Source: Oligoflexales bacterium (GTDB taxonomy: Bacteria; Bdellovibrionota_B; Oligoflexia; Oligoflexales; JALZUQ01). From it: a DNA stretch of 47,893 nucleotides. Location: positions 1-47,893 of the forward strand of contig JALZUQ010000045.1 of the NCBI GenBank assembly GCA_023301465.1, read 5' to 3'. A program made the position numbers and the translations under genes. The notes beneath the pieces were generated by a model, which was not told the origin of the DNA, made no database searches, and saw only the letters and a program-made list of their open reading frames with translations. Below are positions 1 through 47,893 of this stretch, piece by piece. Numbering within the stretch: position 1 is the stretch's first letter; every line of letters starts with the position of its first letter.

Positions 1-198
1 TGGAACAAGTACCGGAGTTGGAACAAGTACCGGAGTTGGAACAAGTACCGGAGTTGGAACAAGTACCGGAGTTGGAACAAGTACCGGAGTTGGAACAAGC
101 ACCGGAGTTGGAACAAGCACCGGAGTTGGAACAAGCACCGGAGTTGGAACAAGCACCGGAGTTGGAACAAGCACCGGAGTTGGAACAAGCACCGGAAC
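1..198. repeat. 18-bp tandem repeat array (GTSTGV-encoding)
   Basis: Ten full copies and one diverging copy of an 18-bp unit (TGGAACAAGTACCGGAGT) run from the window edge to about 198. The first five units carry AAGTACC and units six to eleven carry AAGCACC, a silent AGT to AGC serine codon change in the coding frame. The copies are otherwise identical, so the array has grown recently by block duplication. The unit length is a multiple of three, so copy-number change keeps the reading frame. The array continues upstream of the window. Confidence 0.97.
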
Positions 199-805
199 TG
201 ATGGTTCAGTAGAGGTGTGTGGTTTGAGTAATGGTGATATCAATCTAAGATTTGATGATGAGATACAAGGGTGCTTAGATGGATCTACAAATGGTGCACC
301 GACTATATATAACTTTGACCAGAATATATGTTCATCTGTCCCACCATCTTCTGAGTTTAATTGTGATCTTAATGGTTTGTCGCAGCATCTCGATAATCTA
401 GGTATCCCTAAAGATGAGCTAGCGTCAAGTAATGCATCAGATGCTATTTGGGTTGGTTGTGGTGTAAGAGAAACGAGTGAGGCTTCTTTTATATTTGCAC
501 AGTATTATGTGAGGCCAAATATCAGATTAGATGAAAATGAATGTCAGTTTGTAAATATTGCTAATGGAGAAGTGACAACTGGTTGTTTCATCAAGCCAAA
601 AGCTGGTGCTGATTTATCCTTCTTTATCAACAACATCAACTTACGAGTAACATTGACGAACACCTTAAATGCCGAAAGAAACAATTTAAGTGGTTTATCT
701 GGTGCTAGCCTTACCGCTAAACAACAAGAAATTACAGAACTACAAAAACAAATTAGAGTTCTTGGTCTTGATTACGTAGCTGAGTGTTACAGGCGTAGTC
801 TATAA
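2..805 (+). CDS. C-terminal part of secreted GTSTGV-repeat protein (5'-partial)
   Basis: The frame is open from the first base of the window, so the gene begins upstream. About 66 residues of Gly-Thr-Ser-Thr-Gly-Val repeats, a flexible stalk-like low-complexity region, lead into a C-terminal domain of about 200 residues containing eight cysteines and ending in a short helical segment. A GTG at 215 would also open this frame, but the in-frame repeats before it argue that it is internal. Repeat stalk plus Cys-bearing terminal domain suggests an extracytoplasmic surface or pilin-like protein, comparable in style to the gene at 3261, but I do not recognise the domain. Its last 53 bp overlap the convergent amidotransferase gene. 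Confidence 0.8.
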   Translation, partial: GTSTGVGTSTGVGTSTGVGTSTGVGTSTGVGTSTGVGTSTGVGTSTGVGTSTGVGTSTGVGTSTGTDGSVEVCGLSNGDINLRFDDEIQGCLDGSTNGAPTIYNFDQNICSSVPPSSEFNCDLNGLSQHLDNLGIPKDELASSNASDAIWVGCGVRETSEASFIFAQYYVRPNIRLDENECQFVNIANGEVTTGCFIKPKAGADLSFFINNINLRVTLTNTLNAERNNLSGLSGASLTAKQQEITELQKQIRVLGLDYVAECYRRSL

Positions 806-1391
806 ATTGTGAGAAAATCCAATAATTGTCTTTATAAGAAATATTATTAGATAATGATTGTTCCGGGTGACCCTGAAAAGTAAATACCTCGGAACTTTTG
901 TGCTTTAATGCTTCAAACTGATGTGTTGAACTCACTCCTATAGCTTTCATCTGCGATGATAAAGTGCTAACGATTTGCCTGTGGGAGTATTGCATATCAA
1001 ACTCTTGCTTTTTCCAAATTTCATTTGAGAATAACTGGATTGATCTACTTCCTTTAAACTTTTTTTGATCTTTAAAATAGTAACCTAATTGACACCCGAA
1101 TGTATGAGCGATTAATTGATGCCCATAACATATACCAAGCAAGGGGGTATTGTTCTGGTGGCACCACATGATCTCTTCAATGAGTTTGTCTTGCCAAGGT
1201 AGGTAATCACTGACATCAAAGTCGCTGCCTAAAATAATCATTGCAGAGATATCACTATGATCAATATGAAAGATACTATCTGAAAATTGAGGCACATGGT
1301 ATTCACACTTGTACTTTGATAATGCTGAGATTTTATTAAAAACGGCAGTTTCAATGCGGTGTTTTGCAGGGTCTATGATGACTAGTTTCAC
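753..1391 (-). CDS. Class I glutamine amidotransferase (GATase1)
   Basis: A free-standing triad glutaminase domain of 212 residues, of the type found in GMP synthase and in stand-alone family members. The nucleophile elbow GICYGHQ gives Cys88, and QGHPE gives the His175/Glu177 pair, so the glutamine-hydrolysing triad is intact. No synthetase domain is attached and no partner gene lies next to it, so the acceptor substrate is unknown; stand-alone homologues include gamma-glutamyl hydrolases and putative GMP synthase-like proteins. The start is a GTG preceded by AAGGAG about 10 nt upstream. The 3' end overlaps the convergent repeat-protein gene by 53 bp. Confidence 0.88.
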   Translation of the reverse strand: MKLVIIDPAKHRIETAVFNKISALSKYKCEYHVPQFSDSIFHIDHSDISAMIILGSDFDVSDYLPWQDKLIEEIMWCHQNNTPLLGICYGHQLIAHTFGCQLGYYFKDQKKFKGSRSIQLFSNEIWKKQEFDMQYSHRQIVSTLSSQMKAIGVSSTHQFEALKHKSSEVFTFQGHPEQSLSNNISYKDNYWIFSQFIDYACNTQLRNQDQEL

Positions 1392-1487
1392 GGTTATTAC
1401 GCTCCTTAGGAGTTTGAGTCAATATGACTTGTGAAGTCATACCTACTATATTAGGCTAAGATAACATATTTTTATTGGAATGAAGTT

Positions 1488-2060
1488 ATGAATCCCTCAA
1501 TTCTAGAATCTTTAAAACAAGCTCACCAAGATCTTGGAAACTTAATATCTTCAACGAGCACTTTACAGTCAATCGAGTCTGCAGCCAAGTGCTTGCATGA
1601 TGCCTTTTCTCATCAAAAGAAAGTCTTAGCTTGCGGCAATGGTGGGTCCATGTGTGACGCTATGCACTTTACAGAAGAACTGAGCGGGAAATTTCGTGAA
1701 GAGCGGCGGGCTCTTCCCGCAATAAGTTTATCAGAGCCGGGTTTTTTAACATGTGTTGGAAATGATTACGGTTACGAAAAAGTTTTTTCCCGTGGAGTAG
1801 AAGCCTTTGGTCAACAAGGCGATGTGCTTGTGGTTTTTACAACGAGTGGCCGTAGTCAAAATATCATCGAAAGCATGAAGCAAGCAAAAAAACAAAATTT
1901 AAAAGTCATTGCATTAGTTGGAAAGTGCGATGAGTCATTTAGTGAGCTTTGTGATGTTCTTATCAAAACTCCGGGTTCCAGTGGTTATGCTGATAGGGTG
2001 CAAGAGCTACATGGGATCGTCGTTCATTTATTGATTGAGTTAGTAGAGGGAATGCTTTGA
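1488..2060 (+). CDS. gmhA: Phosphoheptose isomerase GmhA
   Basis: Converts sedoheptulose 7-phosphate to D-glycero-D-manno-heptose 7-phosphate, the first step toward the heptose of the LPS inner core. The protein is 190 residues, as in E. coli (192). It is a SIS-domain isomerase with the CGNGGS motif at residues 49-54, His60 and Glu64 in AMHFTEELSG, the phosphate-binding TTSGRSQN loop at 118-125, and Asp169, Gln172 and His180 in the C-terminal helix, matching the known zinc and catalytic positions. It is followed with a TTGA stop/start overlap by manA, so the two are probably co-translated. This gene is good evidence for an LPS-making Gram-negative. Confidence 0.95.
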   Translation: MNPSILESLKQAHQDLGNLISSTSTLQSIESAAKCLHDAFSHQKKVLACGNGGSMCDAMHFTEELSGKFREERRALPAISLSEPGFLTCVGNDYGYEKVFSRGVEAFGQQGDVLVVFTTSGRSQNIIESMKQAKKQNLKVIALVGKCDESFSELCDVLIKTPGSSGYADRVQELHGIVVHLLIELVEGML

Positions 2061-3046
2061 GTCTTTATTTTTTAAAACCAGATAATTTCACACCATTAAC
2101 TCGTACACCTTGGGCTGGAGACAAAATCCATTCACTAAAATCAGATCATGTAGAAAACTGCCCCACTAGAATAGGTGAGTCATGGGAGTTTTCATGTGAT
2201 CCGGCAATGGTTTCAAAGCTTAAAGATAGCCACCAAGAAATTACAGAGTGCTTACAAAAACCTACTGATGTCCTGATTAAATTACTCCATGCTTCATCTT
2301 CACTAAGCCTACAAATTCACCCACACGATGATGATCCACAATTGAAAGAGGACGAATGTGGAAAGCCAGAAGCTTGGTATGTGATCGACTCTGATCCGGG
2401 GTGTGGAATTTACTTGGGCTTTAAAGAAAACTATTCAAAAGACTCTCTTCCAGAGTTACTCAAAAATGCACAAAATGATGAATGTCTTCACTTTATAGAA
2501 ACAAAGCCCGGAGATTATTTTGAGATTTTACCGGGCGTACCTCATGCGATAGGCCCTGGGGTTTTGCTTTTGGAGCCTCAGCGAGTACGCAGTGGAAAAT
2601 CTGGGAAAACATATAGAATGTGGGACTGGAATAGAAAGTATAATACAGATGGTGTTGTTGATGAAGTAAATGGCAATCCAAGAGAGCTTCACCTTAGCCA
2701 AGCACTTAGTTGTTTAAGCATGGATGATATTTCTGGAAAGTCGATTGAGTTACAGTGCCGTAAAAAAGCTAATATGAATCAAGAAGACAGTATGTCAATT
2801 CAGGCATTTCCCGCAAATGAAGACTTTCAGTTAACTGTTCTAAATTTTAAAGATGAAAAAGAGTATTCAATAGATTTTTGTCAAAAACTTGCAGTGATCA
2901 CTGTATTTGATGGAAAGCTTGTTGTAGAGGACCAAACAGTTTCTAAAGGCCAATCGTTTGTGGTCGAAAACCAAGAACTGAAAATCACTGGTTTTGCGGG
3001 TTTACATTGTTCTATTGTGATAGATGAACCCTCATCATCTTTATGA
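2057..3046 (+). CDS. manA: Mannose-6-phosphate isomerase, class I (ManA)
   Basis: Interconverts fructose 6-phosphate and mannose 6-phosphate, feeding GDP-mannose and mannose-containing polysaccharide. The type I cupin zinc site is visible: Gln86 and His88 in LQIHPHDD, Glu105 in GKPEAWYV and His163 in GVPHAIGPG. The arginine-containing EPQRVRSGKSGKTYRMWDW segment is typical of the family. The length, 329 residues, is between the short Bacillus type and the E. coli type (391). The TTG start at 2057 overlaps the gmhA stop and has an AGAGGG Shine-Dalgarno at 2045-2050. The pairing with gmhA suggests one transcript for surface sugar precursors. Confidence 0.93.
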   Translation: MSLYFLKPDNFTPLTRTPWAGDKIHSLKSDHVENCPTRIGESWEFSCDPAMVSKLKDSHQEITECLQKPTDVLIKLLHASSSLSLQIHPHDDDPQLKEDECGKPEAWYVIDSDPGCGIYLGFKENYSKDSLPELLKNAQNDECLHFIETKPGDYFEILPGVPHAIGPGVLLLEPQRVRSGKSGKTYRMWDWNRKYNTDGVVDEVNGNPRELHLSQALSCLSMDDISGKSIELQCRKKANMNQEDSMSIQAFPANEDFQLTVLNFKDEKEYSIDFCQKLAVITVFDGKLVVEDQTVSKGQSFVVENQELKITGFAGLHCSIVIDEPSSSL

Positions 3047-3115
3047 TTTTAAAGCGTCGTCTTTTTTAAGAATTCCTTTATGGGTTAGGTGTTGAGGGTT
3101 ATTCGACGCTAAGAC

Positions 3116-3143
3116 TTGTATTGCACTCGTTTCTTGGTATAAT
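3116..3143 (+). promoter_or_regulatory. Possible sigma70-type promoter for pilin-like gene
   Basis: TTGTAT (3116-3121), a 16-nt spacer and a perfect TATAAT (3138-3143) lie about 115 nt upstream of the TTG start at 3261. The -35 match is partial. A 7-bp inverted repeat, AGCGTCG at 3053-3059 and CGACGCT at 3104-3110, lies just upstream, after manA. Confidence 0.35.
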
Positions 3144-3260
3144 AATTATATCGCTAAAACCTCGTTATTATAGATTTTTTTTATAGTGTTTATGTCACTG
3201 TGGTTTCTTGCGATGAGAAATATAGGGCAATAGTACAATTTAAAAAAAGGATCGACTACT

Positions 3261-4682
3261 TTGAAGAAGTATTTATCAAAACTGCTTAAAAAGTCAAAAA
3301 AAGATGAACAAGGTCTTTCACTCATTGAAACGATGATTGTGGTTGCCGTTACTTCCATTTTAGCAACTGGAGGTTATTATGCAGTAAACTCTGCACAAAA
3401 TGACTCAAGTCGAGCAGAAATTGAGACTGCACTTAACTCATTTGCATCAGCCTCTTCAAAAAAATGGTACAAAGACTATAGTTTTGAAGAAAAATCATCA
3501 ACGGTTCGACCGCTTTTAGATCCTGCAGCAAGTGGTGATTGTGTTTCTGGGTATGCTGCACAATATGGTTTTAAAATATCTGAAGATGAGTGTAGGAAGT
3601 TAGAATATAAAGTAGAAGTAATCTCTTGTGAGACAAATGGTAAATTAATGGCAACTAGTTTAGCCGGAAAGATGGGCTGTACTGCTGCTGGAGCTGATAC
3701 GTTCACGATGACTTTTGATCCCTTGCGTGGAAATATCATCACACATGCACACAAATCTGATACATGTGAGACATATACTGCTAATAGCAGTATTGTATGT
3801 CGTGGTACTACGGCTTTGGCGTCTTCTGCTCCACCACCACCTGTTCCAACGGCAATTCCAACCCCTATCGTAACAACAACTCCTAATACTTACGGTTGTC
3901 CCGGAGATCTTGTTGAGCAATATGGAGTTGGTAAACGGGCGAATGGAGAATATATCAATATTTTAGTTTGTCAAAATATTGGTCATCCATGGCAAACAGA
4001 GAACGAAGTAGGGATACAAGGTTGTGGTACTCAATATCATAATAACCCTGCTCACCAACTAGGTCCTTGTCCTCCTTTACCACCAGATTATGGTGGTTGT
4101 TCAGTAGCTCAAGCTGAAGGTGCAGCTGCTTCTTTTAATTCAGATGGAACAGTTAAGAAAATTTTTGTTTGTCAAACCTCAAATAATAAAACTCTCGAAA
4201 ATGGTGCTAACGCCTGTGGTTCAGTTTTAAACCACCCTTCTAGGGTTCTTGGGAAGTGCGGAGATATTGCTGTACCTGATCCAACTCCAACAGCTACGCC
4301 AACTCCAACAGCTACGCCAACTCCTGATGATTTACCAGTTCTTAGCCATGGTTGTACACAAGCAGAAGTTGATGCCAATCGGATTGGTTCATCAAACCGG
4401 ATTAGAGTTTGTCGTAATGTAGGAGAATATTACCGCAATAATAGTGATGATTGGTTTGGCAATTGTGGTCAGCTTAAAAACAACCCCACTACCCAATTAG
4501 GAATTTGTCCACCAACTTTGCATTGTACACCAGAAGAAATTGAAACACATAGAATTAACGCGTGGAGTATAAGAATATGTCGTAATGTACATGAGTCATA
4601 CCGTAGTAATGGTACAGCTCATCCTGATAATTGTTTTCATCATAAAGATAGTTCTCGAAATGCCATAGGAAGTTGCCCGTAA
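3261..4682 (+). CDS. Type IV pilin-like protein with four 4-Cys repeats
   Basis: A 473-residue protein with a class III (prepilin) signal: basic leader, cleavage Gly18, then LSLIE with the conserved Glu at +5 and a hydrophobic helix to about residue 42. Residues about 43-185 form a pilin-like head with cysteines at 94, 111, 123, 140, 169 and 180. After a Pro/Thr linker come four repeats, each with four cysteines: 213/237/255/270, 280/304/319/333, 365/384/402/416 and 422/440/458/472. Each has a VCQN or VCRN-like motif at the second Cys and a final Leu-Gly-x-Cys-like motif. A second Pro/Thr linker (TPTPTATPTP type) separates repeats 2 and 3. The TTG start has AAAGG upstream. Export and assembly would need prepilin peptidase; no pilus machinery is nearby. 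The repeat domain is not one I recognise; adhesion or ligand binding is only a guess. Confidence 0.88.
   Translation: MKKYLSKLLKKSKKDEQGLSLIETMIVVAVTSILATGGYYAVNSAQNDSSRAEIETALNSFASASSKKWYKDYSFEEKSSTVRPLLDPAASGDCVSGYAAQYGFKISEDECRKLEYKVEVISCETNGKLMATSLAGKMGCTAAGADTFTMTFDPLRGNIITHAHKSDTCETYTANSSIVCRGTTALASSAPPPPVPTAIPTPIVTTTPNTYGCPGDLVEQYGVGKRANGEYINILVCQNIGHPWQTENEVGIQGCGTQYHNNPAHQLGPCPPLPPDYGGCSVAQAEGAAASFNSDGTVKKIFVCQTSNNKTLENGANACGSVLNHPSRVLGKCGDIAVPDPTPTATPTPTATPTPDDLPVLSHGCTQAEVDANRIGSSNRIRVCRNVGEYYRNNSDDWFGNCGQLKNNPTTQLGICPPTLHCTPEEIETHRINAWSIRICRNVHESYRSNGTAHPDNCFHHKDSSRNAIGSCP
4281..4324 (+). repeat. 18-bp direct repeat encoding Pro/Thr linker
   Basis: Two and a half tandem copies of CCAACTCCAACAGCTACG encode the Pro-Thr-Pro-Thr-Ala-Thr linker between Cys repeats 2 and 3 of the pilin-like protein. 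It has the same unit length as the GTSTGV array at the window start but an unrelated sequence. Confidence 0.9.
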
Positions 4683-4770
4683 GTATTTTCGTAGGAGCAG
4701 TTTGCTTTCATACTGAAGGGTGTTAAAAATATGATGTAGTTACTTGTGAAGAAATGATTAAACTAAGTAA

Positions 4771-4803
4771 AATGCCGGCTTTCTATCAGCCGGCATTTTT
4801 TTA
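4771..4803 (+). terminator. Rho-independent terminator after pilin-like gene
   Basis: A perfect 10-bp stem, AATGCCGGCT / AGCCGGCATT, with a 7-nt loop is followed by a T-rich run. It lies 88 nt after the stop of the pilin-like gene. The rest of the 4683-5024 gap is AT-rich. It holds a possible weak promoter (TTGACA at 4911-4916, TACGAT at 4932-4937, short 15-nt spacer) and no gene that I can support. Confidence 0.93.
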
Positions 4804-5024
4804 TATTCTAATGGCCTTAAGTCAAATACTCTAAAGCAAACTTTGTTTATCTATTTAAGATAATAAAAGACCTGTATAAGTAACTGTAAATAAGAATAAT
4901 AATCCTGTTTTTGACAATTTCAATCACAATTTACGATGAGTTTAATACAAAGATGGTTTTTCAAGTTTTTGGTTGAACCAGAATGAAGATCACTCTGAAT
5001 GAAACCAAACAGGAGAGTTTAAAC

Positions 5025-5807
5025 GTGAGTGCAGTAAAGAAGATTTCGCCGTTATTTAAACAGAAGTATACTTCAGCTTTAAGACTTTCTATTGTGATTC
5101 CTTGCTATAACGAATCTAACCGCTTCCCTATTTTAAAAAATGGTGTCCAAGAGTTTCTACATAGTCACCGTAGTTATGAAGTAGAGATTATTTTAGTGAA
5201 TGACGGTAGTGCAGATAATACCTCTAGTCTTTTAAAGCGTTTTAAAAATGATATTCAACTAGAGTTTCCAGAAACAGCTGTAAAGGTTTGTGACCTTGAA
5301 AAAAACCAAGGTAAGGGTGCTGCATTACAAGAAGGTGTAAAAACAGCTTCAGGTAACTGGATTTTAACGGTAGATGCAGACATGGCAACTCCATTAACAC
5401 AGATGAATGATTGGGTCAGTAAGTTTGATGCCATTGAAGATTCGGATAGTATTTATATTGGAAGCAGAAGAAATAAAAACTCACAGAACTCTTTTTTAAG
5501 AGAAGTCTTGAGCAAGGGGTTTTCCTTTATTAACAAAACCATGTTTGGAATTCCAGCTAATGATACTCAATGTGGGTTTAAACTCTATCCATCAGCATTG
5601 GCAAAGGTGTTGTTTCGTAAAATGGGTGAAAAGGGCTGGGCTCATGATGTTGAGCTTTTATATAAAGTGAGAAAACTCGGTTACCGCATTCGTTCACTTG
5701 ACGTGCATTGGCAAGAAGTTGAAGGATCAAAGATTAATGTACTTTGGGACCCATTGAGAATGTTTGGTGCCATTTTAAAAATACGTTTGTCTAGGTGGTT
5801 TTATTAA
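5025..5807 (+). CDS. Family 2 glycosyltransferase, Alg5/DPG-synthase-like
   Basis: A GT-A fold glycosyltransferase resembling dolichyl-phosphate beta-glucosyltransferases. It has LSIVIPCYNE at the N-terminus, VNDGS around residues 58-62, GKGAALQEG, the DxD-type DADMATP around 117-123, the acceptor-side TQCGFKLY segment and a C-terminal WQEVEGSK segment typical of the Alg5-like group. It has no membrane helix of its own. It would transfer a nucleotide-activated sugar to a polyprenyl phosphate at the inner membrane. I chose the GTG at 5025 because AGGAG lies 9 nt upstream; the ATG at 4983 has no Shine-Dalgarno. Its stop overlaps that of the convergent M24 gene in a shared TTAA. Confidence 0.88.
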   Translation: MSAVKKISPLFKQKYTSALRLSIVIPCYNESNRFPILKNGVQEFLHSHRSYEVEIILVNDGSADNTSSLLKRFKNDIQLEFPETAVKVCDLEKNQGKGAALQEGVKTASGNWILTVDADMATPLTQMNDWVSKFDAIEDSDSIYIGSRRNKNSQNSFLREVLSKGFSFINKTMFGIPANDTQCGFKLYPSALAKVLFRKMGEKGWAHDVELLYKVRKLGYRIRSLDVHWQEVEGSKINVLWDPLRMFGAILKIRLSRWFY

Positions 5808-7027
5808 TAGCCAAACTTTTCATCTAAAGGATAAAGGGTCATTAACTTTGGCCCTTTTTTTGTGAGATAAATTTGCTGTTCTAGCTTTACTCCGTCTTGG
5901 GCTCCTTCTTCACCAGCATAAAACTCAACGGCCAAAACCATATTCTCTCTTAGTGTGCCTTTTGGGTATTCTCCTTTGACTTGATCAGGAAAACCTAAAA
6001 AAGGTGTTTCATCGTCTGTGCCAATGCCATGTGCAAAGACTGGATAACGTTGTTTGGTGTACTTTTTAGGTACTTTGGGAATTTGATGAGCTAGCTCTTC
6101 GTAGGTTTTTCCAACCGTGCAGAGCTCCATGGTTTGGTTAATGAAGTCTACAGAGTACTTATATGCATCTAATTGTGTTTGTGTTGGTTTATTGCCACAT
6201 AAAAAGGTTCTTGAGATATCACAAGCATAACCTTCCGGGCCAATCATGTCGGTATCAATCGCAATCAAGTCACCGCTTCTCACAATCTTGTTTCCTGCTT
6301 CTTGAAACCATGGATTCGTTTTGTAGCCGGACGCAATTAATCTTGTAAAACACCACTCACCACCTAATTCGAGCATTTTTTGCCAAAAACAAGATAAGAG
6401 ATAGTTTTCAGTGACGCCGGGTTTGATGTTTTCTTCCAAGTGAAAAAGTGCGGATTCGCAAACCGTGGCAGACTGAAGCATGAGTTTGATTTCATCGTCT
6501 GTTTTGATAATGCGTGCGTCTTGAATAACTTCATCAGCATCGCATAGTGTAAATTTTGAATTTTGGAGTGCTTGAAAACCATAAAAATCACAGCTATCAA
6601 TGCCAATTTTTCCTGAGCTAATTCCATTAGATTTAAGGGTGTCTTGTATTTCTGACATCCATAGTTTCGACATTTCTTGGGGCTTGCCACCACTAAATCT
6701 ATATTGCCAATATGTGGTTGGTTGAAAGTTTACTTGTTTCATATGAGACAAGACGGGAATAGATTCAGGGTACTCAAACAGATGGGGTTTGCCCTCGCAA
6801 GGTATCACAGCATAATGGGCGAAGTTTACTGCTGTCCACAATGGCATGACACTTACACCAGTGGTGTACCTTATGTGCATAATATCTGTGAGTATCAATG
6901 CGTCAACACCATGTTTCTTCATGGAGTCTTGTGTTTTTTGTAGCCTATCCGAACGAAGTGTATCGAGATTCACGGAATGGTCGTAAAACCCGGAATGGTT
7001 GACAGAGTTTCTGCGGTCGATTTGCAT
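5804..7027 (-). CDS. dddP: DddP-like M24-family protein, candidate DMSP lyase
   Basis: A pita-bread fold M24 protein of 407 residues. The dinuclear metal ligands are all present: Asp258 and Asp260 (AIDTDMIG), Asp270 (ACDISRT), His333 (FAHGIG), Glu368 (AVEFYAG) and Glu383 (KLEQQ). Their spacing (2, 10, 63, 35, 15) nearly equals that I recall for the DMSP lyase DddP (2, 10, 64, 35, 15). The proposed DddP catalytic residues also match: a Tyr five before the His (Tyr328) and an Asp six after it (Asp339). The TRLIASG and TNPWFQE blocks are DddP-like too. DddP cleaves dimethylsulfoniopropionate to dimethyl sulfide and acrylate. The ATG at 7027 is chosen because AAGGAGG lies 8 nt upstream. Alternative: another M24 peptidase or creatinase-like enzyme. 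No DMSP transporter or acrylate genes are adjacent. Confidence 0.75.
   Translation of the reverse strand: MQIDRRNSVNHSGFYDHSVNLDTLRSDRLQKTQDSMKKHGVDALILTDIMHIRYTTGVSVMPLWTAVNFAHYAVIPCEGKPHLFEYPESIPVLSHMKQVNFQPTTYWQYRFSGGKPQEMSKLWMSEIQDTLKSNGISSGKIGIDSCDFYGFQALQNSKFTLCDADEVIQDARIIKTDDEIKLMLQSATVCESALFHLEENIKPGVTENYLLSCFWQKMLELGGEWCFTRLIASGYKTNPWFQEAGNKIVRSGDLIAIDTDMIGPEGYACDISRTFLCGNKPTQTQLDAYKYSVDFINQTMELCTVGKTYEELAHQIPKVPKKYTKQRYPVFAHGIGTDDETPFLGFPDQVKGEYPKGTLRENMVLAVEFYAGEEGAQDGVKLEQQIYLTKKGPKLMTLYPLDEKFGY
5833..5861 (+). terminator. Terminator of glycosyltransferase gene, inside opposing gene
   Basis: AAAGGGTC (5833-5840) pairs with GGCCCTTT (5850-5857), with one G-U wobble and a 9-nt loop, followed by a T run to 5861 on the plus strand. 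It lies 26 nt after the glycosyltransferase stop and within the 3' coding end of the DddP-like gene. Confidence 0.65.
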
Positions 7028-7156
7028 AAATAAAACCTCCTTCAAGGTTTAAAAGTGTCAAAGTTTAAGCAACTGTCCAACTAAAGAATACTCACCGGAC
7101 ACTTAGTTCCTATAATAAATCAGTAAAACTGGATAAAGTCTGCTCATCCTTCATGA

Positions 7157-7360
7157 TCGGAATATGTTTCTAGATTATGTAACGAATGTGACGCAAAACT
7201 CAAGATAAAAAAACTAATTTGGCTGTGCAGAATTTTACTGATAGTGGGTTGCGTTGGTAGACATACAGATTTTAATGGTCCAACGGCAGATACAAGAAGG
7301 CACTCTATATATCCAGGTGCAGGTTTGAGTAGATACTTTCAATTTAACTTTGTAAAATAG
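7157..7360 (+). pseudogene. Possible gene remnant: lipoprotein- or porin-like tail
   Basis: Within the 500-bp stretch without a called gene, this frame stays open for 67 codons but has no ATG, GTG or TTG. It reads as a basic stretch, a hydrophobic segment ending LLIVGC (lipobox-like), and a tail ending YFQFNFVK, which resembles the last strand of an outer-membrane barrel. It may be the tail of a decayed envelope gene or chance. The rest of the gap holds an inverted repeat (AAGTGTC 7053-7059 / GACACTT 7098-7104) and the ribA upstream region. Confidence 0.25.
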
Positions 7361-7382
7361 CCTGTTCCAACAGGTAATCATC

Positions 7383-7411
7383 TTGGGTCAAAAAACATGA
7401 TTGGCTATAAT
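7383..7411 (+). promoter_or_regulatory. Possible ribA promoter
   Basis: TTGGGT (7383-7388), a 17-nt spacer and a perfect TATAAT (7406-7411) lie about 120 nt upstream of ribA. The -35 box is poor. I saw no FMN riboswitch-like conserved sequence in the leader. Confidence 0.3.
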
Positions 7412-7497
7412 ATAAAGTCCAATGAAGTTAGGTAGACGGTATTTTGCTTGTTAAGGTATATTTATAAGGTTTGCAATTTTATGGTGAAATGCATATA

Positions 7498-7520
7498 TAT
7501 TGACTTTAAATTAGTCAATA
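7498..7520 (+). promoter_or_regulatory. Hairpin just upstream of ribA start
   Basis: TATTGACT / AGTCAATA form a perfect 8-bp stem with a 7-nt loop, ending 10 nt before the ribA ATG and adjoining its weak GGA ribosome site. It could affect translation or be a protein-binding palindrome; no function is shown. Confidence 0.4.
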
Positions 7521-7530
7521 TGGATAACCA

Positions 7531-8109
7531 ATGACTCCTTACTCTCAAGCCACAATTCCCCTCCCTCAAGGAGATTTCGAAATTTATGTATTCCGAGACG
7601 ATTCTGGTAAAGAGCATGTTGCAATCAAAAAAAATGACCTTAATCAAGATCCTTTAGTTCGAATTCATTCAGAGTGTTTTACTGGAGATGTGCTCCACTC
7701 CTTAAAGTGTGACTGCGGCTCACAACTTGCTGATGCACTGGATCAAATTGTTAGTGCAGGTAGTGGGCTCATCGTTTATCTAAGACAAGAAGGCAGAGGA
7801 ATTGGCTTAGGCGAAAAAATCAAAGCCTACCAACTACAAGAACAAGGTAGAGATACGGTGGATGCCAACCTTGATTTAGGGTTCAAGGCTGATGAAAGAG
7901 ATTATGGAATCGTTAAGGGCATTTTTGATTTTTTTAGTATCGAATCAATAAAACTTATTACAAATAACCCAGCAAAGATCTCATCAATAGAGGCTTTGGG
8001 TTTTAAGGTGTCCAAGAGAGTCACTAGTCATGGTGAAGTGAACGAAAAAAACAAATCATATCTACAAACAAAAAAAACAAGAATGAATCACAAGTTAGAT
8101 GACCTGTAA
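7531..8109 (+). CDS. ribA: GTP cyclohydrolase II (RibA)
   Basis: Opens GTP to 2,5-diamino-6-ribosylamino-4(3H)-pyrimidinone 5'-phosphate with release of formate and pyrophosphate, the first step of riboflavin synthesis. At 192 residues it is the stand-alone form (E. coli RibA is 196), with no RibB domain. The zinc ligands Cys49, Cys60 and Cys62 sit in HSECFTGD and LKCDCGSQ, the phosphate and GTP-binding RQEGRGIGL is at 85-93, and TNNPAK follows near residue 150. No other riboflavin gene is in the window. Its 3' coding end contains a hairpin that looks like a terminator for the opposing lipoprotein gene. Confidence 0.96.
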   Translation: MTPYSQATIPLPQGDFEIYVFRDDSGKEHVAIKKNDLNQDPLVRIHSECFTGDVLHSLKCDCGSQLADALDQIVSAGSGLIVYLRQEGRGIGLGEKIKAYQLQEQGRDTVDANLDLGFKADERDYGIVKGIFDFFSIESIKLITNNPAKISSIEALGFKVSKRVTSHGEVNEKNKSYLQTKKTRMNHKLDDL

Positions 8110-8119
8110 TTCATTCTTG
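8071..8119 (-). terminator. Minus-strand terminator within ribA 3' end
   Basis: CAAGAATGAAT (8078-8088) and ATTCATTCTTG (8109-8119) form a perfect 11-bp stem with a 20-nt loop. Read on the minus strand it is followed by a long T-rich run (complement of the A tract at 8071-8077). It would end the lipoprotein transcript 20-60 nt past its stop. The stem is AT-rich. Confidence 0.6.
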
Positions 8120-8137
8120 ATCTAAATAACACATACT

Positions 8138-9229
8138 CTATTTGCAGGATTTTTCTTCTTTAAACGCAATTACAAAAGATGAAATTCCACCTGAATCACC
8201 TTTGAGTGTGAAGCTACTGCCATCTGAAGAGACAAACTTAGCGTCTTTGACATTGTCAGTTCTGATAATATCAACAGAAATTCGAAAGTCTTCTCCCGCA
8301 AATGGTCCAATGATTCCACCGTCGGTGTTTTTATGAAAATTGAAATTCCCTTCATAGTAATTGCCAGAAGTATCATTTGATTTCTCTTTTAGTTCTCCGC
8401 CTTCATCGGAAAATACAACTCCATCATTGTTGCTATTGCCTGAGGTGTTGATTTCAATATTTACTTTATTGCCACCATTTCCTGCACCATCGGCACCACT
8501 TATAAAATTTAGGTTTAGTCCACTTGAGTCTCTATAAAAGAAAACTTTGTTTACAAAACCTTCGGTTCCAGGGCCAATCTTAGGGTGTGCAGAAGCACTA
8601 AAGTAATTATAATTTATTTTAGCGGATTCACTTCCTTGGAAAGTCAATATCTCTCCCAAGAAGTTTTCGTCTGTTAATTCACCAGTCGATAATTCATCAA
8701 GCCAAATACCAAGCACTGTTCCAGATATACATTCAGAAATAGTGATATCTTTTTCTATATTTTTACCATTGAGCTCTGCAGTTATTTTTATAGACCCACC
8801 GGATGAATCTTTTAGAACAAATTTTCCTGTATTAGAATCAAAATCTGCTGAGGTTTGTCCGTTAAACTTTAAGTTTACTTCTTTGGGATCTATTTCAATT
8901 AGCTCCCCATCAATTTCTCCGTAAATTTCTATATCAATATTTTTGCCAACTTCAACATTTTGGCTTCCAGTTACTATTTTTAACTCAGTAATTAAACTTA
9001 GGTCTGCCTCTTGAAACGTTTTGATGGGAGCAGGATTAGTTTTGGTAGTTATTTCTTCAGTTGGAGTTGCTAATATTTCTTCACCAATGGAGTCTTCTTG
9101 TTTATTGTTTGAATCACTCAAGTCACTCGTGTTGGGCTTGTTGTTATTAATGCCTTGGCTTCCGACAAAGTCTTTGTCATTACAACTGGTGCTTAATACA
9201 ATAAGTAGAGTCAGACTGATAAACTTCAT
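8138..9229 (-). CDS. Lipoprotein with Ig-like domain, function unknown
   Basis: A 363-residue predicted lipoprotein. The signal peptide ends in LSTSC (a relaxed lipobox), followed by an acidic Asn/Ser/Thr-rich linker. Residues about 75-165 look like a bacterial Ig-like (Big_2 type) beta-sandwich, with alternating strands and a SGGSIKITAELNG segment. The C-terminal 200 residues, opening and closing with a Cys, are Gly/Asn/Asp-rich and probably another beta-sandwich, perhaps ligand-binding. The ATG at 9229 was chosen over an upstream start because AGAGGA lies 9-10 nt before it and the signal peptide begins there. It is likely anchored in the outer membrane. It is convergent with ribA. Confidence 0.82.
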   Translation of the reverse strand: MKFISLTLLIVLSTSCNDKDFVGSQGINNNKPNTSDLSDSNNKQEDSIGEEILATPTEEITTKTNPAPIKTFQEADLSLITELKIVTGSQNVEVGKNIDIEIYGEIDGELIEIDPKEVNLKFNGQTSADFDSNTGKFVLKDSSGGSIKITAELNGKNIEKDITISECISGTVLGIWLDELSTGELTDENFLGEILTFQGSESAKINYNYFSASAHPKIGPGTEGFVNKVFFYRDSSGLNLNFISGADGAGNGGNKVNIEINTSGNSNNDGVVFSDEGGELKEKSNDTSGNYYEGNFNFHKNTDGGIIGPFAGEDFRISVDIIRTDNVKDAKFVSSDGSSFTLKGDSGGISSFVIAFKEEKSCK

Positions 9230-9401
9230 AAACGGGTATCCTCTAGATAATATTGGGGCTTGGATTAACAATCGGATCCGTAGCTGTGAGAGCTTAATTA
9301 TCTAGTATAATTTAGTAATATCAGCTAGTTGTAGCTTTAGTTTTTCATGGGGAAAAAGATAGAAAGTCAGTTTTAAAAGCTGAGGCTCCATTTTTATGAT
9401 G

Positions 9402-10130
9402 TCAGCTCTGCACAACGGTCCCTTGAGTTTCGGTGTGAAAGCTAGAGCGAATATGAAGAGGGACTTGATGTGTTTTTGCTAGCTTCGCAGCACCTGAGTA
9501 CATGACTTTTGCTCCGTTTTCACTTTTACGTACTAGTTCATCCCAGCTTAACTTAGGGTGTAGTGTTGCGTCAGGGTTTTTGTTTGGGTCTTCAGAATAA
9601 ACCCCGAGGACATCTGTGAAGATTTCACAGCACTCAGCGTTAAAGTGTGCAGCAAGTGCAACAGCACTTAAATCAGAACCACCACGCCCAAGAGTTGTAA
9701 TCTCTTTTGATGTCTCGCTTACGCCTTGAAAGCCTGCAATGATAGGTACAATATTTTCTAAGAGAGTCTCATCAATGCGAATAGGTTTTATTTCTTTGAT
9801 GGAGGCGGCACCGTGAATCTGAGTTGTTATAATTCCGCTTTGAGACCCTGTAAATGATTTAGCGATGACACCTCTTTTTTGAAGTGCAATGGATAGTAAT
9901 GCCATGCTGATTCGTTCCCCAACGCTAACAAGCATGTCCATCTCCCTTGTAGGAGGAGAATCGTGAAGCTGATATGCAAGCTCCGTTAAAGAATCAGTGT
10001 GGTTGCCCATTGCACTTACAACAACTAAAAACTTTTGATTTTTTTTGTGACAGCTAAGTAGGTAATCTGCAACATGATTGATGCGGTTAATGTCAGCTAA
10101 CGATGACCCGCCAAATTTTTTAATAAACAT
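9402..10130 (-). CDS. Aspartokinase catalytic domain, no ACT domains
   Basis: Phosphorylates aspartate at the head of lysine, threonine and methionine synthesis. The amino acid kinase fold is complete: KFGGSS at residues 5-10, VVVSAMG, the GER motif near 71, TLGRGGSD at 146-153 and FTDVLGVYSEDP at 171-182, ending with a TQGTVV segment where the catalytic domain normally passes into the regulatory ACT domains. The protein stops there at 242 residues, against 400 or more for usual aspartokinases, and only 170 bp of non-coding sequence follow. It therefore lacks the usual allosteric site for lysine or threonine. It follows the secreted-protein gene by 11 nt, so the two may be co-transcribed. It could instead act on another amino acid or be paired with a second isoenzyme elsewhere. 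Confidence 0.88.
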   Translation of the reverse strand: MFIKKFGGSSLADINRINHVADYLLSCHKKNQKFLVVVSAMGNHTDSLTELAYQLHDSPPTREMDMLVSVGERISMALLSIALQKRGVIAKSFTGSQSGIITTQIHGAASIKEIKPIRIDETLLENIVPIIAGFQGVSETSKEITTLGRGGSDLSAVALAAHFNAECCEIFTDVLGVYSEDPNKNPDATLHPKLSWDELVRKSENGAKVMYSGAAKLAKTHQVPLHIRSSFHTETQGTVVQS

Positions 10131-10141
10131 ATTTTTTAATT

Positions 10142-10777
10142 TTACTCATTAATAAGTAGTTCAAAGCTAGATCTTGCATATTTATTGAGAAGGTTTCTGA
10201 GGTTGTCAAAGGCAGCCTTATTAGAGGTTGGGGATACTATAAATTTTGCCCAGCAGCCTTTTGTGTTTTCCACTAGTTCCAGCCCTGGTTTAAAGGTGTT
10301 ATTGCTGTGGTTGAAGTTGCGAACACTATAAAGAGCCTTAATCCCTTTGTCTAACGGTGGAATTACTCCACACAGATTTTTGTTTTTCTGAGTATGAATC
10401 GGTGTATTTGCAATGGTTTTAACCTGTTGCATTGCTAAATACATTTGCCGTTTGTTGAGCTTTAAGGTGGTTTTCCCAAGAGCTTTACCGGGTTTTGAGT
10501 AATTAAAGCGGTCGCCGTGCTTAAACATGGAGAGCTCTAGGTGGCCATTGTTGAACAACTTTAGTTGCAGAATATAGATAGGGCCATTCTCCCCTAAAGA
10601 TTTCAGGCTATCGAACGCTAAGGTAATAGGTAGCTTTGGTTGAACTTTCTTAATCAAAGGCTTTTTAAAAGGTCGTCTGTGTTTTCTAAAACCCCCAAAC
10701 CCCAAACCAAAGGCTTCTGTTGCAAGAAGTATTGTGCTCAGAAAGGCTGTGATCAAAGTAATCTTTGTTTTATTCAT
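10142..10777 (-). CDS. Secreted protein of unknown function
   Basis: A 211-residue protein with a clear Sec signal peptide (basic start, hydrophobic core, cleavage after about TEAFG), then a Gly/Arg/Lys-rich basic stretch and a globular domain of about 160 residues with two cysteines. I recognise no family. The ATG at 10777 has AAAGGAG 8 nt upstream. It lies just upstream of the short aspartokinase gene on the same strand, and is divergent from the barrel-like gene at 10874. Confidence 0.75.
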   Translation of the reverse strand: MNKTKITLITAFLSTILLATEAFGLGFGGFRKHRRPFKKPLIKKVQPKLPITLAFDSLKSLGENGPIYILQLKLFNNGHLELSMFKHGDRFNYSKPGKALGKTTLKLNKRQMYLAMQQVKTIANTPIHTQKNKNLCGVIPPLDKGIKALYSVRNFNHSNNTFKPGLELVENTKGCWAKFIVSPTSNKAAFDNLRNLLNKYARSSFELLINE

Positions 10778-10873
10778 CGTATTTACTCCTTTTGTGCAAT
10801 CCAGTGCCTGAAAACTAAGAGTATCATATCAAGAGAACTCCTGAGGCTAAGGCTTTCTAGTATTTTAATCAGT

Positions 10874-11701
10874 TTGACAATCATGGCTCAATCACTTTTA
10901 AGCCCTTGTCATGCCATAGTTGCGGAGGTTACATCAACTTTAGGTGATGGTAGTCATGGAGGTCTTGTAAGTGAGGGTTTCTACGCGAGTCTTTTTTATA
11001 ATGACTGGATTGGCAAGACAGATAAATATTTAACGCATGCCTCAAAACTAGGCTATTTAAGACCAGTTTCTACTGATAGTTCTGTCAATTTACAGCTAGC
11101 ATGGAGGGTTCTCAATCCGGGTTTTCGGCCAAAGTTTTCTTCTCCAAACGCATTAAACCCTCCAGGAGTTTTTGCAGATTGGATTGATTTACAAATTGCA
11201 TTTCATCAAAAAGTATCTGAAAGCATTAGCATGCAGTTTGAATTGGGTCTTGGTCATCTTAAAAACCACTTTGCAAAAGAAGTCCACCGCCAATTTCATA
11301 AAATAATCGATACAACTTACGATCACCTGACTTACAAAGATAGTCTTGAAGGATGGACGGGTAGTGGAGCTTTTAATCTAAAATTTCAAACTTCCTTGCT
11401 ACATTATTTAAATATTGAGTTTAGTCTTGGCTCAAAAGTAGATTACTTTTTTTGGCAAGCCTTTTCTCAATTAAGTCTTGAGTGGGACGGGAAATTTAAT
11501 ATTCCGGTCTCATTCCAAGTGAGACACTTTCATCGTTTGCATGAGTTTATATTTGAAAACGCAATGAGAGATAGCGTTGAGTATTCCCTTAAGATAAAAG
11601 TATTAGGCTTTTGGGTGCCAAGTATAAACTATGTAAGTAGGCAATTTAAAGACGATCCAATTGGTCAGTACTATTTCGACTTTGCTAGCTTTGTTTGGTA
11701 G
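10874..11701 (+). CDS. Candidate outer-membrane beta-barrel protein, start uncertain
   Basis: About 270 residues rich in alternating hydrophobic and aromatic residues, ending in FASFVW, the terminal aromatic typical of BAM-inserted barrels. The stretch before it (SSILISLTIMAQSLLSPCHA) reads as a signal peptide, but no good start codon precedes it. The frame stays open back to 10640, inside the divergent gene. TTG 10874 and ATG 10883 cut into the signal peptide, so the true start may be a rarer codon slightly upstream or a sequence error may be present. I do not recognise the family. The bidirectional terminator at 11749 follows. Confidence 0.65.
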   Translation: MTIMAQSLLSPCHAIVAEVTSTLGDGSHGGLVSEGFYASLFYNDWIGKTDKYLTHASKLGYLRPVSTDSSVNLQLAWRVLNPGFRPKFSSPNALNPPGVFADWIDLQIAFHQKVSESISMQFELGLGHLKNHFAKEVHRQFHKIIDTTYDHLTYKDSLEGWTGSGAFNLKFQTSLLHYLNIEFSLGSKVDYFFWQAFSQLSLEWDGKFNIPVSFQVRHFHRLHEFIFENAMRDSVEYSLKIKVLGFWVPSINYVSRQFKDDPIGQYYFDFASFVW

Positions 11702-11748
11702 TTAAAGATTTATGAGCGTCTAGAAACTTTGTTTCATTTGGGTATAAA

Positions 11749-11783
11749 AAAAGCTGAGAAGTAAATCTCAGCTTTTCTTATGA
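11749..11783. terminator. Bidirectional rho-independent terminator
   Basis: AAAAGCTGAGA (11749-11759) and TCTCAGCTTTT (11766-11776) form an 11-bp stem with a 6-nt loop. Minus-strand reading gives a run of seven T (complement of 11746-11752), ending the RRM gene; plus-strand reading gives TTTTCTT, ending the barrel gene. Confidence 0.9.
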
Positions 11784-11796
11784 TATTTTAACTATC

Positions 11797-12093
11797 TTAC
11801 CAACGACGTTGTCCGCCGCCGCCACCGCCGCCGCCGCCATTGCGTGGCTTCTCTTGTGCTTCGTTTACTTTGATGCTTCTTCCGTCTAATTCAGAACCAT
11901 CCATTTCAGACATCGCCTTCATTGCAGATTCATCATCTCCAAAAGTTACAAATCCGAATCCTCGTGATCGACCAGTGTCTCTGTCGGTGATAACACGAAC
12001 ATCTTCAACTGCACCGAATTTTTCGAATGCGTCTCTTAAGCCGTCGTTATTTGTATTCCAACTTAACCCACCAACAAACAATTTTTTTCCCAT
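11797..12093 (-). CDS. Small glycine-rich RRM RNA-binding protein
   Basis: A 98-residue protein with a single RNA-recognition motif and a Gly-rich tail. RNP2 is LFVGGL (5-10), RNP1 is RGFGFVTF (44-51), and the tail is a run of nine glycines ending QRRW. Such bacterial RRM proteins are known from cyanobacteria and several proteobacterial lineages, often linked to cold response or RNA metabolism. It binds single-stranded RNA in the cytoplasm; targets are unknown. AAGGA lies about 5 nt before the ATG. An 8-bp palindrome lies in the 5' leader directly before that ribosome site, which may be autoregulatory. Confidence 0.95.
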   Translation of the reverse strand: MGKKLFVGGLSWNTNNDGLRDAFEKFGAVEDVRVITDRDTGRSRGFGFVTFGDDESAMKAMSEMDGSELDGRSIKVNEAQEKPRNGGGGGGGGGQRRW

Positions 12094-12104
12094 ACTGTCC
12101 TTGT

Positions 12105-12125
12105 GATTTAAGGGTCTCTTAAATC
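12105..12125 (-). promoter_or_regulatory. Perfect palindrome in leader of RRM gene
   Basis: GATTTAAG (12105-12112) and CTTAAATC (12118-12125) form a perfect 8-bp stem with a 5-nt loop, ending 11 nt before the ATG and touching the AAGGA ribosome site. As RNA it could be a weak, temperature-sensitive hairpin or a binding site for the encoded protein. Confidence 0.5.
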
Positions 12126-12261
12126 AACTCTCCTATAATAAATGATTCTAAACCTGTGATAGACAGCCTATCTCAGGCCTATAAGGTAACACCTTGAACA
12201 ATGTATAGCTAATGAATAATGTTTAGAGGTTTAGAAGTGGTTTAAAATAAATCTAGGCCTG

Positions 12262-12290
12262 TTTGCAATTCGCTCATCATCTATTATACT
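12262..12290 (+). promoter_or_regulatory. Likely sigma70-type promoter of ATPase-MscS operon
   Basis: TTTGCA (12262-12267), a 17-nt spacer and TATACT (12285-12290) lie about 40 nt upstream of the TTG start at 12332. Confidence 0.45.
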
Positions 12291-12331
12291 AATTATATTA
12301 AGCACTTAATTTTGATAGGACGTCTATTCCT

Positions 12332-14743
12332 TTGGCAGTTTATTCACATATATCGCTGTATATCACTCTTGTTTTTTCTGGTTTGATACTTTCATCTTCA
12401 GGGGCATATTGCCAACAGCTGCAACTGAATGCCCCAAGTCAAGAAAAAGCAATGATAAAACCGGGCCTTGCACTGCTGAACCATCAAATGGAAGCAAAAG
12501 AAGCGGTCTCAAATGCAGATACAAAAAAGCTTTTGAAGACCTATATGCATGTCAATGAGATTTGGCAAAAATCCGTGGATGAAGGTCGGTCTTTAGATGT
12601 TTTCAGAAAATATACAGCTAGAGAATTTGCAAGCCTCTATCAGCGTATTAGTCTGAGCTCAGAAATACGTTCTTCGTTAATCCAATATTTTAGACAATCA
12701 AATACTTCGGTGTTTGTGAATACTCCAAATTACTTTAGTGATTTATTGAGAGAAGTTGTTTCGATTCCCATGAAGTTCACAGGGGCTTCTGTTTATAAAT
12801 ACCTTCAATACCAAAGAAATATAGATGCCGGATTTAGTGGAATTTATAAAGCTATTAAAGAAATGGGTTTGTTGATTCTCGTTATTTTTCTTATTCCTTT
12901 TTTTGCTAGGTGGTCAAATAGAACCGTTCATGCTTATTTGGATTCACTTAGAGAAGATTTTATTAAGAATGCAAGATCTGGCAGCAAGTCAAGTTATACA
13001 TACGCTCTTTGGATTAGGCGGTTAACTCCATATACTGGCTACGGTGTTTTTTATATTGCATTGGTTTTATCGAAAGGTTTCTTAGAAAGTACATCTCTTC
13101 AAAGCCTTGTCGTGGTCATTCCTATTTTAAAGTACTTTGTCATTTATCAAGTTTTTAGACAGTTAATGCGTGATCTATTTGATGTTTTAAGGCGGTATAG
13201 TACTGACAAAAAAGACGGTGATCGTTCCCATTTGATAGTTTCAACAGCAAGATTTATAGGGCTTTTTTTCTTTACTGCATACACCATATTATATTTAGCA
13301 GAAGCTTCTGTAGGTATAGGGATTTTGCATTATCTTGTTTCTAGAACGATGACGATTTTAGCGGTAATTTGTTTGTTTTGGGTAGTTTATCGTTGGCGAG
13401 ATTATATGGTTCCAGCAGCAAAATCTATCCTTCCTTCAAAAATTTCTGATCACCTTGTTCCAAGAACTAGTGGACTATTAGCCCCTCTTTATTGTCTTGT
13501 TTTGTTTTTTTGTCTTATCACATTTATAGTGAGAGATCTGATTTGGGATTTTCTCTCTAACTGGGAACCAAGTAAAATTTTTATCGCAAAATTTTACCGA
13601 AAAAAAATAGAATCTTTTAATGAGAAATCAACTCAAAAAAATTCGTACTCTATGCCACTGCCTGATGATTATTTAGCAATGTTTAATGTGCATTACTCCG
13701 AACAAATGGAAGATTTTGTCGATGTTAATAAAGATGCATTTGAAAAAACTCAGTCTGAAATTTCTGAATGGATTAAAGATAGTGAGTCAGATCAAAGTGT
13801 TGCAATCTATGGTGAAAAGGGTATGGGTAAAAGCACTCTCATGCGTCGTCTAGCTGTAGAATTTGAAAAGCAAGGCGTGAATATTCGGTCTTTAAAAGTA
13901 GAGTCAAAAGTATGCAAAAAAGAGGGTCTTAGAGATTTTTTAGCAAAAAGCCTTGGTATAGAGAATGACTCAAGTTGTCTTAAGTTGATGCTCGAGTATG
14001 ACCAGTCTTTAGAGAAACAAGAAATCATTTTTATTGATGACGCACATAACTTGTTTTTAGGTGAAGTAAGTGGTTTAGAAGCACTTAAAACTTTTATTGA
14101 TGTAGTAAATCTCAAAACTGAAAAAATATTTTGGTGTTTAATGTTCAACGAATACCCTTGGGCGTATTTGAAAGGTCTCCTCGGATCTTCTCAATATTTG
14201 AGGACAGAAGTTCATATCAAACCATGGACAGATACAGCTATTAAAGAACTTGTGAAATCACGTCACGAAAAATCAGGTTACAGACTTTCTTATGATCAAA
14301 TTATCATGGCGACAAGAACCAAGAATTCATATCAAGAGAGCCTTGCTTTTACAGAAGAACAATTCTTTAGAATTTTATGGGAACAGTCTAATGGTAATCC
14401 CCGTGTAGCCCTATATCTTTGGACACAATGCTTAAGGTTTAATGGCGGGAGAAGATTAAAAGTTGGTTTGCCAGAAAAACCTAGTTTTCAACGATTAGTA
14501 GGTATGCAAGATGATTTTTGGTTTGTTCTTGCTTCATTAGTGAAGCATGAAAACCTGACAAGAAAAGAAGTCGTAAGTACGACAAATATTCCGTGGCCAA
14601 GGGTTGCTCAAGCAATTAAAATTGGTTTAGAGCGTAAATTACTATTCAAGAGCAAGAACAACCGATACCGTTTACATTTTTTATCGCAGTCTGAATTAGT
14701 AAAACAATTAAAAATAAAGAATTTTATTTATGGAACAGAATGA
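12332..14743 (+). CDS. Membrane-embedded AAA+/ORC-like ATPase, novel architecture
   Basis: An 803-residue protein in four parts. Residues 1-27 form a signal peptide or first helix. About 150 extracytoplasmic, mostly helical residues follow, then about six membrane helices (near 176-192, 234-248, 258-275, 305-323, 338-354, 382-400). From about 440 the chain is cytoplasmic, with a P-loop ATPase: Walker A GEKGMGKS (494-501), Walker B IIFIDD (565-570) and a sensor-2-like SNGNPRVALYLW (686-697), as in ORC/AAA_22 or STAND-type ATPases. A winged-helix-like segment follows at about 728-795. The TTG start has AGGA 11 nt upstream. The last 14 nt overlap the MscS gene, so the two proteins are probably made together, and ATP-driven control of that channel is an inference. 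I know no described family with this arrangement. Confidence 0.85.
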   Translation: MAVYSHISLYITLVFSGLILSSSGAYCQQLQLNAPSQEKAMIKPGLALLNHQMEAKEAVSNADTKKLLKTYMHVNEIWQKSVDEGRSLDVFRKYTAREFASLYQRISLSSEIRSSLIQYFRQSNTSVFVNTPNYFSDLLREVVSIPMKFTGASVYKYLQYQRNIDAGFSGIYKAIKEMGLLILVIFLIPFFARWSNRTVHAYLDSLREDFIKNARSGSKSSYTYALWIRRLTPYTGYGVFYIALVLSKGFLESTSLQSLVVVIPILKYFVIYQVFRQLMRDLFDVLRRYSTDKKDGDRSHLIVSTARFIGLFFFTAYTILYLAEASVGIGILHYLVSRTMTILAVICLFWVVYRWRDYMVPAAKSILPSKISDHLVPRTSGLLAPLYCLVLFFCLITFIVRDLIWDFLSNWEPSKIFIAKFYRKKIESFNEKSTQKNSYSMPLPDDYLAMFNVHYSEQMEDFVDVNKDAFEKTQSEISEWIKDSESDQSVAIYGEKGMGKSTLMRRLAVEFEKQGVNIRSLKVESKVCKKEGLRDFLAKSLGIENDSSCLKLMLEYDQSLEKQEIIFIDDAHNLFLGEVSGLEALKTFIDVVNLKTEKIFWCLMFNEYPWAYLKGLLGSSQYLRTEVHIKPWTDTAIKELVKSRHEKSGYRLSYDQIIMATRTKNSYQESLAFTEEQFFRILWEQSNGNPRVALYLWTQCLRFNGGRRLKVGLPEKPSFQRLVGMQDDFWFVLASLVKHENLTRKEVVSTTNIPWPRVAQAIKIGLERKLLFKSKNNRYRLHFLSQSELVKQLKIKNFIYGTE

Positions 14744-15542
14744 AATAAATATTCAAGCTGCGATTTTTGAAATATTGCAGTTTGATAGATTGATGGCACT
14801 TTTTGTAGGTATAGGGGTAATTATATTACTTGCAAAATTCGTACGTCAATTAAGCTTAAAATTTCAAAATAATTGGCCATCTAGGCGGCTTATTGTGTTG
14901 CAGGTAGCGACAGTCTTGAATTTTATCTTGTATATTGGTGGTACTGTTTTCCTTATTTATGCTGTCTTGCAACCCCCAAAAGAAGTCATGCTTGCCGTTG
15001 GTGGTAGTGCTGCAGTTGCTATTGGGTTTTCATTAAAAGATATTGTAGCGTCTTTAGTTGCTGGTATTGTTTTGCTTTTTGATCGTCCATTTCAAGTGGG
15101 TGATAGGGTGACGTTTGGAGACACTTACGGTGAAATTGTTGGGATTGGGTTGCGTACTGTAAAACTAAACACTCTTGATGATAACTTGGTAACAATCCCA
15201 AATGCTAGATTTCTTACGGATGTTGTGGCTAGTGGCAATGCTGGGGCATTAGATATGATGGTGGTGATTGACTTTCATATTGCTCTTGATGCTGAAATTG
15301 AAAAAGCTATCTCTATTATTCATGAGGTTGTTGCTACAAGTCGATTTGCTTATTTAAAAAAGCCTTTTAAAGTACTGTCAAAAGAGGTTGTTACTGCTGA
15401 GCGTCTCGCTATTTTATTAAAGGCCAAAGTTTATGTGATTGATTGTCGTTTCGAAAAACAGTTTGAAACCGATATTGTCAATAGAGTTCTTAAGCTATTT
15501 AAAAAACACGAGATAAAACGCCCAACCTTAAATGGTGAGTGA
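14730..15542 (+). CDS. MscS-family mechanosensitive channel
   Basis: A 270-residue small-conductance channel subunit. Three hydrophobic helices (about 17-40, 56-80, 86-115) end in the pore-lining TM3 with Gly/Ala-rich GGSAAVAIGFSLKDIVAS. The MscS signature FDRPFQVGDRV, the beta domain GEIVGIGLRTVKLNTLDDNLVTIPN (in part) and a C-terminal alpha/beta domain follow. It would form a heptameric inner-membrane pore. The length is close to E. coli MscS (286) with no added sensor domain. It starts inside the ATPase gene (14-nt overlap) and ends 15 nt inside the convergent anmK, so it is the last gene of the pair. Confidence 0.93.
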   Translation: MEQNEINIQAAIFEILQFDRLMALFVGIGVIILLAKFVRQLSLKFQNNWPSRRLIVLQVATVLNFILYIGGTVFLIYAVLQPPKEVMLAVGGSAAVAIGFSLKDIVASLVAGIVLLFDRPFQVGDRVTFGDTYGEIVGIGLRTVKLNTLDDNLVTIPNARFLTDVVASGNAGALDMMVVIDFHIALDAEIEKAISIIHEVVATSRFAYLKKPFKVLSKEVVTAERLAILLKAKVYVIDCRFEKQFETDIVNRVLKLFKKHEIKRPTLNGE

Positions 15543-16667
15543 ATCTCCTAAGGCTATTTCGCCGTAGACTCCGTTTGTCTTACTACCAGTCGTTAAAAAC
15601 GAAGCCGCCGATTGTTTTTGTGTGGTTAAGTACCCAAGAAGTGCAAAAAGCACAGCTTCTTTATTGTCATTAAATTCTTTCCCGTGCGTGTTATTGATGC
15701 TGAGTACTTCGACTCCACTTAAATTGTCTTTTATACTCTTTGTCAAAGTCGGATTATAAACACCACCGCCACATAAATAAATTTTCTGTAATGGTGTGGT
15801 TTCGGCGATTTGTCTTATAGCGGTTTGAATGCAGTAAGCCGAAAATTCGATAGAAGTTCGTATTAAATCATTTAAAGAATGATTGCCTATCTCAGCCTCA
15901 ACGGTTTTTGTCGAGAAGTCTTGATAGCCAGCTGACTTAGGTGGAATACGTGTCAGATATTCGTTTTTTTTCCACTGATTTAACAAGGAGGGTAAAACTT
16001 TTCCTTTGCTAGATAGGCTGCCATCATAGTCAATTCCTGAGTGATTAAGAGGTGCTTTTTTTGAAAGATAATCAACCCAAAGGTTAGCAGGCCCCATGTC
16101 AAAACCAACCTTGCATTTACCATGGTGAATGACTGAGATATTTGAAATGCTACCGAGATTAATGACACCGACGGGGTTGCTTTCATCTTTCATTAAAAAT
16201 TGATCTAAAATGGGAGCGTAGGGTGCTCCGGTGCCGCCGCCAGCAATATCTCGCATGCGAAAATTACCAATACACGTAATACTAGTATTTTCAGCAATAA
16301 TAGATGGAGAACCAATTTGTAAAGTCGTCTTCGGTTCTTTGTCACTGTGATAAATCGCTTGCCCATGGCTTGCAATGGCATCAATGCTGACTGCTTTTAG
16401 ATTGTTTTTCAGAAGATAGTCGTTGATACAATCAGAAATAAGCTCTGCAACTTTTATATTAGCAATGGCTAGAGTTTCAATGCTTGGTGATTTAAGAGAC
16501 TGCATGTATTCTTTTGTTTTTTGATCATAAGAAACCGAATGTGATCCTATAAAATCGAGCTCAATATGTGGAAAGTTACCTGAAATATCGACATGAGCCA
16601 AATCTATGCCATCCATACTCATGCCTGTCATGATACCTAGTATTGATTTTTTTATTTTTGAATTCAT
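15528..16667 (-). CDS. anmK: Anhydro-N-acetylmuramic acid kinase (AnmK)
   Basis: Cleaves and phosphorylates 1,6-anhydro-MurNAc to MurNAc 6-phosphate during peptidoglycan recycling. ASKHA-fold motifs are present: GIMTGMSMDGID (11-22), IGNFRMRDIAGGGTGAPYAP (133-152), INLGSISNISV (169-179), and GFDMGPANLWVD (188-199) with the catalytic Asp190, then LCGGGVYN. The length of 379 is normal (E. coli 369). Its ATG overlaps the stop of the upstream HAD gene (ATGA), so the two are co-translated. Convergent with MscS by 15 nt. Confidence 0.95.
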   Translation of the reverse strand: MNSKIKKSILGIMTGMSMDGIDLAHVDISGNFPHIELDFIGSHSVSYDQKTKEYMQSLKSPSIETLAIANIKVAELISDCINDYLLKNNLKAVSIDAIASHGQAIYHSDKEPKTTLQIGSPSIIAENTSITCIGNFRMRDIAGGGTGAPYAPILDQFLMKDESNPVGVINLGSISNISVIHHGKCKVGFDMGPANLWVDYLSKKAPLNHSGIDYDGSLSSKGKVLPSLLNQWKKNEYLTRIPPKSAGYQDFSTKTVEAEIGNHSLNDLIRTSIEFSAYCIQTAIRQIAETTPLQKIYLCGGGVYNPTLTKSIKDNLSGVEVLSINNTHGKEFNDNKEAVLFALLGYLTTQKQSAASFLTTGSKTNGVYGEIALGDSLTI

Positions 16668-17293
16668 GCAATAGCCTCTTTTAAGTCTTTTGCGTGGTGA
16701 ATATATTTATCGGCATTTTTTTCGTCACCATCTTGGCCGTAGCCATAGGTAACATAGATGCTCTTTACTTTTGCAGCTTTTGCAGCATTGACGTCTGTCA
16801 TCGTATCGCCAATCATAATGATTTTAGAGATGTCTACCTGGTGTATTTCAGAAATTTTTTGAATGGGAAGCCCGCTTGGTTTTTTTTCTGAAAAACTGTC
16901 ACTGCAATAAAAATCTAAAAAATATTTGTCTAGTTGAAAATGTTTGTGAATTTTTTTTGTGAAGCGTGAAATTTTGTTGGTTAAAATAACTTTTTTGTAG
17001 TCCTTTAGTTGTTTGAGTGTGCTTTCCATGCCTTCAAAAAAAACAGTCTGTGTATTGCAGTTGTTTTCATAATGTTGAAAGAAGTATTCCATAAGCTGCT
17101 TTTGAGTTTTGAGATCACTGATCCGTTTTATAATTGGAGTGACACCACTTCCAACATGATCATAAACCTCTTGTTTTGTAGGAGGCACTAGCCCAAACTT
17201 TTCAAATGAATGAATGAGTGAGTTTGAGATATCAAGGGCAGAATCAAGGAGTGTTCCATCAAGGTCGAATATTAGGAAGGTCTCACTGTTCAT
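16664..17293 (-). CDS. HAD phosphatase, Gph/MupP-like
   Basis: A 209-residue HAD-superfamily phosphatase with a helical C1 cap. Motif I is DLDGTLLDS (10-18), motif II is Thr105-Asn106, motif III is the Lys138-Pro pair and motif IV is GDTMTD (162-167). On sequence alone it would be called phosphoglycolate phosphatase. Its ATGA overlap with anmK suggests instead a MurNAc 6-phosphate phosphatase like Pseudomonas MupP, which works directly after AnmK in the anabolic recycling route. AmgK and MurU, the following enzymes, are not in the window, so this is context inference. Cytoplasmic. Confidence 0.88.
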   Translation of the reverse strand: MNSETFLIFDLDGTLLDSALDISNSLIHSFEKFGLVPPTKQEVYDHVGSGVTPIIKRISDLKTQKQLMEYFFQHYENNCNTQTVFFEGMESTLKQLKDYKKVILTNKISRFTKKIHKHFQLDKYFLDFYCSDSFSEKKPSGLPIQKISEIHQVDISKIIMIGDTMTDVNAAKAAKVKSIYVTYGYGQDGDEKNADKYIHHAKDLKEAIA

Positions 17294-17356
17294 ATTGGTC
17301 TCATCTTTATATAAATATGTGAATATTTTTCTATACTATTATATAATACACTTCAT

Positions 17357-18016
17357 ATGAAAAATTTCTTTTTAAATCATAAGTGCTCTCTTTTTTCTGT
17401 TAAGCAGGCTCGTGCTGATATAAGTCAAAGTGGTGTTTCGCTTATTGGTGCTTTGATTGCTATTGCGATCCTAGGTATTTTAGGTGCACTGACTGCAACT
17501 CAATTAAGCCAACAAAACTCAGTGAGTGCATCGTCAGATTTAGAGTACGAGCGAGACTTTATGCGTCGATATCTTCGCGAAGGTATCGATTGTTGTCAGA
17601 CTCTTAGTCCTTGGCCAACAAAGGCTAATGTTGGGTTTAGCTGTAATACTATCAATACCGACACTTCAAACATTTTGCTCCATAGTTCACCTAGTGGTCC
17701 GGATTTCCGAAAGTATAGCGTGACCCCTTTAAATAGTAATGGCCAACTTTTGGTAGATGCTCCCGCACTTTCTAGTACCGAAAATGCTTATTCATACGGA
17801 AGATGGAAGTTCGCTCTTAGGTGTAATTCAAGTGGTGCAAACCAAAAATTCTTAACGATTCACTCTTGGAGACTCGGTGAAGACCCTCGTACAGGGCAAG
17901 ATCTTAGCCTTGCAGATGAGTATATAACTCCTACTACAACCAACCCTAACCCTGCGTTTATGGACTTAGATTCTCATAGGCTTTGTGCATCTGCTTTTTT
18001 AGGTGGTTGTCCATAG
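17357..18016 (+). CDS. Minor pilin / pseudopilin-like protein lacking Glu5
   Basis: A 219-residue protein with a prepilin-type signal: leader to Gly26, then VSLIGALIAIAILGILGAL. The +5 position is Gly rather than the usual Glu, as in GspK-like and some tip minor pilins. The globular part has cysteines at two adjacent positions (residues 73-74), further single ones and a final GGCP, the same type of ending as the SCP of the 3261 protein. No Shine-Dalgarno is visible and TATACT lies 19 nt before the ATG, so the message may be nearly leaderless. No pilus assembly genes are adjacent. Confidence 0.8.
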   Translation: MKNFFLNHKCSLFSVKQARADISQSGVSLIGALIAIAILGILGALTATQLSQQNSVSASSDLEYERDFMRRYLREGIDCCQTLSPWPTKANVGFSCNTINTDTSNILLHSSPSGPDFRKYSVTPLNSNGQLLVDAPALSSTENAYSYGRWKFALRCNSSGANQKFLTIHSWRLGEDPRTGQDLSLADEYITPTTTNPNPAFMDLDSHRLCASAFLGGCP

Positions 18017-18123
18017 TCACCAGTTAATGGTTGATCCCATTAAATTGCATTCTTTTAATCCATTGAAAGCCAAGAGCGAAAAAGCTACCCTCAGGTTTTG
18101 AATTCTATTACTGAGGCTGAAAG

Positions 18124-18537
18124 ATGAATAACTTTTTTGAAGACATTAAAAAATTCAATGATATGTATAGCTTACCAAATTCTGAGCGTTTAAATTGGTT
18201 GAGTTCTGAGCGACTCAAAAACTTTAAGTCGATTCTTTCTGAAGAAGTTGAAGAGGTTGATGAGATTGTCGAAATGATGGATCAAAATGCTGATAAACTC
18301 GAAGTTTATACAGCTATCTCTGATTGGCTAGGAGATATGATCGTCTATTGTGCCAGCGAAGCAAGGCGTTGGGGAATTCCGATGAATGAAGTGTTAGACA
18401 AAATCATGGAATCTAACTTTTCAAAGCTTGGTTCAGATGGAAAAGTGATAATGGACGAAAGAGGTAAGGTACTAAAAGGACCTAACTTTATGCCTCCTGA
18501 GCCTATGATTAAAGACTCTATAAAGAACTTACTTTAA
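18124..18537 (+). CDS. MazG-like nucleotide pyrophosphohydrolase
   Basis: A 137-residue all-alpha NTP pyrophosphatase of the MazG/HisE-like fold. The metal-binding acidic cluster SEEVEEVDEIVE is near residues 38-49, and the second helix has SDWLGDMIVYCASEARRWG around 76-94. The tail, SKLGSDGKV then KGPNFMPPEP, is typical of small members that house-clean non-canonical nucleotides. The exact substrate is unknown. It is followed after 55-70 nt by uridine kinase on the same strand, so a joint nucleotide-metabolism transcript is possible. Confidence 0.85.
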   Translation: MNNFFEDIKKFNDMYSLPNSERLNWLSSERLKNFKSILSEEVEEVDEIVEMMDQNADKLEVYTAISDWLGDMIVYCASEARRWGIPMNEVLDKIMESNFSKLGSDGKVIMDERGKVLKGPNFMPPEPMIKDSIKNLL

Positions 18538-18606
18538 ATAAAGCCTTTGAAATAATCCAAAGAAATGTATAATAAGCGAGCACTTTAAATTTTGGGTAAA
18601 AAAGAT

Positions 18607-19281
18607 ATGAAACCATATATGATTGCAGTCGGTGGCGGTTCAGGCTCAGGTAAAACCACCATCGTTTCGGAACTTTCAAAAGTTTTAGCAAATGAGTTTA
18701 GCGTTCTTGTGGTTTCTCAAGACAATTACTATCGAGACTTAAGTCATCTTTCCCCAGATAAGCGTTCTAATGAAAATTTTGATCACCCTGATTCATTTAA
18801 TCATGAGTTGATGTTGGAGCATTTATCTTCTCTAAAAAAAGGGATGCATGTTGAATCCCCAATTTATGACTTTAAAACCCATGCACAAACAGGGAAAACT
18901 TTAAGTTTACAACCGAAACAAGTCATTTTGTTTGATGGGATTATGTCTCTTCATTTTTCAGGTGTAAAAGATCTCTTTGATTTAACGGTATTTGTGGATG
19001 TTCCGGATGATGTTAGAATTTTAAGACGACTACAAAGAGATACTGTTGAAAGAGGCAGGACTATTTCTGGAATTATTAAACAATACTTAACAACTGTTAG
19101 AGACATGCATTCTGAGTTTGTTCTGCCAACAAAGTGGGAAGCAGACTTAATCGTTGGGTGGCAGTCATTTAATAATCGATCGATTCAAAAGCTGGTGGCT
19201 TTGATTCATTCAGAAATGAATATCCGTTTTCCAGTTTCGGCAGAAAATGAAGACTGCCTAAAAAATAACTTGCCCTCATAA
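18607..19281 (+). CDS. udk: Uridine kinase-like P-loop kinase
   Basis: Phosphorylates uridine or cytidine with a nucleoside triphosphate in pyrimidine salvage. P-loop GGGSGSGKT is at residues 9-17, SQDNYYRDLS follows with the catalytic Asp, then NFDHPDSFN for substrate binding, PIYDF, ILFDGIMSL (Walker B-like) and the lid RLQRDTVERGR. Length of 224 is near E. coli Udk (213). I prefer the ATG at 18607 over the TTG at 18592 because it starts directly before the first strand, though neither has a strong ribosome site. A terminator follows at 19317. Confidence 0.88.
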   Translation: MKPYMIAVGGGSGSGKTTIVSELSKVLANEFSVLVVSQDNYYRDLSHLSPDKRSNENFDHPDSFNHELMLEHLSSLKKGMHVESPIYDFKTHAQTGKTLSLQPKQVILFDGIMSLHFSGVKDLFDLTVFVDVPDDVRILRRLQRDTVERGRTISGIIKQYLTTVRDMHSEFVLPTKWEADLIVGWQSFNNRSIQKLVALIHSEMNIRFPVSAENEDCLKNNLPS

Positions 19282-19316
19282 AGTCTCATTTTCACTTTTC
19301 AAATTTTGTAAGAATC

Positions 19317-19341
19317 GGCGGTTATTGACCGCCTTTTTTTT
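19317..19341 (+). terminator. Rho-independent terminator after udk
   Basis: GGCGGT / ACCGCC stem with a 5-nt loop followed by eight T. It lies 36 nt after the udk stop. Confidence 0.9.
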
Positions 19342-19468
19342 GGCCACTTTATTTTCTCGTCAGTCTTTTTTTCGATATTTTATATTCTGAAAAATAATCA
19401 AGATTTGTATAATTTTTATGATGAAATAGACCCATTTTGTCGTCTGAGGCCAAAAAACTATTAATGGT

Positions 19469-19498
19469 TTGACATTGGACACCCTGGCTGTAAAGATT
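19469..19498 (+). promoter_or_regulatory. Possible promoter of membrane protein-AAA+ module
   Basis: A perfect TTGACA at 19469-19474 is followed after 17-18 nt by AAAGAT/AAGATT, with TATAAA a little further on. It lies about 45 nt before the TTG start at 19543. The -10 box is weak. Confidence 0.35.
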
Positions 19499-19542
19499 AT
19501 AAAAATTTAGTGTGAATTTAAAGATTTAGGGGAGTAGTGAGG

Positions 19543-20190
19543 TTGAGCAAACCTACGCCACATGCATTTGCGAAACTGTTCAGTATTGCGTCACTTGTTG
19601 GCGTTGTTGGACAAAGATCAGTGTCTACAGTTTTACTGGGCCTAAAGACTTGGCGAGACTACTGGTGGATAAACCGAGAGCGTATTGTCATCTTAGCATT
19701 TGTAAACACACTCGTTACTTTTACTTATGAAGCAATTGTTCGTTCTTTATTAGCTCCCATGATGATAGAGAGTGCTTCTTATCATTTTTTAGTAATTACT
19801 GAGGCAGGGGGTTGGATGATCAACCAGCAGTCTCTTAATAATGTTTTCATGACAATTTTTGCTTCCCTGATGGGTGGGCCAGTTTATTTTATTAAGTCTC
19901 GATTCAATCGGTTCTTGTTCTTTGGTGGTTTCGGTTGTTTTAACTCTATTTTATCTCAGTGTGTGACATCTATTATTCGCTTTGGTGGCATTCAAATATT
20001 TATAGCCAGACTTATTTTTGATTTAATTTATAACGGCACACTCAAATATTTTATTTTTGAGCTTGGTCGAAAAAAACTTGCAAACCCTAAAACGTCCATC
20101 AAGGGTTTAGGTGCGGTTCGCATCACACAAGACTTCTCTACCACCTGCATGCGTGTAGGTTTATTAAACTTCTTTGGTTTCAGAGGGTAG
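19543..20190 (+). CDS. Polytopic membrane protein of unknown function
   Basis: A 215-residue protein with about four membrane helices (near 45-64, 101-118, 123-148, 151-173), a 40-residue amphipathic N-terminal stretch and a basic 35-residue tail. I recognise no family. The TTG at 19543 is preferred because GGGGAG sits 8 nt upstream; the GTG at 19537 is only 2 nt from it. It is 44 nt upstream of the exported AAA+ gene on the same strand and behind a promoter-like TTGACA, so the two are probably one transcriptional unit. The protein may be the membrane partner of that ATPase, which is inference. Confidence 0.75.
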   Translation: MSKPTPHAFAKLFSIASLVGVVGQRSVSTVLLGLKTWRDYWWINRERIVILAFVNTLVTFTYEAIVRSLLAPMMIESASYHFLVITEAGGWMINQQSLNNVFMTIFASLMGGPVYFIKSRFNRFLFFGGFGCFNSILSQCVTSIIRFGGIQIFIARLIFDLIYNGTLKYFIFELGRKKLANPKTSIKGLGAVRITQDFSTTCMRVGLLNFFGFRG

Positions 20191-20234
20191 GGGTAATTTA
20201 ACAACATTTTTATTTTACATTTTAAGGGGGGAAG

Positions 20235-22478
20235 ATGAAAAAGTTGCATGTATGGGTGGTAATGGTTACTGCTTTTCTAGCAGGAGTATCTTATGGACAA
20301 GGGTCTTTAAGGTCTGCAGGGTTCGCAATCGGACCAAAATCAATTCACAATAACTGGAAGCCTGAAGCGGCACTCATGTCCGGTTTAGATATCTATGACA
20401 AGCTTGTTTCAAGAATTCAAAAGATCGTTTGTGCTAAAGAAGGCAACAAAAGTGTCATGATTATTTCTGAGCCTTCAGACTCTTACCGTTATATTTTATC
20501 TCGTATTGCAAATAAAGCAGTTGAGAAAGAATGTGCCAAAATGAACTACTATGAGATTGATCAAACAAAAATTGATGCAGGTCATCAGTTTGTTGGTCAG
20601 ACAGATAAATATTGGTTAGACAATATTATCAAGCCAGCATCTAGAAAACCAAATGTACTCTTTTTTAAAATGGATACACTCATTGGTAAGGGAACAAGTT
20701 CAAATGATGAAACAGGTGTTGAGGCTGACTTAGCTTCAAGATTGAGTTCAGGAGAAATCCGTTCTATTGGATTTATGGATAAATATGCATATGCTCGCTA
20801 TAGAACGTCAAAGCATGCTTATGTCATCAACTCTTTCGCTGAGATCATTAATCTTGAAGATCTTACAAAAGCTGAAGTTGATAAATTCACTCAACATTAC
20901 CTAAAAATCAATGCTCCAAACTATGTTCTAACTGAAGAAAAAAGCGATTTTCTTTATAAGAATCTTGAATACTACCAACCAAACCTAAGAGAGCCGCAGA
21001 GAACGCTTGGTGTACTTAAGCTTTTAATTAGAAACAAAGGTTTGAATCCTCTGAATGAAGTAACTGAAAGAGTGAATGTTGAATCACCACATCCACTTGT
21101 ACCAGGAAAAACCATTGAGAAGATTGTGCGTATTTCAGGTGCTAAGAAATTACAGCTTAAATTTAGAAATCTAGATTTAAACCCTAAGTATGATTTGTTA
21201 ACTATCTATGATTTAGACTCGAACAAAGCTCTTGTACGCTTGACTGGAAAAAAAGGTCAGCTAATCACAAAAACTTTTGAAACAAGTGCCGTAAAAATTG
21301 TTTTAAAGTCAAAGAAGTCTGAAAAAACAGATAAATCACCAAGAAATAGTTTTGGGTTTTCTATTAAAGAAGTCATCGCATTAAAAGATTCTGGTTTTGA
21401 ATTGTCTCACGAAGATCTAAGACGTGGTGTACTAGAATTTATTCAAGTTCCTGAGTGGTTTATTGAGAGAGATTACTCTGTTCTAGGAAACTTAGAAAAG
21501 TACTTAGATGCAGAAGTTGTTGGTGTTACAGAAGCAAAGAGAGACCTGTTAAAAATGTCTAAAGTTGGATATGTGGCTGGTCGTACAGATGAAAAGCCAA
21601 TAGCATCTGCACTTTTGGTTGGCCCAACAGGAACAGGAAAGTCTTATATTGCTAAAAAAATGGCCGAAGGCTTAGGCATGCGATTGATTACCATTGATAT
21701 GACTGCCTATAAAGATGCAGGAACTTTCAATCAGTTCTCAAAAGTAATGACAGATAATTTAACGATCTACCCATATGCAATCTATCTATTTGAGGAAATT
21801 GATAAAGCAAACTATGAGATTTTAGATCGCCTTTATTTCTTTATGGATGAGGGTATCTTTTATGATCGTAACCAGAGACCAATTTTTGGTAGGGGTGCAT
21901 TCTTGCTCTTTACTTCGAATGCTGCTCAAGGTGTTATTATCAAGAACAAAGACAATCCAAAACTACGTCAACTAGTGATGGACCAACTAACAAAACAGTT
22001 TAGACCAAGTTTCTTAAACAGGTTTGAAGCGATTTCATTATTTACTCCTTTTACAGATACTGAATATGAAAATCTTGCAAAAATCATGTTATTGAAAAAA
22101 GCTATTAAGATGCAAGAGCGTCTAGGCTGGAATCTTCAAGTGGGTCCAAAAGTAATTCAATTTCTGGGAAAAGATGGTCAAAGTAAGATCTTTGGTGCAC
22201 GTCCAATGGAACGAAGTGTTGAGAATGTCGTTTCTTTTGCGATTAGTGAGTATATTTTGACGCATGGGTACTTTGGAAGAGATAGCTCTATTAGTATTAC
22301 TGCGGTGAATGCTAGTCAAAGAAAGTTTAAAATCAAGGTTGATGGATCTAGCTTAAATGCTGGAAAGACTCTAGAGTTCACAGCTCCTAAAGGTAATAAT
22401 AGCGGTGCTGTAGGTATTCGTCATATGACCATATCTAAATACATCGGGAATGTTTTATCTGAAGCAAGAGAATTCTAA
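20235..22478 (+). CDS. Exported Clp-type AAA+ protein with CUB-like insert
   Basis: A 747-residue protein with a Sec signal peptide (MKKLHVWVVM..., likely cleavage after SYG at residue 21). Residues about 50-270 resemble the first ATPase domain of ClpA/ClpB but are dead: the Walker A position reads SEPSDSYR (79-86) and Walker B reads FFKMD instead of a DE pair. Residues 279-381 look like a CUB beta-sandwich (SPHP start, KYDLLTIYD core, FGFSI end). Residues 425-670 form a Clp second-domain ATPase: Walker A GPTGTGKS (463-470), Walker B YLFEEID (517-523; Glu where Asp is usual), TSNAA sensor 1, FLNRFE arginine-finger region and GARPMER sensor 2. A basic beta-rich tail follows. GGGGGGAAG lies before the ATG. 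An AAA+ machine with an export signal is paradoxical since the periplasm lacks ATP. Eukaryotic torsins, in the ER lumen, are the only parallel I know. Confidence 0.9.
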   Translation: MKKLHVWVVMVTAFLAGVSYGQGSLRSAGFAIGPKSIHNNWKPEAALMSGLDIYDKLVSRIQKIVCAKEGNKSVMIISEPSDSYRYILSRIANKAVEKECAKMNYYEIDQTKIDAGHQFVGQTDKYWLDNIIKPASRKPNVLFFKMDTLIGKGTSSNDETGVEADLASRLSSGEIRSIGFMDKYAYARYRTSKHAYVINSFAEIINLEDLTKAEVDKFTQHYLKINAPNYVLTEEKSDFLYKNLEYYQPNLREPQRTLGVLKLLIRNKGLNPLNEVTERVNVESPHPLVPGKTIEKIVRISGAKKLQLKFRNLDLNPKYDLLTIYDLDSNKALVRLTGKKGQLITKTFETSAVKIVLKSKKSEKTDKSPRNSFGFSIKEVIALKDSGFELSHEDLRRGVLEFIQVPEWFIERDYSVLGNLEKYLDAEVVGVTEAKRDLLKMSKVGYVAGRTDEKPIASALLVGPTGTGKSYIAKKMAEGLGMRLITIDMTAYKDAGTFNQFSKVMTDNLTIYPYAIYLFEEIDKANYEILDRLYFFMDEGIFYDRNQRPIFGRGAFLLFTSNAAQGVIIKNKDNPKLRQLVMDQLTKQFRPSFLNRFEAISLFTPFTDTEYENLAKIMLLKKAIKMQERLGWNLQVGPKVIQFLGKDGQSKIFGARPMERSVENVVSFAISEYILTHGYFGRDSSISITAVNASQRKFKIKVDGSSLNAGKTLEFTAPKGNNSGAVGIRHMTISKYIGNVLSEAREF

Positions 22479-22486
22479 TTTTGATA

Positions 22487-23488
22487 CTAATAAGGCAAGT
22501 AGTCGTTACATACGACTACTTGCTTTAACACATCTTTATGGTACGCCTCTAGTATCTTATTTGTTTTAATATTTGATCCACCTTTTAATAATGACTCGCA
22601 AATTTCAACAAGATTTGTATTATTTGTTTTTGTATATCTCCATGCACCCATTCTTTGGGTAGACTCATTCCATATCATGTAAACACCCAAGTGCTCTTTG
22701 CAAAAGCAATTTCCTGTATCAGTGTTGTTACTAGTATCTTCAGCTGTTGAGTTGTTAGAAGTATTGATTGCAGTATCATCTGGTAAATATGTTGCTATAA
22801 AATCATCTTTTGGTTCGTCTGGTGTTGTATTGACTGCAGAAGTTGGATCAAAGCTTGAAACAAGTCGCTCATCATAATCACCTATTTTTGAGAGCAGCTC
22901 ATCACCTTCTCGATATTTTGCAAGTGATACCGGAGCTTCTTTTGTAAAGCTATAGACTTGGTACTGAAAGTCTCTCCAATATAGTTCATAGCGTTTTGCT
23001 AAATCACTTTGTGCTTCTTTAATTTGAAGAGCCGCTTGAATCTGATCAAGAATAGGTTTTGTGCTTGATAAAGACCTATTGCGGATGTCAAGGGCTTGAA
23101 CTATCTCTAATAACGACAGATTACCAAGCTTTACATTTGTGCCGGCAAATCTACTATCTCCACCTAAATTATGGGTGATTCGAATGTAGTAGTTTAAATC
23201 TCTTGTCCAGTGAGAACTAGAAGAACTTAGTAGGTTCCCGACGTATCCTTCAGTGTTATTCCAAGAGTCACTTTCTGTTGCACAACTAACTTTTAATCTT
23301 GGGGTTGTAGAGTTTTGTATCGAGTCGGTGCTCTCTAAGAAGTCGCAAGTAACAAAACCCGTGTACACCTTTTCAACTTGAGAAAATGAATCAGTATTGT
23401 TGGTTGATTTTGTGGAAGAACTTGTAGAATTCTTTACGCAACTCACTGTTAAAAATACAATGGCTAAAATAGACAAGGTTTTTTTCAT
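22487..23488 (-). CDS. Lipoprotein of unknown function
   Basis: A 333-residue predicted lipoprotein with the lipobox LTVSC, a Ser/Thr/Asn-rich linker, a central mostly helical region (about 125-195), a second Asn/Thr/Ser low-complexity stretch near 235-258 and a C-terminal Cys-containing domain (NCFCKEHLG onward). No family recognised. Its last codons lie in a 12-bp hairpin shared with the end of the convergent AAA+ gene, only 8 bp away. Confidence 0.78.
   Translation of the reverse strand: MKKTLSILAIVFLTVSCVKNSTSSSTKSTNNTDSFSQVEKVYTGFVTCDFLESTDSIQNSTTPRLKVSCATESDSWNNTEGYVGNLLSSSSSHWTRDLNYYIRITHNLGGDSRFAGTNVKLGNLSLLEIVQALDIRNRSLSSTKPILDQIQAALQIKEAQSDLAKRYELYWRDFQYQVYSFTKEAPVSLAKYREGDELLSKIGDYDERLVSSFDPTSAVNTTPDEPKDDFIATYLPDDTAINTSNNSTAEDTSNNTDTGNCFCKEHLGVYMIWNESTQRMGAWRYTKTNNTNLVEICESLLKGGSNIKTNKILEAYHKDVLKQVVVCNDYLPY
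22495..22526. terminator. Hairpin between convergent genes, possible terminator
   Basis: GCAAGTAGTCGT (22495-22506) and ACGACTACTTGC (22512-22523) form a perfect 12-bp stem with a 5-nt loop, 17 nt after the AAA+ stop and inside the last codons of the lipoprotein gene. The following T tract is short in both directions, so it may act in 3'-end protection or terminate weakly. Confidence 0.5.
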
Positions 23489-23551
23489 GTGTCATTTTCC
23501 TTTATAATGCACTGTATTATCGGAATTTTTTGAAAGTCCATTAAATAAAGA

Positions 23552-23580
23552 AACCACCGGAGGTCCTCGGTGGTTCTTTT
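23552..23580. terminator. Rho-independent terminator between minus-strand genes
   Basis: AACCACCG / CGGTGGTT stem with an 8-nt loop. The plus side continues TTCTTTTT and the minus side TTTCTTTATTT. It probably ends the minus-strand hydrolase pair, whose last stop is at 23699. The remaining intergenic sequence holds the lipoprotein promoter region. Confidence 0.75.
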
Positions 23581-23698
23581 TCCCAGTTATTAGGAAGGTT
23601 TAGGTCGTTGACTTTAGATTTGGTTAGGTCTAATTGCCTTATCGTCATGTAGCAGGCTAATCTCAAGATTCTTGGTTTTTGTCTTTAAAAACAAGTTC

Positions 23699-24682
23699 TT
23701 AAACCCAGTGATTTAAATTAGAGAGTACATTATTTGCGATTGTAAGTGACGAGTCGGGGTAGCCAAGAGCTCGCTTGGTCTGTAGGTCTCTTTCAAAATA
23801 GTTTTTGATCTTTTCGAGTTTGTAGGTTTTGACGGGACCGAGCTTATTTAAAAAGTAAAAAGCATTGCTTGGAACAGGCCAGTCGCTTCCATAGAGTGTT
23901 CTCTCTCGAATAAGTTCGTGTTTTGCAAAATAACTTGTGTGATGAAAACGACCGGGGTTACACATACCTGAATTATCAACCCAAATATTTGGGTACTTTT
24001 TCAAGTAATATAAAAGATCTTTATACTGGTTTCTCTCTGAGCTTCCTAAGATAGATGTCCCAGAATGAGCACAGATAACTTTGACGCCAAGATCTAATGC
24101 AAGTTCAAGTCTATTAAAAAAGTTATACTCTGGGTTATAGGATTTAAAGGTTCTTTCTCCTCCTATATGTACTAAAAGTGGTAACCCAAGGTCAGAGAGT
24201 TTTTGATAAAATGCTTTAAACTTAGAATCGGCTGGATCAATGACTTGTGTAGAAGGTAGCCACTTTAAAAGAACCGCTTTTTTTTCAAAGCACTCTTCAA
24301 GTTGATCAATAGCATCTTCTCTGTTTGGGTTGATAGATGGTCCGGGTAGAAGGTTGTTGTTTTCTTTGCATTGTTTGAAGACCCAATCATTCGGAACATG
24401 CAGTTGAGTTTTACTCATGTCAGGACTGCCGTCTTTAATGACATGATCAAAGCCGAGTAAGACACCGTAATCGGTCTCTGATGCTTGAATTTTTTCAGAA
24501 ATCGTTTGAATCCAAGTTTCGTCGATGTCTGTCTTTAGTTGTTCGTCAGTGATACCCATTAAAAATTTTATGAGTTTGAATGTATAGCGTTGTTTAAAAC
24601 CCTCACTAACATAGCAGTGAGAGTTACAGCATCCAGTTCCTACAACGTGAATATGGACATCAATTTTTGGTAAAGCATTCAT
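23699..24682 (-). CDS. Amidohydrolase-2 family metal-dependent hydrolase
   Basis: A 327-residue TIM-barrel hydrolase of the ACMSD/amidohydrolase-2 type. It has the metal site DVHIH (8-12), the LLKWLPS strand carrying a Lys, the HIGGE His, the CAHSG His and the YGSDWPVP Asp. Substrate unknown; relatives act as decarboxylases or lactonases. The gene begins 23 nt inside the upstream alpha/beta-hydrolase gene with AGGA 7 nt before its ATG, so they are co-transcribed and may act on the same compound. It has no signal peptide and is cytoplasmic. Confidence 0.88.
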   Translation of the reverse strand: MNALPKIDVHIHVVGTGCCNSHCYVSEGFKQRYTFKLIKFLMGITDEQLKTDIDETWIQTISEKIQASETDYGVLLGFDHVIKDGSPDMSKTQLHVPNDWVFKQCKENNNLLPGPSINPNREDAIDQLEECFEKKAVLLKWLPSTQVIDPADSKFKAFYQKLSDLGLPLLVHIGGERTFKSYNPEYNFFNRLELALDLGVKVICAHSGTSILGSSERNQYKDLLYYLKKYPNIWVDNSGMCNPGRFHHTSYFAKHELIRERTLYGSDWPVPSNAFYFLNKLGPVKTYKLEKIKNYFERDLQTKRALGYPDSSLTIANNVLSNLNHWV

Positions 24683-25466
24683 GGATGAATCCTATGATAT
24701 CGCTGAACATTATTCTATGAAAAATTAAATCAAAATGAGCTGCATTATAAATTTTCGCATCATGGCTCTCAGGGGGGAGAGGTGAGATAAGATCATATTT
24801 TCCGAAAATTTGAAGTTTTTTGTGAGGTTTCAGAGACTTTTTAGATATTTTACTCACCGTATCAATAATCCCGCCAGATTGAAGTCTTATGGGAAACTTC
24901 TTTCGTCCAAACCATAGAATGGCTGGAATAAAACCCCAAAAATGAAAGAACTTTGTTTGAGAATAAGCTTTAAAAAAACCAAATATCTCATAAAATGGTA
25001 GCCACAGCCTTAATAAGCTTAGAGTGCTTGGTGCTGCAATTTCAATGACAGGAGCATCAAATAGTTGCCCGAGATTATTTGCATAAGTACAACCGATGCT
25101 ATAGCCACAAAAGAAAAAATTTATACGATTCTGTGTATTTGATTTAATAACATGATTTTTTAGTAGTGTTATATATTCTTCAAAATACTCAACATCGAAG
25201 TATCCTTTTGATTTTTTTCCGTGGCCCGGCAAGTCAAATGTTGTTACCTGGATACCCGCAGATAAAAGTGCATCAAATAAGTCTAGGTTTGGGTAGTGTA
25301 AATCATTTCCTGTGCCATGGAAAAAATAGCAATGGAATTTTGGCGTGTTATTTGGCTTTAGCTCAAGATAGTTTACCTCAAATTGAGCGTTTTTTAGCCA
25401 ATGCTCACGACTATCCCACTTAGCCATCAGTGTTTCAGTTGCAGATATGTGATTGGTTCTGGACAT
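24660..25466 (-). CDS. Alpha/beta hydrolase
   Basis: A 268-residue alpha/beta-fold hydrolase. The oxyanion-hole strand is FFHGTGN (48-54), DLPGHG follows at 78-83, the nucleophile elbow is GYSIG (Ser123), a likely acid is in FGKYDLISP and the His is in NAAHFDL. The cap segment (about 155-190) is rich in Phe, Leu and Trp, suggesting a hydrophobic substrate. It overlaps the downstream amidohydrolase gene by 23 nt, so the two form an operon of hydrolases. Exact substrate unknown. Confidence 0.85.
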   Translation of the reverse strand: MSRTNHISATETLMAKWDSREHWLKNAQFEVNYLELKPNNTPKFHCYFFHGTGNDLHYPNLDLFDALLSAGIQVTTFDLPGHGKKSKGYFDVEYFEEYITLLKNHVIKSNTQNRINFFFCGYSIGCTYANNLGQLFDAPVIEIAAPSTLSLLRLWLPFYEIFGFFKAYSQTKFFHFWGFIPAILWFGRKKFPIRLQSGGIIDTVSKISKKSLKPHKKLQIFGKYDLISPLPPESHDAKIYNAAHFDLIFHRIMFSDIIGFIHECFTKN

Positions 25467-25523
25467 TTAGTGTGCAAAATCCTAACTTAATAGAAAGTAT
25501 CTTAGGTTTTAGTTTAGGTGATG

Positions 25524-25952
25524 ATGAATGTTGAAACAATACATTCTTACTTACATGACTATGGTTGGACTTACCAACCATCGGGGAGTTCCTGCGTCCT
25601 GACTGGATGGGAAGGTGAGCACGGCGAATACCCCTTAGAAATTAAAATGAACCAGACATGCATGAGGTTTAGCGTCAGTCCATTGATTGAACTTAATTTT
25701 CCCCGAAAACCTCCATCAGAAATTTTAAGGTTTTTGTTAGGTTTAAATGAGTCTACACACTTTGTGAAACTAAATATCAAGCCTTCTGGAAAAGTCAGTT
25801 TATATATTGATGTTCTTACTTCAAGTATCAGTTATGAAGTTTTTACACAGACAATTGAAATTATTGGGTATTACTCAGATATGCTTTCGAGTAAAATTAT
25901 TGAAAAACAACTATCTTTTGTAAAACCTAAGCTTCGAAGAGAATTGAACTAA
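25524..25952 (+). CDS. YbjN-like / type III chaperone-fold protein
   Basis: A 143-residue small cytoplasmic protein with the alpha-beta-beta-beta-alpha pattern of YbjN and type III secretion chaperone-like domains: an N-terminal helix, strands around residues 20-55, then FLLGLNESTHFVKLNI, a strand hairpin and a final helix. No catalytic residues are expected. Three candidate starts (GTG 25518, ATG 25521, ATG 25524) lie in a row; AGG at 25516-25518 best fits ATG 25524. It is divergent from the hydrolase operon. Family call is by pattern only. Confidence 0.6.
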   Translation: MNVETIHSYLHDYGWTYQPSGSSCVLTGWEGEHGEYPLEIKMNQTCMRFSVSPLIELNFPRKPPSEILRFLLGLNESTHFVKLNIKPSGKVSLYIDVLTSSISYEVFTQTIEIIGYYSDMLSSKIIEKQLSFVKPKLRRELN

Positions 25953-26050
25953 TAAATGATTTTTGTGTTTCTTTAATTTCTAGCCTTCAACCCTTACTTG
26001 GTTGTACCGATAGGTTTGTATCGTCTTGTAAATAATGAATCGGAATAAAC

Positions 26051-26977
26051 TTGGCTAGTGATCCTAAACAATTAGGCCCTTATAAAATTCTTGGAGAAGT
26101 CGGCGTTGGCGGCTTAGGCCGGGTCTTTAAAGCTGTAGATATTCGAAATGGTCGTTTTGTAGCAGTTAAAATACTTCATGATCGTTATGCTAATGATAAG
26201 AAGTTTTTAGGAATATTCCACCGAGAGTTAATGATTATTTCTAGCCTTCATCACAAACATGTAGTTGATTTTATTGATAGCCATTTTGTTCCACCAAATT
26301 GTTATATTGTTACCGAGTTTATTGAAGGGTGGTCTGGGAATCGTCTTTTGAAAAAAGTAGGTAGGTTTCCTCCCTTAGTGGCTCTTTCTATTATTATTGA
26401 TATTCTTCAAGGTATTGATTACCTCCATTTGCATGATACCGTTCATGCCGATCTTTCTTCAGCAAACTATCTTGTTGAGAAAACTGGGAAGGTGGTTGTG
26501 ACTGACTTTGGTCTTGCTTGTAACCATAACTTCGAAAATTATAAGAACTACATGGTTGGAACTCCCGGTTATCATTCGCCTGAGCATATTACTGAGCAAT
26601 CTATTGTTCCTCAAACAGATGTGTATTGTATTGGCTTGCTATTATTTGAGTTAATAACAGGAACAAAAGCCATTACGGCAAGTAGTAATCGTATCATTGT
26701 ATTAAAATCTATGAAGAAAATTAACTTTAACCTCATACAATGCAGCGATAGAAAATTACAGACACTTCTTAGAAAATTATTAAAAAAAGCACTTCATCCA
26801 AACTATAAAAGGCGTATAGAGGGTGCTGATGTTATGATGTTTGAGTGTTATAAAATTTTGAAAAGTTATAACATTCGTTATGCTAGATATGCCATCAAAC
26901 AATTTTTAATTGATAGAAACCTTATTCAATCTACTATTTCTCAGGGCAAGCAAGATATTTATCGTGGTGCTGCTTAA
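26051..26977 (+). CDS. Hanks-type Ser/Thr protein kinase
   Basis: A 308-residue soluble kinase with no membrane helix or sensor domain. The Gly loop GEVGVGGLGRVF is at 15-26, Lys40 is in VAVK, Glu59 is in the C helix, the catalytic loop is VHADLSSAN (Asp134, Asn139; the usual Lys is Ser), DFG is at 152-154, and the activation segment ends GTPGYHSPEH. All metal-binding residues are present, so it should be active although the Lys-to-Ser change is unusual. The TTG start has GGA upstream. Its stop shares TTAA with the convergent glycosyltransferase gene. Substrates unknown. Confidence 0.93.
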   Translation: MASDPKQLGPYKILGEVGVGGLGRVFKAVDIRNGRFVAVKILHDRYANDKKFLGIFHRELMIISSLHHKHVVDFIDSHFVPPNCYIVTEFIEGWSGNRLLKKVGRFPPLVALSIIIDILQGIDYLHLHDTVHADLSSANYLVEKTGKVVVTDFGLACNHNFENYKNYMVGTPGYHSPEHITEQSIVPQTDVYCIGLLLFELITGTKAITASSNRIIVLKSMKKINFNLIQCSDRKLQTLLRKLLKKALHPNYKRRIEGADVMMFECYKILKSYNIRYARYAIKQFLIDRNLIQSTISQGKQDIYRGAA

Positions 26978-28554
26978 TACTTTTTAAATTCATATCGTAA
27001 AAAATAATGACTGTAATCGCACTGACTTTTAGGGTTTTGGCTATTAAAGACATTTAAGATGATTGGTGAAACATGCTTACATATTAGCATAATATCTGCA
27101 TCTACAAGTTGGTAGTCTTTTGGTTTATTTGTCATCGTGTGGTGGGTGATGAATTGAAATTTGTTTGGGAACACTAAGTGTTTATGCTTCATGTCATATT
27201 GCGAAAATCTAGCGTAACCTAGATAAGGTGTAAAATCAGAGGTTTTGCTATAGTAGTTCATCATGCTTGCCATTTGATAAGAATGAGTGAAGCTTGGGTG
27301 TTGTTGGATTTTTTTGCGTTCCACAAGCTCTTTGTAGCCTTTCGTTTCATAGAGTAAACGATCTTTTTTTAGATTTAAAAAAGGCTTTTGAGTATGGGTT
27401 AAAAGAGCGAAGCTAAGTACAATATGAAATATTGAAATGGCTACAATAGCTTTGGTACGATGTTGTAAAAAATGACTGACCAAAGGTAATAGCCCAGGGA
27501 TAGTGATGCTTAGCCAATTTGCTTCTACTTTTGCAAGTAAAGAAGTGATGCAAAAGAAAGCAAAAGGAAACAGGCTTGATGTCAGCAAAACTTTTCTAGT
27601 TTGTGAGTCAATTGTTTGGATGATGTTTGGTGGATAAATATATTGAAACAAAATTAAAAAGATAAAACCACCCCAAAGTATAGAAAACCCACCGAATACT
27701 TCACCTAGTCTTGAAGGTGCCTTTGAAGTTTTTGATTTTCTTTTGTGTGGTTTAAAATCTGGTTGTTCTAGGTGACTTAGAGCGTCTCTTACGGCGAGCA
27801 TTTTATTGCTTGTGGTTTTTATTTTAGGAAAACCTTTTTCTTGAAGGCTGCTTTTTACTTTGCCTGATAACCCATGGCTTAATTGTGCTGTGACACTAAT
27901 GAATTGGTTCTTAGAAAGCCAATATACATGTGGAGAAACGGTGAGAGCAAAAAATAATATAGAACCGGTAAGGTAAACGGTGAAATTTTTTCGATCTTTG
28001 ACTAAGAATAGGGATACTAAAATACAAGGTCCTAATAAGATGGCAGTATATTTAGAAATACATGCTAATCCAAAACAAACTGCGGCAAATAACAGCCAAG
28101 ATAAATGATAACGCCTAGCAGCGAGTAAACCAAATAGGCAACAACTCCAAAATAAAATTAGAGGTGTGTCAGGAGTATAGATAGTCTTAAGGGCGATGCC
28201 TGCCATACTGAATTGAGAGAGAGCATAGACTGCAACAAATGTTTTCCAATGAAGAATTCCACATACTTTTAAAGTTAGGCTGGAAATGAGTAAAAGTAAT
28301 AAACTAATAATGAGAGAGACAATTCTAAAGCTTGGGAGAAACCCATGCATTGAGCTGAAAATTCTTTCTAACCAAGACACCATAGGTGGGTGATCAAAGT
28401 ACCCTAATGAAAAATACTTGCTCCAACTATGATAATATGCTTCGTCAAATAGAGGTGGTAAAAATTTTACTAAAATAAAACTATGAAATATTGTAAACAG
28501 TACCATCAAGATAAGTGAGGTTTTTTTTGATGGTTTTGTGTTGATTTTGGTCAT
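26974..28554 (-). CDS. GT39/ArnT-like membrane glycosyltransferase
   Basis: A 526-residue polytopic transferase of the PMT/ArnT group, which moves sugar from a polyprenyl phosphate onto a lipid or protein on the periplasmic side. The first loop has the typical DEAYYHSWSKY and GYFDHPPMVSWL segments carrying the catalytic acidic residue, and about ten to twelve membrane helices follow, with a soluble C-terminal part. A polyprenyl-phosphate sugar donor could be made by the Alg5-like enzyme at 5025, though they are 20 kb apart. A 4-nt TTAA overlap joins its end to that of the kinase gene. Confidence 0.9.
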   Translation of the reverse strand: MTKINTKPSKKTSLILMVLFTIFHSFILVKFLPPLFDEAYYHSWSKYFSLGYFDHPPMVSWLERIFSSMHGFLPSFRIVSLIISLLLLLISSLTLKVCGILHWKTFVAVYALSQFSMAGIALKTIYTPDTPLILFWSCCLFGLLAARRYHLSWLLFAAVCFGLACISKYTAILLGPCILVSLFLVKDRKNFTVYLTGSILFFALTVSPHVYWLSKNQFISVTAQLSHGLSGKVKSSLQEKGFPKIKTTSNKMLAVRDALSHLEQPDFKPHKRKSKTSKAPSRLGEVFGGFSILWGGFIFLILFQYIYPPNIIQTIDSQTRKVLLTSSLFPFAFFCITSLLAKVEANWLSITIPGLLPLVSHFLQHRTKAIVAISIFHIVLSFALLTHTQKPFLNLKKDRLLYETKGYKELVERKKIQQHPSFTHSYQMASMMNYYSKTSDFTPYLGYARFSQYDMKHKHLVFPNKFQFITHHTMTNKPKDYQLVDADIMLICKHVSPIILNVFNSQNPKSQCDYSHYFLRYEFKKY

Positions 28555-28647
28555 ATGAATAACGTTTTATCTTATTAATAAGTAAAACAAACATTACCGA
28601 ATCCCGAGGTTCATCTCAATCATTATATTGTTATAGTAAAGAGTGAC

Positions 28648-29160
28648 ATGTCAAAATTGATTCCAACTCAAATTGAGGATGCTTTTTCGGAAGTGTTTTT
28701 AGAGCATTACCGCACTGTGCTTGAGGGTGGGCATGAAGAACCATTTTATAGATACTCCGAAATGGATGCTAAGCCACATCGCATTTGTTATCGCCACGAT
28801 TTCATTGCTTCTGCGTTACATGAGGTAGCCCATTGGTGTATAGCAGGTAAAGAAAGAAGGAAAATCAACGATTATGGGTATTGGTATAGCCCGGATGGAA
28901 GAGAAGCTTCTATTCAAAGTCGTTTTTATAAAGTAGAGGCTCTTCCACAAGCCATTGAGAAATTTTTTCATCAGTGTCTAGGTTCTGAGGGTTTTCATTT
29001 AAGTATTGATAACTTAGGTGGAGAGATTTCTGAAAATGAGGTTAATGAGTTTCGCTTATTAGTGGCTAAACACTTTGAGATGATTCAAGGAGGTGTTATG
29101 CCTAAGAGAGCGAAGATATTCTCTGATCAGCTTAAAGATTTACGCAGTAGGCTTCTCTAA
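28648..29160 (+). CDS. epmC: Elongation factor P hydroxylase (EpmC)
   Basis: A 170-residue protein matching E. coli EpmC/YfcM: SALHEVAHWCIAGKERR (His58, Glu59, His62 metal site), DYGYWYSPDGR, and a helix with SRFYKVEALPQAIE. EpmC hydroxylates the beta-lysylated lysine of EF-P, the last step after EpmB and EpmA; neither is in the window, nor is efp. The enzyme is best known from gammaproteobacteria, so its presence is a taxonomic hint or a sign of transfer. A possible terminator follows. Confidence 0.93.
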   Translation: MSKLIPTQIEDAFSEVFLEHYRTVLEGGHEEPFYRYSEMDAKPHRICYRHDFIASALHEVAHWCIAGKERRKINDYGYWYSPDGREASIQSRFYKVEALPQAIEKFFHQCLGSEGFHLSIDNLGGEISENEVNEFRLLVAKHFEMIQGGVMPKRAKIFSDQLKDLRSRLL

Positions 29161-29211
29161 GCGTTCAAACTCTATTCAGTTGACTATTTTTTGAAGACAG
29201 GACGCTTTTTT
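29159..29211 (+). terminator. Possible long-loop terminator after epmC
   Basis: AAGCGTTC (29159-29166) can pair with GGACGCTT (29200-29207), one G-U wobble, across a 33-nt loop, followed by TTTTTT. It begins at the epmC stop codon. Confidence 0.4.
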
Positions 29212-29302
29212 GTCTAGTGATATTAGGTTCTTACTGATTTAACGGATGGGGCGATTTTTGCACTAGCTTAGATGAGAGTCATTGTTGACCGTAGGAGACT
29301 TT

Positions 29303-30142
29303 ATGAATCAATTAAATAGATTTAGGTTTTATGGCTTAATCGTCTTATTCCTTGGTTTATTGGCAATGAGTCCTTCAGGTCAATCATACGAAATCGCAGA
29401 GAGTGATTTTTGGGTTAATTATTTCGAGGTTGAGGTTAGTACTGGTCTTGCAATCTTTCCTGATCTGCCTGCCCCAACGAGTAGTTATTTCGATGGCACC
29501 AAAGATTTAAATACAGAGAATAGTAGTCATGTAGGAATTCCTGTTGTTGGAAAAATAAAGTACCAGCTCACGAAAAAAAATTATGAAAGCTACCTTTATG
29601 CAGATGGAAAGTATATCACTGGATTAGAAGGTGGAAAACGTTTACCCGGTGCATCCTTTGTTAAAGTTGGTTTAGGCATAGGTGCAGCAAAAAACTGGAT
29701 GCTTGAAGATTTAGACTTCAGAGTTGCTGTTGAAGCAGGCTATGAGCGATCAAGTTTCCTATCTATATCAAGATCCCATTATTTTAATGCACTTCAAACA
29801 CGCCTTCTTTTAGATATGTACGTCGGTGATTGGAACCTTCACTTAAGTGGGGCGGTCGCTCCATGGGCTCAAGTTAACTATTATCAAGACTCTGGTAACA
29901 ATGGTTATATCAAAGGCAGTGATGCTAGTATTTGGCAATTTGGTAGTAAAGTTGGTTATGAAATTTCTCAAGACACTTTTCTGTTTTTAGGTTCTCAGAT
30001 TGAACGCTTTCAGTTTAATGTTGAGAATTCCTTTGCCTACGAGAGCTTCGGGTTGAACATCATTGATTTTCGAGAATCAAACGAGTTGAATCGAGACCTG
30101 TGGGTTTTTTCATACTTAATTGGACTACAAAAAAGTATCTAG
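29303..30142 (+). CDS. Candidate outer-membrane beta-barrel protein
   Basis: A 279-residue protein with a Sec signal peptide (MNQLNRFRFYGLIVLFLGL..., cleavage near GQS), then a series of short amphipathic strands with aromatic girdle residues (SYLYADGKYI, LRVAVEAGYERSS-like, DTFLFLGSQIERFQF) and a final FSYLIGLQKSI. This is a typical 8-12-strand barrel pattern; family unknown. The ATG at 29303 has TAGGAG 7-8 nt upstream; an upstream TTG is unlikely. It precedes murJ by 70 nt on the same strand. Confidence 0.75.
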   Translation: MNQLNRFRFYGLIVLFLGLLAMSPSGQSYEIAESDFWVNYFEVEVSTGLAIFPDLPAPTSSYFDGTKDLNTENSSHVGIPVVGKIKYQLTKKNYESYLYADGKYITGLEGGKRLPGASFVKVGLGIGAAKNWMLEDLDFRVAVEAGYERSSFLSISRSHYFNALQTRLLLDMYVGDWNLHLSGAVAPWAQVNYYQDSGNNGYIKGSDASIWQFGSKVGYEISQDTFLFLGSQIERFQFNVENSFAYESFGLNIIDFRESNELNRDLWVFSYLIGLQKSI

Positions 30143-30212
30143 TTTCTTTATTTCAACTTCTTTTATTGAATCTACGTGGTGAATAGAATCTATATTTGTT
30201 ATTCTAATAAAT

Positions 30213-31820
30213 ATGGGGATTTTTAAGAAATCATTATTTTTTAGTGCAGGTACCATGATCAGTCGTGTCTTTGGTATGGTGCGTGATATTTTGATGGCAA
30301 AGTTCTTTGGTACAGGAATCATATCAGAAGCTTTTTTCGTAGCATTTAGAATTCCTAATTTGTTTAGAGACATGTTTGCTGAAGGTGCCTTAAGTCAGGC
30401 TTTTACAAAAACTTATTCTCAATTAACGGGCGATAAAGAAAAAAAATTCCTTCATGAGTTTACGGGTAATCTATTATTGCTTGGTTTAGGTTTAAGTATT
30501 TTAGGTTTTTGGTTAGCTCCCTTTTTAGTAGATTTAATGACGACCATTGCAGTCTCTCAAGAGAATAAATCGCAATTCATTTTTTACGCAAAGAACGCAA
30601 GTCGAGTACTTTTTGTTATTCTTCCTATTTTTATGGTCGCGGCAATATTAATGGGAGCTTTGACCAAACATGGAAAATTTTTTGTGTCTTCGCTAGGTTC
30701 GGTGTTTTTTAATGTTGGTTATATCATTGGGATTTTACTATTTTCTTATTTATGCGTGTCGTTCTTAGATCCATCTTTTGATCAAAAATACATGCCTCGT
30801 CCATTGTTTGGTCTTTCTTTAGGTGTTGTGTTGGGCGCTTTTTTGCAGTTGATGCTTTATTTCTTTAATTTAAGAAAACACCTAAAAATCAACTCTCTTA
30901 GTGTAGGGTGGTCTAAAGAGATGAGTGCTACGCTATCGCTTATGCTCCCTGCTGCAATGGCTGCTAGTGCTGGTCCTATTAATAATGTGATTAATACAAA
31001 TTTTGCGACCGCACTAGAACAAGGTTCAGTGAGTTGGTTAAGTTATGCATTTAGAGTCTTTCATTTGCCAGTAGCAATATTTGCGGTAGCACTTGGAACT
31101 GCTTTGATGCCTACGGTTTCAAAACTTGTTTTGTTAGACCCCAAAAAATTTATACTTCAATTTAAACGAGCATTCGCAGGCACCATATGGGTTATGGGTT
31201 TTTTTGCCGTTTGCACTTTTCTAACGAGTGATTCAATCATTACTCTTTTATTCCAAAGAGGTGCGTTTTCTAATTTAGATGTACAAATGACAGGGGCGGC
31301 TCTTCGTGGTTATAGTTTTGGTTTGATTGGGTATGGTTTGATCAAAGTCATGACGGTGTATTTTTATGCAAAAGACCGTACTGCAACGCCTTTAAAGATT
31401 GCCTTCTTTTGTGTGTTCATCAATTTTGTTACGAACTATTTTTTGACAAAGTATTATGGTCATGTTGCCATTGCAATGACTGCTTCTATTGTTTTAAGTA
31501 TCAATGCAATGCTCTTAATGATGAGCATCTGCATTGCGGAGTCTGGGTTTCTGAAAGGCTTTATCAAAAACGAAAAGTGGCTTTTGCTGGCTATTTTATC
31601 AGCTGGCAGTCTTTTCTTCGTACAGAAGCATTGGATGACGTATAACACTCTAGAATATAAGGCTTTTTATGCCTTCATTCATATTGCAATAATCGCCATA
31701 GTCAGTACCATATTGTTTGGAATTTGTGCTTCCATAAGAATGCAAAAAACACCCAAGGAGCTATGGCAATGGTTGAAGTCTCAAAGAACAAAGACTCAGG
31801 TAATATCAGACAAGAATTAG
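30213..31820 (+). CDS. murJ: Lipid II flippase MurJ
   Basis: A MOP-superfamily flippase that moves lipid II across the inner membrane for peptidoglycan synthesis. The N-terminus has the diagnostic SAGTMISRVFGMVRD and AFRIPNLFRDMFAEGALSQAF segments (first two helices and loop with conserved arginines). About 13-14 membrane helices follow over 535 residues, as in E. coli (511). No clear Shine-Dalgarno precedes the ATG. The last 52 nt overlap the start of icmF, an unusual coupling of cell-wall and CoA-mutase genes. Confidence 0.96.
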   Translation: MGIFKKSLFFSAGTMISRVFGMVRDILMAKFFGTGIISEAFFVAFRIPNLFRDMFAEGALSQAFTKTYSQLTGDKEKKFLHEFTGNLLLLGLGLSILGFWLAPFLVDLMTTIAVSQENKSQFIFYAKNASRVLFVILPIFMVAAILMGALTKHGKFFVSSLGSVFFNVGYIIGILLFSYLCVSFLDPSFDQKYMPRPLFGLSLGVVLGAFLQLMLYFFNLRKHLKINSLSVGWSKEMSATLSLMLPAAMAASAGPINNVINTNFATALEQGSVSWLSYAFRVFHLPVAIFAVALGTALMPTVSKLVLLDPKKFILQFKRAFAGTIWVMGFFAVCTFLTSDSIITLLFQRGAFSNLDVQMTGAALRGYSFGLIGYGLIKVMTVYFYAKDRTATPLKIAFFCVFINFVTNYFLTKYYGHVAIAMTASIVLSINAMLLMMSICIAESGFLKGFIKNEKWLLLAILSAGSLFFVQKHWMTYNTLEYKAFYAFIHIAIIAIVSTILFGICASIRMQKTPKELWQWLKSQRTKTQVISDKN

Positions 31821-34800
31821 AGACCTACGAACCAAAAAACAAAATTCGACTTGTAACGGCGACTTCTCTTTTTGATGGCCACGATGCCAGTATCAACATC
31901 ATGCGAAGACTGCTTCAAGCTCGTGGCTGTGAAGTTATTCATTTGGGGCATAATCGCTCTGCAGGTGAGATTGCTCACGCAGCACTACAAGAAGATGTTC
32001 ACGGGATTGCTATTTCAAGTTATCAGGGTGGGCACGTCGAGTTCTTTAAATATATCCGTGAAATTTTAGATGAAAACCACGGTAAGGATATTAAAATCTT
32101 TGGAGGCGGTGGTGGAGTGATCACTCCTAACGAGATAAAAGACCTTGAATCTGTAGGAATCACAAAAATATATAGCCCAGAAGATGGTCAAACTCTCGGG
32201 TTAGCAGGCATCATCGGTCATATGATCCGTGAGTGCGATAAAAAAATAGATGAGCCAGTATCAAGTGCAAGTTGGCAAAGAGAATTGTCTAGAAAGCTCA
32301 CACTCATTGAAAATGCTTCTTCTAGTGCATTACAACTGAGTGAAGTAAACCATAAACAACACGTTCTTGGTATTACTGGGACTGGTGGGGCTGGTAAAAG
32401 TTCATTAACAGATGAACTTTTAATGCGAATGGTAGTGGATAATCCAAAAATAAAAATTGGTATTCTTTGTATTGACCCATCCAAAAAGAAAACGGGTGGA
32501 GCTCTTCTAGGTGATAGAATACGAGTGAACTCTGCAATCTATACAGATAATATTTTCTTGAGAAGCTTTGCAACGCGTGACTCTGGTGTAGAGCTGTCGT
32601 CCATTACAAAAGAAGCTCTTCAGTGTATGCAGTCTCATGAGCTTGATCTTATTATTGTTGAGACATCTGGAATTGGTCAGGGTAATACTGGTATTTTAGA
32701 TGTTTGTGATAGCAGTTTATATGTCATGACAGCTGAGTATGGAGCAGCTACTCAATTAGAAAAAATCGATATGTTAGATTTTGCAGATTTTGTTGCCATT
32801 AATAAGTTCGAAAGACCAGCAAGTTTAGACGCCATCCGTGACGTTCGAACCACTATGAGGCGTTCACGTTATAAGGGAGTCCATCGTGATGCATATCCAG
32901 TTTATGGCACCATTGCATCTCGTTTTAATGATGATGGAGTAAACGCACTTTATAGTGATTTACTTTCTCATATTAATACGAAAGCTGAGTTAGGTTTTAA
33001 TATTGATAAGACACGCCCTTGCAGTGTTGAGTCTACTCAAAGAGAGTCTTTAATTCCCGCTTCTCGTCAAAACTACTTATATGAAATAGCTGAGACCATT
33101 CAAAAATATCATGAGAATGTTGAAGAGCAAGCAAATGCAGCTCATATTTTGCAATCACTCAACGTGGCTTCTGAGTATGCTGGTGTAGACCTAGAGCAAA
33201 AGTCTGAAGAAGCAGCTAGCCAGTTGTCTGATGAATTAAAAACTCACTTACAGAACTGGCCTGAAATTCAAAAGAACTATGGTTCTCAAAGTTTTACTTA
33301 CAAGGTACGAGGCAAAGATGTAGTCATTGAGCCAAGGTTCAAAACATTATCTCACCTTGATTTACCTAAAGTTTCCCTGCCGAGTTATAAAAGCCATTTT
33401 GAGTTAGCAAAGTTTTTTCTAAAAGAAAATGTTCCGGGTTCTTTTCCGTATACTGCTGGTGTCTTTCCATTTCGCCGCAAAGGGGAGGACCCAAAAAGAC
33501 AGTTTGCTGGTGAGGGTGGCCCGGTAAGAACCAATACACGTTTTCATTTCTTAACAAAGAACGACTCTTTTAAACGTCTTAGTACTGCTTTTGATAGTGT
33601 AACACTGTATGGCTCTCAGCCTCATTCGAGACCTGATATTTACGGAAAAGTAGGTGAGTCTGGGGTTTCAATTGCAACTCTTCAAGATATGCGTGATTTG
33701 TATTCTGGGTTTGATCTTACAGATCCTTCTACAAGTGTGAGTATGACTATCAACGGCCCAGCTCCGATTATTTTAGCAATGTATATGAATGCTGCAGTCG
33801 ATCAGCAAGTTGATGCTTTCGAAAAACAAAATAAGAAAAAACCGAACCCTGATGAATTAAATAAAATTTTTGAAAAAACGATTCAAGTGGTTAGAGGAAC
33901 CGTTCAAGCAGATATCTTAAAAGAAGATCAAGCACAAAACACATGTATTTTTTCTACAGAATTTGCTCTTAAAATGATGGGTGACGTTCAAGAATATTTC
34001 ATCAAAAACAAAGTAAAGAATTATTACAGTGTTTCGATTTCTGGATATCATATTGCGGAAGCTGGTGCGAATCCCATCACGCAATTAGCCTTTACATTGG
34101 CCAATGGCTTTACTTACGTTGAATATTATCGTTCACGGGGAATGCATATTGATGAAATTTCTCAAAACCTATCTTTTTTCTTTTCCAACGGAATTGATGC
34201 AGAGTATGCGGTGCTTGGTCGTGTCGCTAGAAGAATTTGGGCGATTGCTCTAAGAGATGTGTACGGTGCAGGTGATCGGGCTCAAAAACTAAAATATCAT
34301 ATTCAAACCTCTGGTCGTTCTTTGCATGCTCAAGAAATTGATTTTAATGATATCCGTACCACGCTTCAGGCTCTACTTGCTCTTTATGATAATTGTAACT
34401 CTTTGCATACGAATGCTTATGATGAGGCCATTACTACTCCTACTGAGGAGAGTGTACGGCGAGCAATGGCAATTCAATTGATTATCAATAAAGAGTTTGG
34501 CCCAAATAACTGTGAAAATATCAATCAAGGTTCTTATTTTTTGACGGAATTAACAGACTTAGTAGAAGCTGCAGTTTGTGAAGAATTCAAAAGAATATCT
34601 TTGCGAGGTGGAGTGCTTGGTGCAATGGAAACCCAGTATCAGCGTAGCCGAATTCAAGAAGAGAGTCTTTACTACGAAAGCCTCAAAGACTCTGGAGAAC
34701 TGCCAATTGTTGGGGTAAATACTTATCAAAACCCACAAGTTTTAAGTGGTGAGTATGTGCGTCCAGAAATTGATTTGATCCGTGCAAGTTATGAAGAAAA

Positions 34801-35002
34801 AGATGACCAGTTAAATCGCTTAAAAACTTTTAAAGGTCAACAATCAGATCAAGCAAAACAAGCATTAGATGAGCTAACTGCCTGTGTGGTAAGTGGGGAT
34901 AATATTTTTGCTCAATTACTGAAGACTGTAAGGCACGCATCTTTAGGTGATATCTCTGAAGCTCTTTATAGGGTCGGTGGTAGGTATCGTCGAAACATGT
35001 AA
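31769..35002 (+). CDS. icmF: Fused isobutyryl-CoA mutase IcmF
   Basis: An adenosylcobalamin-dependent acyl-CoA mutase interconverting isobutyryl-CoA and butyryl-CoA (related pairs such as isovaleryl/pivalyl-CoA are known). Three parts are fused: an N-terminal B12 domain with LFDGHDASIN (cobalamin His38), a MeaI-type G-protein chaperone with P-loop GTGGAGKS (204-211) and GIGQGN, and a C-terminal mutase TIM barrel with FPYTAGVFPFRR, RQFAGEGGP, TRFHFL, YGSQPHSRPDIYGK and ISGYHIAEAGANP. The total of 1077 residues is the normal IcmF size. ATG 31769 is preferred because AAGGAG is 8 nt upstream; ATG 31763 is too close. The start lies inside murJ. The chaperone repairs or loads the cofactor. Confidence 0.96.
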   Translation: MVEVSKNKDSGNIRQELETYEPKNKIRLVTATSLFDGHDASINIMRRLLQARGCEVIHLGHNRSAGEIAHAALQEDVHGIAISSYQGGHVEFFKYIREILDENHGKDIKIFGGGGGVITPNEIKDLESVGITKIYSPEDGQTLGLAGIIGHMIRECDKKIDEPVSSASWQRELSRKLTLIENASSSALQLSEVNHKQHVLGITGTGGAGKSSLTDELLMRMVVDNPKIKIGILCIDPSKKKTGGALLGDRIRVNSAIYTDNIFLRSFATRDSGVELSSITKEALQCMQSHELDLIIVETSGIGQGNTGILDVCDSSLYVMTAEYGAATQLEKIDMLDFADFVAINKFERPASLDAIRDVRTTMRRSRYKGVHRDAYPVYGTIASRFNDDGVNALYSDLLSHINTKAELGFNIDKTRPCSVESTQRESLIPASRQNYLYEIAETIQKYHENVEEQANAAHILQSLNVASEYAGVDLEQKSEEAASQLSDELKTHLQNWPEIQKNYGSQSFTYKVRGKDVVIEPRFKTLSHLDLPKVSLPSYKSHFELAKFFLKENVPGSFPYTAGVFPFRRKGEDPKRQFAGEGGPVRTNTRFHFLTKNDSFKRLSTAFDSVTLYGSQPHSRPDIYGKVGESGVSIATLQDMRDLYSGFDLTDPSTSVSMTINGPAPIILAMYMNAAVDQQVDAFEKQNKKKPNPDELNKIFEKTIQVVRGTVQADILKEDQAQNTCIFSTEFALKMMGDVQEYFIKNKVKNYYSVSISGYHIAEAGANPITQLAFTLANGFTYVEYYRSRGMHIDEISQNLSFFFSNGIDAEYAVLGRVARRIWAIALRDVYGAGDRAQKLKYHIQTSGRSLHAQEIDFNDIRTTLQALLALYDNCNSLHTNAYDEAITTPTEESVRRAMAIQLIINKEFGPNNCENINQGSYFLTELTDLVEAAVCEEFKRISLRGGVLGAMETQYQRSRIQEESLYYESLKDSGELPIVGVNTYQNPQVLSGEYVRPEIDLIRASYEEKDDQLNRLKTFKGQQSDQAKQALDELTACVVSGDNIFAQLLKTVRHASLGDISEALYRVGGRYRRNM

Positions 35003-35126
35003 TAAATAGATTTTTTTATCTATTTATATCAGTTGCTTATGGAAAATTTTGCCGTCTCAGTATGATTCTGTCAAAGGAATTTGAAAATCAGCCGATAGGA
35101 TAGAAAAGCATATAAGAGATGAAATC

Positions 35127-35612
35127 GTGCCCGGAAACAAAAACTTAAAAAAGAAATTAGAAGACATCCGTAAACAAAAAATGGTGTCTCAAAAAGTTGT
35201 AAAACTTAGCGATTTTCGTAAAATTAAAAAACAGTCTCAATCGAAGACCGTACTGGTGGTAGATGATGACCCTATCATGCGTAGTGCATTAGATCGTATC
35301 CTCAAGAAAAAAGGTTATGAAGTAAAGCTAGCTGCTGATGGTTTTGAATTGTCAGAACAGTTAGAGATAGGTCATGTGGATCTTATCTTATTAGATGTAA
35401 ATCTACCTTGGGTAGATGGCTACGAAATCTGTTCGGTGGTGAGAGATAACCCACTTCTTTCAGATATTCCAATTGTCTTTGTATCTGCTCGTTCTACTGA
35501 TAGTGATATTAAAAAAGGCTATGATGCGGGTGGTACTGACTACGTTGCAAAGCCCTTTGATGTTGATCAGATGACTGAACTGGTGAGTGCAATCCTTATG
35601 AAATCAGCATAA
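35127..35612 (+). CDS. Single-domain response regulator with basic N-tail
   Basis: A 161-residue CheY-like receiver. The acidic pocket is VVDDDP (Asp46-48), the phospho-acceptor is Asp90 in LLDVNLP, the switch Ser120 is in VFVSAR, and Lys142 is in AKPF. The first 40 residues are strongly basic and may bind nucleic acid or a partner. There is no output domain and no adjacent histidine kinase. The GTG start has a weak AGAG upstream. Confidence 0.9.
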   Translation: MPGNKNLKKKLEDIRKQKMVSQKVVKLSDFRKIKKQSQSKTVLVVDDDPIMRSALDRILKKKGYEVKLAADGFELSEQLEIGHVDLILLDVNLPWVDGYEICSVVRDNPLLSDIPIVFVSARSTDSDIKKGYDAGGTDYVAKPFDVDQMTELVSAILMKSA

Positions 35613-35723
35613 TAGCTTCCTCAAACCCATGGGGTAAAAGCATTTCCACTTTGACTGAAAATTACACACACTTTTCATATTGCAAAACCTTGTAAATATG
35701 TTTAACTAGAAATCTGGCACTTT

Positions 35724-35799
35724 TCCCGAGTAGCTCAGTTGGTAGAGCGGGTGACTGTTAATCACCTTGTCGGCGGTTCGAGTCCGTCCTCGGGAGCCA
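35724..35799 (+). tRNA. tRNA-Asn (GTT)
   Basis: A 76-nt cloverleaf: acceptor TCCCGAG (35724-35730) with CTCGGGA (35789-35795), D arm with AGCTCAGTTGGTAGAGC, anticodon stem GGTGA/TCACC around loop CTGTTAA with anticodon GTT at 35757-35759, T loop GGTTCGAGTCC, discriminator G and encoded CCA at 35797-35799. A possible promoter (TTGCAA 35680-35685, TAACTA 35703-35708) lies upstream. Confidence 0.97.
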
Positions 35800-35813
35800 T
35801 TCATCACAAAGTC

Positions 35814-35839
35814 ACGAGCCATCAGGCTCGTTTTTTTTT
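35814..35839 (+). terminator. Rho-independent terminator after tRNA-Asn
   Basis: ACGAGCC / GGCTCGT stem with an ATCA loop followed by eight further T, 15 nt after the tRNA CCA end. Confidence 0.95.
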
Positions 35840-35877
35840 CTCGACAGCATCACTTTTAATTTTAAAGGGGTGATACC

Positions 35878-36258
35878 ATGGCAAAAAGCCATTGCTTATT
35901 TTGCTCATTAGAAAGATCAGAGCTCATCAAAGAAAACAATTCTATGATGGCAATAGAAGATAAATATCCTGTTACAAAACATCATATATTGCTCATACCA
36001 AAGATCCATCGTTTAGATTTTTTTGATCTCACTGTAGAAGAGCTAAATGACTACCATAGCCTTCTCAATAAAATGAAAGATTCTATCATTAAAAAAGATA
36101 AAACCATCACAGGGTTTAATATAGGAATGAACTGTGGTGCCTCTGCAGGTCAAACTGTTTTTCATTGCCACATACATTTGATTCCTCGTAGAAACGGAGA
36201 TATGAATGATCCTGCTGGTGGAGTGCGAGGTGTTATTCCTCACATGCAAAAATACTAA
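35878..36258 (+). CDS. HIT-family nucleotide hydrolase/transferase
   Basis: A 126-residue histidine-triad protein: FHCHIHLIPR carries the His96-x-His98-x-His100 motif, with the middle His acting as nucleophile on nucleotide phosphoramidates or similar substrates. Near the N-terminus CLFC is half of a zinc knuckle common in Hint-like proteins. AAAGGGG lies 7-8 nt before the ATG. The C-terminal GGVRGVIPHMQKY is typical. Housekeeping, cytoplasmic. Confidence 0.93.
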   Translation: MAKSHCLFCSLERSELIKENNSMMAIEDKYPVTKHHILLIPKIHRLDFFDLTVEELNDYHSLLNKMKDSIIKKDKTITGFNIGMNCGASAGQTVFHCHIHLIPRRNGDMNDPAGGVRGVIPHMQKY

Positions 36259-36377
36259 ATATTTTGCTTTTTATTAGGTTTTTTATCTCGTTAATATTTC
36301 AGTAAAAAAATCGAGATATTTATGAAAGTGACAAACTAGGTGTTTTACTCACTTTTATTTCATGCCGATTTCTATGT

Positions 36378-38633
36378 ATGAAATATACGATTCAATTATC
36401 TACAGCAGTACTCATTTTATTCTTGTTTTCTATGTATTCAAAGTCATTTTTATACGATGATTTAGAAAACAAGATAGCCATTCCATCATCGCTGTGGGCA
36501 CGTGATAAAATAGACGGCCCGGTAGACTTAACCGATAAAATTTCTATCCTTGTTTGGGATAATAAAACATACAACAAACTAGGTGATCCAGACTTAATGT
36601 CATCCAAAACATTTCTCGAGCTTTTAAATATCGTATGCCACAACAAGCCAAGAATCGTAATTATTGATAAAAAATTTGCAAATTTAAAATTAAATAAAAA
36701 TGAAAATAAGCTGTATCAAGATGCTTTTAGAAAATGTAAAATTGCAACGTTAGCAGATTTTTCAAACCCCAAAAATTACTTAGATGTTCCAAGCGTGCCG
36801 GATGAGTTGTTGAGGAAATTCTCAGTGAATGACCATAGGTCGGAAAAAACAATTAGTTCTGAGAAGCTGTACGCTGCAAATCCATTTTATTTAGACTCTA
36901 TTTCAGCGATAGGCAATGCAAACTATAAAGAACCGGGTTACATTAAACCTTTTAAAGAAATTAACGGATATGTCATCCCTCATATTGGTTTGACTGCTGT
37001 TAAAAACATTCAGTTTTCTAATAAAGAAGTTCATGTTGATTTTAAGAAAACAAGATTGAGTCTCAATCATGAGACTTTTATTAACTGGGTGCCACAGAAA
37101 AGGCTTTTAAAAAGGTCTATTTCTATCCATAGTTTAATGAAATTTTCTCAAAAGAAAAAAACATTAAAAACAAAAGCAATTGCTGAAGATGATACCGTTC
37201 TTATATTGCCTTTGTTTTATACTGGTTCAGCAGATTTTAAAGGAACTCCTTACGGTGAAACTCCTGGTGGATTTGCAATTGCTTCTGTGGTGAATAGTGT
37301 CATGAAAAATAATTGGATTTCTATCTCTGATTATCAAAAATCTTTAGTCTTTATCTTGTTTTTACTTGTATCTCTTTTGGTGGTTTTTCAAAAAAGCATT
37401 CGTTTTAACGTGATGAGTTATTTTGGCATTAATGTAATCTTTTTTGCAGCTACTATATTTATATTCGTGCAGTATCAAATCATGTTTAAATGGTTTCATC
37501 CTTTTGTGATGATTAATCTTGGGTTTATTTCTCAGTTTGCTATTAAGTTTTTTCAAAATGAAATTAATAACCAAGTGTATCAACAAGCTTTAGGTGGGGT
37601 GGTTTCACCTGACGTTCTTCAGTATATACAACAAAACCCAAGCAAACTTGATTTAACTCCATGCGAGCATGAAATTAGTGTGGTGTTTGTGGACTTTATT
37701 AGCTTCTCAACTTTAGCAGAGCAATCGGACCCTAGAGAAGTATTTATGAATTTGAGAAGTGGTCTTAACCTCTTAAGTAAAATTGTTCATCAATATGATG
37801 GGGTGGTGGATAAATCACTTGGTGATGGTCTGTTATGTTACTTTGGTTATGATCCTATTAGGCGAACAAATACATCTGATCACGCACAAAAAGCATTGGA
37901 AGCATCTATTGAGATGCAAAGAAGCGTTGCAAAAACGTGGGTAGAGAATAAAGACAACCCAGAGTGTCTTCCTATTCGAATTGGAATCAATACAGGTCAT
38001 GCAATGGTTGGTAATATTTGTGATGATGATAAAGTAGATTTGTCAATTATTGGTCATACTGTTAATTTAGCACAACGGTACGAAGGGAATTGTGAGTCAT
38101 TTAAGATTATGATTGGCCCGACGACAAAACTCAAGCTAAAAGATGAATATTACTTAAAACATCTCATAAAAAGAAAAATTAGTATTAAGCATTATTTGGG
38201 TCAATACAATGCTTACGAAATTGATCCTTTTGATATGGAAGCTTCTCAAAAACCAGAGATAGACCTTTTGGCTGCTGTAAGAAATTTTCGTGAATCAATT
38301 CAATTAGATCGAAAAGACAAAAGGTATCTTGTGGAAGCAGAATGGAAGACTGAGGTAACAGATAGTTATGGGAAGGTTATTGGAGAGCTTCTCAATTTTT
38401 CATATTCAGGTGTCTGTTTATTTCTATATGACTTTATAAGTGCAGAGAGTCCATTAATATTTAATATTGAAATTAAGGATGAGGTCTTTGAAGTTTCTCA
38501 AACTGGATTATTACAAGGCAGGATTGCTTGGGGTAAAAAATATAAAAATGGTTTTATTCATGGTGTATCTTTGGTTTTTAGTGATTCAGAAAGTGAATCG
38601 ACCTTTGCTAAGACGATGAAAATGATTTCCTGA
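36378..38633 (+). CDS. CHASE2 - class III cyclase - PilZ protein
   Basis: A 751-residue signalling protein. An N-terminal helix (7-24) leads to an extracytoplasmic CHASE2 sensor (about 30-315), three membrane helices (322-338, 347-367, 373-391), and a class III nucleotide cyclase domain (430-615). The metal Asp439 and Asp483, Lys479 in the adenine-selecting position (DKSLGDG) and Asn563/Arg567 in TVNLAQR are all present, so it should make cAMP. After a linker, residues 645-735 look like PilZ: RKDKR (645-649) and NFSYSG (673-678) match the c-di-GMP-binding RxxxR and (D/N)xSxxG motifs. The protein thus may couple an outside signal and c-di-GMP to cAMP output. It stands alone as a transcription unit. 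Confidence 0.9.
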   Translation: MKYTIQLSTAVLILFLFSMYSKSFLYDDLENKIAIPSSLWARDKIDGPVDLTDKISILVWDNKTYNKLGDPDLMSSKTFLELLNIVCHNKPRIVIIDKKFANLKLNKNENKLYQDAFRKCKIATLADFSNPKNYLDVPSVPDELLRKFSVNDHRSEKTISSEKLYAANPFYLDSISAIGNANYKEPGYIKPFKEINGYVIPHIGLTAVKNIQFSNKEVHVDFKKTRLSLNHETFINWVPQKRLLKRSISIHSLMKFSQKKKTLKTKAIAEDDTVLILPLFYTGSADFKGTPYGETPGGFAIASVVNSVMKNNWISISDYQKSLVFILFLLVSLLVVFQKSIRFNVMSYFGINVIFFAATIFIFVQYQIMFKWFHPFVMINLGFISQFAIKFFQNEINNQVYQQALGGVVSPDVLQYIQQNPSKLDLTPCEHEISVVFVDFISFSTLAEQSDPREVFMNLRSGLNLLSKIVHQYDGVVDKSLGDGLLCYFGYDPIRRTNTSDHAQKALEASIEMQRSVAKTWVENKDNPECLPIRIGINTGHAMVGNICDDDKVDLSIIGHTVNLAQRYEGNCESFKIMIGPTTKLKLKDEYYLKHLIKRKISIKHYLGQYNAYEIDPFDMEASQKPEIDLLAAVRNFRESIQLDRKDKRYLVEAEWKTEVTDSYGKVIGELLNFSYSGVCLFLYDFISAESPLIFNIEIKDEVFEVSQTGLLQGRIAWGKKYKNGFIHGVSLVFSDSESESTFAKTMKMIS

Positions 38634-38641
38634 TTTTGATT

Positions 38642-40327
38642 TCATTCAATGCATTCTTCAATAGATTGCCGACCATTATTAGCGAAACAACTTTTATTAT
38701 TTACAAACAACCTATTACTAATATCTGTATTATTATGGTACGTCGTATCGCAAAAGAAATCAGAGACCGTTTCGTTTTCGCCAAGTGGAAACTTTATAAT
38801 TTCAGTTGCATTTGCTTCAAGCCTAAATCCCGGGGCTGATTCTCCGTTTTTATTGCAAAGTAGTATATTGTTTCTGGTTAGTTTTGTTAAGTCAAAAATA
38901 GCAGTAGATCTTTTGATAAATGTTAATATCTGTTTATTTGGTTCTAAAGTACTATTTTCATCAGTTATCTCTTTATTTTGAATATTCAGCGTTGTTGGTA
39001 CTTCAGTAGACCCTTCTATTGCTAGCGGATCAAAGTTTAGAGTAGAGTTTGCATCGACGGAGATGCAAGTTGCGTCACAATTATGAAGGTCAAGGCTTGT
39101 GTATCTAAAACTCGCATTAGTATTTTCAGTTATACCTAGTGCAGTCGATCCTGCATTCGTTGATTTAATAATTTTATTACTGTATTGTCCTACGAAATCA
39201 CTAAGACTGGATTTCACTAACCAAAGATTGAGGTGAAAGTTATCAATTTCTATTTGAGCGTTTTCTTCAATTAATATAGTAGATTCATTAACAAATATCC
39301 CATTTTTCTCAGAATTAGATCCAAGCTTCTTAAGTGATAGTTTATTGCCTATTTTTAAAGTGGATCCACTTGTATTTATACCAGATGCATCGCCTTCAAT
39401 AGAGATATTTGAAAATTTTATTGAGGATTCTATAGCCATTATACCGATTGTTTTTGCTTCGATAAAAATATTTGAAAAATTTATTGAAGATTCATTAGTA
39501 GAAATACCTATTTTATTTGGTTTGATGTTGATGTTTTTAATAATAACCGGTGCACTAGTTTTAATTTTCTCAATAGTTAATGCGGTGCTTAAGTTGTCTT
39601 CATCAAGTTCAATGGTAAAATTTTCCTCATTATTAAATTCACTGTCATATCCAATAATGCTTAACTCACCATTCTGTGATATTGTATGATCACTTAATTC
39701 AATCGATTCCTTATATATACCTACATTCGCAACTTTAATAATAAAACTATGTTGGATACCTACTGGAATTTGCTGAATGGCAGAAACAATATTGTTGCAA
39801 GGTCTTTCTTGACTACATATGAAGTTGTTTGGGTCGGCTTCACTATGGATATAAAACTCTCGTGCTTCAAATGAATCTTGACGATTATTTCTATCAATTT
39901 TTGCTGATAACTTGATAATACCTATTTCAGTGTCTGCTTCATAGTCAACAAATGTAGCGTCAAAAATATTATTGATTTGTCCTTTATCATCTAAGATAAA
40001 TGTATAAGGAGACTCAGCACCTAAATGAGTAATGCTTGCATCTATCCACTCGTCGCCAGCGGTTTTTATTTTTGCAGAAGACTCTGTTGGTTTAATGGAT
40101 AGTTTTTCATTATCATCATTGATAATGGCACATCCAACACGACCAAATTCGAGTTCATTAATACTAGTGACATATGAACACTGCATCGCCAAGCTAGCTC
40201 CAGTAATATTGGTAGGAAGCCCAACACCTTCCTCAAATTCTTCTTCAGTAACATTATCACCAGCACAAGAAATACTGAGTCCTGTTATCAGGATCATGAG
40301 GCTAAAAATTTTGTGTAGGTTGTGCAT
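38642..40327 (-). CDS. Lipoprotein with beta-helix-like repeats
   Basis: A 561-residue predicted lipoprotein: signal peptide with lipobox LSISC, then an acidic linker, a beta-rich domain and, from about residue 195, repeated strand units of Ile/Ser/Asn character such as SSINFSNIFIEAKTIGI and SSIKFSNISIEGDASGI. These resemble coils of a right-handed parallel beta-helix as in pectate-lyase-like proteins and adhesins. The C-terminal part has several Cys pairs. Surface exposed or periplasmic; function unknown. No obvious catalytic motif. Convergent with the cyclase gene, 8 bp apart. Confidence 0.8.
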   Translation of the reverse strand: MHNLHKIFSLMILITGLSISCAGDNVTEEEFEEGVGLPTNITGASLAMQCSYVTSINELEFGRVGCAIINDDNEKLSIKPTESSAKIKTAGDEWIDASITHLGAESPYTFILDDKGQINNIFDATFVDYEADTEIGIIKLSAKIDRNNRQDSFEAREFYIHSEADPNNFICSQERPCNNIVSAIQQIPVGIQHSFIIKVANVGIYKESIELSDHTISQNGELSIIGYDSEFNNEENFTIELDEDNLSTALTIEKIKTSAPVIIKNINIKPNKIGISTNESSINFSNIFIEAKTIGIMAIESSIKFSNISIEGDASGINTSGSTLKIGNKLSLKKLGSNSEKNGIFVNESTILIEENAQIEIDNFHLNLWLVKSSLSDFVGQYSNKIIKSTNAGSTALGITENTNASFRYTSLDLHNCDATCISVDANSTLNFDPLAIEGSTEVPTTLNIQNKEITDENSTLEPNKQILTFIKRSTAIFDLTKLTRNNILLCNKNGESAPGFRLEANATEIIKFPLGENETVSDFFCDTTYHNNTDISNRLFVNNKSCFANNGRQSIEECIE

Positions 40328-40515
40328 TTACTTAATAACTCCAGATGCTTGTAATGTTTCGGAAGAGAAAAGTTTTATCTTAGAATATCGTAATTTATCA
40401 GTAATATTATATACTTGTGTTGGATCTGTTTTTAGAGGGATGCCTTTTCAAGGTAAGATTAGTATTCATTTTAATTTCCCTTCATGAAATTTCTAAATAT
40501 TTTTATCTTTGTCGG

Positions 40516-40782
40516 ATGAAAATGCTCCTAATAGTAGAGATGTTTATTTTGCTGATTTGCATACAAAGAGCGCTTCTATTCGGTGAGGGGTTATTAAAAA
40601 ATTTAGATGAGGAAATAATGCTTGTAAAATGCGGAGTTAAAAAAGTTTATTCTCTCAACCATGGTCAAGAATTTCGTGATCATGGGTGTTCTAAATATTT
40701 TAATAAAATTAAAATCCATACACGTTCTTATAAAGTAGGTGATTCACCCAGATATTTTTTTAGGATTGATTATCATGATTAG
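40516..40782 (+). CDS. Small secreted or membrane-anchored protein
   Basis: An 88-residue protein with a hydrophobic N-terminus (MKMLLIVEMFILLICIQ...) and a basic, Cys-containing remainder. The Glu within the hydrophobic start is reminiscent of TadE-like pseudopilins, but the match is weak and there is no cleavage Gly. A second ATG is at 40522. First gene of a four-gene string with overlaps that ends in the secretin-like gene. The frame opens earlier at 40417 but the ATG at 40516 begins the hydrophobic segment. Confidence 0.5.
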   Translation: MKMLLIVEMFILLICIQRALLFGEGLLKNLDEEIMLVKCGVKKVYSLNHGQEFRDHGCSKYFNKIKIHTRSYKVGDSPRYFFRIDYHD

Positions 40783-40924
40783 AATTTTAATTTATTTTAT
40801 GTTGGTGTTATGGGGGTTGAAATATCATCAAAGATTGATTTCACATTACTCTCAATTAATTAGTTATCTGTATACCTATGATCATTACAAAATGAAAAAA
40901 CAAATAATGAAAAATGATAATTAA
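40775..40924 (+). CDS. Small single-helix membrane protein (49 aa)
   Basis: A 49-residue product with one membrane helix (MIRILIYFMLVLWGLKY) and a basic Tyr/Lys-rich tail. It overlaps the preceding gene by 8 nt, and its TAA directly abuts the ATG of the next gene. The spacing is what supports it as a real gene; no family is recognised. Confidence 0.45.
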   Translation: MIRILIYFMLVLWGLKYHQRLISHYSQLISYLYTYDHYKMKKQIMKNDN

Positions 40925-41302
40925 ATGTTTAAAAAACTCTATAAAGAGAGCGTTATTTTGCTGTGTGGTTTTATGTTAGCTTTGGTGCTGCTCGGTTATC
41001 AATATAATAAATCCATTGCTGAGCTGCAAAATATTAAGTCTGGGATTTATATTGTCATAAAAAAAAGCAAGACAAATTCTATACCTTCAAAGATGTTAGT
41101 TAAAAAATCTAGGTGCTATATCGCTTTAGATCAAAAAAATATTTTAGAAGGGGTCGGTAGTTATTTTGTGAAGATTCCTGTCAGTAAAATCCCACTTAAA
41201 GTGTTATCTCAAATCTTAAAAATAAAAGTTAATTATATCACCAATGTTCACAAAAACATGAAAGAATGCCATGCGAACCATTTTGTTTTTTATAGCTATT
41301 AG
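40925..41302 (+). CDS. Single-span membrane-anchored protein
   Basis: A 125-residue protein with a basic N-terminus, a membrane helix at about residues 9-27 and an extracytoplasmic basic remainder with strand-like IYIVIKK and YFVKIPV segments. Position between small membrane proteins and a CpaC-like gene makes a CpaB-like role conceivable, but I see no SAF-domain signature. It begins immediately after the previous stop and overlaps the next gene by 32 nt. Confidence 0.55.
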   Translation: MFKKLYKESVILLCGFMLALVLLGYQYNKSIAELQNIKSGIYIVIKKSKTNSIPSKMLVKKSRCYIALDQKNILEGVGSYFVKIPVSKIPLKVLSQILKIKVNYITNVHKNMKECHANHFVFYSY

Positions 41303-42131
41303 CTCAACTACATTATTTGCTAGCATCACTGAAGTTTCTATTAGGGTAGGAGACCAATACCCTCTTAAATTCAATGATGAAGTATTTATTTCAGCGAGCA
41401 GGCGTGGCATCGTAGATGTTTTCTCTCTCAGTTCAACTCAGTTTAAAATCATCGCTTTAAAACCGGGTTTTGTTTCTCTTCTAATTAGTAAAAAGGATGG
41501 AGAAAGTAGAGTGCTAGTGACTGTAGAGAAGGAAATACAAAAAAAGACAAATATACCTCGTAGCAATAAATTCAAGGTAGAAACCATTGTGGAGGTGTTT
41601 AATCAAAGCAGTTTGTCTAGTATAGGGCGTCGTCAATTACTCAGATTAAACTATAAAGACCTCAAGGCTGGAAACTATGAAAAATCGAGAGTTGGTCGTT
41701 TTAACTCACAAGTCATTGTCCAAGAAAAAAAAGAAGCGTCTATCGCATTAACTTTAGATAGCCAGCAAAGAAACGATGAGTCGGTTTTGACAAAAACTAG
41801 ACTACACCAAGGTTTTAAGAGTTTTGTACAAATAGATAAGACAAGTAGATCTAACTACTTTCTCTGTCAGATCAGGTTAAAAGAATCAGAAAAAGGTGGA
41901 AGTGATATATCAGACACTCAAAAAAACTTATTCCAAACCACCGTTGCCCTTAAGACAAATAAGTTTTACCGAGTAGGTCAAGTTGATTTGGATTCATTTG
42001 ATCAAAGTAAAATGCAGTCCAACTGGTTGGTGAAGTTCCCAATCATTGGACCACTATTTAAGCTTTCTGAAGAGTCAAAGCATCAAACTCTGACTCTTTA
42101 TTTTATAAAAATTAGCCGCCTAAAAGATTAG
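41271..42131 (+). CDS. Miniature CpaC/secretin-like protein
   Basis: A 286-residue exported protein: signal peptide to about residue 17, then a pilus N-domain like that of CpaC/RcpA (about 20-88; strands, VDVFSLSSTQFKIIALKPG, then a final VLVTVEKE). The C-terminal 90 residues recall the end of the secretin beta-domain: VKFPIIGPLFKLSEE followed by a TLYFIKISRL strand, like the P-I-x-G-x-L-F segment of secretins. True CpaC proteins are 400-550 residues, so the central secretin part is much shortened. Whether it can form a pore is doubtful; it may be an accessory or degenerate secretin. Last gene of the four-gene string. Confidence 0.68.
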   Translation: MRTILFFIAISSTTLFASITEVSIRVGDQYPLKFNDEVFISASRRGIVDVFSLSSTQFKIIALKPGFVSLLISKKDGESRVLVTVEKEIQKKTNIPRSNKFKVETIVEVFNQSSLSSIGRRQLLRLNYKDLKAGNYEKSRVGRFNSQVIVQEKKEASIALTLDSQQRNDESVLTKTRLHQGFKSFVQIDKTSRSNYFLCQIRLKESEKGGSDISDTQKNLFQTTVALKTNKFYRVGQVDLDSFDQSKMQSNWLVKFPIIGPLFKLSEESKHQTLTLYFIKISRLKD

Positions 42132-42146
42132 GTGTTTTGGTTATGG

Positions 42147-43316
42147 CTAAGCTTTGTCTATTGCTTGACTTAAGTCATCAACTAAGTCGTCACCGTCTTC
42201 TACACCCACTGAAAACCTAAGTAAAGAATAGTCAATGCCCAGAAGTTTACGGTGATCCTCTGGAACGGAAGCGTGTGTCATTTGTTCCGGGTGGTTTACA
42301 AGAGACTCAACTCCACCAAGACTCTCAGCCAGTTTGAATACCTTGAGGTGACTTAGGAAATTTGAAAGCTCGTCAAATGTCATGTCTAATTTCACCGAGA
42401 TCATCCCAGAAAAACCTGACGTTTGACTCATGTATGCTTTGTGTCCTGGGTGATCTGGGTCGCCTGGGAAATAAAGCTGCTTTGTTTTTTTGTGATTCTT
42501 TAAGAACTTATAAACTTTGAGAACATTAACGTGGTGTCTTTCCATTCGCAAATGCAGAGTACGAATACTGCGATGTAGTAAAAAACACTCAAAAGGAGAT
42601 GGAACTGATCCAGCTGCAAACTGAACAAATTTGAGCTTTTCATGGAGATCATCACGATCCATCATGAGTGCTCCACCAATCACATCTGAGTGCCCAGAAA
42701 TGTATTTAGTCGTACTATGAGCAGAGATATCCGCACCAAGCTCTAATGGTTTTTGATAAATCGGAGAGCAAAAAGTATTATCTACAACAACAATAATGTC
42801 TGAGCTATGAGCTTTTGATACGGTTGATATTTTTTTGATGTCTGCGACTTTGAGCAGTGGGTTGGTTGGAGTTTCGATCCAAATTAGTTTTGTTTTATCG
42901 TTAAGCTTTGTTTTCACATTTTCAATGTCATTCATATCAACAAAGTGAAATGTGATTCCATATTTTGCAAAGAGCTTTCTAAAAAGCCTTCCAGTACCAC
43001 CGTAAACATCATCACTAACAATGACTTCACTTTGAGGTTCTAGGGTTTGGATAACAGCCTGAATCGCTGCAAGGCCTGATGAGTAAGAGATTCCAAATTT
43101 TGCTTTTTCAATACCCGCGAGTGCTTTTTCGTATGCATCTCTTGTTGGGTTCGTTCCTCTTGAATAATCAAAGCCAGAGTGTTTACCGGGAGATTTTTGT
43201 TCATAGGTAGAGGTTTGAAAAATAGGTGGAATAACGGCACCTGTTACAGGTTCGCTCACTAAGCCAGCGTGAACAGCACGCGTGGCATCTTTCATAGAAG
43301 AATAATCTACAGACAT
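42147..43316 (-). CDS. Cystathionine gamma-lyase/synthase-type PLP enzyme
   Basis: A 389-residue fold-type I PLP enzyme of the trans-sulfuration family. PLP contacts include YSSGLAAIQ, Tyr105 (DDVYGGTGR), Asp179 (VVVDNTF) and the Schiff-base Lys204 in HSTTKYISGHSD. The VPSPFECFLLHRSIRTLHLRM region (21 residues, here in part) is closest to cystathionine gamma-lyases, though cystathionine gamma-synthase activity cannot be excluded. It makes cysteine from cystathionine, or the reverse-direction methionine precursor. AAGGAAA precedes the ATG. It follows the glutaredoxin gene by 40 nt on the same strand, linking sulfur amino-acid and thiol metabolism. Confidence 0.92.
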   Translation of the reverse strand: MSVDYSSMKDATRAVHAGLVSEPVTGAVIPPIFQTSTYEQKSPGKHSGFDYSRGTNPTRDAYEKALAGIEKAKFGISYSSGLAAIQAVIQTLEPQSEVIVSDDVYGGTGRLFRKLFAKYGITFHFVDMNDIENVKTKLNDKTKLIWIETPTNPLLKVADIKKISTVSKAHSSDIIVVVDNTFCSPIYQKPLELGADISAHSTTKYISGHSDVIGGALMMDRDDLHEKLKFVQFAAGSVPSPFECFLLHRSIRTLHLRMERHHVNVLKVYKFLKNHKKTKQLYFPGDPDHPGHKAYMSQTSGFSGMISVKLDMTFDELSNFLSHLKVFKLAESLGGVESLVNHPEQMTHASVPEDHRKLLGIDYSLLRFSVGVEDGDDLVDDLSQAIDKA

Positions 43317-43356
43317 TGATTTTCCTTTGAGTTTTTTTGAGGTCTAAACTTATTTA

Positions 43357-43677
43357 TTATTTAACGTGCTTTTCTAGAATAGGAGACAATTCACCTTTTT
43401 TTTCTAAAGCTAGAATAATATCTCGCCCACCAATGAATTTTCCATCCACATATAATTGCGGGATAAAAGGCCAACTGGCAAATTCTTTGATACCTTCACG
43501 AACATCCCAATCTTCTAAAACATTAAAGCTATCAAACTTAACATTGTGTTTATTCAAGGTTAAAATAACTTCGTGAGAGAAGCCGCATGCTGGTGCACTA
43601 GGGGTTCCTTTCATGTATAAAAAAACTGGTGTTCCAGTAACCTGTCCTTGGATTTTTTCTTTGATCGTTGATTCCAT
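43357..43677 (-). CDS. grxD: Monothiol glutaredoxin (GrxD type)
   Basis: A 106-residue CGFS glutaredoxin: KGTPSAPACGFSHEV gives the active Cys31, followed by WPFIPQLYVDGKFIGGRDI with the cis-Pro and glutathione-binding GG. Such proteins bind a bridging [2Fe-2S] cluster with glutathione and deliver it to target proteins. E. coli GrxD is 115 residues. AAGGGC is upstream of the ATG. Co-directional with the cystathionine lyase-type gene. Confidence 0.94.
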   Translation of the reverse strand: MESTIKEKIQGQVTGTPVFLYMKGTPSAPACGFSHEVILTLNKHNVKFDSFNVLEDWDVREGIKEFASWPFIPQLYVDGKFIGGRDIILALEKKGELSPILEKHVK

Positions 43678-43805
43678 GTATATGCCCTTATAACTCTTGG
43701 TTCTTTCATAAACTATTTGCTTGTTAAGCTTGTTTCAAGTAAAAAAGTAAATCTATTGTTCTGTAGGGCATTAGAATTAAATCAGCAATTTTAGGCATTT
43801 ACACA

Positions 43806-44549
43806 ATGACAACTTCCAAACGTATTGAAGAATTCAGTTTTTCTCCCGGTAAACTGTTGTCGCAGGGTAAATATGAGATTGTTACCAAGATTGGTGAGGG
43901 CTGGGAAAGCGAAGTCTATATGATTCGTGAACGCCAAACAGGGATTGAACGAGCTGCAAAATTCTTCTTTCCACACCGAAATAAAAACCAAAAAAACTCA
44001 ACCGTCTTTGCCAAGAAACTCCATAAACTTCGTGAGTGTGATGTTCTTGTAAAGTATCTGAGTCAGGGCGATCTTCAATTCAAAAAAACTCCCATTACTT
44101 TTATGATCTCTGATCTCGTAGAAGGAGTGTCATTTAATGAGTTTATTCGTACTCAAGTCGGAAAACGCTTACAAACTTTTGAAGCACTTCATTTATTACT
44201 TTCGTTAGCAAAAGCTGTTGCTCAAATTCATGAAGTAAAAGAATACCATGGTGATTTACACGGTGATAATATCCTCATCCAAAGAAAAGGGCTCTCATTT
44301 TCAATAAGGATCTTAGATCCCTTTCATTGGAAGTGCTCTTTATCAGAAATGGTTGCAGAAGATGTGTTCAACCTTATTAAGCTTTTTTATGAAAGTATCG
44401 GTGGGGCTCGTTTCTATTCAAAGCAACAACCAGAAGTAAAGTATATTTGCTGCGGCTTGAAACGAACTCTCATTAGAGAGCGTTTCAGAACCGCTAGTCA
44501 CATTGTTAAACACCTCGAAAGCATAAACTGGAATAGTCTAAGACTATAG
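43806..44549 (+). CDS. Protein kinase-like protein with DPF motif
   Basis: A 247-residue Hanks-like kinase. The Gly loop is IGEGWESEVY (29-38), Lys52 is in AAKFF, the catalytic loop is HGDLHGDN (His148, Asp150, Asn155), and the metal-binding DFG is replaced by DPF (171-173). The activation segment is very short and lacks an APE motif, and the C-lobe is reduced. Catalytic residues are conserved, so activity is plausible, perhaps toward a specific partner. It lies 75 nt upstream of a PP2C phosphatase gene that overlaps a DnaQ-like exonuclease gene. Confidence 0.85.
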   Translation: MTTSKRIEEFSFSPGKLLSQGKYEIVTKIGEGWESEVYMIRERQTGIERAAKFFFPHRNKNQKNSTVFAKKLHKLRECDVLVKYLSQGDLQFKKTPITFMISDLVEGVSFNEFIRTQVGKRLQTFEALHLLLSLAKAVAQIHEVKEYHGDLHGDNILIQRKGLSFSIRILDPFHWKCSLSEMVAEDVFNLIKLFYESIGGARFYSKQQPEVKYICCGLKRTLIRERFRTASHIVKHLESINWNSLRL

Positions 44550-44624
44550 GAATACTATCTTTTCGCTTTATTTTTCTTAATTCGACAATCTTTAGTTCTC
44601 ATATGAGTGCTATTATAAAGATAT

Positions 44625-45470
44625 ATGAATGGATCAGAAGCAAAAAAATCTAGTCGTACTTTAGAGTGTGAGACCTTTTTACATAAGGTGTGCTCTCGTC
44701 AAGATGGTGGGCAATTCTATCTTGATGGTAGTTTTTATGAACTATCAGCGTGCTGTCACAAGAATCACGATTTTGAAAAACCAAACCAAGATGCTGGAAT
44801 CATTATCCCTTTAAGTAAAACGGAATGTCTTTTAGTTATTGCCGATGGAATGGGTGGTCACCGCTGTGGTGATCGAGCATCAAAAATTGCATGTGACATA
44901 CTTAGAGATGAAGTTAGATCAGGAAACAATATCATTGATTCCATTTTATACTCTATTGAGCAAATCCACGAAGAAATAAAAGAACTCGCCGTTGGTGCTG
45001 GTTCAACTATTTGTGTTGCTTACGTTGAAGGAAATACCGTGAGGACTTTCCATGTGGGGGATTCTTCTATTGTGGTCTTTAATAGGTTAGGCCGAATAAA
45101 ATACCAGACCCTTAACCATTCCCCAGTCTCTTATGCAGTTGCTTCTGGTCTGCTGAGTGAAAAGCAAGCAAACACCCACCCTGAGAAGCATTTGCTATCA
45201 AATGCACTTGGAATTGATGATGTTTATATCTCTGTTGGACTTCCCGTAGAATTCAATGAGCATGATGTGCTAGTGTTGATGACCGATGGTGTGACAGATC
45301 ATCACGCAATGGATGATATCTTTCAGATCATAAAGGGAAAAAACTTGAAGCAAGCAATGTCTGATCTTGTAGACAATACAACCAATAAAATATTCAGCCC
45401 TCAGTCTGCTTCTTTTGGTCATAATGATGACTCTACCGCCATTCTTTTTAGGTTGGTTAAAAATAATTGA
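44625..45470 (+). CDS. PP2C-family Ser/Thr phosphatase
   Basis: A 281-residue metal-dependent phosphatase. The canonical motifs are NQDAG (Asp56), IADGMGGH (Asp74 and following Gly), GSTICVAYV, HVGDSSI, MTDGVTDH (Asp221) and GHNDDSTAI (Asp268/269). All metal ligands are present. The first 35 residues are a non-conserved extension. It is the natural opponent of the kinase encoded just upstream. Its stop overlaps the TTG start of the next gene (TTGA), so the exonuclease is co-translated. Confidence 0.93.
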   Translation: MNGSEAKKSSRTLECETFLHKVCSRQDGGQFYLDGSFYELSACCHKNHDFEKPNQDAGIIIPLSKTECLLVIADGMGGHRCGDRASKIACDILRDEVRSGNNIIDSILYSIEQIHEEIKELAVGAGSTICVAYVEGNTVRTFHVGDSSIVVFNRLGRIKYQTLNHSPVSYAVASGLLSEKQANTHPEKHLLSNALGIDDVYISVGLPVEFNEHDVLVLMTDGVTDHHAMDDIFQIIKGKNLKQAMSDLVDNTTNKIFSPQSASFGHNDDSTAILFRLVKNN

Positions 45471-47035
45471 AAACTCATTCATTGAATCGTTATCTTGAAA
45501 ATTTTTCCTTTGGTTGCGATAGTGACAATCAGTGGTTGGATAAACCGATTACAGATATTCCTTTTGTCTTATTCGATCTAGAGTCCACAGGAGGAAACCC
45601 TTCTCATAGTGGCATCACAGAAATATGTGCGTTTATTGTTAAAAATGGTGAAGTTCAAGGCAGGTTTTATTCATTAGTGAACCCACAAAGGCGTATCCCT
45701 AAAATCGTTAGAAAGATTACTGGAATTACGGATGTCATGGTAAAAGATGCACCATTCATTGCAGATGTGATGCCTGATTTTCTTGACTTTGTAAAAGACT
45801 ACCCAGTTGTTAGTCATAATTGTCAGGGCGATTTAAAATTCCTTCGGTATTTTGCACGTGAAGTAGCAGGGAAAGATTTTAAGAATTTTTTTGCTTGTAC
45901 ACATTTACTGGGTTGTAAATACTTTCCCGACTCTCCTCATAAAACTCTAGGTGGCTTAGCAGAGTATACAGGTGCAAGTGTTGATACAGCACACCGGGCT
46001 GAAGCAGATGCTCTACTAACAAAAGGCCTGTTTGATAAAATATTATTAAAAATTGCAGAAACCAAAATTCGGACCTTTAGAGAGTTGATTTCGGATCAAT
46101 GTGATATTGAATCACTTGTTCGTATGGGAAGTAAAGTTTCTATTGCAGATCCAAAACCTGCGACATTTGGTTATATCATGCTTTTTGACAGGCATCGTCA
46201 ACGAATCGCTTGTTTGTATAGTATGCAATTTAAAAAAGAAGTTAATCGTTTAACCAACCTGAAGTACGTCCAAAAACAACAACTAAAATACTTGTGTGTT
46301 GCAGACAGTCTAGTCATCAAAACATTTCTTAATGAGTTCGATTTTATTTTGCAGCTCCAAAAACTTGAGAATGTTCCTTTAGTAAGTATTTTTCCTCAGT
46401 CAAAATTCAATCTTCTAACGACTCGGTCGAATAAAAATGGAATCGAGTTTACAAAAAATAGACACATCAAATTTAAAAACCCAGGAGTTCTTTGTCCTAA
46501 ATCAAATTTAGATGCATTGTTGAGTGCTTTACCTGAAATTAAAAATGATAGGATGAAGCGCTTCGCTTGGCTTTTTAGTTTTCTATATGAAAGCCCAACA
46601 GCTTTGGATCGTATGCGTTTATTTATCTGGTCAAGAGTACCAGCTTTTGAACTAGAGCTTACAAAAGCAATGTCGGCCTTAAGGTGGACTCTTCCAATGC
46701 CATTAAATGGCCACTTGTTCTTTCGTAGTAAAAAAAGACTAAGAATCTTCCGAATTGACGCAGGTGTAATTGTGGAGTTATCTAGTGATATTATTGATAT
46801 TCAAAATAATGATTTGGCAAAAACACAAAAATCAATCTCTGCTTTTGTACATAAGTTAAAACCCAAACAACCTGTTACTCCTTCAAATAAAAACCAAGAA
46901 TCTTTTAAGGCCTTGATACATTTCCTCTTTTTGCCACGTATTCGCAAGATGTCTGAATTTCTTCCAGATAGCTATCTGAATAATAAAGCTTTTTTATCGA
47001 ATTTTTTGAAAAATCTAATTGACCAAATAAAGTGA
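45467..47035 (+). CDS. DnaQ-like exonuclease with degenerate GIY-YIG region
   Basis: A 522-residue protein. Residues 30-200 are a DEDDh 3'-5' exonuclease: FDLESTG (Asp37, Glu39), SHNCQGDLKFL (Asp122) and HRAEADALLT (His176, Asp181). Residues about 230-310 follow the layout of the UvrC/Cho GIY-YIG nuclease (PATFGYIMLFDRHRQ, then a helix rich in Lys/Arg and a FLNEFDFILQ helix in the place of the LEALLLE segment) but lack the YVGK and catalytic Arg/Glu pattern, so it is probably dead. The last 200 residues are basic with no recognised domain. DnaQ-UvrC fusions are known in actinobacteria and others. The gene overlaps PP2C by 4 nt, so phospho-control is conceivable. Confidence 0.85.
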   Translation: MKTHSLNRYLENFSFGCDSDNQWLDKPITDIPFVLFDLESTGGNPSHSGITEICAFIVKNGEVQGRFYSLVNPQRRIPKIVRKITGITDVMVKDAPFIADVMPDFLDFVKDYPVVSHNCQGDLKFLRYFAREVAGKDFKNFFACTHLLGCKYFPDSPHKTLGGLAEYTGASVDTAHRAEADALLTKGLFDKILLKIAETKIRTFRELISDQCDIESLVRMGSKVSIADPKPATFGYIMLFDRHRQRIACLYSMQFKKEVNRLTNLKYVQKQQLKYLCVADSLVIKTFLNEFDFILQLQKLENVPLVSIFPQSKFNLLTTRSNKNGIEFTKNRHIKFKNPGVLCPKSNLDALLSALPEIKNDRMKRFAWLFSFLYESPTALDRMRLFIWSRVPAFELELTKAMSALRWTLPMPLNGHLFFRSKKRLRIFRIDAGVIVELSSDIIDIQNNDLAKTQKSISAFVHKLKPKQPVTPSNKNQESFKALIHFLFLPRIRKMSEFLPDSYLNNKAFLSNFLKNLIDQIK

Positions 47036-47083
47036 CCTTGCGACTCTTGGTTTAGGTATTCAACTAAATCCTGGGGGGGAATT

Positions 47084-47848
47084 ATGAGAAAAAGTTTCAT
47101 TGGTTTAACTTTTGTATGTGCTGCTATGCTTTTTTCAAGCCAGTCTGTCATGGGCTTTTCTGCTGATGATGAGGTTCAATTCTTCTTAGAAGAAGTCGAA
47201 ACACCTGAATCGGTTCAGAAAAAAATTGATAACTATAATGCATTCTTAACTCAATCAACTGCATTTGTGTCACAAAATGACGATGAAGAATACGATGAAG
47301 GATTAGATGAAGGTGATCAAGCAAAGCCTGAAATGTCTGATGATGAGTTTGAAGAATTACTTGGAAAAATTGTTAATGTTGCAAAAAAAGCTTGGGAGAT
47401 GATTGCTGCGAACAAGCCGGTATTAAATCAAAAGTTTGATTATGCTAATGCATTACCTTCGTTAGTAGATAATGCATATGAGCTACAAGGTTTTTCAGCT
47501 TTAAAAAATAGAAGCTACCGTCTCTATGCTAAAAACTTTTTTGGTGCGACTGTATACGATATTACTTATACTGCAGTTCATCGATTTGGTGGTAGCTATG
47601 AATCAAAAGGCAAATTCTTGTCCACGGTTTCTGTTATTCCAAGTGATATCTCTGTTCTTTGGGGTTACACAGTAAATATTGATGTAGAACAAGTTTCATT
47701 AGCAAACATGGGTTCAAAGTCTGAGCCAGTTGCATCTATCGGGTTACAGGTTACTTCTCATATTAAAACGATTGTGAAAGAAAGCTTTCATAGACAAGTT
47801 TTCGAATTTCAGGGAAATAATGAAGTTGCTGAAGCTGTGAAATTATAG
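47084..47848 (+). CDS. Secreted protein of unknown function
   Basis: A 254-residue protein with a Sec signal peptide (MRKSFIGLTFVCAAML..., cleavage after about VMG), a highly acidic segment (about residues 65-90) and a beta-rich C-terminal domain from about 140. No family recognised. A strong GGGGGGA ribosome site is 4-5 nt before the ATG. A perfect hairpin follows at the window edge. Confidence 0.78.
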   Translation: MRKSFIGLTFVCAAMLFSSQSVMGFSADDEVQFFLEEVETPESVQKKIDNYNAFLTQSTAFVSQNDDEEYDEGLDEGDQAKPEMSDDEFEELLGKIVNVAKKAWEMIAANKPVLNQKFDYANALPSLVDNAYELQGFSALKNRSYRLYAKNFFGATVYDITYTAVHRFGGSYESKGKFLSTVSVIPSDISVLWGYTVNIDVEQVSLANMGSKSEPVASIGLQVTSHIKTIVKESFHRQVFEFQGNNEVAEAVKL

Positions 47849-47875
47849 TTTAAGTAAATATTCAATGATAAAAAA

Positions 47876-47893
47876 AGCCCCTTTAAAGGGGCT
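47876..47893 (+). terminator. Terminator hairpin, cut by the window end
   Basis: AGCCCCTTTAAAGGGGCT is a perfect 18-bp palindrome 28 nt after the secreted-protein stop, preceded by an A run. The trailing T run would lie outside the window. Confidence 0.8.

Follow-up and report, generated by a model that had tools for sequence, protein, structure and literature searches.

Clp-type protein-remodelling motors normally work inside the cell only, and energy-dependent protein remodelling is thought to end at the bacterial inner membrane, the periplasm being held to lack ATP. A gene in the window analysed here (a stretch of 47,893 nucleotides from an Oligoflexales bacterium) raises the question of what such a motor might do beyond that membrane. 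Its product, P0001, appears to be exported across the inner membrane, and the ATPase site of its second AAA+ domain (D2) is intact.

Domain organization and descent

From its N-terminus, P0001 has a predicted Sec signal, then D1 (the first AAA+ domain, which is degenerate), a CUB-like domain, D2, and a C-terminal tail; strand and coordinates of the open reading frame are exact (Table 1). The domain order, the losses and retentions of motifs, a pore-loop deletion, the CUB similarity, the signal-like N-termini, and the linkage to an upstream gene (P0003) are read directly from the sequences. Among these and the accompanying results, the conserved membrane partner P0003, the pore-loop aromatic residue of D1, and three more signal-bearing AAA+ proteins on contig C24 go beyond the original prediction for this locus.

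Table 1. Features of the P0001 locus and of related proteins (window positions unless a locus is given)
Feature	Position	Strand	Basis or remark
Terminator-like hairpin with T-run	19317-19333	+	Between uridine kinase gene and two-gene unit
P0003, membrane protein	19537-20190	+	217 aa; no family match; 44% identical protein upstream of P0002
P0001, exported (predicted) Clp-like AAA+ protein	20235-22478	+	747 aa; ATG at 20235, stop codon 22476-22478 included; ORF and full-length orthologue P0002
Predicted Sec signal peptide, residues 1-22	20235-20300	+	Rule and by eye; orthologue signal at same place
Degenerate D1 AAA+ domain, residues 49-273	20379-21053	+	Clp D1 profile matches, alignment, model secondary structure
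Cys66	20430-20432	+	Conserved in P0002
Lost D1 Walker A, residues 78-85	20466-20489	+	Alignment with 25 Clp proteins
Cys100	20532-20534	+	Conserved in P0002
Retained D1 pore loop, residues 115-121	20577-20597	+	Aromatic F119 (Y in orthologue)
CUB-like domain, residues 277-382, between D1 and D2	21063-21380	+	Profile searches; Pfam on orthologue
D2 AAA+ domain, residues 416-680	21480-22274	+	Pfam, NCBIfam, PDB matches; model pLDDT about 90
D2 Walker A GPTGTGKS, residues 463-470	21621-21644	+	ORF translation, alignment
12-residue deletion site (D2 pore loop), between residues 501 and 502	21735-21740	+	Same in P0002
D2 Walker B LFEEID, residues 518-523	21786-21803	+	First Asp replaced by Glu; catalytic Glu retained
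D2 sensor 1 TSN, residues 560-562	21912-21920	+	Alignment
D2 arginine finger R596 (FLNRFE)	22020-22022	+	Alignment
D2 sensor 2 GAR, residues 654-656	22194-22202	+	Alignment
C-terminal tail, residues 681-747	22275-22475	+	Weakly conserved; no family match
12-pair hairpin past P0001 stop	22495-22523		Between convergent genes; end of two-gene unit
First C24 AAA+ protein	L072:1124-3991		955 aa; Pfam torsin 28.9 bits (cut-off 27), AAA_2 33.9; D2 pore loop also missing
Second C24 AAA+ protein	L072:4936-7503		855 aa; degenerate D1; D2 pore loop GAPPGFVG retained
Third C24 AAA+ protein	L073:2409-5783		1124 aa; AAA+ and C-terminal Peptidase_M41 (66.4 bits, HEVGH motif)

Full-length relatives were sought in 56-58 genomes of the class, and P0002 (genome G041, locus L011) was the only one found. 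It comes from a different family of the same order, is 43% identical to P0001, and retains the signal, the degenerate D1, the CUB-like domain, and the catalytic motifs of D2. Claims of conservation therefore rest on a pair of orthologues, together with the three paralogue-like C24 proteins. Plasmids and viral contigs yielded no full-length relative: the plasmid matches with 80% coverage were rejected as ordinary Clp-type matches with 22-23% identity. The sole public-genome match (L009) is a ClpE-like protein. The identity between P0001 and P0002 decreases from the large domain of D2 (57%) through that of D1 (41%) and the CUB-like domain (28%) to the C-terminal tail (21%), indicating that constraint is strongest on the catalytic domain. 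P0001 is a Clp protein by descent, as given by the PDB matches of D2, the alignment with 25 Clp proteins, and the match of the whole AlphaFold model to ClpA and ClpC across about 700 columns.

N-terminal signal and localization

Signals were predicted with a rule-based scan of our own, not with SignalP. The N-termini of P0001 (MKKLHVWVVMVTAFLAGVSYG, followed by QG) and P0002 (MIKSFIIGGLALSYSGLAIA, followed by AG) both open with one or more basic residues, which precede a hydrophobic core and a cleavage site of small residues; no transmembrane segment follows later in the chain, so that by the rule P0001 has the n-, h-, and c-regions of a Sec and signal peptidase I substrate. The rule places cleavage after G17, and inspection by eye places it after G21. 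Applied to the 62 complete P-loop open reading frames longer than 450 aa in the loci analysed, the rule picked out P0001, P0002, and three proteins from the P0001 genome; the sole other call, a zinc finger of ClpE, was false. The P0001 signal should be noted as the weakest of the set; its hydrophobic core is short and no 19-residue window exceeds the transmembrane threshold. The Sec signal peptide of the original prediction is thus recovered in both orthologues at the same place, and from these signal-like N-termini we infer that P0001 is exported. No report of exported or periplasmic bacterial AAA+ proteins was found in the open-access literature searched.

According to the positive-inside rule, basic residues before a hydrophobic core stay inside, so the body of P0001 would lie outside with the signal either cleaved or retained. 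P0001 has just two cysteine residues, which in the model are located at the ends of the helices preceding the first and second strands of D1; a disulfide bond between them is possible. Could the N-terminus instead face the cytoplasm as an anchor, or be hydrophobic but inert, making P0001 an odd cytoplasmic Clp paralogue? The short hydrophobic core and the presence of ATP in the cytoplasm would fit, but the positive charges ahead of the core in both orthologues, the CUB-like domain, the conservation of both cysteines, and the clear signals of the sister AAA+ proteins, of which two are clustered with exported-looking vWA and trypsin-like proteins, make this quite improbable.

A proposed division of the tasks of a Clp ring between D1 and D2

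D1 was originally described as having lost both Walker motifs, and the alignment with the Clp proteins bears this out. Walker A, GEPGVGKT in Clp proteins, reads SEPSDSYR in P0001 and GEPSDTYR in P0002, the FIDE sequence of Walker B is gone, sensor 1 has MD in place of TT, and SF stands where the RRF arginine fingers would be, all of these losses being common to the two orthologues. The region still aligns with Clp D1. A two-protein profile of residues 1-390 matches ordinary Clp D1 domains throughout the class over columns about 65-230, and matches ClpA and ClpC weakly in the PDB (0.0016-0.03). The AlphaFold model of D1 likewise has the AAA+ succession of strands and helices, with pLDDT roughly 60-80. 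In both orthologues, the pore-loop pattern AG-x-(Y/F)-x-G is kept, aromatic residue included (AGHQFVG in P0001 and AGHSYVG in P0002).

For D2, every motif named in the original prediction (Walker A, sensor 1, arginine finger, sensor 2) is confirmed by the alignment. K469, E521, N562, R596, and GAR are kept in both orthologues and their D1 equivalents are lost; T560 of sensor 1 is also retained. Pfam assigns residues 454-677 to AAA_2 (2.5e-18) and ClpB_D2-small (3.1e-7), and D2 carries both Walker motifs, both sensors, and the arginine finger of class I Clp proteins as well as D2-small. The PDB comparison gave ClpB D2 structures at 1.7e-27, with ClpA and ClpB at 1e-27, and the NCBIfam score for ClpA is 136.9 bits against a family cut-off of 993, that for ClpB likewise being far under its cut-off.

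The pore loop of D2 should be noted. A segment that reads GAPPGYVG or a close variant in every aligned Clp protein falls in a 12-residue deletion in P0001 and P0002, and with it the GYVG threading loop is missing. Processive threading through D2 is therefore unlikely. This weakens the word unfoldase in the original description of P0001; the live D2 of that description is supported. With the pore-loop aromatic residue in D1 and none in D2, two functions are split between the domains; P0001 would separate tasks that each Clp ring combines, D1 gripping without ATP and D2 using ATP without gripping. In such an arrangement, D2 would bind and hydrolyse ATP to power ring assembly and movement, D1 would serve as a fixed ring that holds the client through its aromatic pore loop, and D2 should push or prise clients apart instead of threading them fully.

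The CUB-like domain

A CUB-like domain between the two ATPase domains had also been proposed, and the profile searches favour it. The P0002 segment scores 21.6 bits against Pfam CUB (PF00431; cut-off 21.4), whereas the P0001 segment gives no significant match. A three-row profile of the domain reaches the CUB domains of cubilin, C1r, enteropeptidase, and Kremen; it also matches WD-40 repeats at better E-values, though these matches are partial (about 45 columns) and no stretch passes alone. With pLDDT under 50 in this part of the AlphaFold model, the CUB assignment in P0001 is good but not structural.

The nearest relative of the domain in the class is the C-terminal end of a subtilase (L044:1-1809, genome G004), which the N-terminal profile matches at 1.4e-11; the last 100 residues of this subtilase share the E(S/T)PHP start and the overall pattern of the CUB-like segment. 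A CUB-carrying subtilase is on record in Bdellovibrio bacteriovorus (NP_967057; PMC2605481). In both subtilases the CUB-like module is fused to a protease, whereas in P0001 it is inserted within a Clp scaffold, where it may provide an extracellular-type recognition or docking surface.

Comparison with torsins and other Clp-type proteins

ClpA, ClpB, and ClpC (Hsp100 class I) share with P0001 the two-AAA+ architecture, the D2 motifs, D2-small, and the D1 fold with an aromatic pore loop. P0001 differs from them in its predicted export, in the absence of the Clp N-domain and the ClpP-docking loop, in the catalytically dead D1, in the deleted D2 pore loop, and in the inserted CUB-like domain. By its motifs, it lacks two defining features of ClpA and ClpB, namely two active nucleotide-binding domains and the GYVG pore loop of D2.

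Degenerate AAA+ cofactors activate torsins, which are located in the ER lumen and have no pore loops (PMC4999309, PMC5425593). Like TorsinA (PF06309) with LAP1 or LULL1, P0001 is a Clp-like (HCLR-clade) AAA+ protein predicted to lie outside the cytosol behind a signal sequence, has a presumably active AAA+ domain without a pore loop, and involves a degenerate AAA+ domain, which participates in trans for torsins and in cis for P0001. The loss of the D2 pore loop makes this parallel, drawn in the original prediction, stronger than was known then. In contrast to torsins, P0001 carries D1 and D2 in one chain together with the CUB-like domain, its D2 has an arginine finger of its own (R596) and so departs from the LAP1-type cofactor arrangement, and D2 is far closer to ClpA and ClpB (1e-27) than to torsin (2e-4). 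The Pfam torsin score of P0001, 16.6 bits, lies under the cut-off of 27. P0001 resembles torsins by its working parts and does not belong to the torsin family by profile score or cofactor logic. It would be an independent bacterial case of the pore-loop loss seen in torsins, and its combination of a D1 grip with a D2 motor devoid of a pore loop would be a natural experiment on torsin action without threading.

Plasmodium HSP101 has a signal peptide. It is an exported ClpB-type protein that works, in PTEX, in the parasitophorous vacuole (PMC7355975), and thus resembles P0001 as a ClpB-type protein outside the cytosol at a membrane interface. This precedent, together with the extracellular nature of CUB modules, would suit a protein that passes the inner membrane by Sec, then crosses the outer membrane, and acts within a cell of the prey or host, or in the gap separating the two cells, where abundant ATP would do away with the problem of its supply. 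However, neither a signal nor a system for secretion across the outer membrane was identified, and HSP101 has two active ATPase domains, intact pore loops in both rings, and an M-domain, an arrangement that P0001 does not keep; we consider such a role unlikely.

Three further signal-bearing AAA+ proteins in the same genome

Contig C24 of the P0001 genome encodes three more AAA+ proteins with signals by the rule-based scan (Table 1), so putatively exported AAA+ proteins form a set here and are not an oddity. All three retain the D2 Walker A lysine, the sensor-1 asparagine, and the arginine finger. A vWA protein (L072:4072-4902) lies between the genes of the first two; its start is hydrophobic and signal-like by eye and transmembrane scan, and was not called by the signal rule. 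A trypsin-like protein with a signal (L072:7455-8261) follows the second. The arrangement suggests an exported AAA+/vWA/protease cluster. Elsewhere in the class, the 1124-aa protein had no match at E 1e-20, and the two L072 AAA+ proteins matched only ordinary Clp proteins, no orthologue being recognised. The D2 tree joins P0001 and P0002 (100/98); the three C24 proteins sit on branches at the length limit and are unplaceable, so that a single origin of the signal-bearing AAA+ proteins is unsupported.

It may tentatively be supposed, at somewhat longer odds than the reading of P0001 given below, that in some bacteria an entire set of ATP-driven AAA+ machines operates beyond the cytoplasmic membrane, in a compartment that would then be supplied with ATP. 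The set would comprise the CUB-bearing torsin-like remodeller, the two Clp-like proteins with the vWA protein, and the AAA+/M41 protease. Four signal-bearing AAA+ proteins in one genome, with the main catalytic residues of D2 kept, make the assumption of an ATP-free periplasm directly testable.

ATP supply and the function of P0001

According to the general view the periplasm contains no ATP (PMC8573040); a non-zero level is reported for the periplasm of E. coli cells supplied with external ATP (PMC7432876). The P0001 genome encodes on contig C3 an MFS protein (L071:121-1377) that scores 36.3 bits against the TLC family of ATP/ADP carriers (cut-off 21) and 45.1 against MFS_1; in the PDB it matches ADP,ATP carrier 1 alone. 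Homologues with 31-43% identity occur in 13 other genomes of the order. The P0002 genome lacks this type of carrier, and the 13 other genomes, none with a recognised P0001 orthologue, clearly have it; for want of co-occurrence we rejected it as a dedicated ATP supply. ATP might come from whatever reaches that space, by leakage or from the nucleotides of lysing prey, host, or neighbours. Leakage or supply, a prey or host cell, and an ATP-independent scaffold were the three possibilities raised in the original prediction.

The failure to find a dedicated supplier, the supposedly ATP-free periplasm, the dead D1, and the lost D2 pore loop would all suit an exported Clp fold that acts without ATP as a static ring or client platform, its D2 seldom taking up nucleotide, or doing so only prior to export. 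Such a scaffold or holdase would not be expected to keep an arginine finger and a Walker B glutamate, yet all the hydrolysis residues of D2 are kept in P0001 and P0002 despite 57-59% differing positions, and most of them in the three signal-bearing C24 proteins too. We regard a scaffold as unlikely.

The reading we prefer, with a probability of roughly 45%, is that P0001, an AAA+ protein descended from Clp/Hsp100, leaves the cytoplasm through Sec and acts as a torsin-like remodelling ATPase outside the cytoplasmic membrane; from the residues kept, D2 may hydrolyse ATP there. The signals in both orthologues, the CUB-like domain with its subtilase relatives, the strong conservation of D2 and its kept residues, the D2 pore-loop deletion, the three sister AAA+ proteins, the linkage of the gene pair described below, the torsin precedent, and the periplasmic ATP reported for E. 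coli point to it. The reported lack of periplasmic ATP, the short hydrophobic core of P0001, the single orthologue, the low pLDDT of the CUB part, and the carrier that does not co-occur count against it.

Upstream gene P0003 and neighbouring genes

The P0003 gene ends 44 bases before the start codon of P0001, and the pair is flanked by the two hairpins in Table 1. The counterpart of P0003, P0004, lies directly upstream of P0002. This gene pair occurs in 2 of the 58 genomes and neither gene was seen alone, the remaining 56 genomes of the class containing no P0003 relative. Such strict linkage suggests that P0003 may be an anchor, a client, or a regulator of P0001. Its hydrophobic segments are consistent with a polytopic membrane protein. 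Pfam and PHROGs gave no match and NCBIfam only a chance-level one; AlaE was rejected as its family, there being no AlaE match in 54 genomes, that of P0001 included. The structure model of P0003, built from two sequences, has pLDDT 36.

No further neighbours common to the P0001 and P0002 loci were evident. The convergent neighbour of P0001 (22487-23488) has a lipoprotein signal (MKKTLSILAIVFLTVSC) and no family match, and is absent from the P0002 locus. Near P0002, a lipoprotein-like protein (L069:5372-6073, G041) has four near-identical Cys-containing repeats (KTATCLLEGGVWI.APSCLPL...). Farther upstream in the window, an 803-aa protein (12332-14743) has an N-terminal hydrophobic segment, several transmembrane segments, and a C-terminal AAA_22 NTPase domain, and its gene overlaps that of an MscS-type channel (14730-15542).
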